Positions 1 through 64,000 of a stretch of DNA of 64,000 nucleotides are shown piece after piece. The position numbers were made by a program, and so were the translations under genes. The DNA comes from Hyphomicrobium sp. LHD-15 (GTDB taxonomy: Bacteria; Pseudomonadota; Alphaproteobacteria; Rhizobiales; Hyphomicrobiaceae). Below the pieces are notes generated by a model that saw nothing but the letters and a program-made list of their open reading frames with translations, ran no database searches and was not told where the DNA came from. Each line of letters begins with the position of its first letter. Within the stretch, counting starts at the first letter, position 1. The stretch is taken from positions 482,501 through 546,500 of the forward strand of contig NZ_JAVIFT010000002.1 of assembly GCF_031157355.1 (NCBI RefSeq), written 5' to 3'.

Positions 1-1740
<1,740 letters not shown>

Positions 1741-1915
1741 ATTAAGCAATGCTCATCTAATGCCTTTAATAGGGCAGGGCGGCCCCGGATATGTCCGGGA
1801 CCAAGGCAGCGCCGGCGTCTTAGACGCGACGTGCGCCCGTTGATGCTCAAAGCATCGCGCCGCCTGATGAGCGTAGGAGCACAAGAAAGACCAGAATTCG
1901 CATCACGCTTCCGCC

Positions 1916-2033
1916 GACCTGGTGATTATGGCGGGGTGGCTGCACCCGATCCCATTCCGAACTCGGCCGTGAAACACCCCAGCGCCAATGGTACTTCGTC
2001 TTAAGACGCGGGAGAGTAGGTCGTCGCCAGGTC
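1916..2033 (+). rRNA. rrf: 5S ribosomal RNA
   Basis: The segment begins GACCTGGTGATTATGGCGGG, contains CCCGATCCCATTCCGAACTC, and closes with GTCGTCGCCAGGTC, whose last bases pair with the first to form helix I. Length (about 118 nt) and sequence fit an alphaproteobacterial 5S rRNA. It lies about 175 nt after the 23S end and belongs to the same rRNA operon. Ends may be off by one or two bases. Confidence 0.96.
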
Positions 2034-2089
2034 TGCCGAAGCGTGACGCGAATTCAATTCATCAAACATTCCTCTTCACATGGCTATTT

Positions 2090-2127
2090 AACGCCGCCCC
2101 TGCCTTTTGGCTCGGGCGGCGTTTTTG
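2090..2127 (+). terminator. rRNA operon intrinsic terminator
   Basis: A 9-bp stem (ACGCCGCCC at 2091-2099 pairing with GGGCGGCGT at 2114-2122) is followed directly by a T run. It lies about 57 nt after 5S rRNA, so it most likely ends the rRNA operon. No tRNA gene is seen between 5S and the hairpin. Confidence 0.85.
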
Positions 2128-2515
2128 CGTCCGAAGATCAGCGATCTGGATCCGGATTTGGTATTCGGGTCGCGGGGTCGCGAAGTTCGGTTTTCGGATT
2201 TTTGACCGACGGGTTTCGACCCGCTGGGTTCGGCACAGCGCTGACATGCTGAGTGCGGCTGCGCGTTCTCGTTCGGCGCGCGGGTCGGTCTGGACCCACA
2301 CACCCCACCGTTGGAAACATTTTGGTTTCGATGAGCTCGTGAAAAGTCTTCCAGGGCTCATCGGGGAAGAGTTTTTTTCTGCTTCCGAGTGCGACCGAGA
2401 AATCATCAGATGGAAATCGTCGGCTAGGTCGTGGTCGATCAGCGCATGACCTCAGCGCATGAACCAGTGTGCGACTGCCGGCGATGAGAATCACTCTGCC
2501 GTCTGCCGCCATTCG

Positions 2516-2620
2516 TTAGTCGATATGCGGTTCGGCATGCTTGGCGATCACCGCAGGGTTGTTCGTTTTGGGATTTTTCAGCGTCGGGGGCACGACGTAC
2601 TTCTTGGGCTTCGCGTGCAT
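2516..2620 (-). CDS. possible 34-aa basic small protein
   Basis: A minus-strand frame runs from ATG at 2620 to TAA at 2516-2518 and encodes a Lys/Pro/Asn-rich peptide beginning MHAKPKKYVVPPTLKNPKTN. Third codon positions are G/C-rich like nearby genes. A GGTGAG lies about 14 nt before the ATG, which is rather far for a ribosome site. No signal peptide, transmembrane segment or known domain is seen. It may be a genuine small protein or the tail of a decayed gene; no function is assigned. Confidence 0.3.
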   Translation of the reverse strand: MHAKPKKYVVPPTLKNPKTNNPAVIAKHAEPHID

Positions 2621-2642
2621 TTTTTCGCGAACTCACCAGGCT

Positions 2643-2795
2643 CTATGCGGGTAGGCGCCGGCAAAGCTTCTCGGATGTGACGCGGCCGATCAACATCGCT
2701 TCGGCTTTCTGGGTTTCGGCGAGTTTGGAGGCGAGGGCAATCACCCACCGGTGTGCGGATGTGCCGGATCGCTGCCCGGCGCTTCTAGCCTGTCA
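2643..2795 (-). pseudogene. possible coding remnant
   Basis: On the minus strand a frame ending at TAG (2643-2645) reads ...RWVIALASKLAETQKAEAML..., with amphipathic, protein-like composition and G/C third positions, but no plausible start: a stop precedes it and the only ATG is internal. It sits in a stretch without intact genes. I read it as a possible 3' remnant of a lost gene; it could also be chance. Confidence 0.2.
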
Positions 2796-2901
2796 TCACC
2801 CCCAAGACTTCCGTCGCGGTGATCTCTCGGATGAAGACGAACGCCTTGTGAGAGATCTGTCACGGCTGGGGATGACGCGGCTTGCCGATCAAGCGTTGAG
2901 C

Positions 2902-3264
2902 TCAAGCCAACGGCAAGAGAACGAGGCCGAGCAGCATCGCGAGCGACATGGCCGTCGAGAGATTGACGTCGCCGAATTCGCCGACGCGGACCTCGCGAAT
3001 AACTTCGCGGACTTCGACGTCCGGCCGCGCGTCCGGCTCGCGTGCGCGTATCCAATTCCAGAAAAACCGAAAAAACGATTGCGATCGTCGCCAGATCTCG
3101 AAAGGCGCGCGGCGCCACCCATATTTCACGCCATAGATGGCGAAGATCACGACTGCGATCTGCAGCAGCGTCGAAACCCAGCCGCTGATCAGGAACCAGA
3201 TCAGGGACCAAAGCAATCCCAGGACGGAGAGAAAAATCGACAGGAGCCAAGTAGCGGTTTCCAT
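2902..3264 (-). CDS. small inner-membrane protein, unknown function
   Basis: A 120-aa product with three likely membrane segments: residues about 5-25 (LLSIFLSVLGLLWSLIWFLI), about 30-48, and a C-terminal one ending VLLPLA. Between them lies a charged, Arg/Glu-rich region (about 50-100) with a WRRAPFEIWRRSQSFFRFFW stretch rich in aromatic and Arg residues. The ATG at 3264 is preceded by AGGA at suitable distance. It is divergent from msrA, with 198 bases between them. I do not recognise the family. The conflicting plus-strand frame over the same bases has no domain and is rejected. Confidence 0.7.
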   Translation of the reverse strand: METATWLLSIFLSVLGLLWSLIWFLISGWVSTLLQIAVVIFAIYGVKYGWRRAPFEIWRRSQSFFRFFWNWIRAREPDARPDVEVREVIREVRVGEFGDVNLSTAMSLAMLLGLVLLPLA

Positions 3265-3462
3265 GAGATCCTAACCTTGGGCAGCTCGGTTCCTTATCTA
3301 CACATGCTTCTTGTCGGAAATCCTGGGCTCGAGGAGCGCCTACGGCAAGCAAGGAAGCTCCAACAATCTGGTCGCGCTCGCGAAAACGTGACTGCAGGTC
3401 CTGAAACGAGGGCGTCCGTGCTTCGTATTGTTGGCAGTAACCGCTTTTTTTCAGGGGTCACA

Positions 3463-4125
3463 ATGCTGTTCTCAAAGAAGAAGCTCGAAATGCCGACGCG
3501 TGAGACTGCCCTCAAGGGGCGGCCAGATGCGCTTCCGACGGCCGAGGAGCACTTCATATTCGGACGTCCGTTGAAGGGACCGTATCCTGCGAGGCTCGAA
3601 ACAGCGATGTTCGGGATGGGTTGCTTCTGGGGTGTGGAGCGAAAGTTCTGGGAACTCGGTGCCGGCATCTGGGTGACCGCAGTCGGCTACGCCGGCGGCC
3701 TCACGCCTAATGCGACCTACGACGAGGTTTGCACCGGGCGGACCGGGCACAACGAAGTGGTGCTCGTGGTGTTCGATCCGAAAGTCATCTCGTACGGCGA
3801 TCTCGTGAAAACGTTCTGGGAGAACCACAACCCAACGCAGGGACTACGCCAGGGGAATGACGTCGGCACGCAGTATCGCTCCGGCCTCTACTATTTTTCG
3901 GAGGCGCAGAAGCAGATTGCCGAGGAGACGAAGGCTTCTTACGAGCAGCGGCTTCAGGCGGCGGGCTTCGGTCCGATCACGACGGAGGTTCTGCCGGCGC
4001 CCGAGTTCTTTTTCGCTGAGGAATACCATCAGCAGTACCTGGCCAAGGTTCCGCACGGATACTGCGGGCTCGCGGGCACCGGCGTCGCGTGCGCGGCACC
4101 GACGGGTGTCGCGGTGGGGAGCTGA
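3463..4125 (+). CDS. msrA: peptide-methionine (S)-S-oxide reductase MsrA
   Basis: MsrA reduces methionine-S-sulfoxide in proteins and free Met, protecting against oxidative damage. The 220-aa product has the catalytic motif GMGCFWGVERKFW with nucleophilic Cys54, followed by AVGYAGG, YDEVCTGRTGHNE and ENHNPTQG..NDVGTQYRS, all typical of MsrA. Two further Cys near the C-terminus (about 201 and 210) can serve as resolving residues. The open frame continues upstream to 2677, but that part lies antisense to another gene and has no MsrA homology, so the ATG at 3463 is chosen. No signal peptide, so cytoplasmic. A strong terminator follows. Confidence 0.93.
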   Translation: MLFSKKKLEMPTRETALKGRPDALPTAEEHFIFGRPLKGPYPARLETAMFGMGCFWGVERKFWELGAGIWVTAVGYAGGLTPNATYDEVCTGRTGHNEVVLVVFDPKVISYGDLVKTFWENHNPTQGLRQGNDVGTQYRSGLYYFSEAQKQIAEETKASYEQRLQAAGFGPITTEVLPAPEFFFAEEYHQQYLAKVPHGYCGLAGTGVACAAPTGVAVGS

Positions 4126-4184
4126 TGCTCGTTCCCATCGGGTATTCGCTCGACGCGGGATGCTGTTGAGATCGTAAAATATTG

Positions 4185-4239
4185 GGCCACCGCCCACGCT
4201 CCGGCTTCGAGAGACCGGCGTGGGCGGTGGCCTTTTTTC
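4185..4239 (+). terminator. intrinsic terminator after msrA
   Basis: A perfect 15-bp stem (GGCCACCGCCCACGC at 4185-4199 with its complement at 4218-4232) is followed by six T. It lies 60 bases after the msrA stop codon. Confidence 0.88.
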
Positions 4240-4408
4240 TTGCGTGCCGCTTCGATGCGCCACGCTGCGCAGACCGCTGATTTTTGCGATATTCACATCA
4301 CAGATGGTCTCGATTTTTACCAAGTCCACCAGCTAGTTACCGCGATGCACAATTTGGCCCTTTTTGTGCAGTGAAAGGGGGCTGGATCAATACAAGACGA
4401 GGGGTGTC

Positions 4409-4663
4409 ATGGGCGCAAAGCGGTCCCTACTGGCCTGTGCGGGTGTTGTTGCTGTCGCCACTGTGGCTGTCGCGGAAGAATTCCAGATGCCGCCGGAAGT
4501 GACGCCCGCGCTTCGTGCGGCTTGCGAGACGGATGTCCGGCGCTTGTGCATCGGCCAAAATCCCACCGTCGCGAAGGTCAAACGGTGCGTTGCACTTAAG
4601 TATTTTCAGCTCGGGAAGAAGTGCCAAGTCGAATTGGCGTCTCTCGGCTTCGGAGGTCGCTAG
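4409..4663 (+). CDS. small secreted Cys-rich protein (cysteine-rich repeat type)
   Basis: An 84-aa product starting MGAKRSLLACAGVVAVATVA, a signal peptide probably cut after AVA (about residue 22). The mature part has four Cys in the order ACETDVRRLC...VKRCV...GKKCQVEL, resembling one unit of the cysteine-rich repeat family (GLG1-like), which in proteobacteria occurs in short periplasmic proteins of unknown function. The ATG at 4409 follows a GGGGTG. An upstream ATG at 4364 in the same frame would spoil the signal peptide. It has its own terminator and seems monocistronic. Confidence 0.72.
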   Translation: MGAKRSLLACAGVVAVATVAVAEEFQMPPEVTPALRAACETDVRRLCIGQNPTVAKVKRCVALKYFQLGKKCQVELASLGFGGR

Positions 4664-4713
4664 TCGCCTCTACTCTTTTCTAATGTCCCCTATCCGCCGG
4701 ATCTCCGCTCGCG

Positions 4714-4745
4714 CCGCCCAAACCTATTCGTTGGGCGGTTTTTTC
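4714..4745 (+). terminator. intrinsic terminator
   Basis: CCGCCCAA (4714-4721) pairs with TTGGGCGG (4731-4738), followed by six T. It isolates the small Cys-rich gene from the methanol dehydrogenase cluster. Confidence 0.82.
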
Positions 4746-5210
4746 TTTTCAGCGCCATCAGTTAGAACTTCTGGTTGGACTGACGGCAAGTCACGGCATG
4801 CTGCGTGGCAAAATGTTTCTCCGTTCACGTCTTTGTGAGCAGGAAGTTCTCCCCGCCATTATAGGAAATTGCCCTCTCGCTGTTCTGGTATAACATCCCT
4901 ACCGTCCCTGCTGTTGGTGAGGGCATTCCGCGTCGTGCGATCCATCGAGATCGCCTTCGCGTTCGGCGCTCATCGGCGCTTGTATCTTGAAAGCCAGGGA
5001 GCAGAACGAGCGATCCGACTGACGATTTTGCCGGCGGTCACCCCGCTGGCGCAGTCAAGGGACCATCAGAGTCTCGATCGCATCCGTAAGGCCAAACAAC
5101 GCGCGTCAACGATCGTCTCGGTCGGCCTCTTTCGATGGCTTCCGAGCGAAAGGTTGCGCTTTGCCTGAAGCTCAAAGGGGCAAGCTCTCAAGCTAGGAGA
5201 GGAGACCGAA
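4746..5210 (+). promoter_or_regulatory. 465-base upstream region of xoxF
   Basis: This gene-free stretch between a terminator and xoxF must contain the xoxF promoter, but I could not assign -35/-10 boxes with confidence. The ribosome site is clear: AGGAGAGGAGACC ends about 4 bases before the ATG at 5211. Short frames here have no protein character. Lanthanide- or methanol-dependent control would be expected from the gene family but is not visible as a known motif. Confidence 0.5.
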
Positions 5211-7094
5211 ATGACCAAGAAGCTAGGCCTGCTCACGGGCGGCCTCATGCTCGCGATGATGGGGCTTGCCGGCCCCGTGTTCGCGAACTCCGAGGTCGAC
5301 AAGCGCGCGGCCGACCCCAATCAATGGGGCTCACCCGGACGCGACAACGCACTCACGCGCCACTCGCCGCTCAAGGACATCAACGCAGAAAACGTCGGCA
5401 AGCTGCAGATGGTCTGGTCGCAATCGACCGGAGCGCTGCGTGGCCACGAAGGACAGCCGCTCTTCATCGATGACGTCGGCGGTAAGCCGATGCTCTTCTT
5501 CGTGTCGGGCTGCCCCAACATGGCCCAGTGCAACATCGCGCAGGGCATCGACCTGTCCGACCCCGACAATCCCAAGCAGATCTGGAACTACGTCAAGACG
5601 ACGGACCGTGACGAATCCGCCGTGCCGCGCGCCTGCTGCGATACCGTCAACCGCGGACCTGCGTTCGCAGACGGCAAGCTCTACTACGGCACGCTCGACG
5701 GCTTCCTGATCGCACTCGATGCCGCAACCGGCAAAGAAGTTTGGGTCGTCAAGCACGCCTGGCCCGAGAAGGGCGAGACGAGCACCAGCGCTCCCTTGAT
5801 TGCCGACAATCTCGTGATCCTCGGCTTCGGCGGCGACGAGTTCGCAGCGCGCGGCCGCGTCACGGCTTACGACCTCAAGGACGGCAAGAAGGTCTGGGAA
5901 TGCCATTCGACAGGCTCCGACAAGGATGTCTGCCTGACGGCTGAGACCAACAAGGCCAATCCGCATTACGGCACGGCCGGCCAGGACCTCGGCATCAAGA
6001 CGCACGTCGGCGAAGACTACAAGATCGGCGGCGGCGCGGCATGGGCCTGGTTCAGCTACGACCCCGAGCTCAAGATCGTCTACTATTCGACCGGCAACCC
6101 GGGTCTCTGGAGCCCCGCGTATCGCTGCTCGAAGAAGACGCACGAAGAGTGCAACACGGGCGAGTTCGACAACAAGTGGTCGATGACCATTTTCGCCCGC
6201 AAGGTCGAAACCGGTGAAGCCGTCTGGGCCTACCAGATGACGCCGTTCGACCAGTGGGACTATGACGGCGTCAACGAGAACATTCTCGTCAACGACCTCG
6301 ACGTCGATGGCAAGAAGGTGAAGGCGCTGGTTCACTTCGACCGCAACGGCTTCGCCTACGTGCTCGATCGCACGGACGGAACGCTGCTGCGCGCCCACAA
6401 GTACGTGACGACGGACTGGGCCGAGAAGATCGACCTCAAGACCGGACGCCCCGTCAAGGTGCGCGAGCATTCGCCGCTCGAGCGCGGACGCAACGTTGCC
6501 GCTTGCCCGTCCGCCATGGGCGGCAAGGACCAGCAACCTTGCGCCGTGGATCCGGCCGAGCCGAACAAGTTCTATTGCCCCACCAACAACTGGTGCATGG
6601 AACTCGAGCCGCAGGAGCGCACGCACACGCAGCAGGGCACGGTCTACGTGTTCGCGAACGTGTTCATGTATCCTGAGAAGCCCGGCACGACCGGCAAGGT
6701 CAAGAAGTTCGACGTCGTCACCGGCAAGGCCGATTGGGAAATCCCCGATCCGTATCCGAACTGGGGCGGCACGATGGTCACCGACGGCGGCCTCGTATTC
6801 TACGGCTCGCTCGGCGGCGACTTCCGTGCTGTCGATCGCAAGTCGGGCAAGATCCTTTGGCACCGCAAACTTGCTTCGGGCATCATCGGAAACCCGATCA
6901 CCTACAAGGTGAAAGGCAAGCAGTACGTTTCGATCCTCGCCGGCATCGGCGGCTGGATCGGCGTGCCGGTGACCGCCGGCCTCGATCTCAACGACAAGTT
7001 CGGTGCGATCGGCGCGACGGCGATGACCAAGGCTGCCAACCTCGACAAGATTCCACAGGCGGGCACGCTGTTCACCTTCCGGGTCTACGAGTGA
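5211..7094 (+). CDS. xoxF: lanthanide-type PQQ methanol dehydrogenase XoxF
   Basis: Periplasmic quinoprotein that oxidises methanol or another short alcohol and passes electrons to a c-type cytochrome. The 627-aa protein has a signal peptide (cut near VFA-NS, residues 25/26) and an eight-bladed PQQ propeller. The vicinal disulfide Cys142-Cys143 (RACCDTVNRG) is present. Probable metal ligands are Glu210 (GGDEF), Asn296 (STGNPG), Asp350 and Asp352 in QWDYDGVNE. The second Asp replaces the Ala of calcium MxaF and marks lanthanide enzymes. It carries 12 Cys (101,107,142,143,231,241,306,314,432,444,456,462), more than the XoxF5 enzymes I know, so it is probably another XoxF clade; I cannot say which. 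First gene of the cluster, with a strong ribosome site. Confidence 0.95.
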   Translation: MTKKLGLLTGGLMLAMMGLAGPVFANSEVDKRAADPNQWGSPGRDNALTRHSPLKDINAENVGKLQMVWSQSTGALRGHEGQPLFIDDVGGKPMLFFVSGCPNMAQCNIAQGIDLSDPDNPKQIWNYVKTTDRDESAVPRACCDTVNRGPAFADGKLYYGTLDGFLIALDAATGKEVWVVKHAWPEKGETSTSAPLIADNLVILGFGGDEFAARGRVTAYDLKDGKKVWECHSTGSDKDVCLTAETNKANPHYGTAGQDLGIKTHVGEDYKIGGGAAWAWFSYDPELKIVYYSTGNPGLWSPAYRCSKKTHEECNTGEFDNKWSMTIFARKVETGEAVWAYQMTPFDQWDYDGVNENILVNDLDVDGKKVKALVHFDRNGFAYVLDRTDGTLLRAHKYVTTDWAEKIDLKTGRPVKVREHSPLERGRNVAACPSAMGGKDQQPCAVDPAEPNKFYCPTNNWCMELEPQERTHTQQGTVYVFANVFMYPEKPGTTGKVKKFDVVTGKADWEIPDPYPNWGGTMVTDGGLVFYGSLGGDFRAVDRKSGKILWHRKLASGIIGNPITYKVKGKQYVSILAGIGGWIGVPVTAGLDLNDKFGAIGATAMTKAANLDKIPQAGTLFTFRVYE

Positions 7095-7111
7095 TCACGC
7101 ATTGAACGAAG

Positions 7112-7145
7112 AAACGCCCGGCATCGCGAGATGTCGGGCGTTTTT
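7112..7145 (+). terminator. intrinsic terminator between xoxF and the xoxJ-like gene
   Basis: AACGCCCGGCATC and GATGTCGGGCGTT (7113-7142) form a 13-bp stem with one G-T pair and a GCGA loop, followed by T residues. It lies 18 bases after the xoxF stop and would make xoxF a separate, more abundant transcript than the accessory genes. Confidence 0.85.
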
Positions 7146-7280
7146 CCTTATTTCGGCGGGAAGCATCGTGCGGGATCAACGGAACTTGATCAACGCGCGG
7201 GGGTTCTCTGCCTTGTCGCTCAAAGTTTGCAACGATATAGAGTTACAATGTCAATTCGGATGCAAAAGGGGAGCGTGCTT

Positions 7281-9113
7281 GTGAAACCGCTCCGTCGTTT
7301 GGTGTCAGTTCTTGCTGTCGGAGCCATGTTCGGCTTCGGGGGAGTGATGGCCGAGGCGTTTGCAGCCGATAAGGGATTTCGCGCCAACAAGGAATTCGAC
7401 GAACTGACGGCCGCGGAAAAAACCGCCGCCAAGGCAGCCGGAAAGAAAGCGTTCGAGCAAAAGAATTTCGGGGCTTTGCGCGTGTGCGGCGATCCCGGAA
7501 ACATGCCGCTCTCATCCATCGAAGGCGAGGGCTTCCAGAACAAGATCATGGACGTGATCGCCAAGTCGATGGGCGCGCAGGTGATCAACTTCTGGCGGCC
7601 GTATCTCGAACGCGGGATCACGCGGCAGACCTTCGAGACCAACGATTGCGACGTGCTCGTCGATATGCCGACCGTCTACGGCGGCGTTCTGACGACAGTT
7701 CCTGTCTACCGGACAACGTATGTTCTCGCCTGGCGTAGTGACCGCGGGCTCGACATCTCGGGCTTGGACGACGCCAAGCTCCGCGACCTCAAGATCGGCG
7801 TCTATCAAACGTCGGCAATCCGCGAAGTGTTGAAGCGCCGCGGGCTTGCGGCCAACGTGGTGGTTCATACCGTGAGCCACAACGGCGATCTCCTGCCCGA
7901 GCAGCAGCCGACCTATCAGGTTCAGCAGGTCATCGACGGCAAACTCGACGTGGCGGCGGTGTGGGGGCCGTTTGCGGGCTGGTTTCCCAAAATGAAGGGC
8001 GCGCCGCTTTCGGTGCTGCCCGTCAACCTCATGGACGACGACGTTCCACTCGAGTTCGACCTTTCGCTCGGCGTCAGGCCGACGAACGTGGTGCTCAAGT
8101 TCGCGCTCGACTATGCGCTCGAAGCGAACAGAGCGGAGATCGACAAGATCCTGCGCGATTTCGGCGTGCCGCTGGTGAAGTGCAGCAAGTGCGTGGTGCC
8201 CGGAGATCTCCCCGCGCACGGCTCCTATACGAAGCCGTTCGAGATCAGTCAGGGTCCGAAGGTGGAAGCTTCGCCCGATCAGCTGGTAACGCGGGCACGC
8301 CTAGAGGCTTGGCTTGCGGAGGGCGCGGACGTCCAGACGGAGCTCGCCAACGCCGTCCTGGCCTCGGATGAAGCGCGCATCCGTTTCCTTGTCGAGAAGG
8401 GCGCGGACATCAATAAGCCGGACGCGCAGGGCTATGGCGCGCTGCAGAGCGCGGCCCGCAACCGCAGCGACAAGATCGTTCCGCTGCTGATCGAACTCGG
8501 CGCGGATGTAAACGGGCGCGACAACGACGGCTTTACCGCTCTGATCCATGCGGCGCAGCGAAACCATGTTCCGACGATCAAGGCGCTCGTGGAACGGGGC
8601 GCGGATCTCGAAAAATCCGTCGATGGCGGCTTCGCTCCGCTTTCTCTCGCCATCGAGGATGGAAAGTTCCTGGCGGCGAAGTCGCTGATCGAGCTTGGCG
8701 CGTCCGTCAATGTGACGGCGGGTACGGACCGGATCACGCCGCTCATGGTGACGGCGAGCCAGCTTGCGGTCGGCGAAGCAGCCAAGGAGATCGAGCGCCG
8801 GCAGGGTTTGCGCTCGACGGATATCGCGACTGCGCTTGTCGAGCGCGGCGCCAACGTCAACGCCGTCAACGAGCAGGGTGTATCCGCACTGATGATCGCG
8901 GCGGCGCGCGGGAATATTCCGATGATCGGGCTTCTGCTCGAAGCCGGCGCCAACCCGGCGCTCGCATCGAAGGCGGGCAAGACGGCGATCGACATCGCGC
9001 GCGAGAACCTCAACGAGGACGCGGCCAAGTCGATCAAGCTGTTCGAGGCTACGATTTCCGAGCGGTCGCAACGGCCCGGGCGCGATGCTCCGGGCGGAAA
9101 GGAAAAGCTGTGA
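7281..9113 (+). CDS. xoxJ: XoxJ/MxaJ-like periplasmic binding protein fused to ankyrin repeats
   Basis: The N-terminal two thirds match the quinoprotein-dehydrogenase-associated substrate-binding family that includes MxaJ/XoxJ: FGALRVCGDPGNMPLSS, then GEGFQNKIMDVIAKSMGAQV, and FWRPYLERGITRQTF. XoxJ proteins are thought to help XoxF activation. From about residue 355 to 590 there are roughly six ankyrin repeats (for example GADINKPDAQGYGALQSAAR and GADVNGRDNDGFTALIHAA). This fusion is uncommon in the MxaJ-like proteins I know. Start: GTG at 7281 gives MKPLRRLVSVLAVGAMFGFG, a clean signal peptide, with GGGGAG 7 bases upstream; ATG codons at 7248 and 7260 are alternatives. About 610 aa. Cys pair CSKC lies before the ankyrin part. 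Confidence 0.88.
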   Translation: MKPLRRLVSVLAVGAMFGFGGVMAEAFAADKGFRANKEFDELTAAEKTAAKAAGKKAFEQKNFGALRVCGDPGNMPLSSIEGEGFQNKIMDVIAKSMGAQVINFWRPYLERGITRQTFETNDCDVLVDMPTVYGGVLTTVPVYRTTYVLAWRSDRGLDISGLDDAKLRDLKIGVYQTSAIREVLKRRGLAANVVVHTVSHNGDLLPEQQPTYQVQQVIDGKLDVAAVWGPFAGWFPKMKGAPLSVLPVNLMDDDVPLEFDLSLGVRPTNVVLKFALDYALEANRAEIDKILRDFGVPLVKCSKCVVPGDLPAHGSYTKPFEISQGPKVEASPDQLVTRARLEAWLAEGADVQTELANAVLASDEARIRFLVEKGADINKPDAQGYGALQSAARNRSDKIVPLLIELGADVNGRDNDGFTALIHAAQRNHVPTIKALVERGADLEKSVDGGFAPLSLAIEDGKFLAAKSLIELGASVNVTAGTDRITPLMVTASQLAVGEAAKEIERRQGLRSTDIATALVERGANVNAVNEQGVSALMIAAARGNIPMIGLLLEAGANPALASKAGKTAIDIARENLNEDAAKSIKLFEATISERSQRPGRDAPGGKEKL

Positions 9114-9233
9114 GCCGTGGTTCGGCGCGCAGATCGAAATCTCTGCAAGCACAGGGGAGAGACGAACGGCAAGAAGCCTCGCTGTCGTTCGGCACTAGGG
9201 AGGCGGAACTTGAATGACACGAGGAAGTAAAAC

Positions 9234-9803
9234 GTGAAAAGCCAATTCCTAAGTCTGCTGCTTGCAGCAGCGCTCTCGACCGGAGCGTTCGTCGGTGCCT
9301 CGGGTGCCGCAGACGAGCCGGCTTCTGCAGAGAAAGCGGAGCCACAGGCCGCCCCAAAGGCGGAAGGGGCGCCGGAAGCGGCTGCTGCACCTGCCGCAGG
9401 CGGTGCACCGATGAAGCCAATCGATCGCGTCAACGCGACCGAGAAGGGTAAGCTCAAGAACCCCTTCGACTACAAGGATCCCAAGATCGCCGAGGAAGGA
9501 CACAAGATTTACATGGGTCTTTCCTGCAATGGCTGCCACGGTGGTGGTGGCGGCGGCGGCATGTGCCCGCCGTTGACCAACGAGACCTGGGTGTACGGCG
9601 GCGACGATGACACGCTGTTTCGCCTGATCGTGCTCGGTAGCCAGGAGCTGCAGAAGCACGGCTATGCGCGCAAGGGTCAGGAAGGCGTGGTCGGTCCGAT
9701 GCCGCCTTACAAGGACCTGATCGACGACGAAACCAAGCTCTGGAAGGCGATCGCCTGGATCCGCACTGTCTGGAAGGGCCGTGCCGAGAAAGCGACTTGG
9801 TGA
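9234..9803 (+). CDS. xoxG: periplasmic c-type cytochrome XoxG-like, electron acceptor of XoxF
   Basis: A 189-aa secreted cytochrome c. Signal peptide residues 1-24, then an Ala/Pro/Glu-rich linker (about 25-60), then one heme-binding motif CNGCH (98-102). The heme motif is followed directly by seven Gly and MC (CHGGGGGGGMCPPL), and a later GPMPPY (Met156) could give the axial ligand. Position directly after the XoxJ-like gene fits the role of taking electrons from XoxF and passing them to the terminal oxidase. The start is GTG with GAGGAAG upstream; no better ATG precedes the signal sequence. Confidence 0.88.
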   Translation: MKSQFLSLLLAAALSTGAFVGASGAADEPASAEKAEPQAAPKAEGAPEAAAAPAAGGAPMKPIDRVNATEKGKLKNPFDYKDPKIAEEGHKIYMGLSCNGCHGGGGGGGMCPPLTNETWVYGGDDDTLFRLIVLGSQELQKHGYARKGQEGVVGPMPPYKDLIDDETKLWKAIAWIRTVWKGRAEKATW

Positions 9804-9807
9804 TCTG

Positions 9808-11070
9808 ATGAGACAACGGCTCGCTCATATGGCCTGGCATGTGAAGTTCGGCTCGGCGGCCGTTGCTACACTCCTCGCGGGATGGCTCTTGGCTGGGCAA
9901 CCGGCCCGGGCCATTCCGGAGGCTCCGACAGAGGCGCCGCCTGGCGCGCTCGTCACGAAAATCCTCTATGTCGGCAAGCGTTACGCTGAGCCGCCGCCAC
10001 TCTCTCTGCTAGACAAGATCCTGTCCGACGAAGGTGCGCAAGGCGCGCGCCTCGCGATCAAGGAAAACAATATGACGGGCCGGCTGGTGGAGCAGCACTT
10101 CGAGCTGATCGAAGTCGTGGCCGGCGAAAAGGAAGACGTGGTTCCGAAGGTCAAGGCTCAGCTCGACGAGGGGCATGGCCTAATTGTTGCGGACTTGGAG
10201 CCTTCCGATCTTCTGGCGGTGGCGGATCTCGCGGAAGCCAAGGGGGCCGTTCTCTTCAACGTGCGTTCGAGCAGCGATGAGCTCCGGCAGGAACAGTGCC
10301 GTTCGAACGTCTTTCACATTATTCCCAACTGGGCGATGCGGGCCGATGCGCTGGCCCAATACCTGATCTGGAAGAAATGGCGGCGCTGGCTGGTCGTTCA
10401 CGGAACGACGCCGGGCGACAAGGACTATGTTGCTGCGATCCGCCGGGCGGCGCAGAAGTTCGGCGCGAAGATCGTGGATGAGCGGCCCTACGAGTTCGAC
10501 GCGGGTTCGCGGCGCACGGATTCCGGCCATCAGCAGATCCAGACGCAAATGCCGCTGCTGACGCAAGGCGCGCCCGAGTATGACGTGATCTTCGCGGCAG
10601 ACGTGGGCGAGGCGTTCGGCGACTACCTGATGTTCCGCACCTACGAGCCGCGCCCAGTTGTCGGGTCGCAAGGTTTGCAGGCGGTCGCGTGGCATCGTTC
10701 GTTCGAGCAGTACGCCGGCACACAGCTGCAGAACCGGTTCGAGAAGCAGGCCAAGCGCGTGATGACGGAGCGCGATTTTACGGCCTGGCTCGGCGTCCGG
10801 GTGGTGGGTGAAGCGGTCACGCGCTCGGCCAAGAACACACCCGCCGACGTCAAGGCGTATATCCTGTCCAAGGACTTCGAGGTTGCGGGCTTCAAAGGCG
10901 TCGGCCTCACGTTCCGGACCTGGGATCACCAGATGCGGCAGCCAATCCTTTTGTCGGGGCCGCGGGCGCTGGTCTCGATCTCGCCGCAGGACGGCTTTCT
11001 GCATCAAAAGTATCTGACCGACACGCTGGGCTTCGACGAGCCCGAAACCAAGTGCCGGTTCAACAAATAA
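9808..11070 (+). CDS. PQQ-associated ABC-type substrate-binding protein
   Basis: About 420 aa, secreted (signal peptide ending ARAIPEAP). It resembles the periplasmic type-I binding proteins found with PQQ alcohol dehydrogenase systems: KILYVGKRYAEPPPLSLLDK, GLIVADLEPSDLLAVADLAE, VFHIIPNWAMRADALAQYL. The ATG at 9808 lies 4 bases after the xoxG stop, so it is in the same operon; a GTG at 9781 overlaps xoxG and is less likely. The usual partner ABC ATPase and permease genes are not nearby, so the ligand and whether it transports anything are unknown. Confidence 0.85.
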   Translation: MRQRLAHMAWHVKFGSAAVATLLAGWLLAGQPARAIPEAPTEAPPGALVTKILYVGKRYAEPPPLSLLDKILSDEGAQGARLAIKENNMTGRLVEQHFELIEVVAGEKEDVVPKVKAQLDEGHGLIVADLEPSDLLAVADLAEAKGAVLFNVRSSSDELRQEQCRSNVFHIIPNWAMRADALAQYLIWKKWRRWLVVHGTTPGDKDYVAAIRRAAQKFGAKIVDERPYEFDAGSRRTDSGHQQIQTQMPLLTQGAPEYDVIFAADVGEAFGDYLMFRTYEPRPVVGSQGLQAVAWHRSFEQYAGTQLQNRFEKQAKRVMTERDFTAWLGVRVVGEAVTRSAKNTPADVKAYILSKDFEVAGFKGVGLTFRTWDHQMRQPILLSGPRALVSISPQDGFLHQKYLTDTLGFDEPETKCRFNK

Positions 11071-11103
11071 AAAATCAGAACAAACGACCAGGAGAGGAAA
11101 CTC

Positions 11104-12078
11104 ATGAAGCGTCCCATGGCTGCCGCTGTGTTGGCGGCGGCGTTCGTATCTCTGCCGATTGCGCCTGCGTTTGCGTCGAAGATTTTCGTCTCGAACGAGA
11201 AGGACAATACCGTCACCGTGCTCGACAGCGAGACGTTCAAGGTGGTGAAAGTGATCGAGACGGGTGCCCGGCCGCGCGGCATGGTGCTGACGCCCGATCA
11301 CAAGGAACTTCTGGTCTGCGTGGGTGACGACAACCGGCTGGACGTTGTCGATACCGAGACGCTCGAAGTGGTGCGGACGCTCGATTCCGGCCCCGATCCC
11401 GAACTGCTCGATGTCGATCCCAAGGGTGAGCGGATCTACATCGCGAACGAGGACGAAGGGTTCGTCACGGTCATCGAGCGGGTCAGCGGAAAGGTGCTTG
11501 CCGAAATCCCGGTCGGGGTGGAGCCCGAAGGCATGGCGGTTTCGCCCGACAACAAGTTCACCGTCGCCACCTCCGAGCAGACGAGCATGGCGCACTTCAT
11601 AGACAACGAGACCTTCAAAGTGACGGCCAACATTCTGGTCGACACGCGGCCGCGCGTCGCCGAGTTCACGCGTGACGGCAAGCTGGTGTGGGTTTCCGCC
11701 GAGATCGGCGGCACGGTTGCCGTCATCGATCCGGTGACCCGGAAGATCATCAAGAAGTTCGGCTTCGAGATTCCGGGGGTGCGGCGGGAGCTGATCCAGC
11801 CGATGGGTATCCGCTTCACCAAAGACGGCAAGACGGCATTCGTCGCGCTCAGCACGGCCAACCGCGTTGCCGTGGTGGATGTCGCGACCTATACGCCGAC
11901 GAGCTACATCCTGGTCGGGCAACGGCCGTGGCACATGGCGCTCTCGCCCGATGGCTCGAAGCTTTATGTGGCGAACGGGCTTACCAACGACATGACGATC
12001 GTCGACGTGGCAACGCTCAAGCCCGAGAAGTCGGTGCCGGTTGGTCGGCTGCCGTGGGGTGTGGTGGTCAAGCCGTAA
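11104..12078 (+). CDS. YVTN beta-propeller protein, PQQ-associated type
   Basis: A 324-aa secreted protein (signal peptide ending PAFAS). It is built of about seven repeats with the pattern FVSNEKDNTVTVLDSETFKV, IYIANEDEGFVTVIERVSG, LYVANGLTNDMTIVDVATL, a seven-bladed propeller. This matches the beta-propeller proteins encoded beside PQQ-dependent alcohol oxidation and ABC genes. Strong ribosome site AGGAGAGGAAACTC. It is the last gene of the methanol cluster; a degenerate 7-bp repeat lies just after its stop. Exact role unknown, possibly assembly or scaffolding in the periplasm. Confidence 0.87.
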   Translation: MKRPMAAAVLAAAFVSLPIAPAFASKIFVSNEKDNTVTVLDSETFKVVKVIETGARPRGMVLTPDHKELLVCVGDDNRLDVVDTETLEVVRTLDSGPDPELLDVDPKGERIYIANEDEGFVTVIERVSGKVLAEIPVGVEPEGMAVSPDNKFTVATSEQTSMAHFIDNETFKVTANILVDTRPRVAEFTRDGKLVWVSAEIGGTVAVIDPVTRKIIKKFGFEIPGVRRELIQPMGIRFTKDGKTAFVALSTANRVAVVDVATYTPTSYILVGQRPWHMALSPDGSKLYVANGLTNDMTIVDVATLKPEKSVPVGRLPWGVVVKP

Positions 12079-12083
12079 ACTGG

Positions 12084-12118
12084 GGCAGCCGGCAACGGGC
12101 AGCAGGCAGGCCGCACGC
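12084..12118. repeat. degenerate 7-bp tandem repeat GGCANNN (locus A)
   Basis: Five consecutive heptamers: GGCAGCC, GGCAACG, GGCAGCA, GGCAGGC, CGCACGC. The array starts 6 bases after the stop of the propeller gene. Similar arrays occur at 24854-24888 and 55965-55992, also directly after stop codons. Confidence 0.6.
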
Positions 12119-12161
12119 GGAAGAAGTGGCGGGAAACCGCCATGGGCAAGCCAACAGGGAT

Positions 12162-13799
12162 CTACTTTGCCGGATGGGAGAAGGCGGCGCGGGGGCGATG
12201 CTGGGTCTTCTCCCAGCGGTAGGGTGCCCGAACGAGCTGGAACAAGGCCCGGTAGGCTGCCAGTGAGATCAGAAGCCAGTAGATCGGCATGATGATCGCC
12301 CAGCCGGCGAGCTCGAGGCGGCCGCGCCCGGCAACGGCTACGCAACCGAGTGCGACGCCCGACACATAGCCCAAGCTCAGATTGACGATGCCGATCCATT
12401 TGACGGCGCTCGACAGGGCGTCGTGCTCGGGGCTGATCAATGGCCCACAGGTCAGCTCCCACGCGAGCACTGCATAGAACCAAGGGTGGACCAGCGCGGA
12501 GAGGATCAAGCCGCCCATCAGCACTTGGAGACCGAAGAACGGAAACCAGCCGAGATCGCGGGCGGTTCTGAACGGCTGGCGCGTATGCACGAGGTAAGTC
12601 TGCATCCATCCCTTGAGCCAACGGGTACGTTGGTTCCGCCAGCTCGCGAAATTAGGGGGCGCTTCTTCCCAGGTCGTCGAACTCAGGACCTGCACGTCCC
12701 ATCCGGCGCGGGCCAGCCGGATGCCGAGATCCGCATCCTCGGTGACGTTGAAAGGATCCCAGGCGCCAACCTCTTCGAGCACGGCGCGGGAGAAATGATT
12801 TGATGTGCCGCCCAAGGGAACGGGAAGTTTCAAGCGCTGGAGTGTCGGCAGGAGGCAATCGAACAGCACGGTGTATTCGATCGCAAACTGGCGCGTGAGA
12901 AAGGTTTCGTTCGCGTTCAATACGTTGAGGCGGGCCTGCACGCAGGCGAGACGTGGATTGGCGGAGAGCAAGCGCGCGGCCTGGCGAAGTTGGTCTGGTT
13001 CTGGCACGTCCTCTGCGTCGTAGACGACGACCAGGTCTCCGGTTGCGTGGCGCAGCGCATAGTTGAGTGCGCGGGGCTTGGTGCGGGGCTCGCCACTCGG
13101 AACCACGATTGTGCTCATGTGCGGAGGAAGGCGATGACTTTCGACGGCGCGCCGCGTCGCGGGATCGTTCTCTTCGAGGATCACGAGGATCTGAAGCCGG
13201 TCTTTCGGATAGTCGATGGATTCGAGTGCGGAAACGACATCCGCGATGACGTCGACTTCGTCGTAGAGCGGGATCAGGAGGGTGTAGCGGGGAAGCCGGC
13301 AGCTATCGATGTCGATGATTTCGGCTTTGACCCGCGTGGCGTGTCCGGTTGCCTTGTGCCACAGAGCCGCCGTCCTCAAGATCACGACACAGAAGAAAGG
13401 CAGCACAAGAACGGCAGCCAGGACGAAGACAATCTCGTCGAAAGCAACGACCGCGGTTGCGGTGCTCCCCGATATCAAAAGAAAGAGACCGCGTCGCTGC
13501 CAAGGCCATGTGGGCTCGCCGGCCGAGAGATCGGGCCGGCGGCGGCGTAGGTCGTTGACGGCGTGATCAAGGTTGAGACGCGCTTCGGCCGGGCTATCGA
13601 TTGAAGAGCCATTGTGACGTCGCGCGTCAGGAGGTGCGCGCGATCTGACGCGATGCCACGGCGCTAAACGGCTCCGTCGCGGCGGTGCTGGCGAACTCCG
13701 GGGTGCCGGATCCGCGCTGCCGTCTACGTCCTGAGGCACGATCGTCCCCCAAAGCGCTCCCTCGCCGCACGGCCCCCAGCCGTTCCGGCCGGCAATCAT
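12162..13799 (-). CDS. membrane glycosyltransferase, family 2
   Basis: A 545-aa processive-type GT2. A disordered Arg/Pro-rich N-terminus (1-95) precedes two membrane segments (about 100-145), then the catalytic domain: TLLIPLYDEVDVIADVVSAL, VVVYDAEDVPEP (DxD-type nucleotide-metal site), NVTEDADLG (TED base motif) and NQRTRWLKGW (Q-x-x-R-W acceptor motif), followed by three or four membrane segments. The arrangement resembles BcsA-like synthases that make and export polysaccharide; no BcsB or PilZ partner is nearby. It is divergent from the binding-protein gene at 13876. The N-terminal 90 residues look poorly conserved, so the true start may lie further in. Confidence 0.87.
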   Translation of the reverse strand: MIAGRNGWGPCGEGALWGTIVPQDVDGSADPAPRSSPAPPRRSRLAPWHRVRSRAPPDARRHNGSSIDSPAEARLNLDHAVNDLRRRRPDLSAGEPTWPWQRRGLFLLISGSTATAVVAFDEIVFVLAAVLVLPFFCVVILRTAALWHKATGHATRVKAEIIDIDSCRLPRYTLLIPLYDEVDVIADVVSALESIDYPKDRLQILVILEENDPATRRAVESHRLPPHMSTIVVPSGEPRTKPRALNYALRHATGDLVVVYDAEDVPEPDQLRQAARLLSANPRLACVQARLNVLNANETFLTRQFAIEYTVLFDCLLPTLQRLKLPVPLGGTSNHFSRAVLEEVGAWDPFNVTEDADLGIRLARAGWDVQVLSSTTWEEAPPNFASWRNQRTRWLKGWMQTYLVHTRQPFRTARDLGWFPFFGLQVLMGGLILSALVHPWFYAVLAWELTCGPLISPEHDALSSAVKWIGIVNLSLGYVSGVALGCVAVAGRGRLELAGWAIIMPIYWLLISLAAYRALFQLVRAPYRWEKTQHRPRAAFSHPAK

Positions 13800-13875
13800 C
13801 TTGCCATATTGCTCGCGATGTTAAATAGGGAGATTGCGAAATTGCCGACTCGCTCGTTTTCCCGAGGCTCCGCCG

Positions 13876-14745
13876 ATGACGCCTATTCAGATCGTTCAGG
13901 CCGCGAGACATGTGGTGCCGCGCATGCGCGCTGCCGCAATGCTCGGCGCGTTGCTATCGGCGTTTCTTGTCGTGGGGGTAATGGCGGAAGCCGGCCGGAG
14001 CCAAGAGGTTACCCCCGAACAGGCCGCTCCCGCAGAGCCGCGCCGCTTCGTCATTCGCTTCCTGACCGAGGGTGAGTTTCCTCCCTTCAACTATTACGAC
14101 GACGAGGGTGTGCTTTCGGGCTTCAACGTTGATCTGGCTCGCGCGATCTGCCTCGAGGTTGGGGCCGCCTGCGATATCAAGGTGCGGCCCTGGGAGGAGC
14201 TGTTGATTGCGCTCCGGCGCGGGGACGCAGACGCCGTAATTGCAGCGCATACTGTCACGGCGGGTACGTTGGCCGAGGTTGATTTTTCAGATCGCTATTT
14301 CTACACGCCGGGCCGGTTTGCCAGCCGGACGGGCGAAACGGTCGGCGAGATCACCCCGGAAGGGCTGGATGGGGTGACCGTCGGCGTGGCCAAGGGAACG
14401 GCGCACGAAGCCTTCATCAAGGCGTTTTTCCGCGACAGCCGGATCGTGCTTTTCGAAAATCCGGAGCTCGCGCGGGAGGCCTTGCAGCAGAGCAAGGTGG
14501 ATCTCATTTTCGACGATGCGATCAGCCTAGCATTCTGGATCAACGGTTCGCTGTCGCGCCAGTGCTGCGAGTTCAAGGGCGGCGCGTTCCTGGAGCCCAA
14601 GTATTTCGGCGACGGGCTGGCGGTCGCGCTCCCGCGAAACGATCCGCAGATCAAGGTGTTGATTAACGACGCGCTGAAGAAGATCCGCCATAGCGGTCGA
14701 TTTCAGGAGCTTGTCGAGCGCTACTTTCCGGTTCGCATTTACTAA
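13876..14745 (+). CDS. periplasmic solute-binding protein, family 3
   Basis: About 289 aa. After a signal peptide (hydrophobic MLGALLSAFLVVGVMAEAG) it has the amino-acid binding family 3 fold: FPPFNYYDDEGVLSGFNVDLARAI, VRPWEELLIALRRGDADAVI, FSDRYFYTPGRFASR, GVTVGVAKGTAHEAFIKAFF and DLIFDDAISLAFWI. Such proteins bind polar amino acids or small organic acids, but no ABC permease lies next to it, so the ligand is unknown. The start at 13876 is preferred because GAGG lies upstream; an in-frame ATG at 13834 is possible. Cys104/Cys111-type and QCC cysteines could form disulfides. Confidence 0.85.
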   Translation: MTPIQIVQAARHVVPRMRAAAMLGALLSAFLVVGVMAEAGRSQEVTPEQAAPAEPRRFVIRFLTEGEFPPFNYYDDEGVLSGFNVDLARAICLEVGAACDIKVRPWEELLIALRRGDADAVIAAHTVTAGTLAEVDFSDRYFYTPGRFASRTGETVGEITPEGLDGVTVGVAKGTAHEAFIKAFFRDSRIVLFENPELAREALQQSKVDLIFDDAISLAFWINGSLSRQCCEFKGGAFLEPKYFGDGLAVALPRNDPQIKVLINDALKKIRHSGRFQELVERYFPVRIY

Positions 14746-14878
14746 GACCTGCGCTTTCGTTGCGCTGGGGCCACGCGTTGGTGTCGCGGTTGTCCGGTTG
14801 TCATACTCCTGAAATGCAAATCCCGTTCTAAGAAGCCCAGGATACCCGCAAAACAATGCGGATTCGGAGGCTCGCCGT

Positions 14879-15673
14879 ATGGGAACAGAACGCTCATTCC
14901 GGACGCTGTTCATTTCTGACGTGCATCTCGGCACTCGCGCTTCGCAGGCCGATATGCTGCTGGATTTTCTGAAGTATAACGAGGCGGACACGATCTATCT
15001 GGTCGGTGACATCCTCGACTTCTGGCGCATCAAGCGCGGCGCCGTCTGGCCGCAGACCCACAACGACGTTCTGCAGAAAATCCTGCGCAAGGTGCGCAAG
15101 GGAACACGTGTCATCTACATCCCAGGCAATCACGACGAAGGAATTCGTGACTACGCCGGGATGCACTTCGGTGGCATCGAAATCGAGCGCCAAGCCATAC
15201 ACACCACAGCGGATGGCCGGCGTTTCATCGTGATGCACGGCGACGAGTACGATGTCGTCGTGCGGTATGCTCGCTGGTTGGCCTTCCTGGGCGATCGTGG
15301 CTACGAACTCGCCTTGTGGTCCAACTGGCCGCTGAACTTCATCCGCCGTCGCCTCGGGCTCGGGTACTGGTCGCTCTCGGCCTACCTCAAGCACCGCGTC
15401 AAGACGGCGGTGAGCTTCATCGGCGAGTTCGAGAAGAACCTTGCCGAGGAGGCCAGGCGCCACGACGTGGATGGCGTCATCTGCGGGCACATCCACCACG
15501 CCGCGAACCGGGATATCGCCGGCATCCGCTACATCAACACCGGTGACTGGGTGGAAAGCTGCACGGCGGTCGGCGAGACCGAAACCGGTGAGCTCGAGCT
15601 GATCCGGTGGCTGGATGTCGTCCGCGAAAGAGCGTCGGTGCCGGTCACGAATGCGGCGCTTCAGGCGGCGTAA
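14879..15673 (+). CDS. metallophosphoesterase, UDP-2,3-diacylglucosamine diphosphatase-like
   Basis: A 264-aa calcineurin-like phosphoesterase. Metal motifs in order: FISDVHLGTR (D-x-H), YLVGDILDFW (GD), IPGNHDE (GNHD), VMHGDEYD (H), and ICGHIHHAANR (GHxH). The family includes LpxH-like hydrolases of UDP-diacylglucosamine in lipid A synthesis, and this branch is often found beside a glycosyltransferase in alphaproteobacteria. Its TAA stop overlaps the ATG of the next gene (TAATG), so the two are translationally coupled. Function in lipid A or another envelope glycolipid is inferred. Confidence 0.87.
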   Translation: MGTERSFRTLFISDVHLGTRASQADMLLDFLKYNEADTIYLVGDILDFWRIKRGAVWPQTHNDVLQKILRKVRKGTRVIYIPGNHDEGIRDYAGMHFGGIEIERQAIHTTADGRRFIVMHGDEYDVVVRYARWLAFLGDRGYELALWSNWPLNFIRRRLGLGYWSLSAYLKHRVKTAVSFIGEFEKNLAEEARRHDVDGVICGHIHHAANRDIAGIRYINTGDWVESCTAVGETETGELELIRWLDVVRERASVPVTNAALQAA

Positions 15674-16734
15674 TGCGGATCCTGCTCGCAACCGATGCGT
15701 GGGCTCCTCAGATCAACGGCGTCGTGCGGACCTATCAGAGGCTCGCCGTGGAGCTGCAGGCCATCGGCTCCGAGCTGGTAGTGCTGGGGCCCGAGAATTT
15801 TCGCTGCATTCCCTGCCCCAGCTATCCGGAGATCGGGCTTGCGATTCCGGATCAGAAGCATTGCTCGCGGCTGATCGACGAGGCGAAGGTGGATGCCATC
15901 CATATCGCGACGGAAGGTCCCGTCGGCTGGATGGCGCGATCACATTGTCTGCGCCGCCGCCTGCCGTTCACGAGCAGCTTTCACACGCGTTTCGCCGACT
16001 ACGTGAGCGCGCGCTGGCCGGTTCCGGAATCCTGGGTCTATGCCTTTCAGCGTCGCTTCCATGCCAAGAGTGCCGGCGTGATGGTGGCGACCGAGAGTCT
16101 TGCCTCCGATTTGAGGAGGCGCGGGTTTGATCGGTTGCTGCCGTGGACGCGCGGCGTGGATACGGAGCTGTTCCGTCCGGATACCGTGCGCCTGTTCGGC
16201 CAGGGCCCGGTGTTTCTTTATGCCGGCCGGGTGGCGGTCGAGAAAAACATCGAGGCCTTTCTCAGCCTTGATCTTCCGGGTGTGAAAGTTGTTGTGGGAG
16301 ATGGCCCGCAGCTCGCGGAGCTCGAGGCGCGCTACCCGACGGCAATCTTCACGGGCGTACGCGAGGGACGCGACCTTGCGCAGTGCTATGCCTCCGCCGA
16401 CGTCTTCGTGTTTCCGAGCCGCACCGATACGTTCGGCATGGTGATGCTTGAAGCGATGGCCAGCGGCGTGCCTGTGGCGGCGTTTCCGGCCATCGGGCCG
16501 AAGGATCTCGTCACGCCGAATATCTCCGGTGTTCTGAGCGAGGATCTGCGCGGTGCGGTGCTCGCTGCCTTGAGCCTCAATCGCGAGCGCGTGCGCGAGC
16601 AGGCGATGGCGTTCACGTGGCAGACGGCCGCCGGGATTTTTCTTTCGAACATCGAAAGCGCGCTCGCCCAAGCGCGGCAGCGCGGTGATGTCGTCGCGCG
16701 CGATTTCCCGATCGCGCGCGCACGATCCGCCTGA
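15673..16734 (+). CDS. glycosyltransferase family 1 (GT4 fold)
   Basis: A 353-aa GT-B enzyme starting MRILLATDAWAPQINGVVRT. The N-terminal acceptor domain has the GVVRTYQRLA motif; the C-terminal donor domain has FLYAGRVAVEKNIEAFL, VVVGDGPQLAELEARYP and VFVFPSRTDTFGMVMLEAMA, including the E-x7-E sugar-nucleotide site. It resembles glycolipid mannosyl/glucuronosyl transferases such as those acting on diacylglycerol, but the sugar and acceptor cannot be read from sequence. The ATG overlaps the stop of the phosphoesterase by one base, so the true start is 15673, not an upstream in-frame ATG. Confidence 0.9.
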   Translation: MRILLATDAWAPQINGVVRTYQRLAVELQAIGSELVVLGPENFRCIPCPSYPEIGLAIPDQKHCSRLIDEAKVDAIHIATEGPVGWMARSHCLRRRLPFTSSFHTRFADYVSARWPVPESWVYAFQRRFHAKSAGVMVATESLASDLRRRGFDRLLPWTRGVDTELFRPDTVRLFGQGPVFLYAGRVAVEKNIEAFLSLDLPGVKVVVGDGPQLAELEARYPTAIFTGVREGRDLAQCYASADVFVFPSRTDTFGMVMLEAMASGVPVAAFPAIGPKDLVTPNISGVLSEDLRGAVLAALSLNRERVREQAMAFTWQTAAGIFLSNIESALAQARQRGDVVARDFPIARARSA

Positions 16735-16961
16735 GAGAAGAAAAGCTTACGAAACAGCAAGGTTTCCGCGGAGCTTGTGGGCTTCGTGCGCGGGCTTGTA
16801 CGTATTTGCAGCGTGGACTGAAAATGCTCTGGTCAGCGAGTTCGAATTGTCTATGCTCGGCCCTTCTCGGGAAGGAATGCTACGCCGCACGGCGGGTGCC
16901 GCCGGCCCGCATAGGCAAATATGCCCACTCGTAAGATTGCGCGGCGGGGGACCGGGCCTTC

Positions 16962-17537
16962 ATGTCGTCTTACACGAGGTTCGCTGCTTTTTTTCTGTGC
17001 GCGCTGGGACTCTCACTTCCGGCGCCGTCCGAGGCCAAGTGCCGGATCAAAGGGCCGGATCTGGAAATCGCGGGCGTGAAGCTGACGGACAGCGATAGTG
17101 CGGTCGCGGTCGTCGGAGCGTCTCCCAAGCTCGTCGAGAGCGAGGACGATCTTCCGCACGCGCGCTTCGTTTCAACCAACGGTTCGCAGGAGCTGGTTCT
17201 TTTCGCTCATTATGGTGCGGTCGAGGACGAGTATGCCGAAGCGGAAGTCCGCTATGCGGGACCCGAAGCGCTCGCGCTCAAGGACTTGCCGATCGAGAGC
17301 TTCAAGACCGCGCGCGGCGTCGAGCTTGGGATGAGCGTTGCGCAGGTGCAGGCGTTGTTTGGGACTTGCTTCAAGTCTCGACAGAAGACCGGGCAAGAAC
17401 TCTTTTTCGAGTATGAGGTTGCCGACGCGGATCGCGATCGCGAACTCATGGCGTTCGGCTACCCGATCTACTACGCGGAGTACGAGTTCAAGAAAGACAA
17501 ACTGGTGCGGTTCCGTTTCGGGTTCGCATACCCCTGA
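16962..17537 (+). CDS. secreted protein of unknown function
   Basis: A 191-aa protein with a signal peptide (MSSYTRFAAFFLCALGLSLP, cut near SEA-KC). The mature domain contains GVKLTDSDSAVAVVG, a repeat-like GVELGMSVAQVQALFG and acidic/aromatic stretches ending FRFGFAYP. Three Cys are present in the mature or signal region. The GMSVAQVQALFG segment resembles SmpA/BamE-like 'MT.eqV..lfG' motifs, so a lipoprotein-like periplasmic fold is possible, but no lipobox exists. It stands alone, 227 bases after the glycosyltransferase. Confidence 0.75.
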   Translation: MSSYTRFAAFFLCALGLSLPAPSEAKCRIKGPDLEIAGVKLTDSDSAVAVVGASPKLVESEDDLPHARFVSTNGSQELVLFAHYGAVEDEYAEAEVRYAGPEALALKDLPIESFKTARGVELGMSVAQVQALFGTCFKSRQKTGQELFFEYEVADADRDRELMAFGYPIYYAEYEFKKDKLVRFRFGFAYP

Positions 17538-17567
17538 TCGAAGCCGGCTGACAGCCGATGCCGTTTG

Positions 17568-17593
17568 TCCGGCTTACCTGCTGGTAAGCCGGA
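17568..17593. terminator. perfect hairpin between convergent genes
   Basis: TCCGGCTTACC and GGTAAGCCGGA form an 11-bp perfect stem with a TGCT loop. It lies between the convergent secreted-protein gene and infA. Neither side has a clear T run, so it may be a weak bidirectional terminator or an RNA-stabilising element. Confidence 0.5.
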
Positions 17594-17649
17594 TCCGAAG
17601 CGTCTGGATGTTTTTCGTGAGGATCGGCTGCCTGAAAGGCGCTCGCCGA

Positions 17650-17931
17650 TCAGCGGGGGCGACGCGGACCGCCGCCAGGGCCGACGGACGAGGGCGGAGG
17701 CCCAGAGCGCGCGTCCTTGTGGCGGAAATTGATGCGACCCTTGGTAAGATCGTATGGCGTCATCTCGACCGTGACTTTGTCGCCGGCAAGAATGCGGATG
17801 CGGTTCTTCTTCATGCGCCCGGACGTGTAGGCGATCACTTCGTGTCCATTGTCGAGTTTAACGCGGCAGCGGGCGTCGGGAAGCACCTCCTCCACCACAC
17901 CTTCGAACTCGAGCATTTCTTCTTTCGCCAT
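17650..17931 (-). CDS. infA: translation initiation factor IF-1 with C-terminal extension
   Basis: A 93-aa protein whose first 72 residues form the S1-like OB fold of IF-1: [59 protein letters not shown]-1 binds the ribosomal A site during initiation. Residues 73-93 are an unusual Pro/Gly/Arg tail (SGPPPSS...GPRRPR) absent from the standard 72-aa form. Alphaproteobacteria often have two IF-1 genes, so this may be a second copy. Convergent with the preceding secreted-protein gene. Confidence 0.93.
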
Positions 17932-17982
17932 TCAATCCCTCAAGCGATCCCGATCGCAGTAACTCAACTAGGTAATAGGAAA

Positions 17983-18020
17983 TGCAAAAGCAACGGGGAG
18001 CAGACATCTCCGCTCCCCGT
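17983..18020 (-). terminator. terminator after cold-shock gene
   Basis: ACGGGGAGC (17993-18001) pairs with GCTCCCCGT (18012-18020). Read on the minus strand the hairpin is followed by TGCTTTTGC. It lies 22 bases after the csp stop codon. Confidence 0.7.
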
Positions 18021-18041
18021 GCTCAACTGTATTTTCGCGAC

Positions 18042-18248
18042 TTAGAGCGGACGCAGGTTGACGGCAGCGATCTTGCCGTTGCGGCCACGTTCGGTCTCGT
18101 AAGCGATCTTCTGTCCCTCGCGGAGAGTCTGAAGCCCGGCGCGCTCTACGGCCGAGATATGCACGAACACATCAGCGCCGCCTTCTTCGGGCTGAATGAA
18201 TCCGTACCCCTTTTGACCGTTGAACCACTTAACAGTGCCGTTCGACAT
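18042..18248 (-). CDS. cold-shock protein CspA family
   Basis: A 68-aa single-domain protein with both RNA-binding motifs, KGYGFIQPE (RNP1) and VFVHISAVE (RNP2), starting MSNGTVKWFNGQKGYGFIQP. It binds single-stranded nucleic acid and acts as an RNA chaperone. The ATG at 18248 has a strong GGAGGCACTATA before it; an ATG nine codons upstream is rejected because the ribosome site lies between. A long, low-GC upstream region may hold a temperature-responsive leader, which is usual for csp genes but unproven here. Confidence 0.95.
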   Translation of the reverse strand: MSNGTVKWFNGQKGYGFIQPEEGGADVFVHISAVERAGLQTLREGQKIAYETERGRNGKIAAVNLRPL

Positions 18249-18916
18249 TATAGTGCCTCCAAAGCAGATCGTCATAGTCTCCGGACCCGATGACCGGAGA
18301 TGCCATCAAATCGCGCGATGGAGACTTCTAGTTTCAGCGTGGGGCGCTGTCGCAGAGTGAACCCAAGGCGTGTTCGATGGCCTTATATGAACCGGCTTTT
18401 CTATAAAGGCAAGATGTTGCACAGAACGCTGACGGCATGATCTCTGAAGCACTGTCAGCATCTCAAAATTGAACAACATGAGTAAATAAGGATACTTCTC
18501 CAGCAAGTCTCCAGGGCGGGGGCGGTCCTGGATATTAATGCTGACCCAGCTGAGATGTTGTCATACTGCAGGGAAGTCTCTGGTCTGGATTGGTCTAGGA
18601 AATCCCAGTAAAGTTCTATTGGAGCTGACAAATTCTTCGATGCTCGCGGTGGCCGAGTTTGTGCTACATGGCATCAGGCGCGCGCCGCTGCTCCAAGGTT
18701 CTGAACTCCTTGTTGCAAATGCAGGGGCGCACCCGTATAAGTCCCGGCTGAGCCGCCCGGCGGGGCATGCCGTGGCGGCTTTTCATGCTTTTAAATCTGC
18801 GGATCCCGCAAGAAAGCATCCCTCGACGCGCTGCCTAAGGGCTTGGCGACGTGGAGGGTTTGTCCACCGCTTTTGCGGCCGGACTGCGGGTCGCTTCGTA
18901 TTCTAAGGAGAGCAAA
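18249..18916. other. 668-base gene-free region between csp and rpmI
   Basis: This divergent intergenic stretch is visibly lower in GC than its surroundings, especially 18300-18540. It should carry the csp leader and promoter on the left and the rpmI-rplT leader on the right. IF-3 (infC), often placed just before rpmI, is not here. A plus-strand frame at 18538-18906 has no protein character and ends inside the rpmI leader. I see no tRNA. Confidence 0.5.
18751..18792 (+). terminator. terminator-like hairpin in the rpmI leader
   Basis: AGCCGCC (18751-18757) pairs with GGCGGCT (18774-18780) and further CGG/CCG pairs inside; TTTCATGCTTTT follows. It is 137 bases before rpmI. It may attenuate the ribosomal-protein operon, since L20 operons are commonly autoregulated in their leader, or may end an upstream transcript. 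Confidence 0.45.
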
Positions 18917-19117
18917 ATGCCCAAGATGAAGACCAAGAGCGGCGCCAAAAAGCGCTTCAAAGTGACTGGGACCGGTAAGGTCAAGGCGGCTGCCCAGGGC
19001 AAACGCCACGGCATGATCAAACGTCACGCGAAGTTCATTCGCGATGCGCGCGGCACCATGGTGCTGAACGACAGCGACGCGAAGATCGTCAAGAAATACA
19101 TGCCGTACGCCCGCTGA
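18917..19117 (+). CDS. rpmI: 50S ribosomal protein L35
   Basis: A 66-aa basic protein, [20 protein letters not shown]..., the full length of L35, ending YMPYAR. It is part of the large subunit. The ATG at 18917 has AAGGAG 8 bases upstream. It is followed 49 bases later by rplT, the usual order. infC is not directly upstream here. Confidence 0.98.
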
Positions 19118-19166
19118 GCTTTCCAAAGCTCGCCGTTATCTCATTCCAGTCATAAGGACGTAAACC

Positions 19167-19532
19167 ATGGCTCGCGTAAAACGCGGTGTTACCGCCCACG
19201 CCAAGCACAAAAAGGTTCTGAAGGCCGCCAAGGGCTACTATGGCCGCCGCAAGAGCACCATCCGCGTCGCCAAGCAGGCTGTCGAAAAGGCACTGCAGTA
19301 TGGCTATCGCGATCGCAAGCGCCGCAAGCGCACGTTCCGCGCGCTCTGGATTCAGCGCATCAATGCCGCGACCCGCGAGCATGGCCTGACCTATGGCCGC
19401 TTTATCTTCGGCCTCTCGAAGGCGGGCATCGACATCGACCGCAAGGTGCTGGCCGATCTCGCCGTTCGCGATGCGGCTGCTTTCAAGGCGCTTGTCGACC
19501 AAGCGGCTGCAGCTGCAGGCAAGGCGGCCTGA
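19167..19532 (+). CDS. rplT: 50S ribosomal protein L20
   Basis: A 121-aa protein, [20 protein letters not shown]..., with the long basic N-terminal extension that enters 23S rRNA and a C-terminal globular domain. L20 is essential for early 50S assembly and in many bacteria represses its own operon. Cotranscribed with rpmI and probably with pheS-pheT downstream. Confidence 0.98.
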
Positions 19533-19643
19533 TCCTTCTTTCCTTGCTCGGAAGTCTTGGCCGCGCGATGACTGGGATGATCCCGGCGTCGGCGGCCTTT
19601 TCCTACGTGGCTCGTCCGAAGCCCGCGCAATGGTAGGCATGGA

Positions 19644-20732
19644 ATGACTGGTACGACCGGAACTGGCACGATCGAACTCGATACACTCAAGAGCGAGCTC
19701 TTGGCCCAGATTGCGGCTGCGAAAGATCTCACGCAGCTCGAGGCCGTGCGCGTGACCGCGCTCGGCAAGAAGGGCGCGATCGCGGCGCAGATGTCGAAGC
19801 TCGCGACCTTGCCTCCCGAGGAGCGCAAAGCGTTCGGCGCCGCCAACAACGCGGTGAAAGAAGCGGTCACGCAGTCGCTCGACTTGCGCAAGGCGGATCT
19901 CGAAGGCGCAGCCCTCGAAGCTCGCCTCGAAAGCGAACGGGCCGACGTGACGCTGCCGGTGCGCCTCGGGCCGGAGGCGCTGGGGCGCATCCACCCGGTG
20001 AGCCAAGTCTTCGACGAGTGCGTCGAGATCTTCGCCGATCTCGGTTTCGACGTGGCCGAAGGGCCGGATATCGAAACCGACGAGATGAACTTCGACAAGC
20101 TCAACATTCCGGCCGAGCATCCCGCGCGGCAGGAGCACGACACGTTCTATTTTCCGGCCAAGCCCGACGGCTCGCGGCTGCTTCTGCGGACGCATACGAG
20201 CCCGGTGCAGATCCGCACCATGGTGAGCCGCAAGCCGCCGATCCGCATCATCGCGCCGGGGCGCGTCTATCGCAGCGACAGCGATCAGACGCACACGCCG
20301 ATGTTCCATCAGATCGAAGGCCTCGTCATCGACGAGACGACCCACATGGGTCATCTCAAGTGGGTGCTCGAAGAGTTCTGCAAGGCGTTCTTTGAAGTGT
20401 CGGACGTGAAGATGCGCTTTCGCGCATCGCACTTTCCGTTCACCGAGCCGTCGATGGAAGTCGACATCGGTGCGGAAGCCATCGGCAAGCCGGGGCAGTG
20501 GCTCGAAATTCTCGGCTGCGGGATGGTGCATCCGAACGTGCTTCGGAATTGCGGGCTCGATCCCGACAAGTACCAGGGCTTCGCGTTCGGCATGGGGCTC
20601 GACCGGCTGACGATGCTGAAGTACGGCGTGCCGGATCTGCGCGCGTTTTTCGCGGCCGATCTCAGGTGGCTGCGCCACTACGGCTTTTCCGTGCTCGACG
20701 TTCCGACGCTCGGCGGCGGGTTGTCGAGCTGA
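19644..20732 (+). CDS. pheS: phenylalanine-tRNA ligase alpha subunit
   Basis: A 362-aa class II aminoacyl-tRNA synthetase catalytic subunit. An N-terminal coiled-coil (about 10-100) that contacts tRNA-Phe is followed by class II motifs: [20 protein letters not shown] (motif 1 area), [10 protein letters not shown] (motif 2) and [17 protein letters not shown] (motif 3). Works as an alpha2-beta2 tetramer with PheT. The gene lies 111 bases after rplT and 57 before pheT, the usual order. Confidence 0.98.
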
Positions 20733-20789
20733 TTTTTCTCCCTCGCCCTCTGCCTGAAAGACCGGGAAGAGGGGATCACGGAGCACCCC

Positions 20790-23222
20790 ATGAAGTTCAC
20801 GCTCTCCTGGCTCAAGGACCATCTCAAGACCAAGGCGACGGTCGACGAGATCTCGACCAAGCTTTCGGCAATCGGGCTCGAGGTGGAAAGCGTCGAGGAC
20901 CCGGCGGCCAAGCTCGGCGCGTTCCGCGTCGCGCGGATCGTGGAAGCCAAGCGCCATCCGAATGCCGACAAGCTGCAGGTGGTGCAGGTCGAGGTCGAGA
21001 AGGGGCAGCCGCTGCTGGAAGTGGTGTGCGGAGCGCCGAATGCGCGCGCCGGCATGATCAGCGTGTTCGCGCCGCTCGGCACCTACATTCCCGGCTCCAA
21101 GATCACGCTCGAGAAGAAGCCGGTACGCGGCGTCGTCTCGAACGGCATGATGTGCTCGGCGGCGGAGCTCGAGCTTGCCGCCGACAGCGAGGGCATTCTC
21201 GATCTTCCGGCCGAAATGGCCGAGCATGTGGGCGCCCGCTACATCGATGCGGCAGGTCTCAACGACCCGGTGTTCGAGGTGAAACTCACGCCGAACCGGC
21301 CGGACTGCACGGGCGTGCGCGGCATCGCGCGCGATCTCGCGGCGGCGGGGCTCGGGACGCTCAAGGACGAAAAGACGATCGCCGGCGTCGAGGGTGGCTT
21401 CGACAATCCGATCGCGATCGAGCTCGAATTCCCGAAGGGCGCGGAAAGCGCATGTCCGGTGTTTGCCGCCCGCCTCGTCAAAGGCGTTACCAATGGGCCT
21501 TCGCCCGAGTGGCTGCAGACGCGGCTGCGCGCCGTGGGGCTGCGGCCGATCAATGCGCTGGTCGATGTCACGAACTACATCAGCCAGGATCGCGGGCGGC
21601 CGTTGCACGTCTATGACGCCGACAAGCTCAAGGGCGCGGTGCGGGCACGACTCGGCAAGGCCGGCGAGACGTTCACCGGGCTCGACGGAAAAGAGCATAC
21701 GGTCGACGAGACGATGTGCGTGATCGCCGACGACAGCGGCCCGCTCGCGCTTGGCGGCATCATCGGCGGAGAAGCTTCGGGTTCCACCGAGCAAACCACC
21801 AACGTGCTGATCGAGAGCGCGTATTTCGATCCGCTGCGCACGGCCGCGACGGGCCGCAAGACCGGTCTTGTGACGGATGCGCGTTATCGCTTCGAGCGCG
21901 GCGTCGATCCAGAGAGCGTGCTGGCGGGGCTCGATCTCGCGACGCAGATGATTCACAAGCTCTGCGGCGGCAAGCCGTCCAAGGCGACCGTTGCCGGTCA
22001 TGTGCCGGACAACAAGCGCGCCATCGTGTTCGATATCGGCCGCGTGGAAAAGCTCTCGGGTCTTTCGCTGCCGGGCGCCGAAATCAAGACCATTCTCGAA
22101 ACGCTTGGCTGTGTGCTGGTCGGCGAAGGGGATGTGGTGGAAGTCACGGCACCCTCGTGGCGGCCGGATATTCATGGTGCGGCGGATCTCGTGGAAGAGG
22201 TCGTGCGCATCGCCGGCATCGACCGCATTCCGGCGACGCCGTTGCCCCGCACTAGCGGCGTGTCGCGGGCGGTGCTCACCGACAAGCAGAAGCGTGCGCG
22301 CCGCGCCCGCCGTCTGCTGGCGGCCCGAGGCTTCGTGGAAGCCGTGACGTGGTCTTTCCTGCCCAAGCCGCAGGCCGAGACGTTCGGCGCGGGCAGCACG
22401 CTCGTAGAGCTTGCCAATCCGATTTCGGTGGATCTCGCGGTCATGCGGCCGAGCCTGCTGCCGGGCCTGGTGACGGCCGTCGAGCGCAACCGCAATCGCG
22501 GGTTCGCCGATGTGGCGCTGTTCGAGCTGGGCCAGGCCTATCGCGGAGAGACACCGCAGGATCAGTATCTGGCCGCGGCCGGCGTACGGGCCGGAACGGC
22601 AGGTGCTTCCGGTGGCGGACGCCATTGGGACGGCAAGGCGCAGGCGGTTTCGGTGTTCGACGCGAAGGCCGATGCGGTGGCCATCCTCACGGCGCTGGGT
22701 GTCGACCCCGCCAAGGCGCAGGTCACGCGCGATGCGCCGGCCTGGTATCACCCTGGGCGCTCCGGCACATTGCGGCTCGGTCCCAAGACCGTGCTCGCCT
22801 ACTTCGGCGAGATCAATCCGAAGACGCTCGCCGTGCTCGACGTGGCGGGGCCGGTGGTCGGCTTCGAAGTGTTCATCGATGCGCTTCCGCCGGAGAAGCG
22901 GAAGAGCCGGGCCAAGGCGCCGCTCGATCAATCGGATCTGCTGGCGGTCAAGCGCGACTTCGCGTTCATCCTGGATCGCGGCGTTCATGCCGGTGATGTG
23001 GTGCGGGCCGCGCTCGGCGCCGACAAGGCGCTGATCGACAGCGTCACCGTGTTCGACGTGTTCGAGGGCGGCGCGCTCGCGGCCGAGGGCAAGAAATCCG
23101 TCGCGATCGAGGTCACGCTGCAACCCAAGACCGAGACGCTGACCGACAAGGCCATCGACGCGATCGCGCAGAAGGTCATCGCCGACGTGAAGAAGGCGAC
23201 CGGCGGCGAAATCCGGAGCTAG
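20790..23222 (+). CDS. pheT: phenylalanine-tRNA ligase beta subunit
   Basis: An 810-aa subunit with the standard domains: EMAP-type tRNA-binding domain (about 40-150), B3/B4 editing domain (about 210-380), B5 (about 400-470), a catalytic-like core, and a C-terminal anticodon-binding FDX-ACB domain (about 715-808, VKRDFAFILDRGVHAGDVVR). Starts MKFTLSWLKDHLKTKATVDE. It edits Tyr-tRNA-Phe and binds the tRNA. The 4-kb open frame on the opposite strand across rplT-pheT is a shadow caused by high GC. Confidence 0.98.
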   Translation: MKFTLSWLKDHLKTKATVDEISTKLSAIGLEVESVEDPAAKLGAFRVARIVEAKRHPNADKLQVVQVEVEKGQPLLEVVCGAPNARAGMISVFAPLGTYIPGSKITLEKKPVRGVVSNGMMCSAAELELAADSEGILDLPAEMAEHVGARYIDAAGLNDPVFEVKLTPNRPDCTGVRGIARDLAAAGLGTLKDEKTIAGVEGGFDNPIAIELEFPKGAESACPVFAARLVKGVTNGPSPEWLQTRLRAVGLRPINALVDVTNYISQDRGRPLHVYDADKLKGAVRARLGKAGETFTGLDGKEHTVDETMCVIADDSGPLALGGIIGGEASGSTEQTTNVLIESAYFDPLRTAATGRKTGLVTDARYRFERGVDPESVLAGLDLATQMIHKLCGGKPSKATVAGHVPDNKRAIVFDIGRVEKLSGLSLPGAEIKTILETLGCVLVGEGDVVEVTAPSWRPDIHGAADLVEEVVRIAGIDRIPATPLPRTSGVSRAVLTDKQKRARRARRLLAARGFVEAVTWSFLPKPQAETFGAGSTLVELANPISVDLAVMRPSLLPGLVTAVERNRNRGFADVALFELGQAYRGETPQDQYLAAAGVRAGTAGASGGGRHWDGKAQAVSVFDAKADAVAILTALGVDPAKAQVTRDAPAWYHPGRSGTLRLGPKTVLAYFGEINPKTLAVLDVAGPVVGFEVFIDALPPEKRKSRAKAPLDQSDLLAVKRDFAFILDRGVHAGDVVRAALGADKALIDSVTVFDVFEGGALAAEGKKSVAIEVTLQPKTETLTDKAIDAIAQKVIADVKKATGGEIRS

Positions 23223-23358
23223 GACGTTTCGTTTGTGCGGCGGGGGGCTGCCACGCTTCCGGTTCGCTCCGGGGCAGGCTCGCGGCTACGCTCCTCCTAT
23301 CGATATTCTGTCGCCGTCCTTTAACGATTTCTGGTAATAGACTGCGCGGCTGGATAGG

Positions 23359-23456
23359 GCGCGATTGCTTCGCTTTGAAGCGAAATCTCGCTCTAAACTT
23401 TTGATGAGCCCAATGATTCACGCTTCGGACTGATGGGTCCGAAGCGATCATGGGCT
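23359..23456. repeat. two-hairpin intergenic repeat, copy 1
   Basis: Hairpin A: GATTGCTTCGC (from 23363) opposite GAAGCGAAATC. Hairpin B (23407-23456): AGCCCA...CGCTTCGGA pairs with TCCGAAGCG...TGGGCT. Copies 2 and 3 lie at 31708-31865 and 33179-33253. The outer arms change together between copies (AGCCCA/TGGGCT here, GAGACC/GGTCTC elsewhere), which argues for a conserved RNA or DNA hairpin. It ends 18 bases before the NDH-2 start codon. Confidence 0.75.
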
Positions 23457-23474
23457 GGGTGCGGGAGACACGAG

Positions 23475-24851
23475 ATGGTTGCCGACGTCAGCGCGAGTGG
23501 TTCTGCTCCTCTGGTGATACCGAGGCCGGATTTGCATCACATCATCGTGGTTGGAGGCGGCGCAGGCGGGCTTGAGCTTGCGACGGCGCTGGGCGACAAG
23601 CTCGGCCGCGATACTTGGTTTCGCAAAAAGCGGGCTGCGATCACGCTCGTCGATCGTTCTCGCACGCACATCTGGAAGCCGCTGCTGCACGAAATCGCCG
23701 CCGGCAGCATGGATGTCGACCGGCACGAAGTCGAATACATGGCGCAGGGCCATTGGCACGGCTTCAAGTATCGCTACGGCGAGATGATCGGTCTCGATCG
23801 GGCGAAGAAGCTCGTGCATCTGGCGCGTACCGTCGATGAGGACGGGCGCGAAGTGACCCCCGATCGCTGGCTGCCTTACGATACGCTGGTTATTGCCGTC
23901 GGTAGCGTCTCGAATGATTTCGGCGTGACGGGTGTCAAGCAGCACGCTCTGATGCTCGATACGCCCGAGCAAGCCGAGCGCTTCAACCGCCGCCTCATCA
24001 ATGCCTGCGTGCGCGCCAATACCCAGGCTACGCCGATCCGGCCCGAGCAGCTTCATGTCTCGATCATCGGGGCGGGTGCGACGGGTACGGAGTTGTCGGC
24101 GGAGCTGCACGGCACCGCGCGTGGCGTGGTGGCGTTCGGGCTCGACAAGATCAATCCTGAGAAAGATATCAAGATCACGCTGATTGAAGCTGCCGATCGG
24201 ATCGTGCCGGCGCTGCCGCCGCGTATTTCTCAGGCTACAAAGGACATTCTGACGAACCTCAACGTGGACGTGCGCACCAATGCGCGCGTGACGGAAGTGA
24301 CGGATACCGGCGTCAAGCTCGCCTCCGGCGATTTCATTCCGTCCGAACTCGTGGTCTGGGCCGCCGGCGTCAAGGGACCGGACGTTCTCAAGAACTTGGA
24401 TGGCCTCGAGATCAGCCGCTCTACGCAGCTCGTCGTCAAACAGACGCTCGAGACCACACTCGATCCGGACATCTTCGCGATGGGCGATTGCGCCTATCTG
24501 GTTCCGCCCGGCGAGACGCTCCCTATTGCGCCGCGTGCGCAGGCGGCCCACCAGGAAGCCTCGCATCTCGTCAAGCAGATCGTGGCCCGACTGAACGGGC
24601 AGCCGCTCAAGCCTTTCAAGTATCGCGACTTCGGCTCGCTGGTGTCGCTCGGTCATTATTCGACCGTCGGAAGCCTCATGGGCTTCGTGACCGGACGGAA
24701 CATGTTGATCGAGGGGTTCGTCGCCAAGCTCATGTATCGCTCGCTTTACAAGATGCACGAGACGGCGCTGCACGGATACTGGAAGGTGGCGCTGGATTCT
24801 GTTTCGCGCCTCCTGACGCGCCGGACGGAGCCGCACGTCAAGCTGCACTGA
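23475..24851 (+). CDS. ndh: type II NADH dehydrogenase (NDH-2 family)
   Basis: A 458-aa FAD-dependent oxidoreductase that moves electrons from NADH to quinone without pumping protons. The FAD motif IIVVGGGAGGLELATAL is at about residue 20-36, the NADH motif VSIIGAGATGTELSAELHG at about 195, and the C-terminal FAD contact DIFAMGDCAYL at about 335. The C-terminal segment (about 400-450, GRNMLIEGFVAKLMYRSLYK) is the membrane-binding helix typical of NDH-2. ATG at 23475 with GGGAGA upstream; an in-frame ATG at 23433 lies inside a repeat and is rejected. Confidence 0.92.
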   Translation: MVADVSASGSAPLVIPRPDLHHIIVVGGGAGGLELATALGDKLGRDTWFRKKRAAITLVDRSRTHIWKPLLHEIAAGSMDVDRHEVEYMAQGHWHGFKYRYGEMIGLDRAKKLVHLARTVDEDGREVTPDRWLPYDTLVIAVGSVSNDFGVTGVKQHALMLDTPEQAERFNRRLINACVRANTQATPIRPEQLHVSIIGAGATGTELSAELHGTARGVVAFGLDKINPEKDIKITLIEAADRIVPALPPRISQATKDILTNLNVDVRTNARVTEVTDTGVKLASGDFIPSELVVWAAGVKGPDVLKNLDGLEISRSTQLVVKQTLETTLDPDIFAMGDCAYLVPPGETLPIAPRAQAAHQEASHLVKQIVARLNGQPLKPFKYRDFGSLVSLGHYSTVGSLMGFVTGRNMLIEGFVAKLMYRSLYKMHETALHGYWKVALDSVSRLLTRRTEPHVKLH

Positions 24852-24853
24852 GA

Positions 24854-24888
24854 GGCAGCGGGCAACAGGCAGGCGGCAGGGAGCAGGC
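24854..24888. repeat. degenerate 7-bp tandem repeat GGCANNN (locus B)
   Basis: Five heptamers in phase: GGCAGCG, GGCAACA, GGCAGGC, GGCAGGG, AGCAGGC. It begins 2 bases after the NDH-2 stop and ends 9 bases before the next start codon, so it also occupies the place where a ribosome site would be. Same pattern as 12084-12118 and 55965-55992. Confidence 0.6.
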
Positions 24889-24897
24889 ATCGGCAAC

Positions 24898-25332
24898 ATG
24901 GCGCAGGACGTACATGCGACCGGGCAATGCCTGTGTGGGGCCGTGCACTTCAGAGTCGCCGGGCCGCCGATCTGGATGGCGCAATGCCATTGCCGGGATT
25001 GCCAGCGCGCTTCCGGAACCGGGCACATGTCGAACGCCATCTTCAAGCTGGCGGATGTTGAGATCGTCGGCGAGACCGCGAGCTATGCGAGCGAGGCCGA
25101 CAGCGGCGCTACTCTGGCGCGCCATTTCTGCCCGACGTGCGGGTCACGCCTGTTCAGCGTCAACTCGGCGCGGCCGTGGCTGATCATCATGGCGGTGGGT
25201 GCCTTCGACGACACGCGCTGGTTCAAGCCGCAGATGGTGCTCTACACCAAGAGCCGGGCGGCGTGGGACCACACCACCGATCAGGTTCCCAATTTCGAAG
25301 GCATGCCGCCGCCTCCGCCACCCAAGTCGTAG
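24898..25332 (+). CDS. GFA-family zinc protein (glutathione-dependent formaldehyde-activating-like)
   Basis: A 144-aa protein with the zinc-binding Cys sets of the GFA (Mss4-like) fold: TGQCLCGAVHF, AQCHCRDCQRASG and FCPTCGSRLF. Gfa speeds the reaction of formaldehyde with glutathione in some methylotrophs, but most members of this family are unassigned, and this one is only loosely similar. A Pro-rich tail ends the protein. Placed 46 bases after NDH-2; no strong ribosome site because the heptamer repeat fills the gap. Confidence 0.8.
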   Translation: MAQDVHATGQCLCGAVHFRVAGPPIWMAQCHCRDCQRASGTGHMSNAIFKLADVEIVGETASYASEADSGATLARHFCPTCGSRLFSVNSARPWLIIMAVGAFDDTRWFKPQMVLYTKSRAAWDHTTDQVPNFEGMPPPPPPKS

Positions 25333-25539
25333 CTGCTCTGTCGTTCCAGGCCTTGTGCCCCGGACGTGAATCCTCGGCCTAAAGCCGAGGAGGGGCAGGC
25401 GTGCCGGCTGTTGCCTGGCTGCTTTCATACCGCTTTGGCGTCAGATCCATCCAATTTTACGAAACCCTTCAACTAGGAATTGACGGGGAGCTGTTAGGGT
25501 TTCTGCCACGGGTCAGAGGGCCTGCAGGAGGACGCTCCC

Positions 25540-25806
25540 GTGTGTGAGCTGAGCGCAGTCTTTATGTTCGTGATGGCGCACTTGGTGGCCTGGCATGCGC
25601 TGGGCGGCGGCTGGCGCGGTGCGGCGCGGGCGCCGTTCGCGGTGATGGTGCCGGCGGTCGCGCTCTTGGTGCTCAACGCCGTCTTCTACGATTCCTACCA
25701 GGGCCTGCTGCTTCGGCTCTGGGCGTTGATCAGCTGGGAATTTTTGTATCTGTTCGGCTATGTCACGCTACGGATGATGATGCGCTCTACCCCGGTTCGC
25801 TCGTAG
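25540..25806 (+). CDS. small membrane protein, unknown
   Basis: An 88-aa product with three hydrophobic segments (about 5-22, 31-48 and 58-78, with VMVPAVALLVLNAVFYDSYQ). It starts with GTG (CCCGTGTGTGAGCTG); a downstream ATG at codon 8 is the alternative. It converges with the minus-strand gene at 25819, 12 bases away. No family recognised. Confidence 0.55.
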   Translation: MCELSAVFMFVMAHLVAWHALGGGWRGAARAPFAVMVPAVALLVLNAVFYDSYQGLLLRLWALISWEFLYLFGYVTLRMMMRSTPVRS

Positions 25807-25818
25807 CGAGTTCACAGC

Positions 25819-27201
25819 CTAGGGTTTGCCCTGCAGGTAACCGATCCGCCCGCCGGATTCCTCGCGCAGCCGTTCGAGATGCTTCAGAAGCTCGGCGGGA
25901 TGCAGCGGGAGCCCCGTCGCTTTGACGCTGTCCTCCTCGAGATTGGCGAGGATCGGCATCAGCTGCTCGGCGGATTTGTGCAGCATCACGATGGTCGCCA
26001 CGCAGTTGCGAGTCATGTTGCGCGGGACTTTCGGGATGACGCCCGAGAGCAGGTTTTTCGCGCGGTCCGAGAGATAGCTCGACAGTCGCCCGAAGACGGC
26101 AATCAGGCTCACGAAGAAGTCTTCGCGGAAGCGGTAGTCCCGCGTCTCCATCCATTCGAAGAACTTCGTCATGATCATATCCTGCCGGCGCAGGACGGGC
26201 GTGATGCGGTAGTCCTGCCATTCGGCCACGAGATCGAAGCGCGGATCGATGTCGATGTCGCCCGGCGCATAAGTCTCCCTGGCCTTGACGCCGATGCTCT
26301 TGAAGAACTCCCGGTTCTTGTTCTGGTCGAGCCGGGTCTTGAACGCCGGCACATCGATCGCGCCACCGCTGGCGTCGGCATAGGCCTGCGAGACGAGCTT
26401 GGCGCAGAACAGAGTTTTCCGGCCCTTGAGGCGCATCGTGAAATCATAAGGGATGTGCGGCGCCTTGCCGGTCTTGGTGGCTTCGATGCGCTCATAGGCG
26501 AGCTGGGCCGCCTTGGCTGCTATCTCGGCGTCCTTGAAGCGATAGAGAACCGCGCGGCCGAGGCCGTGGTCGAGAACATGGGCAAGCGAATTGATGACCG
26601 AGCCATCCTCGATCAGCGCTTCCACGACCCAGTGCTGGCCCTGTGGGTCGATGTAGATGATCGCGGTGTGGCTGAACTGCGTGTCGACATCGCCGATGCG
26701 CGCGATCGCTGCACTGTTGTGGGCGCTGCCACGAACGAGGATGACGTCGCCCGAGCGGAACGGGATGTTGTGGCCGTTGTAGAAGGCCGGGTTGACGAGG
26801 GTGTTGTGGGCGCTGCCCGAGAAACCGCGCTTGGTTTTTTCGTCGGCGACGAGGCGCGGATTTCCGGCGGCGATTTCGCCCAGGATGTCGCTTGCGTAAC
26901 GGGCGAGGCGAAGTACGTCTCTCAGCGCCGTTTCGGCCGCGCGATCGAGCAAGCCGTTGGATTGCCAGGAGGCGATGCGGTCGCGCAGGCGGATGCGGGC
27001 GGCGAACAGGCTGTTCAGCAGATGCGGGGCAGCGCTTGCAATCTCGTAGCGGTCCGTGGCCACCACATCGGGGTCGTGAAGCGTCTGATAAAGCGTTTGC
27101 AGCGCGGCCGTGAGCTCGGCGGATGTTTCATAGCGCCCGTCTGCAACGGCGCTGATTTGTGAAAGCCGCTGTTCGATTCCGCTGATCACCGATCGCTGCA
27201 C
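25819..27201 (-). CDS. YiiX/DUF830-like permuted papain-type peptidase or amidase, large form
   Basis: A 460-aa cytoplasmic protein. The middle part (about 140-300) carries the signature of the YiiX/YebB group of permuted NlpC/P60-like enzymes: IPFRSGDVILVRGSAHNSAA, TQFSHTAIIYI (candidate catalytic His), VVEALIEDGSVIN, IPYDFTMRLKG and LFCAKLVSQAYADA (candidate Cys nucleophile). N-terminal (1-125) and C-terminal (300-460) helical regions are extra compared with the roughly 200-aa E. coli YiiX. The substrate is unknown, possibly a lipid amide or peptide bond. Confidence in the fold is higher than in the function. Confidence 0.75.
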   Translation of the reverse strand: MQRSVISGIEQRLSQISAVADGRYETSAELTAALQTLYQTLHDPDVVATDRYEIASAAPHLLNSLFAARIRLRDRIASWQSNGLLDRAAETALRDVLRLARYASDILGEIAAGNPRLVADEKTKRGFSGSAHNTLVNPAFYNGHNIPFRSGDVILVRGSAHNSAAIARIGDVDTQFSHTAIIYIDPQGQHWVVEALIEDGSVINSLAHVLDHGLGRAVLYRFKDAEIAAKAAQLAYERIEATKTGKAPHIPYDFTMRLKGRKTLFCAKLVSQAYADASGGAIDVPAFKTRLDQNKNREFFKSIGVKARETYAPGDIDIDPRFDLVAEWQDYRITPVLRRQDMIMTKFFEWMETRDYRFREDFFVSLIAVFGRLSSYLSDRAKNLLSGVIPKVPRNMTRNCVATIVMLHKSAEQLMPILANLEEDSVKATGLPLHPAELLKHLERLREESGGRIGYLQGKP

Positions 27202-27421
27202 GGTATTCCCCCCGGTCCTGGTTCCGCCCCACTGGACATGTCGCAGTTTTTTACGACAGCAATCCGGGCCGGAAAATGCTCAGGCCCACATTATATCGCT
27301 GGGGCCGGGTGTTCCGGCCCCAGATCATCTTACGATCCCAATCGGCAGAGTGCGCAATATTGCGAGGCTTCGGCGGCGCATCGCGTTCGATCGTGGTAAA
27401 AACGCGCCGGAAGCTTTGCGT

Positions 27422-28864
27422 TCAGCCGCCCCTCAGTGCGGCCAGAAGGTCGGGGGTGGGGTAGGAATCCGCCGGCAGTTTGTATTTTAACTGCATGGCC
27501 TTGATGGCCTGGCGGCTTTTGAGGCCGATCAGCCCGTCGATCTCGCCGACGTCGAAACCGCGCTGGGTCAGGAGCCGTTGCAGCTCCTTGGCCTCCTCGA
27601 TGTTCAGGACCGGGATGCCTTCACGGCCGCGACGCATCACGGGGGCGCCGTCAATACGGGTCGCGAGATAGGCGGCCGTCGTCGCGTAGTTGAGCGACTG
27701 GTTCCATTGCAGATAGACGTCGAAGTTAGGCAGGGCGAGGAAGGCCGGTCCGAAGCGGCCCATCGGCAATAGCAGAGATGCCTGCAGCGCATCGTTCTGG
27801 AGCGGCTCGCCGTTGGTCTGCTTCACCCCCCAGGCGGCCCATTTCGAGCGCGGATGCTTGATGGTGAGATCGGACTGATCCCATGGCAGATTTTCAGGAA
27901 CGATGACCTCCTGCAGCCACGGCTCGTTTGGCCGCCAGCCGAGATGGTGCATGTAGTTCGCGGTGGTGCCGATGATGTCGGTTGCGTTGTCGAAGAGGTC
28001 TGGGCGGCCGTCGCCGTCATAGTCGATGGCGTGCTCAAGATAGCGCGTGGGCAGGAACTGGGTCTGGCCGATTTCGCCGGCCCAGGAGCCGATCATCGTG
28101 TCGGGGGTCATGTCGCCGCGATCGATGATCTGCAGGGCGGCTTTAAGCTCATCGCGGAACATCGGGCCGCGGCGGCAATCGTAGGCCAGTGTCACCAGCG
28201 AGCGCATGATCGGCAGCTTGCCCATGCCGGCGCCGAAGTCGCTTTCGAGCGCCCAGAAGCCGGTGATTACGGCTGGGTGGACGCCATATTCCTTGACGGC
28301 ACGATCGAACGCAGCGCGGTTCTTCTGGATCTGCGCCCGCCCATTGGTCACGCGGTTGGGGGTCGCGAGCTTCGCTGAAAAGTCGAGGAAGCTCTGGGCG
28401 AAGAAGCCCTGGCGGCGATCGCGGGCGATGACGCCCTGGTCCGGCGTCATGCCGTCGAGGGCGAGCGAGATTGCGCGCTGGCTGATGCCTTCGGCGGCCG
28501 CCTCGCGCCGGAAGTCGCGCATCCAGGAGTCGAACGACCAGGAGGTTTTGCAATTGCGTGGCGCAGGGGGCGGCGGCAGACCCTTGGTCGAGACGCGGCC
28601 CGTTGCAGCGGGTACCGCCGGTGTCTGGACGGCCGCGGGCGTGGCGGCAGGGGGAGCGACTTCTGCGCTCGGTGCGGGGGCTTCTGCCGGTGCGGCGGCG
28701 GGCGCTGCGGCTGCGGCGGGAGCCGGCTGCTTTTTCTGCGGCTTTGCCTTGGGGGCGTCACGCGTGGGGCCGAACTCGATGCCCTGCGCCAGCGACGGTC
28801 CGTTTGCGACGGAGACCGAGAGAAGAGAGACGGCGGCGGCGGTTAGAACAGGAGCAAGGCGCAT
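27422..28864 (-). CDS. lytic murein transglycosylase (MltB type) with peptidoglycan-binding domain
   Basis: A 480-aa secreted enzyme that cleaves glycan strands of peptidoglycan. Order: signal peptide (MRLAPVLTAAAVSLLSVSVA), an Ala/Pro-rich linker (about 35-90), the MltB catalytic domain (about 100-390) with catalytic Glu in WALESDFGAGMG and the SWAGEIGQTQFLPTRYLEHA motif, and a C-terminal PG-binding domain (about 415-475, LLTQRGFDVGEIDGLIGLKS). The ATG at 28864 starts the signal peptide; an ATG 11 codons earlier is less likely. Confidence 0.92.
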   Translation of the reverse strand: MRLAPVLTAAAVSLLSVSVANGPSLAQGIEFGPTRDAPKAKPQKKQPAPAAAAAPAAAPAEAPAPSAEVAPPAATPAAVQTPAVPAATGRVSTKGLPPPPAPRNCKTSWSFDSWMRDFRREAAAEGISQRAISLALDGMTPDQGVIARDRRQGFFAQSFLDFSAKLATPNRVTNGRAQIQKNRAAFDRAVKEYGVHPAVITGFWALESDFGAGMGKLPIMRSLVTLAYDCRRGPMFRDELKAALQIIDRGDMTPDTMIGSWAGEIGQTQFLPTRYLEHAIDYDGDGRPDLFDNATDIIGTTANYMHHLGWRPNEPWLQEVIVPENLPWDQSDLTIKHPRSKWAAWGVKQTNGEPLQNDALQASLLLPMGRFGPAFLALPNFDVYLQWNQSLNYATTAAYLATRIDGAPVMRRGREGIPVLNIEEAKELQRLLTQRGFDVGEIDGLIGLKSRQAIKAMQLKYKLPADSYPTPDLLAALRGG

Positions 28865-28949
28865 TTCGGTCCTTCCGAAGCTCAGTTTCGCCGCCACTCA
28901 TGCCGACCGATATGGCGGCGTCAAGACGCCAGGACGTCTTGGAAGCCCG

Positions 28950-28987
28950 AAAAATGAAGGCGCAGGCTGGTGATGCCTGCGCCTTTG
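28950..28987 (-). terminator. terminator after the six-Cys peptide gene
   Basis: An 11-bp stem (AAGGCGCAGGC at 28957-28967 with GCCTGCGCCTT at 28975-28985) is followed on the minus strand by TTCATTTTT. It lies 22 bases beyond the stop of the 106-aa gene, making that gene a single-gene transcript. Confidence 0.75.
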
Positions 28988-29008
28988 TAACCGTATGAGA
29001 GGGGTGTC

Positions 29009-29329
29009 TCAGCAGCGATCGCGGCAGGCTTGGCGGGCCGCCTCGGCCGCGGCGATGCAGACGGCGGTTGCGGCGCCGCCGGTATTTGCCGTGCACCATG
29101 CGACGGCTGCTGCGGCTACGGTGTCGCAAGCGGCTTTGCAAAGGTCTTTCAGCGGGTTCCACTGAGGCTCCAGCAGCGTTTCCGCCGTGAATTCAGGCAC
29201 GCCGGGATCGCCGATGATCCGATCCGTTGCTCTCAATGCGCCGGTGGCCCTCAGGCCGGAGACAATCTTCTCCTTTTCGGCTTCCGAAACGTTATCCCAT
29301 TGATGTTTATTGACTTTAATATCCGTCAT
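29009..29329 (-). CDS. 106-aa peptide precursor-like protein with symmetric six-Cys Ala-rich C-terminus
   Basis: The N-terminal half (residues 1-56, MTDIKVNKHQWDNVSEAEKE...) is polar, charged and without a signal peptide. The C-terminal half (about 57-106) is rich in Ala with six Cys spaced C-x3-C-x10-C-x11-C-x10-C-x3-C, a mirror-symmetric pattern that would let Cys1-6, 2-5 and 3-4 pair and staple a helical hairpin, as in saposin-like folds. The ATG at 29329 has GTGAGG upstream and the gene has its own terminator and divergent promoter region with lepA. Leader plus Cys-rich core recalls bacteriocin or RiPP precursors, but no maturation or export genes are adjacent. Function unknown. Confidence 0.78.
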   Translation of the reverse strand: MTDIKVNKHQWDNVSEAEKEKIVSGLRATGALRATDRIIGDPGVPEFTAETLLEPQWNPLKDLCKAACDTVAAAAVAWCTANTGGAATAVCIAAAEAARQACRDRC

Positions 29330-29507
29330 GACGTCCTCACTCTAAGGATGCAGAGACGGCTTTAGTTAAATCTTAAATTGTATTTTTCATCAATCACAAT
29401 TAGAGGCTGTCTCCCTTCGAGTCTGATCGTTTTGGGCGGCAATTCGTGTCCGCTCGGTGCTGCGATCTCCCTTTTTCCTCGGCGTGCGAGGTGATAAGCA
29501 CGCGCGC

Positions 29508-31310
29508 ATGACCGACATCTCATTGATCCGAAATTTCTCCATCATCGCGCACATCGATCACGGCAAGTCGACGCTGTCGGACCGGCTGATCCAAATCTGC
29601 GGCAACGTCTCGAACCGCGAGATGAAAGAGCAGATCCTCGATTCCATGGATATCGAGCGCGAGCGGGGCATCACCATCAAGGCGCAGACCGTGCGCCTCG
29701 ACTACAAGCACTCGGACGGAAAAATCTATCAGCTCAATCTGATGGATACGCCCGGGCACGTGGACTTCGCCTACGAGGTGTCGCGCTCATTGGCGGCCTG
29801 CGAAGGCGCAATCCTGGTCGTGGACGCAAGCCAGGGCGTGGAAGCGCAGACGCTCGCCAACGTGTACCAGGCGCTCGACAACGACCTCGAGATCCTGCCG
29901 GTCCTGAACAAGGTCGACCTGCCGTCGGCGGACGAAGACCGCGTGAAGCAGCAGATCGAAGACGTCATCGGCATCGACGCTTCGGAAGCGATCGGCGTTT
30001 CGGCGAAGACCGGCCTCAACGTGGAAGCCGTGCTCGGGGCGATCGTGGAGCGTCTTCCGCCGCCCAAGGGCGATCCGGACAAGCCGCTCAAGGCCATGCT
30101 GGTCGATAGCTGGTACGACGCGTACCTCGGCGTCGTGGTTCTGGTCCGCATCATCGACGGCACGCTCAAGCGTGGCCAGAAGGTGCAGATGATGGCGACG
30201 GGCGGCCACTATCAGGTGGAGCGCATCGGCATTTTCCGGCCCAAGCAGGAAATGCTCACGGAGCTGGGGCCGGGCGAGGTCGGCTTCTTCACGGCCGCGA
30301 TCAAGGAAGTGGCCGATACGCGTGTCGGCGACACCGTCACCGACGAGAAGAACCCGACGCCGGAGCCGCTGCCGGGCTTCAAGCCGGCGCAGCCGGTGGT
30401 GTTCTGCGGTCTGTTTCCGGTCGATGCGGCCGACTTCGAGGATCTGCGCGATGCGATGGGGCGGTTGCGCCTCAACGACGCGAGCTTCTCGTTCGAGACC
30501 GAGACTTCGGCGGCGCTGGGCTTCGGCTTCCGTTGCGGTTTCCTCGGGCTCCTGCATCTCGAGATCATCACCGAGCGCTTGGAGCGCGAGTTCAATCTCG
30601 ATCTCATTACGACCGCGCCGTCGGTCATCTATCACCTGCACATGACCGATGGATCGATGGTCGAGCTGCACAATCCGGCCGACATGCCGGATACGGTGCG
30701 CATCGATCATATCGAAGAGCCCTGGATCGAGGCGACGATCCTCGTGCCGGACGAATATCTCGGCGCGGTGCTGAAGCTTTGCCAGGACCGCCGGGGCCGC
30801 CAGAAGCAGCTCACCTACGTCGGCACGCGCGCCATGCTGATCTACGAACTGCCGCTCAACGAAGTGGTGTTCGACTTCTACGACCGGCTGAAGTCGGTCT
30901 CGCGCGGCTATGCGTCGTTCGACTATCACATCAAGGGCTACGAGGAGAACGAGCTCGTCAAGCTGTCTATCCTCGTCAACGACGAGCCGGTGGATGCGCT
31001 TTCTATGATCGTGCACCGGACGCGGGCGGAGAGCCGGGGACGCGCGATGTGCGAGAAGCTCAAGGAGCTGATCCGCCCGCACCTGTTCAAGATTCCGATC
31101 CAGGCGGCGATCGGCGGCAAGGTCATTGCGCGCGAGACCATCAGCGCGCTTCGCAAGGACGTGATCGCCAAGTGCTATGGCGGCGACATTACCCGCAAGC
31201 GCAAGCTGCTCGACAAGCAGAAGGCCGGCAAGAAGAAGATGCGCGAGTTCGGCAAGGTCGAGATCCCGCAGGAAGCCTTCATTGCCGCGCTCAAGATGGA
31301 CGAGAACTAG
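29508..31310 (+). CDS. lepA: elongation factor 4 (LepA)
   Basis: A 600-aa ribosome GTPase. G motifs are intact: [14 protein letters not shown] (G1), [13 protein letters not shown] (G3), NKVDLPSAD (G4), GVSAKTGL (G5). The LepA-specific C-terminal domain ends [20 protein letters not shown]...EVPQEAF-type. It back-translocates or rescues stalled ribosomes and affects initiation. The ATG at 29508 matches the normal start ([20 protein letters not shown]); the frame is open for 17 codons upstream but lacks family sequence. GAGGTGAT lies upstream. Confidence 0.98.
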
Positions 31311-31466
31311 AGCTAGGCGGGCGGCGCCTCATTCGTCCATTCAGGCAACGGCTAACCACTATCGGCGCAGAGCTAGAGGCAAACGTTCGCAGGTCTCGTT
31401 GTTCGGCTGCTTTTTCTGATCGTCACACTCATTGTTCTACAAACACACATCAACGGAGGATATCCC

Positions 31467-31583
31467 ATGCCCACGCTTTCCGATCGTCGCCGCAAGCAAA
31501 TTCAGGCTCGCCAGCGCAAGGCCAAGAACGCGCTGAAGCGCGAAGCGAAGGCTGCAAAGCGCGAGCGCAACAAGGCGAAGTGA
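31467..31583 (+). CDS. 38-aa highly basic protein
   Basis: A short gene with sequence MPTLSDRRRKQIQARQRKAK..., containing 18 Arg/Lys in 38 residues and few acidic ones. It has a textbook ribosome site (GGAGGA, 6 bases before the ATG) and a strong terminator 25 bases after the stop. Its composition suggests an RNA-binding or ribosome-associated peptide. It is too short for many gene finders. It lies 156 bases after lepA. No family name is assigned. Confidence 0.75.
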   Translation: MPTLSDRRRKQIQARQRKAKNALKREAKAAKRERNKAK

Positions 31584-31607
31584 GACCTTGCGGTTCGGTT
31601 CAAAATG

Positions 31608-31636
31608 AAGGCCCTCCGGAAGGAGGGCCTTTTTTC
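31608..31636 (+). terminator. intrinsic terminator after the 38-aa gene
   Basis: AAGGCCCTCC (31608-31617) and GGAGGGCCTT (31622-31631) form a perfect 10-bp stem with a GGAA loop, then four more T. Confidence 0.92.
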
Positions 31637-31707
31637 GTGTCGGTTGGGATAGATGGAGGCTAGACCGGGGTCCGGGGCTACCGGTTTTGTCATCCTCGGT
31701 CAGCTCT

Positions 31708-31865
31708 GGAGCATGATTGCCTTTGTTTGACTGGCAATCACGCTCCAGCTTTTTTGGTGAGACCGATGATTCACGCTTCAGACTTTTCCTGCGCTGCCGA
31801 TTCACGTCGCGCCCGATAGGGGCCGCGACGATCGGAGCGCGTGGGCCCGAAGCGATCATGGTCTG
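31708..31865. repeat. two-hairpin intergenic repeat, copy 2 (with an extra inner hairpin)
   Basis: Hairpin A (31708-31746): GGAGC...GATTGCC pairs with GGCAATC...GCTCC. Hairpin B (31759-31865): GAGACC near 31759 opposite GGTCT at 31860, with the GATTCACGCTTC and CGAAGCGATCATGG flanks seen in copies 1 and 3. Its loop is about 60 bases longer and holds an inner GTCGCG/CGCGAC stem near 31805-31829. It lies just after the DUF2130 stop. Confidence 0.7.
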
Positions 31866-31872
31866 GGCGTCG

Positions 31873-33153
31873 CTACTCCGCGGCGGTGTCGAAGGCGTCG
31901 CTCTCGATCATCGGGAGCGTGAGGGCGTCGATCTCGTCGAGAGCCTTGCCGGCGATGCCCTGCACGTCGCCGTACATGCCGACAGTCGCTTCGATCACAC
32001 CCTTGATCTGTGCTTCGCGCTTGGCCCAAAGCCGCGTCATCGCCTTTCGCTCGCGATCGAGATCGGCCTGCATGTCGGTGAACTTCTCGACAATCGCCTC
32101 GACGCGATGGCGGAAACGCGGCCCCGTGAGATAGTCGTAGACCATCTCCATCTTGGTCTCTTGGCCTACCCTGGCGTGACGGGCGGACGCGAGTTCAATC
32201 AGGGACTGGCGCAGCGCGATGGCAACCGGAATTGCGATGCGCGATTCCACCACCCAAACGCCGTCGATGAGATCGAAGCCCACGACATCCTTCGGAAGCG
32301 CATTGGAGACCAGAAGCGCCATGTCGGCTTTCGCCGCGCGCTGATCCCCGCGCAGTTTTGCGAGCCAGCCGTCGCTCCAGTTCTTGGTGCGTTTCGATTC
32401 CCAAAGGATCGTGCCGCACGGCTGATCGAGCGGCCCCATCACCCTTTGCAGCACGTCGCCGCCGAATTCGCCCTTCGGCACCGGCTCGATGAGATCGCGC
32501 GGGAACTTTCCGCGCAAAGTTTTCTCAAGCTCCAGCTCCAACGCTTCGCCCTGAAGCTGCTGCGAGCCCTGCTCGGCCTTGCGCTTCAGATCCTCGATCT
32601 GGCGCTGCATCGAGGAAATCTGCTCTTCCTTTTCGAGCACCTTGAGCTTGAGGCCGTCCTCGGCTTCCTGCCGGGCTTTCTGGCGCACGTCGCCGAGCGA
32701 TTCCTGCACGCGCTTCTCGATGGTGAGGTCCATCTCGCGCTTGGCGTCGTCGAGCTCGCGCTGCTTGCGGATCAGATCCGCCTGCGCCTTCTGCGCTTCG
32801 GCGAGTTTGCCGTCGCGCTCGCGTAGCACGTCCTGCAGATCCGCGAGCTGCTTGTTCTTTTGCTCGATGTCGGATGCGGCCAGCAGTTTGGCCTTCTTGG
32901 TTTCTTCGGCGGAGATGCGCTCGCGCTCGGCGGCCACGCGGGCCGCGATCTCGTCGCCTAACGATGCCTTTTCCTTATCGAGTGCCGCTTTCTGACCGCG
33001 TATCTCGGCTTCGCGCTTGGCGACCTCGGCATCCTTCGCCGACAACGCCTGTTCGAACTTTTTGCGCGTCACCGCGATGAGGGGCGCGGCGAGCTGCTCC
33101 GTCAGGTGAATTTCGGTGCTGCAGTTCGGACATTTGATTGTGGGTTCGGTCAT
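31873..33153 (-). CDS. DUF2130 domain protein with long coiled coil
   Basis: A 426-aa cytoplasmic protein. It begins MTEPTIKCPNCSTEIHLTEQ, a small zinc-ribbon-like CxxC site, followed by about 170 residues of Lys/Glu/Ala-rich coiled coil, and then the DUF2130 domain (about 205-400, with GEFGGDVLQRVMGPLDQPCG and ILWESKRTKNWSDGWLAKLR). DUF2130 proteins are seen scattered in proteobacteria; the ESKRTKNW segment recalls nuclease-like E-x-K motifs, so a nuclease or phage-defence role is possible but unproven. The gene is bracketed by two same-strand copies of the two-hairpin repeat. Confidence 0.82.
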   Translation of the reverse strand: MTEPTIKCPNCSTEIHLTEQLAAPLIAVTRKKFEQALSAKDAEVAKREAEIRGQKAALDKEKASLGDEIAARVAAERERISAEETKKAKLLAASDIEQKNKQLADLQDVLRERDGKLAEAQKAQADLIRKQRELDDAKREMDLTIEKRVQESLGDVRQKARQEAEDGLKLKVLEKEEQISSMQRQIEDLKRKAEQGSQQLQGEALELELEKTLRGKFPRDLIEPVPKGEFGGDVLQRVMGPLDQPCGTILWESKRTKNWSDGWLAKLRGDQRAAKADMALLVSNALPKDVVGFDLIDGVWVVESRIAIPVAIALRQSLIELASARHARVGQETKMEMVYDYLTGPRFRHRVEAIVEKFTDMQADLDRERKAMTRLWAKREAQIKGVIEATVGMYGDVQGIAGKALDEIDALTLPMIESDAFDTAAE

Positions 33154-33178
33154 GCCGTCCTTCCAAGCGCATTTTGAT

Positions 33179-33253
33179 AAGACCAATCACGGTCTTTAGT
33201 GAGACCGATGATTCACGCTTCGGATTGTTAGGATCCGAAGCGATCATGGTCTC
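33179..33253. repeat. two-hairpin intergenic repeat, copy 3
   Basis: Hairpin A (33179-33196): AAGACC, AATCAC loop, GGTCTT. Hairpin B (33201-33253): GAGACC...CGCTTCGGAT pairs with ATCCGAAGCG...GGTCTC, loop TGTTAGG. It is the cleanest copy and lies in the DUF2130 upstream region, 26 bases before its start codon on the minus strand. Confidence 0.75.
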
Positions 33254-33448
33254 GGGATGCAGAAGCGCGAATCCATTACGTGCCCCGAGCGTTCCCTGCG
33301 GCGCGCTTGGGGTGCAACCAGTGCTGTGATGTCGCGAGTCTATGTTCTCTAAATGTTCTCACTCTTTCCCCGCTCCGTCAACAGCAATCTCGCCACCGCG
33401 TGGGCGATGCAAGTTGAGGGCGGGGAGGCCCGAGTTCCGGGAGGCGTG

Positions 33449-33835
33449 TCACTTGCCGCGTTTGGCGAGCCACTCCTTCATGAAGGCAATCTCTCCGGCC
33501 TGGGCTTTGATGACCTCCTCGGCGAGCTTTCGCACTTCAGGGTCTTTCCCGTACTTCAGCGCGACCTCGGCCATGGCGACGGCGCCTTCGTGGTGGGGGA
33601 TCATGCCGCGCATGAAATCGACATCGGCATCTCCCGTGAGCGGGATCGACATGTCGGCGTGCATCTTCGCGTTTGCAGCCTCGTAGGCCTTCACGACATC
33701 GCTTGCGGGCTGCGTGGTTGCTTGCGCGGGCTGCTCATGGCCATGGTGCGCGTGGGGATCGTCAGCCAGGGCCGACCAGGCGAGGGCGCCAGCGAGCGAG
33801 AGCGTTGCGAGGGAAAGAGCAGTCGAGCGTATCAT
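33449..33835 (-). CDS. secreted DUF305 protein
   Basis: A 128-aa periplasmic protein. Signal peptide (residues 1-24), a His-rich stretch ([14 protein letters not shown]), then the DUF305 domain with [40 protein letters not shown] and [14 protein letters not shown]. The paired His/Met residues resemble copper-binding helices, and the family is often near copper genes. The copA-csoR module lies about 2 kb away, so a role in periplasmic copper binding is inferred. Confidence 0.9.
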
Positions 33836-33894
33836 GGAGTCTCCGAGGGTGATGATGTCGGTTGCGCCGATGACGATGATGAGCAGTCTTCGGC

Positions 33895-34884
33895 TCAGCC
33901 GTTGACGACGTTCATCATCGCTTCTGGGTAGCGGGTGCCGGATGCAGCGCCGGCAGGGAATGCGGCTTCGATGTCCGCCAACTCTTTGGCCGAAAGCGCG
34001 ACGTTCACCGCATTGGCGTTCTGGTCGAGATAGGTCCGGCGCTTGGTGCCGAACAGCGGCACGATGTCGTCGCCTTGGGCGAGTAGCCAGGCGAGTGCGA
34101 GTTCGGATGGCGTGACGCCCTTGGCGGCCGCAATCTCGCGCACCTTGTCGACGAGCAGCAGGTTCTTCGCGAAGTTCTCGCCCTGGAAGCGGGGGCTGGT
34201 GCGGCGGTAGTCGTTTGGTTCGAAATCGTCTGGGCTCTTGATCGCGCCAGTGAGAAAGCCGCGGCCGAGCGGGCTGTAGGCAACAAATCCGATGCCGAGC
34301 TTGCGGCAGGTCTGCAAGACGTCGTCCTCAGGATCACGCGTCCAGAGCGAGTATTCGGTTTGCACCGCGGTAATGGGATGAACCCTGTGGGCGCGGGCGA
34401 TGGTCTCGGCGGAGGCTTCGCTCAAGCCGAGGTGGCGAACCTTGCCGGATTTCACCAGCTCCGCCATGGCGCCGACGGTTTCCTCGATCGGCGTCGTGGG
34501 ATCGACGCGGTGCTGATAGTAGAGATCGATGTAATCGACGCCGAGGCGTTTGAGGCTCCCGTCTATGGATTGGCGCACGTATTCGGGACGGCCGCTGATG
34601 CCGCGCGCGGCAGGATTGCTCGGATCGCGCACGATGCCGAATTTGGTCGCGAGAAACGCCTGGTCGCGCTTGCCCTTCAGCGCGCGGCCGATCAGCTCCT
34701 CGTTGGTGTGGGGGCCGTACATGTCGGCGGTGTCCAGAAACGTGATGCCGAGATCGAGTGCGTGATGAATTGTGGCAATGGATTCGGCATCGTCGCGGCG
34801 CCCGTAGAAATCGGTCATGCCCATGCAGCCGAGAGCGAGGGCCGAGACTTCTGGGCCGGTAGGGCCAAGAGTGCGCGTTTTCAT
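33895..34884 (-). CDS. aldo/keto reductase
   Basis: A 329-aa NADPH-dependent oxidoreductase, TIM-barrel fold. Landmarks: [38 protein letters not shown] (catalytic Asp and Tyr), FLATKFG (Lys), [15 protein letters not shown] (catalytic His) and [11 protein letters not shown]. It belongs to the branch that includes YajO/PdxI-like and plant perakine-reductase-like enzymes. The substrate cannot be predicted. It lies 59 bases upstream of the DUF305 gene on the same strand. Confidence 0.93.
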
Positions 34885-35171
34885 GGACTGCTCCGTATTT
34901 CGTGAAGAGGGGTGATCTGGCCGATATGGGTCCGCACAAGCCCGTAACCAAGGCGTTCAGACCAGGCCTTGCCGTTTGGTCTCGGGATATGTGCAAAAAC
35001 GTCCCGCGCAGTATTGCCGGACGTGACCTTGCGAAATTGTCGCACGCAGCTCCTCATTCGTCCTGCTGCGGAAGATGAGGGATGAAGCCGTTTCATGGCT
35101 GGTCATTCCTCGTTTCCAAGGCGCGAACGTCTGCAACGGGCGTCGCAACGATAACTTTGGGAGTTGAAACG

Positions 35172-35471
35172 ATGAGGAAAGTACTGATCGCCGCCGTTGC
35201 GGCCATGATCCCCGCTTCTGCCGCGCTCGCGGATTGGGCCAGCGACTTCAAGACGCTCGACACCGATGGCAACGGCCGGATCAGCCGCACGGAATACGAA
35301 GCGAACGTGTCGAAGCTGAAGCTCGATCCGGCGCCGACCTTTACGGCAATGGACGCCGACGTGAACAACGGCGTCGATGAGGATGAATGGGCGACGGCGG
35401 AGAAAATGGCGAAAGCCTTCCCCGTGTCATGCAAGTCGTCCGGCGAATCCTGGTGTCCGAAGGGGTACTGA
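35172..35471 (+). CDS. small periplasmic EF-hand protein
   Basis: A 99-aa protein with a signal peptide (MRKVLIAAVAAMIPASAALA) and two EF-hand loops: DTDGNGRISRTE (canonical) and DADVNNGVDEDE (less regular, still acidic at key positions). Two Cys near the end (SCKSSGESWCPKGY) could form a disulfide. EF-hand proteins bind calcium; in a XoxF-bearing methylotroph a role with lanthanides is an open question, as lanmodulin also uses EF-hands, but the Pro at loop position 2 typical of lanmodulin is absent here. The in-frame ATG at 35082 lies before the signal peptide and is rejected. Confidence 0.87.
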   Translation: MRKVLIAAVAAMIPASAALADWASDFKTLDTDGNGRISRTEYEANVSKLKLDPAPTFTAMDADVNNGVDEDEWATAEKMAKAFPVSCKSSGESWCPKGY

Positions 35472-35499
35472 GCCTCGGGATACCTTTGATTCGGCTCGA

Positions 35500-35527
35500 G
35501 ACCCGGAGGGAGACTTCCGGGTTTCGG
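35500..35527 (+). terminator. weak terminator-like hairpin
   Basis: ACCCGGA (35501-35507) pairs with TCCGGGT (35516-35522), followed only by TTCGGG. It lies between convergent EF-hand and copA genes. Confidence 0.35.
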
Positions 35528-35589
35528 GTGCCGCGGCCGGCAAGCGGGGCCGGCAGCGGCGCTCTTTGTGGATGTGATTGCCGCCGGGA

Positions 35590-38016
<2,427 letters not shown>

Positions 38017-38050
38017 GGCATGTGCTCCAATCGAACTTGAGACTTCCGAT

Positions 38051-38096
38051 ATACCCTGTGGGGGTATTGATTGACAGGTATACCCCCGCAGGGTAT
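38051..38096. promoter_or_regulatory. double palindromic CsoR-type operator and promoter region
   Basis: Two 17-base near-palindromes, ATACCCTGTGGGGGTAT (38051-38067) and ATACCCCCGCAGGGTAT (38080-38096), are reverse complements of each other with one mismatch. They fit the G-rich pseudo-palindromes bound by CsoR-family repressors. A TTGACA at 38071-38076 lies between the two sites, with TATTCG 17 bases later as a possible -10 for csoR; site 2 then covers the spacer. Site 1 can serve copA leftwards. Confidence 0.82.
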
Positions 38097-38106
38097 TCGT
38101 CAAGGC

Positions 38107-38382
38107 ATGATAAAAGCTTCGAAAACCTCTCGCCTCAAGCGCCTCTCCCGCATCGAAGGTCAGGTGCGGGGGCTCAGCCGTATGGTCGAGGAGGATCGCT
38201 ATTGCATCGAAATCGTGACGCAGATCGCGGCCGTACGGGCCGCTTTGAGGCGCGTGGAAGAAGATGTGCTGCGGGACCATATCTCCCATTGCGTCGCGCA
38301 TGCGATGGCAAGCGGGGACGCGGCTGAGCAGACGAAGAAGATCGATGAATTGATGGACGTGTTGGCGCGCAGTGCGCGTTGA
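38107..38382 (+). CDS. csoR: CsoR/RcnR/FrmR-family metal-sensing repressor
   Basis: A 91-aa all-helical repressor beginning [20 protein letters not shown]. It has the family pattern: [20 protein letters not shown] with the first Cys, and HCVAHAM giving the His-Cys pair of the Cu(I) site (C-H-C). Metal binding would release DNA and open copA. The ATG at 38107 is 11 bases after operator 2. FrmR (formaldehyde sensor) is in the same family, but the copper-ATPase neighbour and operators favour a copper role. Confidence 0.9.
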
Positions 38383-38422
38383 TCTCGATCAGAAGTCGGG
38401 TCGATTAAGCGGGAGGTGTGAC

Positions 38423-38908
38423 ATGGGTACTAAGCCGTTGTTGCTTGATCGTCGTCATGTGCTGGGCCTGATGGCCGCTGGGCCGATAGTGCTCGCCGGC
38501 CGCGCACGCGCAGACGCACTGCCGGCGATGGCAGTGCATCATGATCCGACCTGTGGCTGCTGCCACAAATGGGTCGACCATCTCAGAGCCAATGGATTTT
38601 CGGTGACCTTGACCGACGAGCCGAGCATGAAGGCGGTCAAAGCCCGGCTCGGGGTGCCGGCTGCGCTCGCGTCCTGCCATACCGGCGAGGTGGGCGGCTA
38701 CGTCATCGAAGGCCACGTTCCTGCGGATGCGATCAAGCGGCTGCTCGCAGAGCGGCCGAGCGCGCGCGGGCTAGCGGTGCCAGGAATGCCGATCGGATCG
38801 CCGGGCATGGAGGTGGAAGGCAGCGCGCCGGAAACCTACGACGTCATGTTGTTCGGCGCGGAAGAGCCCAAGGTGTTCGGCCGCTACCGCGAATCCAAGG
38901 CGGCGTGA
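38423..38908 (+). CDS. secreted DUF411 metal-binding protein
   Basis: A 161-aa exported protein; the N-terminus LLLDRRHVLGLMAAGPIVLA has two Arg and fits a Tat-like signal. The DUF411 core contains HHDPTCGCCHKWVDHLRANG, ALASCHTGEVGGYVIEGHVP and GLAVPGMPIGSPGMEVE. Its Cys, His and Met residues fit copper binding, and DUF411 genes often sit in copper-resistance clusters. Ribosome site GGGAGGTG, 40 bases after csoR, so same operon. Confidence 0.88.
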   Translation: MGTKPLLLDRRHVLGLMAAGPIVLAGRARADALPAMAVHHDPTCGCCHKWVDHLRANGFSVTLTDEPSMKAVKARLGVPAALASCHTGEVGGYVIEGHVPADAIKRLLAERPSARGLAVPGMPIGSPGMEVEGSAPETYDVMLFGAEEPKVFGRYRESKAA

Positions 38909-38931
38909 GGCGGAGCGGCTTCCCACTTGCT

Positions 38932-39789
38932 TCAGAAGCGCTGTGACAGTCCGACGAAGACGTTGAGGTCGTCGGCGGCTTCGGTCACGCCGACGTTTGC
39001 GCCGGCATCGAGCTGCAGATTGTCTGTCACGGCGTAAGTGAAGCCGCCGTCGAGCGTGACGACCGTTTCTGCGCCGCTCTCGGTGCTGCGCTCGACGAAG
39101 GCTTCCACGTACATGCCGAGACGCTGCGTCAACTCGAAGCTCACGGTTGCGGAGTTGACGAAGGTCGGCTCGTAGCCGCTTCCGCTTTCGCTTCTCAGGA
39201 TGTCGATCTCGGTCATGAGGCCGAAGCCCATGCCATTGCCGAGGTCGATCGCGAGCGGCACGATCACGCCGCCTTCCACATCGTTATTTAGGCTTGCCAT
39301 GTCGTTGGTTGGAAGCTTGACGAACGGCATGACGCCGAGCGCGGTGGTGCCGCCGTCGTTGCCCCAGATGTTGTGCTTCAGGCGGACGACGAGATCTCCG
39401 AAGCCGTTTTCCGTTTCGCTCGTGCCACCGCCTGATGTGCGGATATGGCTGAAGGCGCCGTAGACGAACTGGATATCGGTGCTGTTCGTGAGGCCGATCT
39501 TGAAGTTGAACGGCGCGACATCGTAGGCGCGGGTGGTGATGCCGTCGCGACGGTCGTGTGTGTAGGCGACGAGATCGGTCTCGAGCTGAAAGCGCCCGGC
39601 GTCGACCGTGTAGGGGCTTTCGGTCTTGTCGGGGCGGTCGGTCGACATATCGCGAAGCTGGCTCGTGGGCGTCGGGTTTCGCAGCGAATACTGGCGCTTG
39701 TCGGCAGCTATAGCCGCGGTGCATGCGATCAGCATCACGGCCGTGCCTCCGATGTGTCCTGCGGCTATTCCCAAACCCCGGCGTCCCAT
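38932..39789 (-). CDS. outer-membrane transporter of the phenol-degradation meta-pathway (MetA/DUF3187-like) type
   Basis: A 285-aa beta-barrel protein with a signal peptide (GTAVMLIACTAAIAADK) and alternating amphipathic strands, ending in the outer-membrane signature GLSQRF. Typical segments are STDRPDKTESPYTVDAGRFQ and GFGDLVVRLKHNIWGNDGGT, matching a family annotated as 'transporter' in outer membranes. The real substrate is unknown. It converges with the DUF411 gene. Start chosen at ATG 39789 (MGRRGLGIAAGHIGG). Confidence 0.8.
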   Translation of the reverse strand: MGRRGLGIAAGHIGGTAVMLIACTAAIAADKRQYSLRNPTPTSQLRDMSTDRPDKTESPYTVDAGRFQLETDLVAYTHDRRDGITTRAYDVAPFNFKIGLTNSTDIQFVYGAFSHIRTSGGGTSETENGFGDLVVRLKHNIWGNDGGTTALGVMPFVKLPTNDMASLNNDVEGGVIVPLAIDLGNGMGFGLMTEIDILRSESGSGYEPTFVNSATVSFELTQRLGMYVEAFVERSTESGAETVVTLDGGFTYAVTDNLQLDAGANVGVTEAADDLNVFVGLSQRF

Positions 39790-40163
39790 CTCGCTCCCCT
39801 TGTTGCGAACTATTTGCAACAGAGAAATTGCACGGATGAGCGACGGACACAATACTTATTCGGAATAATTCGCATTTGCATTTTGGGGTGTGGCTTTCGC
39901 GGCCGGGTCTAAAGCAGACGTGGGTGTGAAGCTCTCTTGGCGTTGCCACGGGTGCTTCCCGTGCGAAGGCCCGCGTCGGAACTGCGAGACGGTGAAGGCT
40001 CGATGGTGAGGCATTGTGCGAGCCCGCAATTACGCTGCGTGTACGCAGCGTATCCCGCTCGCGGTGCTTTTCTTATGAGAACTCACGATTCGTCTTGGGG
40101 CGGGCGCGCTGCGTAGGATTGTCGCATCACGATTCAATAACGACAATCATCGGGGAAACGCAC
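39790..40163. other. 374-base divergent intergenic region
   Basis: This region separates the outer-membrane gene (minus) from the MHS transporter (plus). It includes AT-rich DNA near 39855-39885 (CTTATTCGGAATAATTCGCA, an imperfect palindrome around GGAATAATTC) that may hold promoters. No open frame with protein character is seen. Confidence 0.4.
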
Positions 40164-41864
40164 ATGTCGATTGCCAGTACGGAGGTCGCGTCAGAGCGCC
40201 AGGCGGGTATTACCAAGGACGAGCGGCGCGTCATCTTCGCGTCGTCGCTCGGCACCGTGTTTGAGTGGTACGATTTCTATCTCTATGCAACGCTCGCGCC
40301 GTTCTTCGCGGCGCTGTTCTTTCCACCCGGAAACGACACGGCGGCGCTGTTGTCCGCATTCGCGACCTATGCGGCGGGCTTTCTAGTGCGTCCGTTCGGC
40401 GCCATCATTTTCGGTCGCGTCGGCGATCTCGTGGGGCGCAAATATACCTTCCTCGTCACCATCGTGGTGATGGGCCTTTCGACCTTCGCGGTCGGTTTGC
40501 TGCCAACTTTCTCGGATTCGACGATCCTCGGCTTTTCGGTGCCGGGCATCGGCTGGGCCGCTCCCGTGCTTCTGGTGACGCTTCGCCTGCTGCAAGGCCT
40601 CGCGCTCGGCGGCGAATACGGGGGAGCCGCGACCTATGTGGCCGAGCACGCGCGGCCCGGTAAGCGCGGGTTTGCAACGTCGTGGATTCAGACGACGGCG
40701 ACGCTGGGCTTCTTCCTCGCGCTGCTCGTCATCGGTCTCTGCCGCTTCTACTTCTTCGACGCGAAGACGTTCGCGGAGTGGGGCTGGCGCGTCGCGTTCC
40801 TCGTGTCGCTCGTCCTTTTGGTGTTCTCGATCTACATCCGGCTCAAGCTCAACGAGAGCCCGCTGTTTGAGAAGATGAAATCGGAAGGCAAGGGCTCAAA
40901 GGCGCCGATCACCGATAGCTTCCTGCGTTATCCGAACAACAAGTACGTGTTGCTCGCGCTGCTCGGTGCGACCGCAGGCCAAGGCGTCGTCTGGTATACG
41001 GGGCAGTTCTATGCGCTGTTCTTCCTGACCATCACGGCCAAAGTCGATCCGCTCAACGCTTACATCCTGATCGCCGCTTCGCTGTTGATCGGTACGCCGT
41101 TCTTCATCTTCTTCGGCTGGCTCAGCGACAAGATCGGACGCTTGAAGATCATTCTTGCGGGCTGCCTGATCGCGGCACTCACTTACTTCCCGCTGTTTGA
41201 TCTGTTGGCGAAAGCGGCCAATCCGGATCTCGCCGCGTTCCAGGCAAAGACGCAGATTTCGCTCAGCGTCGACCCGGCGGAGTGCAATTTCCATATCTTC
41301 GTCGGGCCGTGGTCGAAGTTCACCGAATGCGACAAGGCGAAGGACCACATCATCAAGCAGGGTCTTTCGTTCGAGACGCTCGAAGGGGCGGCCGGTTCGC
41401 CCGTCGTCCTCAAGATCAACGGAACAGAGGTGAAGCCCTTCACGCCCGAGGCCTACAACGAAGCCCTGGTCGCGGCGGGATATCCGAATCTTGCAAAGGG
41501 CGAGAAGGACGGCAAGACGGTCTACACAGCCGTTCCGGCGGATGTTTCCAAGATCAACTGGGGGCTAGCGCTCGGTATTCTGGTGATCTTCCTGATCTAC
41601 GTGGCGGCGGTCTACGGCCCGATCGCGGCGTTCCTGGTGGAGCTGTTCCCGACCAAGATCCGCTACACGTCGATGTCGCTTCCCTATCACATCGGGAACG
41701 GCTGGTTTGGCGGCATGCTGCCCCTTCTGGCGACAGCGATCGTGGCCTGGGCCGGCAACATCTACGCGGGCCTCTGGTATCCAATCATCGTTGCACTCGC
41801 GACGTTTGTCATCGGACTGTTGTTCCTGCGGGAAACCAAGGACAGGGATCTCACCGAGATCTAG
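40164..41864 (+). CDS. MFS transporter, metabolite:H+ symporter type, with inserted domain
   Basis: A 566-aa inner-membrane protein with 12 predicted helices. The family signature GTVFEWYDFYLYATLAPFFA opens helix 1, followed by RPFGAIIFGRVGDLVGRKYT (MFS motif A) and LQGLALGGEYGGAATYVAEH. These are typical of proline/betaine, citrate or shikimate symporters. Between helices 9 and 10 (about residues 350-465) lies a soluble insertion of about 100 residues with two Cys (DPAECNFHIF, FTECDKAKD), so it is longer than the usual 420-450 aa. It stands alone with a terminator after it. Substrate unknown. Confidence 0.88.
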   Translation: MSIASTEVASERQAGITKDERRVIFASSLGTVFEWYDFYLYATLAPFFAALFFPPGNDTAALLSAFATYAAGFLVRPFGAIIFGRVGDLVGRKYTFLVTIVVMGLSTFAVGLLPTFSDSTILGFSVPGIGWAAPVLLVTLRLLQGLALGGEYGGAATYVAEHARPGKRGFATSWIQTTATLGFFLALLVIGLCRFYFFDAKTFAEWGWRVAFLVSLVLLVFSIYIRLKLNESPLFEKMKSEGKGSKAPITDSFLRYPNNKYVLLALLGATAGQGVVWYTGQFYALFFLTITAKVDPLNAYILIAASLLIGTPFFIFFGWLSDKIGRLKIILAGCLIAALTYFPLFDLLAKAANPDLAAFQAKTQISLSVDPAECNFHIFVGPWSKFTECDKAKDHIIKQGLSFETLEGAAGSPVVLKINGTEVKPFTPEAYNEALVAAGYPNLAKGEKDGKTVYTAVPADVSKINWGLALGILVIFLIYVAAVYGPIAAFLVELFPTKIRYTSMSLPYHIGNGWFGGMLPLLATAIVAWAGNIYAGLWYPIIVALATFVIGLLFLRETKDRDLTEI

Positions 41865-41911
41865 GCAGCGGGCGTTCGTTTGTCCGATCTTCGACCAGAG
41901 CAAACGTGGGG

Positions 41912-41946
41912 AGGCTGTGCGGCGTGGTGCTGCACAGCCTTTCTCG
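41912..41946 (+). terminator. intrinsic terminator after the MHS transporter
   Basis: AGGCTGTGC (41912-41920) pairs with GCACAGCCT (41932-41940), followed by TTCTCGTT. It lies 48 bases after the stop codon. Confidence 0.65.
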
Positions 41947-42222
41947 TTGCCAAATCGCAACGACGTTCGTGTTTCGTGGGTGAAGACGCGGAGAATGGTG
42001 CTGGCACTTCGACCATTCTCTCTCCGCACGCAAACCCAACGATTCCAATGCTTAAACTCTACTATTTTGGTATGGTTTTTACAGTTGCGGGAGAAGTCAC
42101 TTAGACTCGATCTAATTCATTGGTGTTGCGGGATTTTTCTTGTCGAGCTAGCAGAGGTGTCATGAGCTCTGCTGTGTCGCTGCGGAGTGCCTTGGTCACA
42201 GATCGCTTGCCGTATCGCATTC
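41947..42222 (+). promoter_or_regulatory. AT-richer region before the ECF sigma gene
   Basis: 276 bases with clearly lower GC (for example CTTAAACTCTACTATTTTGG around 42050). It should contain the promoter of the FecI-like sigma gene. Iron control by Fur or Irr would be expected for such genes, but I cannot point to a convincing binding site. Confidence 0.35.
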
Positions 42223-42750
42223 ATGACGATGGTTTCGACAGAGGTTTCCGATGATCTCACCGCATTCTACCTGCGGCATTGGAAGCTGCTGCGCGGGCTC
42301 TTGAAGAGGCGGACCGGCTCGCTCGATCTAGCCGAGGACGCGCTGCAGGAAACGTGGCTGCGTCTCGCGAGCATGACCGCGCCCGATACCGAAATTCGCG
42401 ATAGGCAGGCGTTTATTCTGCGGCTGGCCGGTAACATCGCCACCGATCTCGTCCGCCGTGAACGGCGCCACAGCTCGCGTGCGATCAGCGACGAAGCTGT
42501 GCTGGAGGCGGTTGCGGACAGCACGCCCTCGCCAGAAACCTTCGTCATCGACCGGGATCAGCTTCGCCAGCTCGTGTTGGCGTTGGCGCAACTCCCAGCC
42601 AAGCCGCGAGCGGCACTCTTAATGAGCCGTTGCGACGGGCTTTCGCATGCGGAAATCTCTACCAGGCTCAAAGTCTCGGAAAGCATGGTTGCGAAGTATC
42701 TCGTTCGGGCGCTCTGCCACTGCCGGGATCATTTTCGCCGCATTGGCTGA
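42223..42750 (+). CDS. ECF sigma factor, FecI type
   Basis: A 175-aa sigma-70 family member with region 2 (LTAFYLRHWKLLRGLLKRRT...AEDALQETWLRL) and region 4 (LPAKPRAALLMSRCDGLSHAEISTRLKVSESMV), lacking regions 1 and 3. FecI-type sigmas are activated when a TonB receptor binds its ligand and signals through a FecR protein. The next two genes are FecR-like and a receptor with a signalling domain, so the triad is complete. Start at ATG 42223 or 42229. Confidence 0.92.
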   Translation: MTMVSTEVSDDLTAFYLRHWKLLRGLLKRRTGSLDLAEDALQETWLRLASMTAPDTEIRDRQAFILRLAGNIATDLVRRERRHSSRAISDEAVLEAVADSTPSPETFVIDRDQLRQLVLALAQLPAKPRAALLMSRCDGLSHAEISTRLKVSESMVAKYLVRALCHCRDHFRRIG

Positions 42751-42877
42751 TTTTCGAGGGTGTTTCGCTGCAACTTGGCTCGCTTCGTTTCGTCTTAGCA
42801 GGTAAGGGGCGTGCTCACCGGCGCGGCTCGTGCGGAGCGATGCGGAAATTTCAAGTGAACGTGGGACGGCTCGACCG

Positions 42878-43831
42878 ATGACGCCCGACTATCCCGGCAA
42901 GGCGGATGTTGCGCTCAGCGACGAAGCGGTCGGCTGGCTCGTGAAGCTCAAGTCCGGGCGGGCGACTGCGGCAGATGAGGACGCATTTGCACTCTGGCGC
43001 GGCCAGAGCCCGGCGCATGAGGCTGCCGCGCGCGAGGCCGAAGCGGTCTGGCAAGGGCTGGGCCTCGCTGGCGCTGAGGTGCGGGATGCAGAGCGCAAGG
43101 AGAAGCGGTCCAAGCTGACGCGACGGACGGTGCTTGGGGGTGGTGCTGCGGCACTCGCCGGAGCGGGCCTCTATCAATCCGGCGTGATCGGGCCGCATCT
43201 TTTCGCCGACTACACGACGGCCGTTGCCGAGCAGCGGAGCATTTCCCTGCCGGATGGCTCGTCTGTATTCCTGAATGGCGATACGGCGCTCTCCGCCGAT
43301 TTCGATGGGCCCGCGCGCGAGCTTATCCTGTACAAGGGGCAAGCGACGTTTTCGGTCGCGCGCGATCCTAACCGGCCCTTCATCGTGGAAGCCAACAACG
43401 GGCGCGCGCAGGCGCTCGGGACGTTGTTCGATGTCGATATTCGGCCCGTTGATACCGTTGTGACGGTTGTGGAAGGCAAGGTTGCGGTGGCGTCCGGGAC
43501 GATAGGATCCAGCGCCGTGGACGTGGTTGCCGACCAGCGCGTTCGCTACGGGGCCCGCAAACTTCCTTCGCTGCCGGAGCGGGTTGACGCGAACGCCGAG
43601 ACGGCGTGGCGCAGGGGCAAGTTGATCTTCAACGGTCGGGCGCTGGGCGATGTGGTCGCGGAAATCGAGCGGCATCGGCGCGGGCGCATCGTGATCGTCA
43701 ATTCTAGCCTCAGCTCTCTTGAAGTGACCGGCGTGTTCGATATTTCGGACCCGGAGTCGATCCTCGGCATGATCGAGGAGACGCTACCCGTTCAGGTTAC
43801 GCGGCTGCCGATGCTTACCGTCATTCGCTAG
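42878..43831 (+). CDS. FecR-type transmembrane anti-sigma regulator
   Basis: A 317-aa inner-membrane protein. Cytoplasmic N-terminus (DUF4880-type, LSDEAVGWLVKLKSGRATAA...DEDAFALWRGQSPAH), one membrane segment (about 90-108, TVLGGGAAALAGAGLYQSGV), and a periplasmic FecR domain (TAVAEQRSISLPDGSSVFLN, ANNGRAQALGTLFDVDIRP). It holds the sigma factor until signalled by the receptor's N-terminal domain. ATG at 42878. Confidence 0.92.
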   Translation: MTPDYPGKADVALSDEAVGWLVKLKSGRATAADEDAFALWRGQSPAHEAAAREAEAVWQGLGLAGAEVRDAERKEKRSKLTRRTVLGGGAAALAGAGLYQSGVIGPHLFADYTTAVAEQRSISLPDGSSVFLNGDTALSADFDGPARELILYKGQATFSVARDPNRPFIVEANNGRAQALGTLFDVDIRPVDTVVTVVEGKVAVASGTIGSSAVDVVADQRVRYGARKLPSLPERVDANAETAWRRGKLIFNGRALGDVVAEIERHRRGRIVIVNSSLSSLEVTGVFDISDPESILGMIEETLPVQVTRLPMLTVIR

Positions 43832-44043
43832 AGGCGCAGTGTGTGGGCTGGCCGATCGCCGCTTTGCCGCGGATGGAGGAGCGCATTTGCGCCCTTGATC
43901 AGGGCTAGCAAAAAATATCTGTACTTTTTACTGCAAGAATCCAGACGCCATTTCGTCCTCGCTGATGACGGACATCGAATGTCTCGGGGGACGAGATCTC
44001 GATGTCCTTTTTTGGGGTTGGCGTGTAGGGATTGGTGAGTTTG

Positions 44044-46647
44044 ATGAGTAACGGGATATTGCGGGGGGCGTCCGCCTTCAATGGTTCGATCAAGGCTGCT
44101 TTGCTGGGATCGGCGGCCGTCTATCTGGTGCTTGGCCTTGCGGGACGCGGGTTTGACGAAGCGCAGGCGCAAAGCGCGGTTGGGCAGAGCGCGGCGCAAG
44201 GGATCACCTACAATATCCCGGCGCAAAGCCTTGGTTCGGCACTGACTACCTTTGCCGATCGCGCCGGATTGAAACTGCTGTTCCCTTCAAGCCTTGTCGC
44301 CGGGAAGTCGAGCCCGGGGCTTTCCGGAAAGCTCTCGCGCCAGCAAGCGCTCTCTCGCCTGCTGGCCGGAACGGGTTTGAGCTATCAGTTCACGAGCGGG
44401 AATACGGTGACGATCATCGGTCCGGGTGTGGGCGCAAACGATGCCGCTGCGACCCTTCCAGGCGCGATCGCGCTCGATACGATCGACGTGGGGGACGGTG
44501 GCACGGAATCCTCCGCGGATGTTCCGTACCAAACGCCGGGTTCGAACGCTTTCATCTCTCAGGAAAATATCGAGCGTTTTCGCGGCAATTCGGCCGGCGA
44601 TATGTTCAAGGGAACTCCCGGCGTCATCTCGGGTAGCAACACGAACGGCGCTGCCATCAATCCGAACATCCGCGGATTGCAGGGCATGAACCGCGTGGCG
44701 ACGTCTGTCGACGGTGCGGAGCAGGCGACCTCGACTTATCGAGGATACTACGGCGTGGACAATCGCACGTATGTGGATCCGGATCTGCTCGGCGGCGTGA
44801 GCATCACGAAGGGACCGAGCGATGGGGCGCAGGGCGCTTCGGCAATCGGCGGGTCCGTCATCATGGAGACGCTGAACGCCAGCGATATCCTGACGGACGG
44901 CAAGAGCTACGGCGTGCGCATTAAGGGAAGCGTCTCGGACAACAGCATCGCGCCGCTCGACGGGCTGGCAACGCTCCCATTCCCCTACCAGAGCATTCCC
45001 GGCCAGACGGATGGGCGAACCGGAGATACGTCCCTTCTGGATTTCGAAACGAAGTCGGGCAGCTTTGCCGCTGCGTTCGCGGGTGAAAACATCGAGGTGG
45101 TGGGTGCCATCGCGCGCCGGAAATCTGGTAACTATTTCGCCGGAACCGATGGGCCTACGACTTACAAGACGCCTACGGGGCTGGAGCTTAATCTGTCGCC
45201 AGCGGGCTTCGGAGAGGAGGTGCTCAACACCTCGGAGGATTCACTCTCTGCTCTGTTCAAGACAACGCTGAGGTTCGGTGATGGGCATCGCCTCAGGCTT
45301 GGCTACGTTCATTATGAGAACGATTTCGGCGAAATCCTGCCGAACACGATCCGCGGCGGATATCGACAACTGCCGCTCAGCACCGTCGAAACCGACAGCT
45401 ATACGGCCCGCTACAGCTGGAAGCCTTCTTTCAGTGACTTGATCGATCTCAAGGTGAATTCGTGGTTCACGAACACGGACGAGAATTCCCTGCAATCCGA
45501 TCTGATCCAGGTTATCGACCGCAAGACGAATTCGGAGACGTTTGGCCTCAACGGCTCCAACACATCTCGGATAGAGACGGGGGTTGGCAAGTTCGCCTTC
45601 AACTATGGCGGTTCCTACGTGCTGGAAGACGTGGAGCCGCGCGAACCCAGCACCAACAACAGCTACTATATCATGTCGGGTACGCGCGAAACGTCGAGCG
45701 CGTTTGCCAAAGCAGAGTGGGAACCATGGCAGTGGCTCAAACTCGATGGCGGTCTGCAATACCTCAACTATGAGGTCGAGGACACCAGCGGCTATGCGGG
45801 AACGTTCTACGGCCGGCCGGCTTTCGAAGGCTATCATGGCGACGAGGTCAGCCCCAGCTACGGACTCACAATTACGCCGGTTCCGGGATTGCAGCTGTTT
45901 GCCAAGTACATGAGCGGTTTTCGCCCGCCCAGCATTCGCGAGTCGACCTGGAACAGTTCGGGACTTACCTACAATCCAAATCTGAAACCGGAGCATGCCT
46001 CCAACTGGGAATATGGCGCGAACTATCTTGCATCGGATGTGTTCAAGGCGGCCGACAAGCTGCGGCTCAAGCTCGCCTACTTCGATAACGACTACGAAGA
46101 TTATCTGGGCCGGATGTACGGGTTCACTCCGACCTGGACGCTTGTCACTCAGATCGTCAACTACGATCGGGTGACGATGAAGGGTGTGGAGTTCTCGGCG
46201 AGCTACGACGCGGGGTTGTTCTTCGCCGAAACGGCCATGAACTATTATACGGATTTCAGCTATTGCCGTACGGCTACGACCTGCGCGTCAGGTGCCTATC
46301 AATCCGACTACATGGTCAATCAGGTGCCGCCGGAGTTCACCGCGACAACCACCCTCGGCGTGCGGCTGCTGGAGGAAAAGCTGACGCTCGGAGCCCGCCA
46401 TACCTTTGTCAGCGCGAGCATCGGCGACTTTCTCTATGATCCGACCAGCTTCGCCTCGCTCGTTACGGTGCCTTGGCCCGAGTATCACCTGTTCGACCTA
46501 TTCGCCGAATGGAAATACACGGACGAGGTCCAATTCGGCTTCTCCGCAAACAACATAACAGACCGATACTACGTGGATCCGCTCTCGAATGCGCTCTTGC
46601 CATCGCCCGGACGTACGCTGCGAGCGGATTTGACGATGAAGTTCTGA
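44044..46647 (+). CDS. TonB-dependent outer-membrane receptor with signalling domain, probably for heme
   Basis: An 867-aa receptor. Signal peptide, then an STN signalling domain (about 50-125, YNIPAQSLGSALTTFADRAG), a plug (about 165-290, INPNIRGLQGMNRVATSVDG) and a 22-strand barrel ending TLRADLTMKF. FRPP (GFRPPSIRE) and YNPNLKPEHASNWE match the FRAP/NPNL boxes of heme and hemoprotein receptors, but the His found between those boxes in many heme receptors is missing. The heme oxygenase gene downstream supports heme as cargo. Start is ATG 44044 with GGTGAG upstream; a TTG at 44032 is in frame. Confidence 0.9.
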   Translation: MSNGILRGASAFNGSIKAALLGSAAVYLVLGLAGRGFDEAQAQSAVGQSAAQGITYNIPAQSLGSALTTFADRAGLKLLFPSSLVAGKSSPGLSGKLSRQQALSRLLAGTGLSYQFTSGNTVTIIGPGVGANDAAATLPGAIALDTIDVGDGGTESSADVPYQTPGSNAFISQENIERFRGNSAGDMFKGTPGVISGSNTNGAAINPNIRGLQGMNRVATSVDGAEQATSTYRGYYGVDNRTYVDPDLLGGVSITKGPSDGAQGASAIGGSVIMETLNASDILTDGKSYGVRIKGSVSDNSIAPLDGLATLPFPYQSIPGQTDGRTGDTSLLDFETKSGSFAAAFAGENIEVVGAIARRKSGNYFAGTDGPTTYKTPTGLELNLSPAGFGEEVLNTSEDSLSALFKTTLRFGDGHRLRLGYVHYENDFGEILPNTIRGGYRQLPLSTVETDSYTARYSWKPSFSDLIDLKVNSWFTNTDENSLQSDLIQVIDRKTNSETFGLNGSNTSRIETGVGKFAFNYGGSYVLEDVEPREPSTNNSYYIMSGTRETSSAFAKAEWEPWQWLKLDGGLQYLNYEVEDTSGYAGTFYGRPAFEGYHGDEVSPSYGLTITPVPGLQLFAKYMSGFRPPSIRESTWNSSGLTYNPNLKPEHASNWEYGANYLASDVFKAADKLRLKLAYFDNDYEDYLGRMYGFTPTWTLVTQIVNYDRVTMKGVEFSASYDAGLFFAETAMNYYTDFSYCRTATTCASGAYQSDYMVNQVPPEFTATTTLGVRLLEEKLTLGARHTFVSASIGDFLYDPTSFASLVTVPWPEYHLFDLFAEWKYTDEVQFGFSANNITDRYYVDPLSNALLPSPGRTLRADLTMKF

Positions 46648-46651
46648 TCGA

Positions 46652-46681
46652 TTGGCAGGCGGGAGAGCCCCCGCCTGCCAA
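46652..46681 (+). terminator. strong hairpin after the receptor gene, no T run
   Basis: TTGGCAGGCGGG and CCCGCCTGCCAA form a perfect 12-bp stem with a 6-base loop, starting 5 bases after the stop. CCTGCGTCG follows, so it may protect the mRNA or act only as a partial terminator. Confidence 0.55.
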
Positions 46682-46704
46682 CCTGCGTCGCGCTATCCAT
46701 ACGG

Positions 46705-46747
46705 GGCTGGCGGATATGATTTTTTCGTTTAAAATCATAGGCCAGCC
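46705..46747. promoter_or_regulatory. extended inverted repeat upstream of heme oxygenase
   Basis: GGCTGGC (46705-46711) with GCCAGCC (46741-46747) encloses ATGATTTT (46716-46723) with AAAATCAT (46731-46738). The inner AT-rich palindrome looks like an operator; the whole can fold as a long hairpin. It lies 150 bases before the heme oxygenase start and may be an iron-dependent operator (Fur/Irr type, unproven) or a terminator of the receptor transcript. Confidence 0.5.
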
Positions 46748-46896
46748 GACGCTTGCGGCACTCCACGACAGACGGGATCGAAAATTTTTTGGCTAAGCTG
46801 GGTGTAAAAATCCAGTTCTGAATCGTCTTATGGGTAGTGGGCGCAGAGGGCGCCGGTCGAGCGGGTCGGCTGAGGCCATGCTTGGATGGGGACAGA

Positions 46897-47514
46897 ATGA
46901 ATATTGCAGTAGATGCCGGCGGGCGGGCGAAGCGGCTCAAAGCCGCGACGAACACGACGCACGACCGGTTGGACAAGCGGATCATGGCGGCGGATCCGTT
47001 CGCCGAACGCGCGCGTTACGGCCAGTTCGTCGTGGTGCAGCACGCGTTTCACCGGGAGATCGACGCGCTCTACGACAACGCGGTGCTGGATCGGCTGTTG
47101 CCGGACCTCGCTGGTCGCAGGCGGTTTCCGCAAATCACACAGGACCTCGCCGATCTCGGTATCGTCGCGCCGGGATACGATTCCGCGCCGCAGTTCGCAG
47201 CTGACACTGCCGACATTCCGACGGCGCTCGGATGGCTCTATGTGGCCGAGGGGTCGAACCTCGGTGCTGCGTTTCTGCTCAAGGAAGCCTTGAAGCTCGG
47301 TCTTTCCGAAACCTTTGGCGCTCGGCATCTCGCCGGCGCACCTGAGGGGCGCGGTTTGCATTGGCGCACATTCACAGCCGCGCTCGATGCGGTCACGCTC
47401 TCCGAGGCGGAGGAGGCTCGTGTCATCGCGGGCGCTGAAGCCGCCTTCAAGCGCGTTCTGGGTCTCGTCGAGGTGCTGTTGCCGGTCGCGGCCGAGCGGG
47501 GCGTCGCGGGCTGA
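46897..47514 (+). CDS. biliverdin-producing heme oxygenase
   Basis: A 205-aa cytoplasmic enzyme that opens the heme ring to release iron, CO and biliverdin. It begins MNIAVDAGGRAKRLKAATNT, with His22 (ATNTTHDRLD) as the likely proximal heme ligand. The distal helix has GWLYVAEGSNLGAAFLLKEA with the Gly-rich kink of the family. The location between a FecIR-controlled receptor and TonB-ExbBD genes makes it the intracellular end of a heme-uptake route. An earlier in-frame ATG at 46837 lies before the family start. Confidence 0.88.
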   Translation: MNIAVDAGGRAKRLKAATNTTHDRLDKRIMAADPFAERARYGQFVVVQHAFHREIDALYDNAVLDRLLPDLAGRRRFPQITQDLADLGIVAPGYDSAPQFAADTADIPTALGWLYVAEGSNLGAAFLLKEALKLGLSETFGARHLAGAPEGRGLHWRTFTAALDAVTLSEAEEARVIAGAEAAFKRVLGLVEVLLPVAAERGVAG

Positions 47515-47731
47515 TCCCGTCGCCGTTCGTGCGACGACAAAAGAATTCCGGTTGCCGTGCTCGTCAGGCGGCAAGCGGTGCGCTCTCCCTTTACGGGGGC
47601 GACCAAACGCAAGCCAGTCAGGGCCGGGGCAAACCGGCCGATAGCCAGCCAGCGTTCGTTTCGATCGATACGAACATTCAGCGCAAAAGTGGGGCGTGCG
47701 CTGCTCCGAGCATTGCAAGGTTGGGCCAGGC

Positions 47732-48100
47732 ATGACGCGGATTCCTTATTTCTGTCTCGGCTGCCTCATGCTCGCGCTCGGTTTTATCGGGGCGTTGCTT
47801 CCGCTGATGCCGACGACGATCTTCCTGATCCTTGCCGCCTGGTTCTTTGCGCGCTCGTCGCCGCGTGCCGAAAACTGGCTGCTTTCGCACCGGCAGTTTG
47901 GCGCGACGTTGCGGGCCTGGCAGGAGAGCGGCGCGATATCGCGCTCCGCGAAGCTGATGGCGTGCACGGGCATGACGACAGGCTTCGTGCTGTTCTGGAT
48001 CGGCGCTCATCCCCAGCCGTGGCTTGCCGCGGGCGTGGCCGCGATGCTCGTGGCTTCCGCCTTCTATGTGCTTTCGCGCCCGAGCCCTTCGCGCTCTTGA
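47732..48100 (+). CDS. YbaN/DUF454 inner-membrane protein
   Basis: A 122-aa membrane protein, [20 protein letters not shown]..., with a first helix containing [20 protein letters not shown] (the diagnostic 'LP.PTTPF'-like core), a polar loop [20 protein letters not shown], and two C-terminal helices. Members often sit with heme oxygenase or iron-uptake genes in proteobacteria. Precise function unknown. ATG at 47732 chosen; a start 12 codons upstream lacks hydrophobic character. Confidence 0.87.
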
Positions 48101-48129
48101 GGCCGACACCCAAAAGGAACAATTTCGGA

Positions 48130-49404
48130 ATGCGATCGTATCGACCTGTTTCGTTCCTGAAGAAGGACTTGAGCTTGCGCCTTTGCGCTGCCGTGCTGGC
48201 CGCCACCTTGGCAGGCGCGGCGGTGCTGTCTAGTCCGCTTGCCGCGCAGGAAATACAAGGGCAAGAGACAGGTGCGCCACAAACGCCTGGAGCAAGCGAG
48301 CCGGCGCCGAATGCTGCAGCTCCTTCGCCCGAGGCGGCTGGTCCGAGCGCACCGCTCGCTTCCGAACCTGGTTCGCCGTCGGACGCTGCGCCCTCGCAGT
48401 CCTCTCCCTCAGAGGCTACCGTTCCTTCATCTGGCGCGGATGCTTCATCGGCAGAGCCGCCTGTTGCCGCGGACGGCGGAGATGCCGCGATAGCTCCTGT
48501 CTCTCCGCCTTCGGCCGCAGCGTCTTCAAGCGAGGCATCTCCCACAGCCATGCCGGCGGCTGCGCCCGCTGACGGGCCGTCCGATACGCAGGGCGTAGCG
48601 ACCCCTCAATCCGCAACCGGGCCCTCCGACCAGGGCGTCGCCGAGGCGCCCTCTGCGAAGCCGGGCGCGTCTCCCGGAGCGCTACCGCATGACCTGTCAC
48701 CGTGGGGCATGTTCCAGGCAGCCGACATCGTCGTCAAAGTGGTGATGATCGGTCTTGCCGTGGCGTCCTTCATTACCTGGACGGTTTGGCTCGCGAAGGC
48801 GTTCGAGCTTGCGGGTGCGAAACGGCGCCTGCGTGGCGCGATCCGCCGGTTCGCCGCGGCAGAGAACCTGGCCGATGCGGTCGAGAGTGCTTCGCGGTCG
48901 CGAGGAGCGGCTCGCGCGCTCGTGCGCGAGGCAGCAGAGGAAGTGCAGCGATCGGCTCCGGCGCTCGACTACGGAGATCCGGATGGCGCGCACGCCGGCG
49001 TTAAGGAGCGGGTCACTTCGCGCTTGTCGCGGGTGGAGGCGAACGCGGGGCGGCGCATGACGCTCGGCACCGGCGTGCTGGCGACGATCGGTGCAACGGC
49101 TCCGTTCGTCGGTCTGTTCGGCACGGTTTGGGGTATCATGAATTCGTTCATCGGAATCAGCCAGTCGCAGACAACCAATCTTGCCGTCGTTGCGCCGGGC
49201 ATCGCCGAAGCGTTGTTGGCTACGGCGCTGGGCCTTGTCGCCGCAATTCCGGCGGTGATCATCTACAACGTATTTGCGCGCGGCATCGCGGGCTATCGGG
49301 TGCTGCTCGCCGATGCTTCGGCCGAGGTCGAGCGTCTGGTCAGCCGCGAGCTCGACTTCCGGCGCATTCCCGCAAGTGCGCCGTTCGCGCAGGCTGCGGA
49401 GTAG
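48130..49404 (+). CDS. exbB: ExbB, proton channel of the TonB system, with long Pro/Ala linker
   Basis: A 424-aa inner-membrane protein. Signal sequence ([20 protein letters not shown]), a low-complexity Ala/Pro/Ser region (about 40-180), then the MotA/TolQ/ExbB core with three helices, including [20 protein letters not shown] and [20 protein letters not shown]. With ExbD it forms the proton channel that powers TonB. E. coli ExbB has 244 residues; the long N-terminal linker is typical of alphaproteobacterial ExbB. The start ATG at 48130 is in frame with a longer open frame that is rejected. Confidence 0.93.
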
Positions 49405-49408
49405 CGTC

Positions 49409-49924
49409 ATGGCCGGCAGTCTCAAATCCCGCAACGACAGCGATGATCTCGACGAAAATCACGAGATCAACGTCACGCCCTTCATCGACGTGATGCTGGT
49501 GCTGCTGATCATCTTCATGGTGGCGGCGCCGCTCTCGACGGTGGACGTCGCGGTGGACCTGCCGGCATCGAATGCCAATCCGACGCCTCGCCCTAACGAG
49601 CCGATCTTTCTCACCGTCAAAAGCGACCTGACGCTGGCTTTCGGCAACGATCCGGTGACGCGGGAAGGGCTCAAGAGCGCGCTCGACGGCAAGACGAAAT
49701 CCAATACCGACGAGCGCGTGTTCGTGCGCGCGGACAAGACTGTCGACTACGGCGATCTGATGGAGGTGATGAACCTCCTTCGCAACGCGGGCTATCTGAA
49801 GATCGGTCTCGTCGGGCTCGAGGGGCTGCCGACGCCGGCGCCTGGCGCGGCTGGCGCCTTGCCGGTTGACGGTGCGATGCCGTCGGCTGCGCCCGTGGCG
49901 CCTCCTTCCGCGGAGGGCCGCTGA
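49409..49924 (+). CDS. exbD: ExbD, TonB-system energiser
   Basis: A 171-aa protein with one membrane helix (INVTPFIDVMLVLLIIFMVA), in which the first Asp is the conserved proton-carrying residue, and a periplasmic ExbD/TolR domain. A Pro/Ala-rich tail of about 30 residues follows. It starts 4 bases after exbB and is followed 5 bases later by tonB, so the three are one operon. Confidence 0.95.
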   Translation: MAGSLKSRNDSDDLDENHEINVTPFIDVMLVLLIIFMVAAPLSTVDVAVDLPASNANPTPRPNEPIFLTVKSDLTLAFGNDPVTREGLKSALDGKTKSNTDERVFVRADKTVDYGDLMEVMNLLRNAGYLKIGLVGLEGLPTPAPGAAGALPVDGAMPSAAPVAPPSAEGR

Positions 49925-49929
49925 GCGTG

Positions 49930-50811
49930 ATGGCGCTTCATCTCGACGTTGAAAGCGAAACGCTGCGCCGGCTGCTGCTGCGCTGGGGCGGCGCGGGGCT
50001 CTGCGTGGTGCTGGCGCATGCGACGGCGGCATTCGCCGTGCTCTATTGGCCGCAGCCGAACGTCGCCGCCGGTGAGCCGCCGGCCGCAGTCATGATCGAG
50101 CTGGCGCCGCTCCCTGCCGCGCCCGACGTTCCTGAGCAGGAGCTTGCGGTCGGTCCGCAATCCGTGATGTCGGACACGAGTACGCCCAGCGAGAAAAAGG
50201 ACGATCCGGTCGAGAAGGTCGAGCCCGAGCAGCCGAAGCCTGCGCCTTCGGAAGCCAAGGTCGAGCCAGTCGAGGAGCAAGTCAAAACGGAGATCGAGAC
50301 GGCCGAGCTGCCGCAGATCGATACGGCCGAAGCGGTGCTCGAAGCGCCTAAGCAGCCGGAGGCTGCGCCGGAAAAGGTCGAGGACGAAAAGCCGCCCGAG
50401 CCGCCCAAGAAGACCGAACAGAAGAAGCAAAAGCCTCAGGACAAGTCGCAGAAGGCCGCGCAGGTGACGGCCGCGCCGAAGCCGATCAAGGCGCAAACGG
50501 CCAAGACCAATGCCGCGCCTTCGTCGGGCGTTTCGTCGTCGATGTCGATTGCGACCTGGCGCGGCACGGTCATGGCGCACATCAATCGCCAAAAGCGTTC
50601 TCCTGGCGGATCCAAGGGGAGGGCGTTTGTTGGCTTCAGGATCGATCGCGGCGGCCGGGTAACGACCGCGTGGCTAGTCGGTTCGTCGGGCAATCCGGCG
50701 CTCGACAAGGAGGCTGTTGCTCTTGTCCGCCGGGCGAGCCCGGTGCCGCCGCCGCCCGCCAATGTCAAAGGCGGGTCGATCCTGCTTTCCGTTCCGTTGC
50801 GGGTGAGATGA
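49930..50811 (+). CDS. tonB: TonB energy transducer
   Basis: A 293-aa protein. One N-terminal membrane helix (about 15-38, GLCVVLAHATAAFAVLYW), a long Pro/Glu/Lys-rich periplasmic spacer (about 50-200, with EPEQPKPAPSEAKVEPVEEQ), and a C-terminal TonB domain (about 210-293, GFRIDRGGRVTTAWLVGSSG). It transfers energy from ExbBD to the receptor. The start can be GTG at 49927 or ATG at 49930. Confidence 0.94.
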   Translation: MALHLDVESETLRRLLLRWGGAGLCVVLAHATAAFAVLYWPQPNVAAGEPPAAVMIELAPLPAAPDVPEQELAVGPQSVMSDTSTPSEKKDDPVEKVEPEQPKPAPSEAKVEPVEEQVKTEIETAELPQIDTAEAVLEAPKQPEAAPEKVEDEKPPEPPKKTEQKKQKPQDKSQKAAQVTAAPKPIKAQTAKTNAAPSSGVSSSMSIATWRGTVMAHINRQKRSPGGSKGRAFVGFRIDRGGRVTTAWLVGSSGNPALDKEAVALVRRASPVPPPPANVKGGSILLSVPLRVR

Positions 50812-50907
50812 TCCGGGCGAAGGCATAGTCGACGGCCGGCTGCGAACTGAACCTCGATACAACGAGTAGGCGCCATTCCCGAGCAATCTCTGGATCGCGC
50901 AGGATGC

Positions 50908-51471
50908 TCAGTCGCCCGGAGATCCGACGGTGCGGATGCCGTACCGACGCTTCAGCAGTGCGAGCGCCGCCCCTCGGTCGTACTCCCCGCTCCGCAAAAT
51001 ATAGTAGTGCTGGGAAACGGCGCCGAAGCCCTCGGTCTGGCCGATCTCGCCGGCGACTGCGGAAATGTCTTCGAGGATGTTAGCAGCGCTTTCCTCCACA
51101 TTGAGCTTTGCCAGCATCTGCTCGAGCTGAACGGCGCGATTGGCGATCATTCGTTCGCTTTCCCGGTAGATGTTGTGCGCAGCCGTGAGATGCTTTTGCA
51201 CGCGCTGCATCTCCTCGTCCGAAGCCGATCGCTCTTTCGGTTTCCTCCAGTCCAAAACCCACTGTGCGGGTTTGATTGAGCTGTTGAGTTCCAACCATTG
51301 CCGCTGCAGCCCCGTGCCGGGCGGGGTCTCCATTACTGTCTTCTTGCTTTGAACCACCGGTTCGTCAGTGCAGGCGGGTAGAACAAGCGCGAGCACGATG
51401 GCGATGAATGACGCCACGTTGAATGGCGCATAACTTCTTTTGTCGTTCGGTGAGGCGCGCCAGCTTGGCAT
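50908..51471 (-). CDS. putative lipoprotein, unknown function
   Basis: A 187-aa protein with a signal peptide ending in a lipobox (ALVLPAC, lipid Cys about residue 34). The mature part is mostly helical (MQRVQKHLTAAHNIYRESER, LEQMLAKLNVEESAANILED). The ATG at 51471 has GGAGGAGAG upstream, and the longer frame before it is rejected. No known domain. Convergent with tonB, so not part of that operon. Confidence 0.72.
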   Translation of the reverse strand: MPSWRASPNDKRSYAPFNVASFIAIVLALVLPACTDEPVVQSKKTVMETPPGTGLQRQWLELNSSIKPAQWVLDWRKPKERSASDEEMQRVQKHLTAAHNIYRESERMIANRAVQLEQMLAKLNVEESAANILEDISAVAGEIGQTEGFGAVSQHYYILRSGEYDRGAALALLKRRYGIRTVGSPGD

Positions 51472-51707
51472 GTTCTCTCCTCCGCTTGCCCGTACCCCGG
51501 AAACGTTGCCGCCGCGGGGTTGGATCTGATCCGCCGGTAGGGAAATGAGGCAAGAACTCGGAGGCAAAAGTCCCGGCCTAGCATGAACCGTTGCCCGTTG
51601 TTCGCCGACAAAAGAACTCTAACCTGGAGATCCGAACAGAACCGGGCTTCGTTGGACGAAGAGGTCGATGTTCCGTCGCAAACAGCTGGCTTGGCATCAA
51701 GAAGGCA

Positions 51708-52715
51708 ATGGCAACAACAATAACGACGCTCCTTTTGAGCGCAGCAACGGTGCTGGTCTTGGTCAGCGCATTCGCGCCATCCAGCAGCTACGCCGCGCAG
51801 CCTGGGGCATGCGACGGAAGTAGTCTCATCGCCGAACTTGCCCTAAAGCGTCCGGCAGGGCTTACATCCTTGCTCGAAAATGCCTCCAAGGCAGAAAACA
51901 GTCAGGCCGTACTCTGGCGCATCGAAAGGAACGGCACATCGCCGTCGTTCGTTCTCGGTACTCTCCATATCGCTCATTCGAGCCTCCAGGAACTTAGTCC
52001 GGCTATAAAATCCGCTATCGCCGCTTCGCGCGTGGTGGCCCTTGAGCAAGAGCAACTGTCGCGCGGGGCTTACGGTCAGGTGATGGCGCAGGCTGGAAAG
52101 CTGATGAGCGCCCGCGACAAGCCTTTGCAACGCATGCTGGACGAGAGCGAGCTGAAAGTGGTCGAGAAGGCGATTTCCGCCGCTGGCTATCCGGAAGATC
52201 TCGCGCTCGGCGTCCGGCCATGGGTAGCCACACTCTTTCTGGCAGGCGGATGCCCGCATGAGACGCACGAACCGATGGATTTGATTGTCGCTAATTTTGC
52301 CAAGTCGCATGGCAAGCAAATCTTGGGGCTCGAAACTCTCCTCGAACAGTTCGAAACGCTGGCTGCCATACCAGACGAAGCCCAAGCTGCCTGGTTACGC
52401 GCCAGCATCGAGATGAATGATCGGGCCGACGATGTCACGGTCACGATGCTGGAATTATACAGAGATCGTCAGATCGCGGCTTCGCTCGATATTATGCGGG
52501 AGCTCGCACCGAACGCCGGGTTGACCGATGCACGGATGCAGGACATCCGACACGGCTTGATCACGGATCGAAACATGCGAATGGCCCAGAGGGGAATGCC
52601 GCTGTTCGAGGCAGGTGGAGCATTTGTTGCCGTCGGTGCGACCCACCTTCCCGGATCGGACGGTTTGATCTCGATCCTGAAATCGAACGGCTTCACCGTG
52701 ACGCCTGTCGAATAG
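51708..52715 (+). CDS. TraB/GumN-family protein
   Basis: A 335-aa exported protein. Signal peptide (about 1-30), then the TraB/GumN fold with paired metal-type motifs SFVLGTLHIAHSS (G-T-x-H) near the start and FVAVGATHLPGSDGLISIL (GAxHLxG) near the end. Related proteins are thought to be metalloproteases; in this genome the substrate is unknown. ATG at 51708 with AGAAGG upstream. Possibly cotranscribed with the two small genes that follow. Confidence 0.88.
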   Translation: MATTITTLLLSAATVLVLVSAFAPSSSYAAQPGACDGSSLIAELALKRPAGLTSLLENASKAENSQAVLWRIERNGTSPSFVLGTLHIAHSSLQELSPAIKSAIAASRVVALEQEQLSRGAYGQVMAQAGKLMSARDKPLQRMLDESELKVVEKAISAAGYPEDLALGVRPWVATLFLAGGCPHETHEPMDLIVANFAKSHGKQILGLETLLEQFETLAAIPDEAQAAWLRASIEMNDRADDVTVTMLELYRDRQIAASLDIMRELAPNAGLTDARMQDIRHGLITDRNMRMAQRGMPLFEAGGAFVAVGATHLPGSDGLISILKSNGFTVTPVE

Positions 52716-52749
52716 CGCAGTTCTCTGACCCGAGCGAGGAATGGAAAGC

Positions 52750-53328
52750 ATGAGGTTTGCTCTCGTGGTTGTCGCGAGTCTTGTCTCGCATTGCGCGGCA
52801 CTCGCCGGAGATCATCCCTATGCTGGTCTCTGGTCTGAGGCGGGGGCAGACGATCTGAAGGGAAATCCCGAATTGTCAGGTCCGCAAGGGTGCTACAATC
52901 GGTTCACCGAGCAATTTCCCGACGGCCGCTTCCGATATTATCTGGTCGATCATGCAAAGTGGCTCGGCGAGCGGAAAGTCGAGTATCTGCTGGCTCAAGA
53001 AGGCCAGTGCACCATGAACGTCGACGGCAGAGGCGAGAAGTGCGTCGGTCATGTCATGGGGGAGAAGCAAAGCGAGTGGTTCATCGCCTACCAGGACGCA
53101 GCCTCGGATGAAGTTCGCGCGACCTATTACGAGAACGTGTTCTTCTTCGAGAAGCGCTTCGGCGGCGAGCCGATCATCCGCAACAAGTGCCCATTCGATA
53201 TGCCGGCGATCAAACATTACATCTCGGGGAAGACCATCGCCGACTGCGCAACGCGGTGCAGGGCTTTCGGGCGCTCCGAAAGCGAGGAGTTCAAAGGCAT
53301 GCTGAAGGAACTTGGGGTGACCAAGTAG
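52750..53328 (+). CDS. secreted protein of unknown function
   Basis: A 192-aa protein with a signal peptide (MRFALVVVASLVSHCAALAG) and an acidic/aromatic mature region with several Cys (GPQGCYNRF, EGQCTMNV, GEKCVGHV, RNKCPFDM, DCATRCRAFG). The even Cys number fits disulfides in the periplasm. GAGGAA lies 9 bases before ATG 52750, which is chosen over ATG 52741. It lies 34 bases after the GumN-like gene. Family not recognised. Confidence 0.72.
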   Translation: MRFALVVVASLVSHCAALAGDHPYAGLWSEAGADDLKGNPELSGPQGCYNRFTEQFPDGRFRYYLVDHAKWLGERKVEYLLAQEGQCTMNVDGRGEKCVGHVMGEKQSEWFIAYQDAASDEVRATYYENVFFFEKRFGGEPIIRNKCPFDMPAIKHYISGKTIADCATRCRAFGRSESEEFKGMLKELGVTK

Positions 53329-53366
53329 ATGCCAATTCCGCACGCGCCGACAACTGAGATTTCTCG

Positions 53367-53885
53367 ATGACCGCGCGCGTGGCCAGCCGGGCCGTGATCC
53401 TGATCATGTCCGGGATCGCGACTGCAATTTTGATCGGCTTCGTGACCCTTCAGCTGTTCGAGCCGCCCTCTGTGCCGTCCAAACAGGCCGCGGAGAAGTC
53501 TCGGCAGCCACCCGTGGAGGGCTTGCCTCCGTCGCTCGATTGTGGGTTCAACGCCTTCATGCACAGCACCACGGCCATCTTCTTTTATTTCGACGTCGCG
53601 GTTTCCGAGGGCGAGACACCACGCTTCTATGAACGGGCTTTCGTCTCGGCAGACGGCGCCCGCCAGGCCTACGAGGGCGGTGATCGTCCGGTGTGGGTGT
53701 ACAGCCTCGATGCCGATAGCCAGCCGACGATTGCCTCGCCGGACGGCGCGACCCATATTGTTCTCTACGGTTTGAAACTCGGTGTTCCTGGAATCAGCGA
53801 GGTCGAGGCTGGCGTCAGGAGCAATGTGTTCCGGAATCTCGGCGGCAAATGCCGGCAGACAAACCTCGACGGCAAACAAAGATAA
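53367..53885 (+). CDS. membrane-anchored protein of unknown function
   Basis: A 172-aa protein with an N-terminal membrane anchor (residues 9-31, AVILIMSGIATAILIGFVTL) and a periplasmic part containing DCGFNAFMHSTTAIFFYFDV and two Cys. It begins 38 bases after the preceding secreted-protein gene. No family recognised. Confidence 0.65.
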   Translation: MTARVASRAVILIMSGIATAILIGFVTLQLFEPPSVPSKQAAEKSRQPPVEGLPPSLDCGFNAFMHSTTAIFFYFDVAVSEGETPRFYERAFVSADGARQAYEGGDRPVWVYSLDADSQPTIASPDGATHIVLYGLKLGVPGISEVEAGVRSNVFRNLGGKCRQTNLDGKQR

Positions 53886-54049
53886 GAGCGCTCAAAATTT
53901 CTCTCTGCGCGCGATGAGATGTCCGCGTACGGCCGTAGGGGAGCGGTGCGGTCTCTGACCGGAGTCGATGTTTTCCGGTCGACAGACTTCGATGCCAGCT
54001 TTCCCCCAGATCGAAATCTGGTCCCTGCTGCGCTCGGCCTGTCAGGACG

Positions 54050-54125
54050 TGGTGGAGCCGATCGGGATCGAACCGACTACCTCCGCAGTGCGATTGCGGC
54101 GCTCTCCCAGATGAGCTACGGCCCC
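54050..54125 (-). tRNA. tRNA-Ala (anticodon CGC)
   Basis: Read on the minus strand, the 76-nt sequence begins GGGGCCGTAGCTC and ends CGGCTCCACCA with an encoded CCA. Stems: acceptor 7 bp with the G3-U70 wobble that defines alanine tRNA, D stem GCTC/GAGC, anticodon stem CCGCA/TGCGG with loop ATCGCAC (anticodon CGC), T stem GTCGG/CCGAT with TTCGATC loop. It decodes GCG, a frequent codon here. Confidence 0.95.
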
Positions 54126-54400
54126 TAAGGGTATGGGATCGAGGCGATTAACCCTCGCGCTCGATGGCTGGTCCGATCGGGACGGCAGCCCGAAGTCCGC
54201 GCATTTACCGTCCGCTTTCCAGCATTGTCAAGAAACGCCCGGCCTCCCCGAGCTGCCGGGGGCTGTGGCCGATCGGCCGAAAGCGCCGTGGAAGAACGGG
54301 TTTGCCGGGGCGCCGGAGCGCCACATCGGCTTGCCGGGTTCTCTCCCAGCGGTTACACGTCGAAAAGATATTTCCGCGGTTTTTGAGGATCTCGCGCCCC

Positions 54401-54691
54401 ATGATCGAGCTGCTCGGCTTCATCAGCTATCTCATCACGCTTTACACCTACGTCATCATCGCCTCGGTCATCCTGAGCTGGCTGATGGCATTCGGAGTCG
54501 TCAATCCCTACAACCGGTTCGTGAGTTCCCTCGCGCATGCCTTCCATGCCGTGACCGAACCGGTGCTGCGTCCGATCCGCAATTCGCTGCCCGACCTCGG
54601 CGGTATCGATATCTCGCCCATCGTTCTGCTGCTTGGCCTGTTCTTCATCCAGAGCGTGGTGCTTCCCAACATCGCCAAAGTCTTCTTGTGA
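54401..54691 (+). CDS. YggT-family inner-membrane protein
   Basis: A 96-aa membrane protein, MIELLGFISYLITLYTYVII..., with two hydrophobic segments and the family core LSWLMAFGVVNPYNRFV and PVLRPIRNSLPDLGGIDISP. YggT proteins are linked to osmotic tolerance and cell shape. Its stop overlaps the GTG start of the DUF167 gene (GTGA), the common order yggT-yggU. Confidence 0.92.
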   Translation: MIELLGFISYLITLYTYVIIASVILSWLMAFGVVNPYNRFVSSLAHAFHAVTEPVLRPIRNSLPDLGGIDISPIVLLLGLFFIQSVVLPNIAKVFL

Positions 54692-55050
54692 CGCAGGCGG
54701 GTGGACAACGCGCCCGGTCCGCCTTCTCCTGCAACGGGAGCGGGTGCGTCATCGTGCGCGTGCGTCTCACGCCAAAATCGTCCAAAGATACAATTGACGG
54801 CGTCGAAACAACGGCTGAGGGCCCCGCCCTCAAAGCCCGCGTTCGCGCGGTGCCGGCCGACGGCGAAGCAAATGCGGCGCTTATCCGGCTCCTGGCCGAT
54901 TGGCTCGGGGTTGCGAAAAGCGGCTTGCGGCTCGTCCAAGGCGGGAAATCGCGTGTGAAGTCGGTCGAAATCACAGGCAATTCACAAGAGATCGAGGCGC
55001 GCTTGGCCGAGCGTCTGGCTGCTCTCGTTTCACGGAACCAAGAAGCGTAA
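54688..55050 (+). CDS. DUF167 (YggU-like) protein
   Basis: A 120-aa small cytoplasmic protein. DUF167 core: VRVRLTPKSSKDTIDGVETT, ALKARVRAVPADGEANAALI, GLRLVQGGKSRVKSVEITGN. Starts with GTG at 54688, four bases inside yggT, so the two are translationally coupled. A second in-frame GTG at 54754 precedes RVRLTPK and could start a shorter, standard-length form. folD follows 24 bases later. Confidence 0.88.
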   Translation: MTQAGGQRARSAFSCNGSGCVIVRVRLTPKSSKDTIDGVETTAEGPALKARVRAVPADGEANAALIRLLADWLGVAKSGLRLVQGGKSRVKSVEITGNSQEIEARLAERLAALVSRNQEA

Positions 55051-55074
55051 GGCAAAAAAGAGGAGAGGGAGCCC

Positions 55075-55950
55075 ATGGCAGCCCAGATCATCGACGGCAA
55101 GGCCGTCGCTGCGGAAGTTCGCAAGCAGGTGGCAGAGGATGTGAAGGCGATCGTGGCCAGCCATGGCTCGGCGCCGGGCCTCGCGGTGGTGCTCGTCGGC
55201 GAAGATCCGGCCAGCAAGGTGTACGTCAAGAACAAGGCCGCGCAGACCGTCGAGGTCGGCATGCAGTCGTTCGAGTACAAGCTGCCGGCGGAGACCTCCG
55301 AACACGAGATCCTGACGCTGGTGCAGCGCCTCAATGCCAACCCCAACGTCAACGGCATCCTCGTGCAGCTGCCGCTGCCGAAGCACGTCAACGCCGAGAA
55401 GATTTTGAACACGATCGATCCCGACAAGGACGTCGACGGGTTCCATCCGACCAATGTCGGCCGTCTCTGGATCGGCGAGCGCACGCTGGTGCCTTGCACG
55501 CCGACGGGTTCGGCCATTCTGGCCAAGAAGGCGGTGCCGAGCCTGCAGGGCCTCAACGCCGTCGTGATCGGCCGCTCGAACATCGTGGGCAAGCCGATGG
55601 CGGCGCTCTTGCTCCGCGAAAGCTGCACGGTGACGGTTGCGCACTCCAAGACCAAGGATCTGCCCGGCGTTTGCCGTACCGCGGACCTTCTCGTTGCGGC
55701 GGTCGGCATCCCGGAGCTGGTCAAGAAGGATTGGATCAAGCCGGGCGCGATCGTGATCGACGTCGGCATCAATCGCGTGCCGGGCGAGAATGGCAAGACC
55801 AAGCTGGTCGGCGACGTGGCTTACGACGAGTGCGCGGAAGTCGCTGGCGCGATCACGCCGGTCCCGGGCGGCGTCGGCCCGATGACGATCGCCTGCCTTC
55901 TGCAGAACACCGTGACGGCGTTCAAGATTCAGAAGGGTATCAAGGACTAG
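55075..55950 (+). CDS. folD: methylenetetrahydrofolate dehydrogenase/cyclohydrolase FolD
   Basis: A 291-aa bifunctional enzyme that interconverts methylene-, methenyl- and formyl-tetrahydrofolate. Motifs: [55 protein letters not shown], and the NADP site [17 protein letters not shown], closing with [18 protein letters not shown]. In a methylotroph it supplies C1 units for serine-cycle or biosynthesis. Strong ribosome site; a heptamer repeat and a terminator follow. Confidence 0.97.
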
Positions 55951-55964
55951 GCAGTAGATATGCC

Positions 55965-55992
55965 GGCATTCGGCATCCGGCACTAGGCATTC
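55965..55992. repeat. degenerate 7-bp tandem repeat GGCANNN (locus C)
   Basis: Four in-phase heptamers: GGCATTC, GGCATCC, GGCACTA, GGCATTC. A single GGCAGTA lies just upstream at 55950-55956. The array begins 14 bases after the folD stop and ends beside a terminator. Same pattern as 12084-12118 and 24854-24888. Confidence 0.6.
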
Positions 55993-55995
55993 GGA

Positions 55996-56029
55996 GGGGG
56001 CGGCCGCGCGAGCGGCGCCCCCTTTTTTT
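55996..56029 (+). terminator. intrinsic terminator after folD
   Basis: GGGGGC (55996-56001) pairs with GCCCCC (56017-56022); an inner CCGC/GCGG stem with a GCGA loop extends the hairpin. Seven T follow. Confidence 0.85.
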
Positions 56030-56049
56030 GGTCTGTCACCGCTTGGTGA

Positions 56050-57576
56050 TCACGCCACGCGCTCTTGTCTCAGCGTTTCACCGCGATAAGACAGCGCTTC
56101 GGCGACGTGGATGCGGCCGACGGTGTCAGCGCCGTCGAGATCGGCGAGGGTGCGGGCGACGCGCAGCGTGCGATGATAGCCGCGGGCCGAGAGCTTCAAT
56201 GTCTCTGCTGCCTGGCGAATGAGCGCGACACCCGCGTCGTCGGGCTGCGCGACGGTTTCCAGCATGTGTCCCGAACAGTCGGCGTTGGTGCGCAGCTTCG
56301 ATATGCCATGATCGATGAAGCGCTGGCGTTGGCGTTCCCGCGCGGCCGTCACGCGGGCGCGCACCTCGACGCTGCCTTCGTTCGGCGGCGGCAGAACGAG
56401 GTCGGCCGCGGAGACCGCCGGCACTTCGATCTGGATGTCGATGCGGTCGAGAAGCGGGCCCGAAATCCGCGCCTGGTAGTCGGCCGCGCAACGCGGGCCG
56501 CGCTTGCAAGCCTGCCCCGGCCCGCCGCCGCAGCGGCAGGGGTTCATGGCAGCGACAAGCTGCAGGCGCGACGGATACGCAATGCGATGGTTGGCGCGGG
56601 CAATAATCAGCTCACCGGTTTCGAGGGGCTGGCGCAACGCGTCGAGCACGGCAGGCTGGAACTCGGGTAGCTCGTCGAGAAACAGGACGCCCAGATGCGC
56701 GAGGCTCGCTTCGCCAGGACGCGGGCGCGTGCCGCCGCCAACAAGCGCGGCCATGCTCGCCGAATGGTGCGGAGAGCGGAACGGGCGCTCGGTGCAGAGC
56801 TTACCGCCCAACAGCTCACCGGCCAAGCTGTGCACCATCGAGACATCGAGCATCTCTTCCGGCGTGAGGGGCGGCAGGATCGAAGGAAGGCGGGCCGCCA
56901 GCATGGATTTGCCTGAGCCGGGCGGGCCGATCATCAAGAGATTGTGGCCTCCGGCTGCCGCCACCTCCAATGCGCGCTTGGCGTTTTCCTGGCCGCGGAC
57001 GTCGCGGAGATCCGGAAGGGCGGTGCGGTCGCGATCCAGTGCAGGCTTGGGGCGTGCAAGCGTTTGCAGCCCCTTGAAATGGTTGACCAGCGACAGGAGA
57101 TGCGGCGCGGCCAGGATGTCGGCGTCCTCGCCGGCCCAGGCGGCCTCGGGCCCGCACTCGGCGGGGCAGATCAGGCCTTTGTCCATGGCGTTGGCGCCGA
57201 TAGCGGCTGGAAGCGCGCCGGGGATCGGACGGATCGAACCATCGAGAGCCAGCTCGCCGACGGCCGCATATCGTTCGATGGCATCGGGCGCGATGGCTTC
57301 CATCGCGGTCATGAGCGCAAGCACGATGGCGAGATCAAAGTGGCTGCCTTCCTTCGGCAAATCGGCGGGAGCCAGGTTGACCGTGATGTGTTTGTAGGGG
57401 AGGCCGAGGCCGACGGCGTGCAACGCATTGCGGACGCGTTCGCGGCTTTCGGCGACTGCCTTGTCCGGCAGGCCCACGATCATGAACGCCTGCGCACCTG
57501 GGGTGATGCGGACCTGGACCTCGACGGCGCGCGCTTCGACGCCCACGAATGCGACTGTCGCGATGGTTCCGTACAT
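56050..57576 (-). CDS. comM: YifB/ComM-family Mg-chelatase-like AAA+ ATPase
   Basis: A 508-aa protein. N-terminal S5-like/Lon-like domain (MYGTIATVAFVGVEARAVEV, ITVNLAPADLPKEGSHFDLA), central AAA+ with Walker A GPPGSGKSMLAARLPSILP and Walker B VLFLDELPEF, and a C-terminal Mg-chelatase-type domain. ComM helps branch migration during natural transformation in other species. The zinc-like CRCGGGPGQACKRGPRCAADY set is present. ATG at 57576; upstream residues in the open frame are not conserved. Confidence 0.94.
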   Translation of the reverse strand: MYGTIATVAFVGVEARAVEVQVRITPGAQAFMIVGLPDKAVAESRERVRNALHAVGLGLPYKHITVNLAPADLPKEGSHFDLAIVLALMTAMEAIAPDAIERYAAVGELALDGSIRPIPGALPAAIGANAMDKGLICPAECGPEAAWAGEDADILAAPHLLSLVNHFKGLQTLARPKPALDRDRTALPDLRDVRGQENAKRALEVAAAGGHNLLMIGPPGSGKSMLAARLPSILPPLTPEEMLDVSMVHSLAGELLGGKLCTERPFRSPHHSASMAALVGGGTRPRPGEASLAHLGVLFLDELPEFQPAVLDALRQPLETGELIIARANHRIAYPSRLQLVAAMNPCRCGGGPGQACKRGPRCAADYQARISGPLLDRIDIQIEVPAVSAADLVLPPPNEGSVEVRARVTAARERQRQRFIDHGISKLRTNADCSGHMLETVAQPDDAGVALIRQAAETLKLSARGYHRTLRVARTLADLDGADTVGRIHVAEALSYRGETLRQERVA

Positions 57577-57773
57577 CGGTGTGCGCCCCGGTCCCGCTGT
57601 GATCCGTAGGGTGAACGTTCGCAGGGCCGGCGTTCCGTCGCGTGAAGCTGTGCGCAAGGGTGGCCGTGTTGTCGAACCTGGGCGGCATCAGGGCGTTTCG
57701 AGATCTGCCATTATCGCGCGGTAGCGTACGTAAGTTATGGTTTGCCAATGTTTTCTGCAGGGGAGATGTCGAA

Positions 57774-58199
57774 ATGACCGAATCCGAGCCGCGAAGCTCG
57801 CTCGTTTCCTGCCTGGGCTACAAGGATGCCGATGCGGCCGTCATCTGGTTATGCCGAGCATTCGGGTTCGAGGAACATGCCGTCTACCGCGACGAGGCGG
57901 GCAAGGTCGTTCATGCCGAGCTTACGTTCGGGAATGGCATGATCATGCTGGGACCTGACCAGGGCGGTGATTTCGGTAAGCGGGTCATGACGATGCCGGA
58001 GCGCGCGGGTGGGCGCTGCACGCAGACGATTTACGTCATCGTTGCGGACGTCGATGCGCATCATGCGCGTGCGGAGGCGGCGGGTGCCGAGATCCTCATT
58101 GCTCCGCGCGGCGAGAGCTATGGCGGGCGCAGCTATTCCGCGCGTGATCCCGAAGGACATGCCTGGAGTTTCGGAAGCTACGATCCCTGGGTCCGCTAG
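57774..58199 (+). CDS. VOC-family (glyoxalase-like) protein
   Basis: A 141-aa protein of the vicinal-oxygen-chelate fold: SCLGYKDADAAVIWLCRAFG, HAELTFGNGMIMLGPDQGGD, VADVDAHHARAEAAGAEILI and YSARDPEGHAWSFGSYDPW. Similar 'VOC/YdfO-PhnB-like' proteins bind a metal or none and have varied roles. GGGGAGATG lies about 7 bases before ATG 57774. Confidence 0.9.
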   Translation: MTESEPRSSLVSCLGYKDADAAVIWLCRAFGFEEHAVYRDEAGKVVHAELTFGNGMIMLGPDQGGDFGKRVMTMPERAGGRCTQTIYVIVADVDAHHARAEAAGAEILIAPRGESYGGRSYSARDPEGHAWSFGSYDPWVR

Positions 58200-58324
58200 G
58201 CTTTGAACTCACTGTGGATGGCTCATCACTGCACCAGCAGCAATGAGCTCACAGCCTCGTGCTTGTGCTCGCTTTGTCGATCGTTCAGGTTCGGTGTCCT
58301 AGCCTCTTGGCGGTGGAGTTTTCT

Positions 58325-58738
58325 ATGAGCTTGTGGAGATGTTTGATCGGATTGTCGGTGGTTTTGACGGCGGCGTCGGGTGTGCGCGCTGAAGATGAAG
58401 CGGGACTCGTCGGTGCGACGTGGCTCGCGGAGGATATCGGCGGGGCGGGTGTCGTCGACAACGTACAGTCCAAGATCACGATCGATAGCGCCGGAAAGGT
58501 GAGCGGATCGGGTGGATGCAACCGGTTGATCGGATCGGTGGAGGTGGATGGCGACAAGATCACCTTCGCGCCGCCCGCGACGACGCGGATGATGTGCCCT
58601 CCCGCCGTGATGGATCAGGAAGGGAAGTTCATCGACGCGCTTCAGAAGGCACGCGGCTTCACGCTCGAAGAGCCGTTTCTGAGGCTTCTCGGCGAGGACC
58701 GCGCGGAACTCGTTCGCCTCATCAGGTCAGAGCCGTGA
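58325..58738 (+). CDS. META-domain (HslJ-like) secreted protein
   Basis: A 137-aa exported protein with signal peptide (LWRCLIGLSVVLTAASGVRA) and a META domain: TWLAEDIGGAGVVDN, KVSGSGGCNRLIGSVEVDGD, and FAPPATTRMMCPPAVMDQEG. Similar domains are found in HslJ, linked to heat or novobiocin stress; Cys in GCNRL and MMCPP are the conserved pair. Its TGA overlaps the possible GTG start of the next gene. Confidence 0.88.
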   Translation: MSLWRCLIGLSVVLTAASGVRAEDEAGLVGATWLAEDIGGAGVVDNVQSKITIDSAGKVSGSGGCNRLIGSVEVDGDKITFAPPATTRMMCPPAVMDQEGKFIDALQKARGFTLEEPFLRLLGEDRAELVRLIRSEP

Positions 58739-59250
58739 GCGTGGAGTTGGGGAAAGCAGAAGTGGCTTTGACGATACGCGCTTTTCGCCCGGACGATGCC
58801 TATGCCGTATGGGAGCTTCTCGAGCCCGTGATCCGAGCGGGCGAAACTTACGCGCTTGCGCGGACGCTGACCCGGGCTGAGGCCCTTGGCTATTGGACAG
58901 GGGCGGATCGCGAGGCGTTTGTTGCGGAGGCGGGCGGGCGCGTGGTCGGCACTTACTATCTCAAGGCAAATCAAGCAGGCGGCGGTTCACACGTTGCCAA
59001 CTGCGGTTATGTCTCGGCTCAAGATCAAACCGGGAAGGGCATTGCGCGCGCGATGTGCTCGCACTCTCTCGCGGCGGCGCGCGAGAGAGGTTTTCGCGCC
59101 ATGCAGTTTAATCTGGTCGTCAGCACGAATACGCGCGCGGTCGAGCTTTGGAAAAGCCTCGGCTTCGAGATCGTGGGCCAGCTTACGCGCGCGTTTCAGC
59201 ATCCGGTTCACGGCGAAGTCGATGCCTTCGTCATGTATCGTCTGCTGTGA
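58735..59250 (+). CDS. GNAT-family N-acetyltransferase
   Basis: A 171-aa acetyltransferase: LTIRAFRPDDAYAVWELLEP (start of fold), FVAEAGGRVVGTYYLKANQA, NCGYVSAQDQTGKGIARAMC (acetyl-CoA loop) and MQFNLVVSTNTRAVELWKSL. Substrate unknown. Start GTG at 58735 overlaps the preceding stop (GTGA); GTG at 58741 or 58762 are alternatives, the last having GGGGAAAG before it. Confidence 0.9.
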   Translation: MSVELGKAEVALTIRAFRPDDAYAVWELLEPVIRAGETYALARTLTRAEALGYWTGADREAFVAEAGGRVVGTYYLKANQAGGGSHVANCGYVSAQDQTGKGIARAMCSHSLAAARERGFRAMQFNLVVSTNTRAVELWKSLGFEIVGQLTRAFQHPVHGEVDAFVMYRLL

Positions 59251-59271
59251 CGACGCTTGATGTGCGACTGA

Positions 59272-59478
59272 TCAGATCTTTGCGAAGTGACCCGCAGGGC
59301 GGCACGACCATTTCTTGACGTACCAGTTCGGGTGCTCGCCGGTCCATTTCGCGACCTCGGGGATCGCGCGCATCATGCATTGCTGCGGAGTTACGCTCTC
59401 GCTCGCGTAGGTGAGGCCGACATCCTTGCACTTCGCGGGGTCGGCGGAGAGGCAGACCACTAAAGCAAGCTCGATCAT
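59272..59478 (-). CDS. small four-Cys protein, unknown
   Basis: A 68-aa protein, MIELALVVCLSADPAKCKDV..., with four Cys (VVC, AKC, QQC, WSC), Trp-rich at the end (KWTGEHPNWYVKKWSC). AAGGG lies before ATG 59478. Resembles small conserved proteins of alphaproteobacteria with no known role. It has no typical signal peptide, though the first 10 residues are hydrophobic. Confidence 0.65.
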   Translation of the reverse strand: MIELALVVCLSADPAKCKDVGLTYASESVTPQQCMMRAIPEVAKWTGEHPNWYVKKWSCRPAGHFAKI

Positions 59479-59859
59479 CTTATGGACCCTTTTTATTGGC
59501 GTTGAGCCGTTCCTCAAGGCCGGGCGTTTCGGGTCCCCATTGTCGTTTGTTGTTATTGGGAATGCGGTCATTGCCGCCTTCCGAAGCATTGGGAGAAAGC
59601 TAAATTTGGATTCGTCCACCGCCTACCAACAAAACCAGATTTGCATTTCCATTTCGGAATTCCATGGCTGGGAATGTCGCAGGTCCGGTCGATGCATGGT
59701 GTGTTTCCGTTGATTTTACGGGCGTGCCGAAGCGCCGGGGATTAGTTGTCGCGGGCTTTTGCGCGTGACGTTGCGTCAACGCGCCTCGCGTCCGGCGATA
59801 TCAAACATCATTCAAATTCGACGGTGGGGACAAAGCGCGAGAGAAATTGACGCAAACCG
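59479..59859. other. 381-base region without a clear gene
   Basis: The gap lies between two minus-strand genes. Around 59520-59660 it is lower in GC than its neighbours. A plus-strand frame at 59411-59713 overlaps the small four-Cys gene and has no protein character. Promoters of the four-Cys gene are expected near 59490-59550; nothing else is seen. Confidence 0.4.
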
Positions 59860-60312
59860 CTATGCGAAAAATCGGACGAGCAGGCCGAGCCCGATCGTCG
59901 CGATCAACGTCAAATCGACGGGACCGAAACGATTGTCCACCCAGGCCGAAAGATGCTGGTAGCGCGGCATGAGGCGCGCGAGCCAAAGGGCTCCCAAGAA
60001 GATCCATCCAAGAAGGAAAGCGATCAAAGCGAAGACGAGGACGGTGTGTCGGGATCCGGGAGGCGTGGGGTCCGGCACGAGCGCAAGCAGGATCACGATG
60101 CCGATGGCGGAATAGACCAGGAAGCCGGCGAACACCTTCGCCGATTTGAGGAAGCCGGCGGGGTCGGTTTGCCACTGGCGGCGGAGGGCCGGGACCGCCG
60201 TGGCGAAGACCGCCAGGAGGAGGATGACTTTCGAAAGACTGGTGAGGTCCAAAGCTGTTGTCTCCGTCGCGCCATCGACAGGCATTTTCTTGCATCGAAC
60301 CGGTGGTGACAT
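59860..60312 (-). CDS. inner-membrane protein of unknown function
   Basis: A 150-aa protein with four hydrophobic segments (LSKVILLLAVFATAVPALRR, AKVFAGFLVYSAIGIVILLA, HTVLVFALIAFLLGWIFLGA and a C-terminal IATIGLGLLVRF). Start uncertain: ATG 60312 (MSPPVRCKKM) or ATG 60285 (MPVDGATETT), neither with a strong ribosome site. Family not recognised. Confidence 0.62.
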   Translation of the reverse strand: MSPPVRCKKMPVDGATETTALDLTSLSKVILLLAVFATAVPALRRQWQTDPAGFLKSAKVFAGFLVYSAIGIVILLALVPDPTPPGSRHTVLVFALIAFLLGWIFLGALWLARLMPRYQHLSAWVDNRFGPVDLTLIATIGLGLLVRFFA

Positions 60313-60918
60313 CGCCGGGTCAAGCTCCAGCACCCGTATCACTACGCCCGTGCCGGGTTTGATGGAGCGTACACTGTTATTATTTTGCAACAGACGGAGC
60401 ACAAGGGAAGGGTAATTACTGAGGTAGGGAACTCTTCCCATTTTCAAAGCCAGACTATCCGTTCACTGTTCTGGCGTGAAACGTTATTGCGTTTTGTGTT
60501 CTCCGCCTCCGCGGTACCCAAAATCGACAAATAACGGCTGAGATCGGGTGTCATCGGCACGGCGGGTAGGAAGCCTCTCCGTTGTCGGTGTCCAAATGCC
60601 CGGCGGGAGGAGCATATGTATCGCGTTCGACTGGGCTCATTCTGCCCGCAGTCCTCTTGGTATTTCGGCCAGAAATTCCGTCCGCCTTGGGACTAGCCCA
60701 TCGCGCGTCATAGGACGCTGACGCGCTCAAGCGCACGCCATCTCGAAACATCACGATTTGCGCACCACCATCGCTCGATGGGGGACGGCATCACTTGTGC
60801 CGCGTTCTGCGCGGACGTCACCAGATTCAAGATCTCAGAGAATTCGATCGCGCAGAGCGGGCCTCGAAGCCCGACTGCGTGAACGGGTGGGTAATGCATA
60901 ACAATGGGAGGAAGTGGA
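60313..60918. other. 606-base region without a clear gene
   Basis: Upstream of the outer-membrane protein gene. Several short frames occur (for example minus 60551-60754) but none has gene-like codon use or a domain. GGGAGGAAGTGGA just before 60919 is the ribosome site of the next gene. Promoter boxes cannot be assigned. Confidence 0.4.
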
Positions 60919-61791
60919 ATGCTCAAGAAGACGATCTATTTGGCATGGGGATGTGTGCCGCTCATTCTCGGCGCCGCATCTCAGGCTGAAGCAGGAGACG
61001 CGGCCCGTTTCTCCGGCTTCTATGCCGGCGGACATGCAGCCTATGCCTACGGTGCGCCAGGTATCCAGATCTCCGGGTCAGAAGACGGGGCTGCGGAAAT
61101 CGAAAAGGTGTTCGACATCACACCCGATCAGCGTAACAACGCGGGCGATTCGTGCACCAGCTCGTCATGCCGCTATGCGCGAGACGGCGTTTTCGGCGGA
61201 AAAATAGGCTCGGATGCCGACGGTTTTACGGGCGGTGCTCACATCGGCTACAACACTCAGTTCCAGAATGTCGTGCTCGGCGTTGAAGGCAGCTACGATT
61301 TCGGCGAACTCACCGGCAGCGGCAAGGGAGAGATCGAGGCCAAAAGCGGCAGCCTCTATTCCGGTCAAACGCTGGTCGATACGCCGACCTATCTGACCGC
61401 GCGATCCAGCCTTGAAAATCTGGCGAGCTTGCGCGGCCGCATCGGTTTCACGTCCGGATCGTTCATGCTCTACGGCACGGGCGGCGTTGCGTGGGTGGAC
61501 TTCGAAGGAAGCGTGACGTCGCCGGATGGCTTCCCGCATCCCGTGAACACGGCGGTTTCCAACGAAAGCGCGACGCTGAAATTCGGCGAGAGCATGGTCG
61601 GTTGGGTGGCCGGCGGCGGCATCGAGTACATGGTTAGCGATGCGATCTCGATCCGGCTGGAGGCGATGCACTACGATTTCGGCGATGTTAAATTCGACGC
61701 CGAAGACGAAGGGAACATCGAGCAGATGGTCGGCAAGCAAGCCGTAACCGTCAATCAGGCGCGGGTTGGCGTCTCCTATCATCTGAACTGA
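60919..61791 (+). CDS. outer-membrane beta-barrel protein (Omp25/31-like)
   Basis: A 290-aa secreted eight-stranded barrel. Signal peptide (MLKKTIYLAWGCVPLILGAA), first strand FSGFYAGGHAAYAYG, repeated strands such as FTGGAHIGYNTQFQNVVLGV and LRGRIGFTSGSFMLYGTGGV, and a C-terminal strand ARVGVSYHLN. This family includes abundant alphaproteobacterial Omp25/31 porin-like proteins. ATG at 60919 with GGGAGGAAGTGG upstream; terminator after it. Confidence 0.9.
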   Translation: MLKKTIYLAWGCVPLILGAASQAEAGDAARFSGFYAGGHAAYAYGAPGIQISGSEDGAAEIEKVFDITPDQRNNAGDSCTSSSCRYARDGVFGGKIGSDADGFTGGAHIGYNTQFQNVVLGVEGSYDFGELTGSGKGEIEAKSGSLYSGQTLVDTPTYLTARSSLENLASLRGRIGFTSGSFMLYGTGGVAWVDFEGSVTSPDGFPHPVNTAVSNESATLKFGESMVGWVAGGGIEYMVSDAISIRLEAMHYDFGDVKFDAEDEGNIEQMVGKQAVTVNQARVGVSYHLN

Positions 61792-61818
61792 AACGCGGAT
61801 TTCTTCTCCCGCGATGGG

Positions 61819-61849
61819 GCCGTCCGCGAAAGCGGGCGGCTTTGTTGTT
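61819..61849 (+). terminator. intrinsic terminator after the outer-membrane protein
   Basis: GCCGTCCGC (61819-61827) pairs with GCGGGCGGC (61832-61840) with one G-T pair and a GAAA loop; TTTGTTGTT follows. It could also serve the convergent PepSY gene. Confidence 0.75.
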
Positions 61850-61868
61850 GGGCGCGGTGTTCCGCGTG

Positions 61869-63383
61869 TCAGGCGCTGGCCGCGGCGCGCGCAAAATGTG
61901 GGCGCAGAGCGGAAACCACGAACGCCACGCCGGTTGCCGCGAAGGTGGCGGCGATCACAAGCGCGACCTCATCCGTCATGCTTCCTGACCATTTGGAAGC
62001 GTGTAGGCCAACCGCCGCGAGGATGGCCGTGCCGGTCAACAAGCGAATGAGGCGGCCGGCGATGCGCGCTTCGGATGCGAAGAGCGCGCCCGCGATGCAG
62101 GCCACGAGTGTCACGATATAGGTTGGGATGGCGTAGGCTTCGCCAACCGTGAACACCGCGAGCGCGGTTGTCGCGAAGGCGAACGGCTGGCTCCACGTCA
62201 CCCCGCTCCACACCTTTTCCCAGTGTGGCGCAGGACGTCCCGCGTCGCGGCGGCGCGAGAGCCAGATCGTGATGCCGGTGTGGGTGACGATGGTGAGGGC
62301 GAGGCCGAGTATTCCGTAGGCGACTTTCACCAGGAAACCGCCGAACCAACCGAAGTGCAAGGGTTGGAGGGCGCCCAGGATCTGCTTGCCGATCGAGCCG
62401 GTCTCGAGGCCCCCGTCTCCGAGCGGCTTGGCGTTGCCGTCGAAATAGTAAGTGTTGGACATCGCGAGATGGCCGGGCGTTCTCATGCCGAGATGGATGA
62501 TCTGGCCGGCGTGAGCAACGTGACTCAGGTTGGCAGACACAAACTCGGCGTCCGGTGTCTTGGCTTGGATCTGGCGGATCATCGCCGCGATATCCGGAAG
62601 GGGTGCGGCCGTCTCGTCCTCGGAGGCGTGCGGCCCCAGGATGGTGGCGAAAGCTTTCTCGGAATCGCCATCGTAGGCTGCGAGCGCCAGCACGCCGACG
62701 ATCAGCGTCGAGAGCCCAAGCAGTGCGCCGGTCGTCGAGACGACGACGTGAAACGGCAGCCCCCAGACGCCGAGACGATTGTGCAGGTCAGCTTCCTGCA
62801 GTCGGCGCGAGCCGCCCCATCTCAAATAGAACGCATCCTTGAACAGGCGCGGGTGGGACAAGAGGCCGGAAACGAGCGACGAGAGCAGGGCGACGCCGGT
62901 CAGCCCCACCAGAAACATGCCCCAGGTGCGCGGTAAATGAAGGTGCATGTGGAGATCACCAAGGAACTCCGACCACGGCGCCTTGTTCTCGGCGACGAGG
63001 GTGCCGGTCTGATCGGCGATCCAATTTCCTTCTCCGCCGGTCTCGTGATCGTGGAAGCTCACGAGAAAGCGTTTCTGGATCGGGCCCGGACCCATCAGGA
63101 ACATGTCGTGCACGGCGTTGGCGGCGAGCGCTTTCTGATAGGCATTTTTGAGAGCCGTCGCCACGGCTTCGGGTGAGAGCGGTTGCTCAACGACGGGCGC
63201 GTTAGGTTGCTCCCAACGCTGCAGCTCATGGAGGAAGACGACCACGGTGCCGGAAAGGCAGACGATGTAGATGAGAGCGGCAAAGGCGATGCCGAGCGCG
63301 GAGTGGCCAGCGAGCATCGCGCGCACGAACTGCGGCGGCAGGAAGGGCTTCTTGCGTGCCTTCTGTGGTGTTGTGTCCTGCAT
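61869..63383 (-). CDS. PepSY-associated transmembrane protein (ferric-reductase-like)
   Basis: A 504-aa inner-membrane protein of the PepSY_TM family: first helix ALGIAFAALIYIVCLSGTVV, a PepSY region, HMHLHLPRTWGMFLVGLTGV with His that may bind heme, then DLHNRLGVWGLPFHVVVSTT and several helices toward the end. Related proteins (FoxB/PiuB-like) act as cytoplasmic-membrane reductases in siderophore or iron release. One base separates its start from the preceding gene at 63385, so it is in the same operon as that gene. ATG at 63383. Confidence 0.88.
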   Translation of the reverse strand: MQDTTPQKARKKPFLPPQFVRAMLAGHSALGIAFAALIYIVCLSGTVVVFLHELQRWEQPNAPVVEQPLSPEAVATALKNAYQKALAANAVHDMFLMGPGPIQKRFLVSFHDHETGGEGNWIADQTGTLVAENKAPWSEFLGDLHMHLHLPRTWGMFLVGLTGVALLSSLVSGLLSHPRLFKDAFYLRWGGSRRLQEADLHNRLGVWGLPFHVVVSTTGALLGLSTLIVGVLALAAYDGDSEKAFATILGPHASEDETAAPLPDIAAMIRQIQAKTPDAEFVSANLSHVAHAGQIIHLGMRTPGHLAMSNTYYFDGNAKPLGDGGLETGSIGKQILGALQPLHFGWFGGFLVKVAYGILGLALTIVTHTGITIWLSRRRDAGRPAPHWEKVWSGVTWSQPFAFATTALAVFTVGEAYAIPTYIVTLVACIAGALFASEARIAGRLIRLLTGTAILAAVGLHASKWSGSMTDEVALVIAATFAATGVAFVVSALRPHFARAAASA

Positions 63384-63384
63384 A

Positions 63385-63969
63385 TCAAAGCACCTTGGGC
63401 AGGAAGGCGATCCCGTATCCGAGCGCGGAGACAGATAGCAGAATGATCGTCGCGCGAACAAGGCGCGGATCGCAAAGCGTCCACGCCATGCCGCCTCCCC
63501 AAAGTATGGGAACGAGCAGGCCGCCGATCACGGCGCGATCTGCCGGCGGTAAGGGAAGATAGATCGCGAGGGCGACGCCGACGCCGATGGCCGCTATCCC
63601 AGACAGGACGATCGCGAGCAGGCTCTTGGCGATGCCGCGGCGCCAGTTGGTCGGGCGATCCTCGGGATCAAATGCGCTTTCGCGCGGGCCTCGCTGCTTG
63701 CTCACACGACGCTCATAGGTCGAGCCGATCAGCGCGTAGGCGGCGGTCGACACCGCACCGAGTGCGTAGGTCGTGCCCATTTCGGCACCCCATGCGCGCG
63801 CGAAGACATAGAAGCCGGAGATAACGGCCAGCCAGCCGCCAATGAGAAAGGCAAGGCCGCCAGAGCGTTTTTGCAGCCAGCGTCGGCGCAACAGCACGAC
63901 GCCGGCGGTCAGAAGAAGACCGCCGGCGAGCGCGAGTGGCAGGGTTTGGTCGAGCGTATCAAGGCTCAA
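63385..63969 (-). CDS. membrane protein partner of the PepSY gene
   Basis: A 194-aa protein with about five membrane helices (LALAGGLLLTAGVVLL, FLIGGWLAVISGFYVF, TYALGAVSTAAYALIG, SLLAIVLSGIAAIGVGVALA and a C-terminal pair). It directly precedes the PepSY gene with a one-base gap. Such pairs of PepSY and small hydrophobic proteins accompany TonB-dependent iron receptors in other proteobacteria. The start codon at 63969 would be TTG with AAAGGG upstream; the true start or more operon genes may lie past the window end. Confidence 0.7.
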   Translation of the reverse strand: MSLDTLDQTLPLALAGGLLLTAGVVLLRRRWLQKRSGGLAFLIGGWLAVISGFYVFARAWGAEMGTTYALGAVSTAAYALIGSTYERRVSKQRGPRESAFDPEDRPTNWRRGIAKSLLAIVLSGIAAIGVGVALAIYLPLPPADRAVIGGLLVPILWGGGMAWTLCDPRLVRATIILLSVSALGYGIAFLPKVL

Positions 63970-64000
63970 TGCGGGGATGCCCTTTCGTCAGAATTTGTAG

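Follow-up and report, generated by a model that had tools for sequence, protein, structure and literature searches.

A small-protein gene of Hyphomicrobium sp. LHD-15 belongs to a patchy family whose mirror-symmetric six-cysteine grid would fit a stapled helical hairpin

The DNA analysed here, referred to as the window, is a stretch of 64,000 nucleotides from Hyphomicrobium sp. LHD-15. It carries the only copy in the host genome of a gene for a small six-cysteine protein, located between a lytic transglycosylase gene and lepA (Table 1). The last cysteine of the protein is also its C-terminal residue. In agreement with a preliminary description of the locus, the gene has a ribosome site of its own; no sigma-70-like promoter was found for it by the promoter scan. 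As to the terminator claimed in the same description, a terminator-like stem-loop is present, with a long stem of 11 bp that contains 8 G–C pairs, but the scan count (one stem versus 0.7 ± 0.8 in shuffled sequences) is not above chance. The G–C content of the gene is 61.6% versus 61.8% for the window, and the 131 bases 5' of the gene are AT-richer (G–C content, 45.8%). Two genes away (25819–27201, minus strand) lies the gene of a 460-aa protein whose central part is a Peptidase_C92 (YaeF/YiiX) domain and whose flanks are unassigned, and a heavy-metal P-type ATPase gene is found at 35590–38301, 6 kb from the small gene.

Table 1. Features of the small-protein gene region in the window and of the related locus in genome G033.
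Feature	Position	Strand	Basis or remark
Six-cysteine small protein CDS, two-part	29009–29329	−	106 aa, ATG start; ORF list and selection test
N-terminal part, residues 1–51	29177–29329	−	AlphaFold, single sequence; putative leader/recognition role
C-terminal six-cysteine stretch, predicted helical hairpin	29012–29140	−	Cysteine pattern and AlphaFold
Shine-Dalgarno-like GAGGA	29334–29338	−	Upstream bases, 4 nt before ATG
Terminator-like stem-loop	28957–28985	−	11-bp stem, loop of 7, ATTTTT; stem scan
541-bp stretch enclosing the gene	28928–29468	n/a	Comparison with sister species G065
Lytic transglycosylase gene MltB_2	27422–28897	−	Flanks the small gene; Pfam/NCBIfam
lepA	29457–31310	+	Flanks the small gene on the other side
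G033 family gene, middle of three six-cysteine ORFs	L170: 9731–9952	+	Profile match
G033 row of three small six-cysteine ORFs	L170: 9548–9718, 9731–9952, 10001–10198	+	Good ribosome site each

Comparison with a related gene from a Paracoccus plasmid revealed saturated synonymous sites (pS, 0.864) and a pN of 0.285, with 72 of the 134 differences at third codon positions, which indicates that the window gene encodes a protein under purifying selection. Between the same two proteins, 31 of 45 positions are conserved in the C-terminal core and 34 of 61 in the N-terminal half. In many leader/core pairs, it is the leader that is better conserved, and thus the higher conservation of the core counts against a leader-plus-core precursor.

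The gene is patchily distributed. Against the sister species G065, alignment of the flanks ends at window position 28927 and resumes at 29469, with 132 bp in G065 in place of the 541 bp of the window; a forced alignment was made, and these 132 bp have no local match to the window stretch. The gene is therefore present or absent at one and the same site. Within the genus, the other seven genomes searched (G063–G069) gave no strong match to the window protein, and the DNA of the 541-bp stretch has no match on plasmids.

The preliminary description regarded the protein as an orphan, a view that can no longer be held, as six related genes were found at five other loci. The family thus comprises seven genes at six loci (the window, the Paracoccus plasmid, and genomes G292, G568, G670 and G033), with 27–61% identity to the window protein in a six-row alignment from which G033 was left out. 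The full-length relative found by tblastn on the 24.5-kb Paracoccus plasmid NZ_CP034818.1 has 61% identity, equal length and equal cysteine spacing. G568 carries two divergent genes (G568a and G568b) adjoining each other about 170 bp apart. All six cysteines are kept in five of the relatives; in the sixth, from G292 (L027: 1498–1785, plus strand), TGA stands exactly in place of the first cysteine codon and the remaining frame is open. Selenocysteine at this TGA was considered and rejected, and the triplet was taken as a nonsense codon, because the best SelB match in G292 (185.8 bits) is below the cut-off of 242.25 bits. Outside alphaproteobacteria, a broken relative was found in four Pseudomonas aeruginosa plasmid records (about 5990–6300 in L023 and L024), its pieces lying in different frames in the two records inspected. 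Taken together, the plasmid copy, the broken copies, the TGA copy and the absence from G065 suggest an accessory gene, subject to gain and loss. On the Paracoccus plasmid, 25 bp upstream of the relative, a 74-aa ORF (P0003; L022: 1375–1599, plus strand) ends in C-x3-C-x10-C-x3-C-G, a half-size mirror-symmetric pattern (3-10-3); P0003 has no relatives on other plasmids.

Patchiness, a plasmid-borne copy, the adjoining divergent pair in G568 and the broken Pseudomonas relative would also suit a stapled structural or partner-binding mini-protein (e.g., an inhibitor or antidote), either cytoplasmic or belonging to a mobile element, in which disulfides would form only in oxidative stress, as a redox switch. 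We consider such a role improbable; no conserved partner gene was seen among the neighbours checked at the family loci, namely MltB-type/lepA, plasmid genes, RF-1-type/TPR, BA14K/thiC, DUF4197/aminotransferase, and PatA/PatG.

Profile searches were run on overlapping draws of genomes, with E-values calculated per genome. In 397 genomes of the order, the profile recovered the host and G292 (two further matches were rejected); in 199 genomes of another family, G292 and G568 (G568a E-value, 5.4 × 10−13); and in the genus of G568, one of nine genomes. In 385 genomes of the class, only the host was recovered, G670 being present in the draw and missed by the three-row profile, and in 398 genomes of the phylum, the host, G292 and G670 (E-value, 4 × 10−5). 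When the 397 genomes of the order were searched again, the host, G292 and G033 (E-value, 0.003) were obtained, with four further matches rejected. Since an E-value of 0.003 per genome corresponds to about one chance match in 397 genomes, this score alone is no proof of the kinship of G033. The single-protein search of 103 genomes of the taxonomic family of the host returned the host gene as the only strong match.

Several candidates were discarded. Weak matches were present in 25 of these 103 genomes (E-value ≤ 0.1; ≥ 0.013 for all but the host), and the 19 loci L003–L021, which cover part of the weak-match places, lack the cysteine pattern. The matches in G244 and G270 (E-values, 1 × 10−4 to 3 × 10−4) fall inside a metallo-hydrolase-like frame (L026) or translate to nothing alike on the given strand (L025), and the loci of the profile matches in G091, G243, G260 and G429 lack the cysteine pattern. 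The plasmid matches of P0006 (E-value, 0.7) and of the G670 protein (E-value, 0.09) concern unrelated plasmids and are not credible, and P0007 and the G033 middle peptide have no plasmid match. Scans of genome contigs revealed no relatives. Pfam, NCBIfam and PHROGs gave no credible match to the window protein, two pattern-plus-tblastn scans of viral contigs found no relative, and neither phages, searched with the Paracoccus protein, nor PHROGs contained one. A six-TGC scan of viral contigs gave at least 203 matches in at least 120 stretches; among the matches listed, none is in an open frame and those inspected are mostly TGC/TGA repeats.

The mirror-symmetric spacing C-x3-C-x10-C-x11-C-x10-C-x3-C pointed out in the preliminary description was confirmed in the open reading frame. 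At the DNA level, the window contains a single instance of this pattern, and none of 100 dinucleotide shuffles contains it. The background set consisted of 187 loci outside the list of family loci (1,355,558 bases; 5300 ATG ORFs of at least 45 aa), 120 of which are viral stretches chosen by TGC pattern; here, C-x3-C-x10-C-x4..16-C-x10-C-x3-C was encountered twice, both times in duplicates of the G033 family gene (L173 and L175). The loci examined and the window together contain 102 ATG ORFs of 60–130 aa with exactly six cysteines (duplicates counted), and all 18 mirror-symmetric ones are family genes. The spacing 3-10-11-10-3 is shared by the window, Paracoccus and G568a proteins, and by that of G292 if TGA is counted as the first cysteine, while 3-10-10-10-3 is found in G568b, 3-10-9-10-3 in G033, and 3-10-7-10-3 in G670 (a further cysteine in its N-terminal half set aside). 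The 3-10 and 10-3 arms are thus constant in all seven genes, and the centre alone differs (7, 9, 10 or 11 residues). Neither of the two results that the preliminary description had named as refuting it was obtained: apart from the nonsense codon of G292, the cysteine pattern is complete in every relative, and no match to a known metal-binding family appeared.

With fixed arms and only the central gap variable, each of the seven proteins has equal position sums for C1/C6, C2/C5 and C3/C4 (the G292 TGA counted, the seventh cysteine of G670 set aside). Residues whose positions add up to the same sum lie opposite one another in an antiparallel hairpin, and one face of a helix is shared by positions i, i+4 and i+15 (by arithmetic, 0, 40 and 60 degrees, with each residue turning the helix by 100 degrees). 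Hence, constant arms around a variable centre would fit three cross-helix rungs with an adjustable loop, that is, an antiparallel helical hairpin with nested pairs 1–6, 2–5 and 3–4.

Prediction by AlphaFold from the single sequence placed helices at residues 49–82 and 86–105, separated by a three-residue break. The pLDDT is about 90–93 over most of both helices and 84.8 for the whole model (82.5 down to 60.7 for the other four of the five models), with a pTM of only 0.46. The model was read for the helices only, and we infer the packing of these helices and the disulfides of the window protein. The nested hairpin proposed in the preliminary description is supported insofar as the position sums are equal and two helices are predicted. 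The N-terminal part is predicted, also from the single sequence, as a small beta-alpha-alpha-beta unit (residues 3–41; pLDDT, 87.9; pTM, 0.56). Foldseek found no match at E-value ≤ 0.001 for the whole model in PDB and viral structures, or for the N-terminal part in PDB. The likeness to saposin folds that had been suggested was not upheld, as saposin A (4ddj) is matched only at an E-value of 4.0; another weak fold match is the copper storage protein Csp1 (E-value, 9.7). The best hits of a PDB sequence search, a nanobody (E-value, 0.055) and RecA (E-value, 0.47), are not credible.

As had been noted, a signal peptide is absent by hydropathy: the highest mean Kyte-Doolittle value over 12 residues within the first 45 is 0.77, versus 2.26 for the neighbouring MltB-type protein. 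There is no Gly-Gly between the two halves. With regard to peptidase or transport genes near the relatives, which the preliminary description had brought up, peptidase-like neighbours are present at three of the six loci, but only the G033 protease is of a family known to mature peptides; the C92 protein of the window and the Peptidase_Mx and alpha/beta hydrolase neighbours in G568 are not known leader peptidases, and no peptidase-like genes were found among the neighbours checked at the Paracoccus, G292 and G670 loci. At the family loci, none of the neighbours scanned or annotated, among them 11 window neighbours scanned with Pfam, was recognised as a peptide exporter.

The main rival explanation is a cytosolic thiol- or metal-binding hairpin, the dimer of which would be a four-helix bundle with 12 inward cysteines holding Cu(I) or Zn; it would work like a copper storage protein, with the N-terminal part being structural or partner-binding. 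The missing signal peptide, the lack of a recognised peptide exporter near the gene, the predicted fold of the N-terminal half, and the heavy-metal ATPase gene 6 kb off are in line with this explanation, and CxxxC on helices with rungs of equal height would suit metal sites as well. However, no known metal-binding family of Pfam or NCBIfam is matched, the Csp1 fold match is insignificant, and neither the mirrored spacing nor the genomic context in G033 is specially expected of such a protein. Furthermore, PMC7558416 gives 13 to 20 Cu(I) for each Csp monomer, as opposed to six cysteines here. On balance, a metal-binding hairpin appears unlikely.

The (D/N)IxV....W motif of the N-terminal part is found in five of the seven genes, is degenerate in G670 and absent in G033. 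This part is 52–63 residues long in six of the genes and 32 in G033, and the core comprises 39–43 residues. The relatedness of the cores was assessed at their 26 non-cysteine arm positions by 5000 composition-preserving shuffles, the cysteine columns being left out. Of the 21 core pairs, 14 gave p < 0.05 and seven did not. The window core is close to those of Paracoccus, G568b, G292 and G033 and not to G568a (p = 0.13) or G670 (p = 0.28), whereas the G568a and G670 cores resemble each other (p = 0.0004). G568a is tied to the family mainly by its N-terminal half and the cysteine grid, and G670 mainly via G568a.

In G033, a 633-aa protease ends 28 bp before the first of three small six-cysteine ORFs (region L170: 7618–10198, plus strand). 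It exceeds the NCBIfam PatA/PatG cut-off (442.6 versus 421.05 bits) and has Pfam S8, PatG_D and PatG_C matches. In cyanobactin systems, according to PMC10885120, enzymes of the PatG type both cleave and cyclise peptides. Neither the window protein nor the G033 peptides match a precursor family of Pfam or NCBIfam over the cut-off, and no heterocyclisation gene is present among the few G033 neighbours scanned. Among the 103 genomes of the host's taxonomic family, G033 alone has PatA/PatG above the cut-off; some subtilase match at E-value ≤ 1 × 10−20 occurs in 20 of them. Cys-rich small ORFs missing from the gene tables were also observed directly 3' of PatA/PatG proteases in Gloeocapsa pGLO7428.01 (L198: 7939–8244, plus strand) and Acaryochloris pREC1 (L197: 7999–8187, plus strand); none directly follows the protease in the Gloeothece locus (L199). 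Their starts, M-K-L-P (at an inner Met in Gloeocapsa) and M-R-I-P, resemble M-R-L-P and M-Q-L-P of G033, suggesting that such proteases may also serve disulfide-rich peptides.

The middle G033 gene has a core similar to that of the window protein behind a different N-terminus, and we read the window family and G033 as sharing one core to which two different types of N-terminus are joined. It is possible that G033 is instead a separate system of cyanobactin-like type, in which the middle peptide arrived at the spacing independently; this is compatible with the other readings and would leave the window family with no link to a maturation protease. The different N-terminus, the weak E-value among 397 genomes and the ease with which Ala-rich cores resemble each other are consistent with independence. 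So is the lack of a PatA/PatG-like protease in all four other genomes searched (the host, G568, G292 and G670; Paracoccus was left out), the host having only a distant subtilase (E-value, 8 × 10−10). On the other hand, the cores of G033 and the window protein share 49% identity, which makes G033 the third closest of six, and, with the cysteine columns excluded, the G033 core gave shuffle p-values of 0.0004 against the window, 0.0054 against Paracoccus and 0.0032 against G568b, in a test made after G033 had been picked for similarity by the profile. We regard independence as rather unlikely. The separate leader half of the preliminary description gains support insofar as the core occurs behind a different N-terminus in G033, but the N-terminal half of the window protein is predicted as a folded unit rather than a loose leader.

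Based on these observations, we propose that the window gene may encode a leader-plus-core precursor of an exported, processed and disulfide-stapled peptide. The N-terminal part would serve recognition and precede a core that would fold as an antiparallel Ala-rich helical hairpin. Once in an oxidising place outside the cytoplasm, the hairpin would be locked by the rungs C1–C6, C2–C5 and C3–C4, and the cleaved core would act between cells as a bacteriocin-like or signalling peptide, the gene being an accessory one that hosts acquire and lose. The mirrored cysteine grid, the separable halves, the Paracoccus ORF P0003 and the G033 protease support an exported stapled peptide, whereas the lack of a signal peptide, of a peptide exporter among the neighbours scanned, of Gly-Gly and of a host PatA/PatG protease counts against it. 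We hold this proposal to be a real possibility, at slightly less than an even chance. More tentatively, and with considerable doubt, the family might represent an undescribed bacterial scaffold, a triple-rung stapled hairpin with exchangeable N-terminal parts that is exported and used between cells; the exchangeable parts would be, for solitary genes, a folded domain bearing (D/N)IxV-W and, beside a PatA/PatG-type protease, a short leader.

The literature search found no described bacterial family of this cysteine spacing. Double-glycine class II bacteriocins have a Gly-Gly before the core and a C39 peptidase/ABC exporter nearby; unlike these, the window protein has no Gly-Gly, and no exporter is present among its 11 scanned neighbours. 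The G033 locus resembles cyanobactin systems in that small Cys-rich ORFs, their N-termini short, come after a PatA/PatG protease, but differs in that the peptides have no precursor-family match, and the host genome lacks such a protease. If the link to PatA/PatG-type enzymes is true, disulfide peptides would seem to be among the substrates of this protease family. In copper storage proteins, cysteines likewise line the helices, but the window protein has far fewer of them, only two predicted helices, and no family or significant fold match. Saposin-like proteins also contain six cysteines, paired 1–6, 2–5 and 3–4, a pairing that the equal position sums of the window protein would fit; they have four to five helices with long unequal spacings, whereas the cysteine part of the window protein consists of two long predicted helices. 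The eukaryotic mitochondrial twin CX9C (CHCH) proteins are helical hairpins with two disulfides and C-x9-C in each helix, as compared with three possible rungs in the window protein.

To our knowledge, plants and mitochondria are the main known sources of helical hairpins stapled by disulfides. The plant alpha-hairpinins are described in PMC11591084 as helix-loop-helix peptides with the motif C-x3-C-xn-C-x3-C, the core of which is freed from a longer precursor; for six-cysteine plant motifs, a legend in the same source gives 3-3-10-3-3 as the most prevalent. The window protein is similar in having CxxxC on each predicted helix, and it would also share the helix-loop-helix fold and the freeing of a core from a longer precursor. 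It differs in being bacterial, in having no signal peptide, and in two further cysteines located 11 residues inward, which would allow three rungs. With 3-10-11-10-3, the outer CxxxC pairs are present, but the alpha-hairpinin motif (x being any residue other than Cys) is not matched. The closest kind known is the fold of the alpha-hairpinins, of which the window family, by its cysteine motif, is no member; if the proposed pairing is true, bacteria would have in this three-rung family a natural scaffold that is compact and stable, its arms fixed and its loop adjustable.
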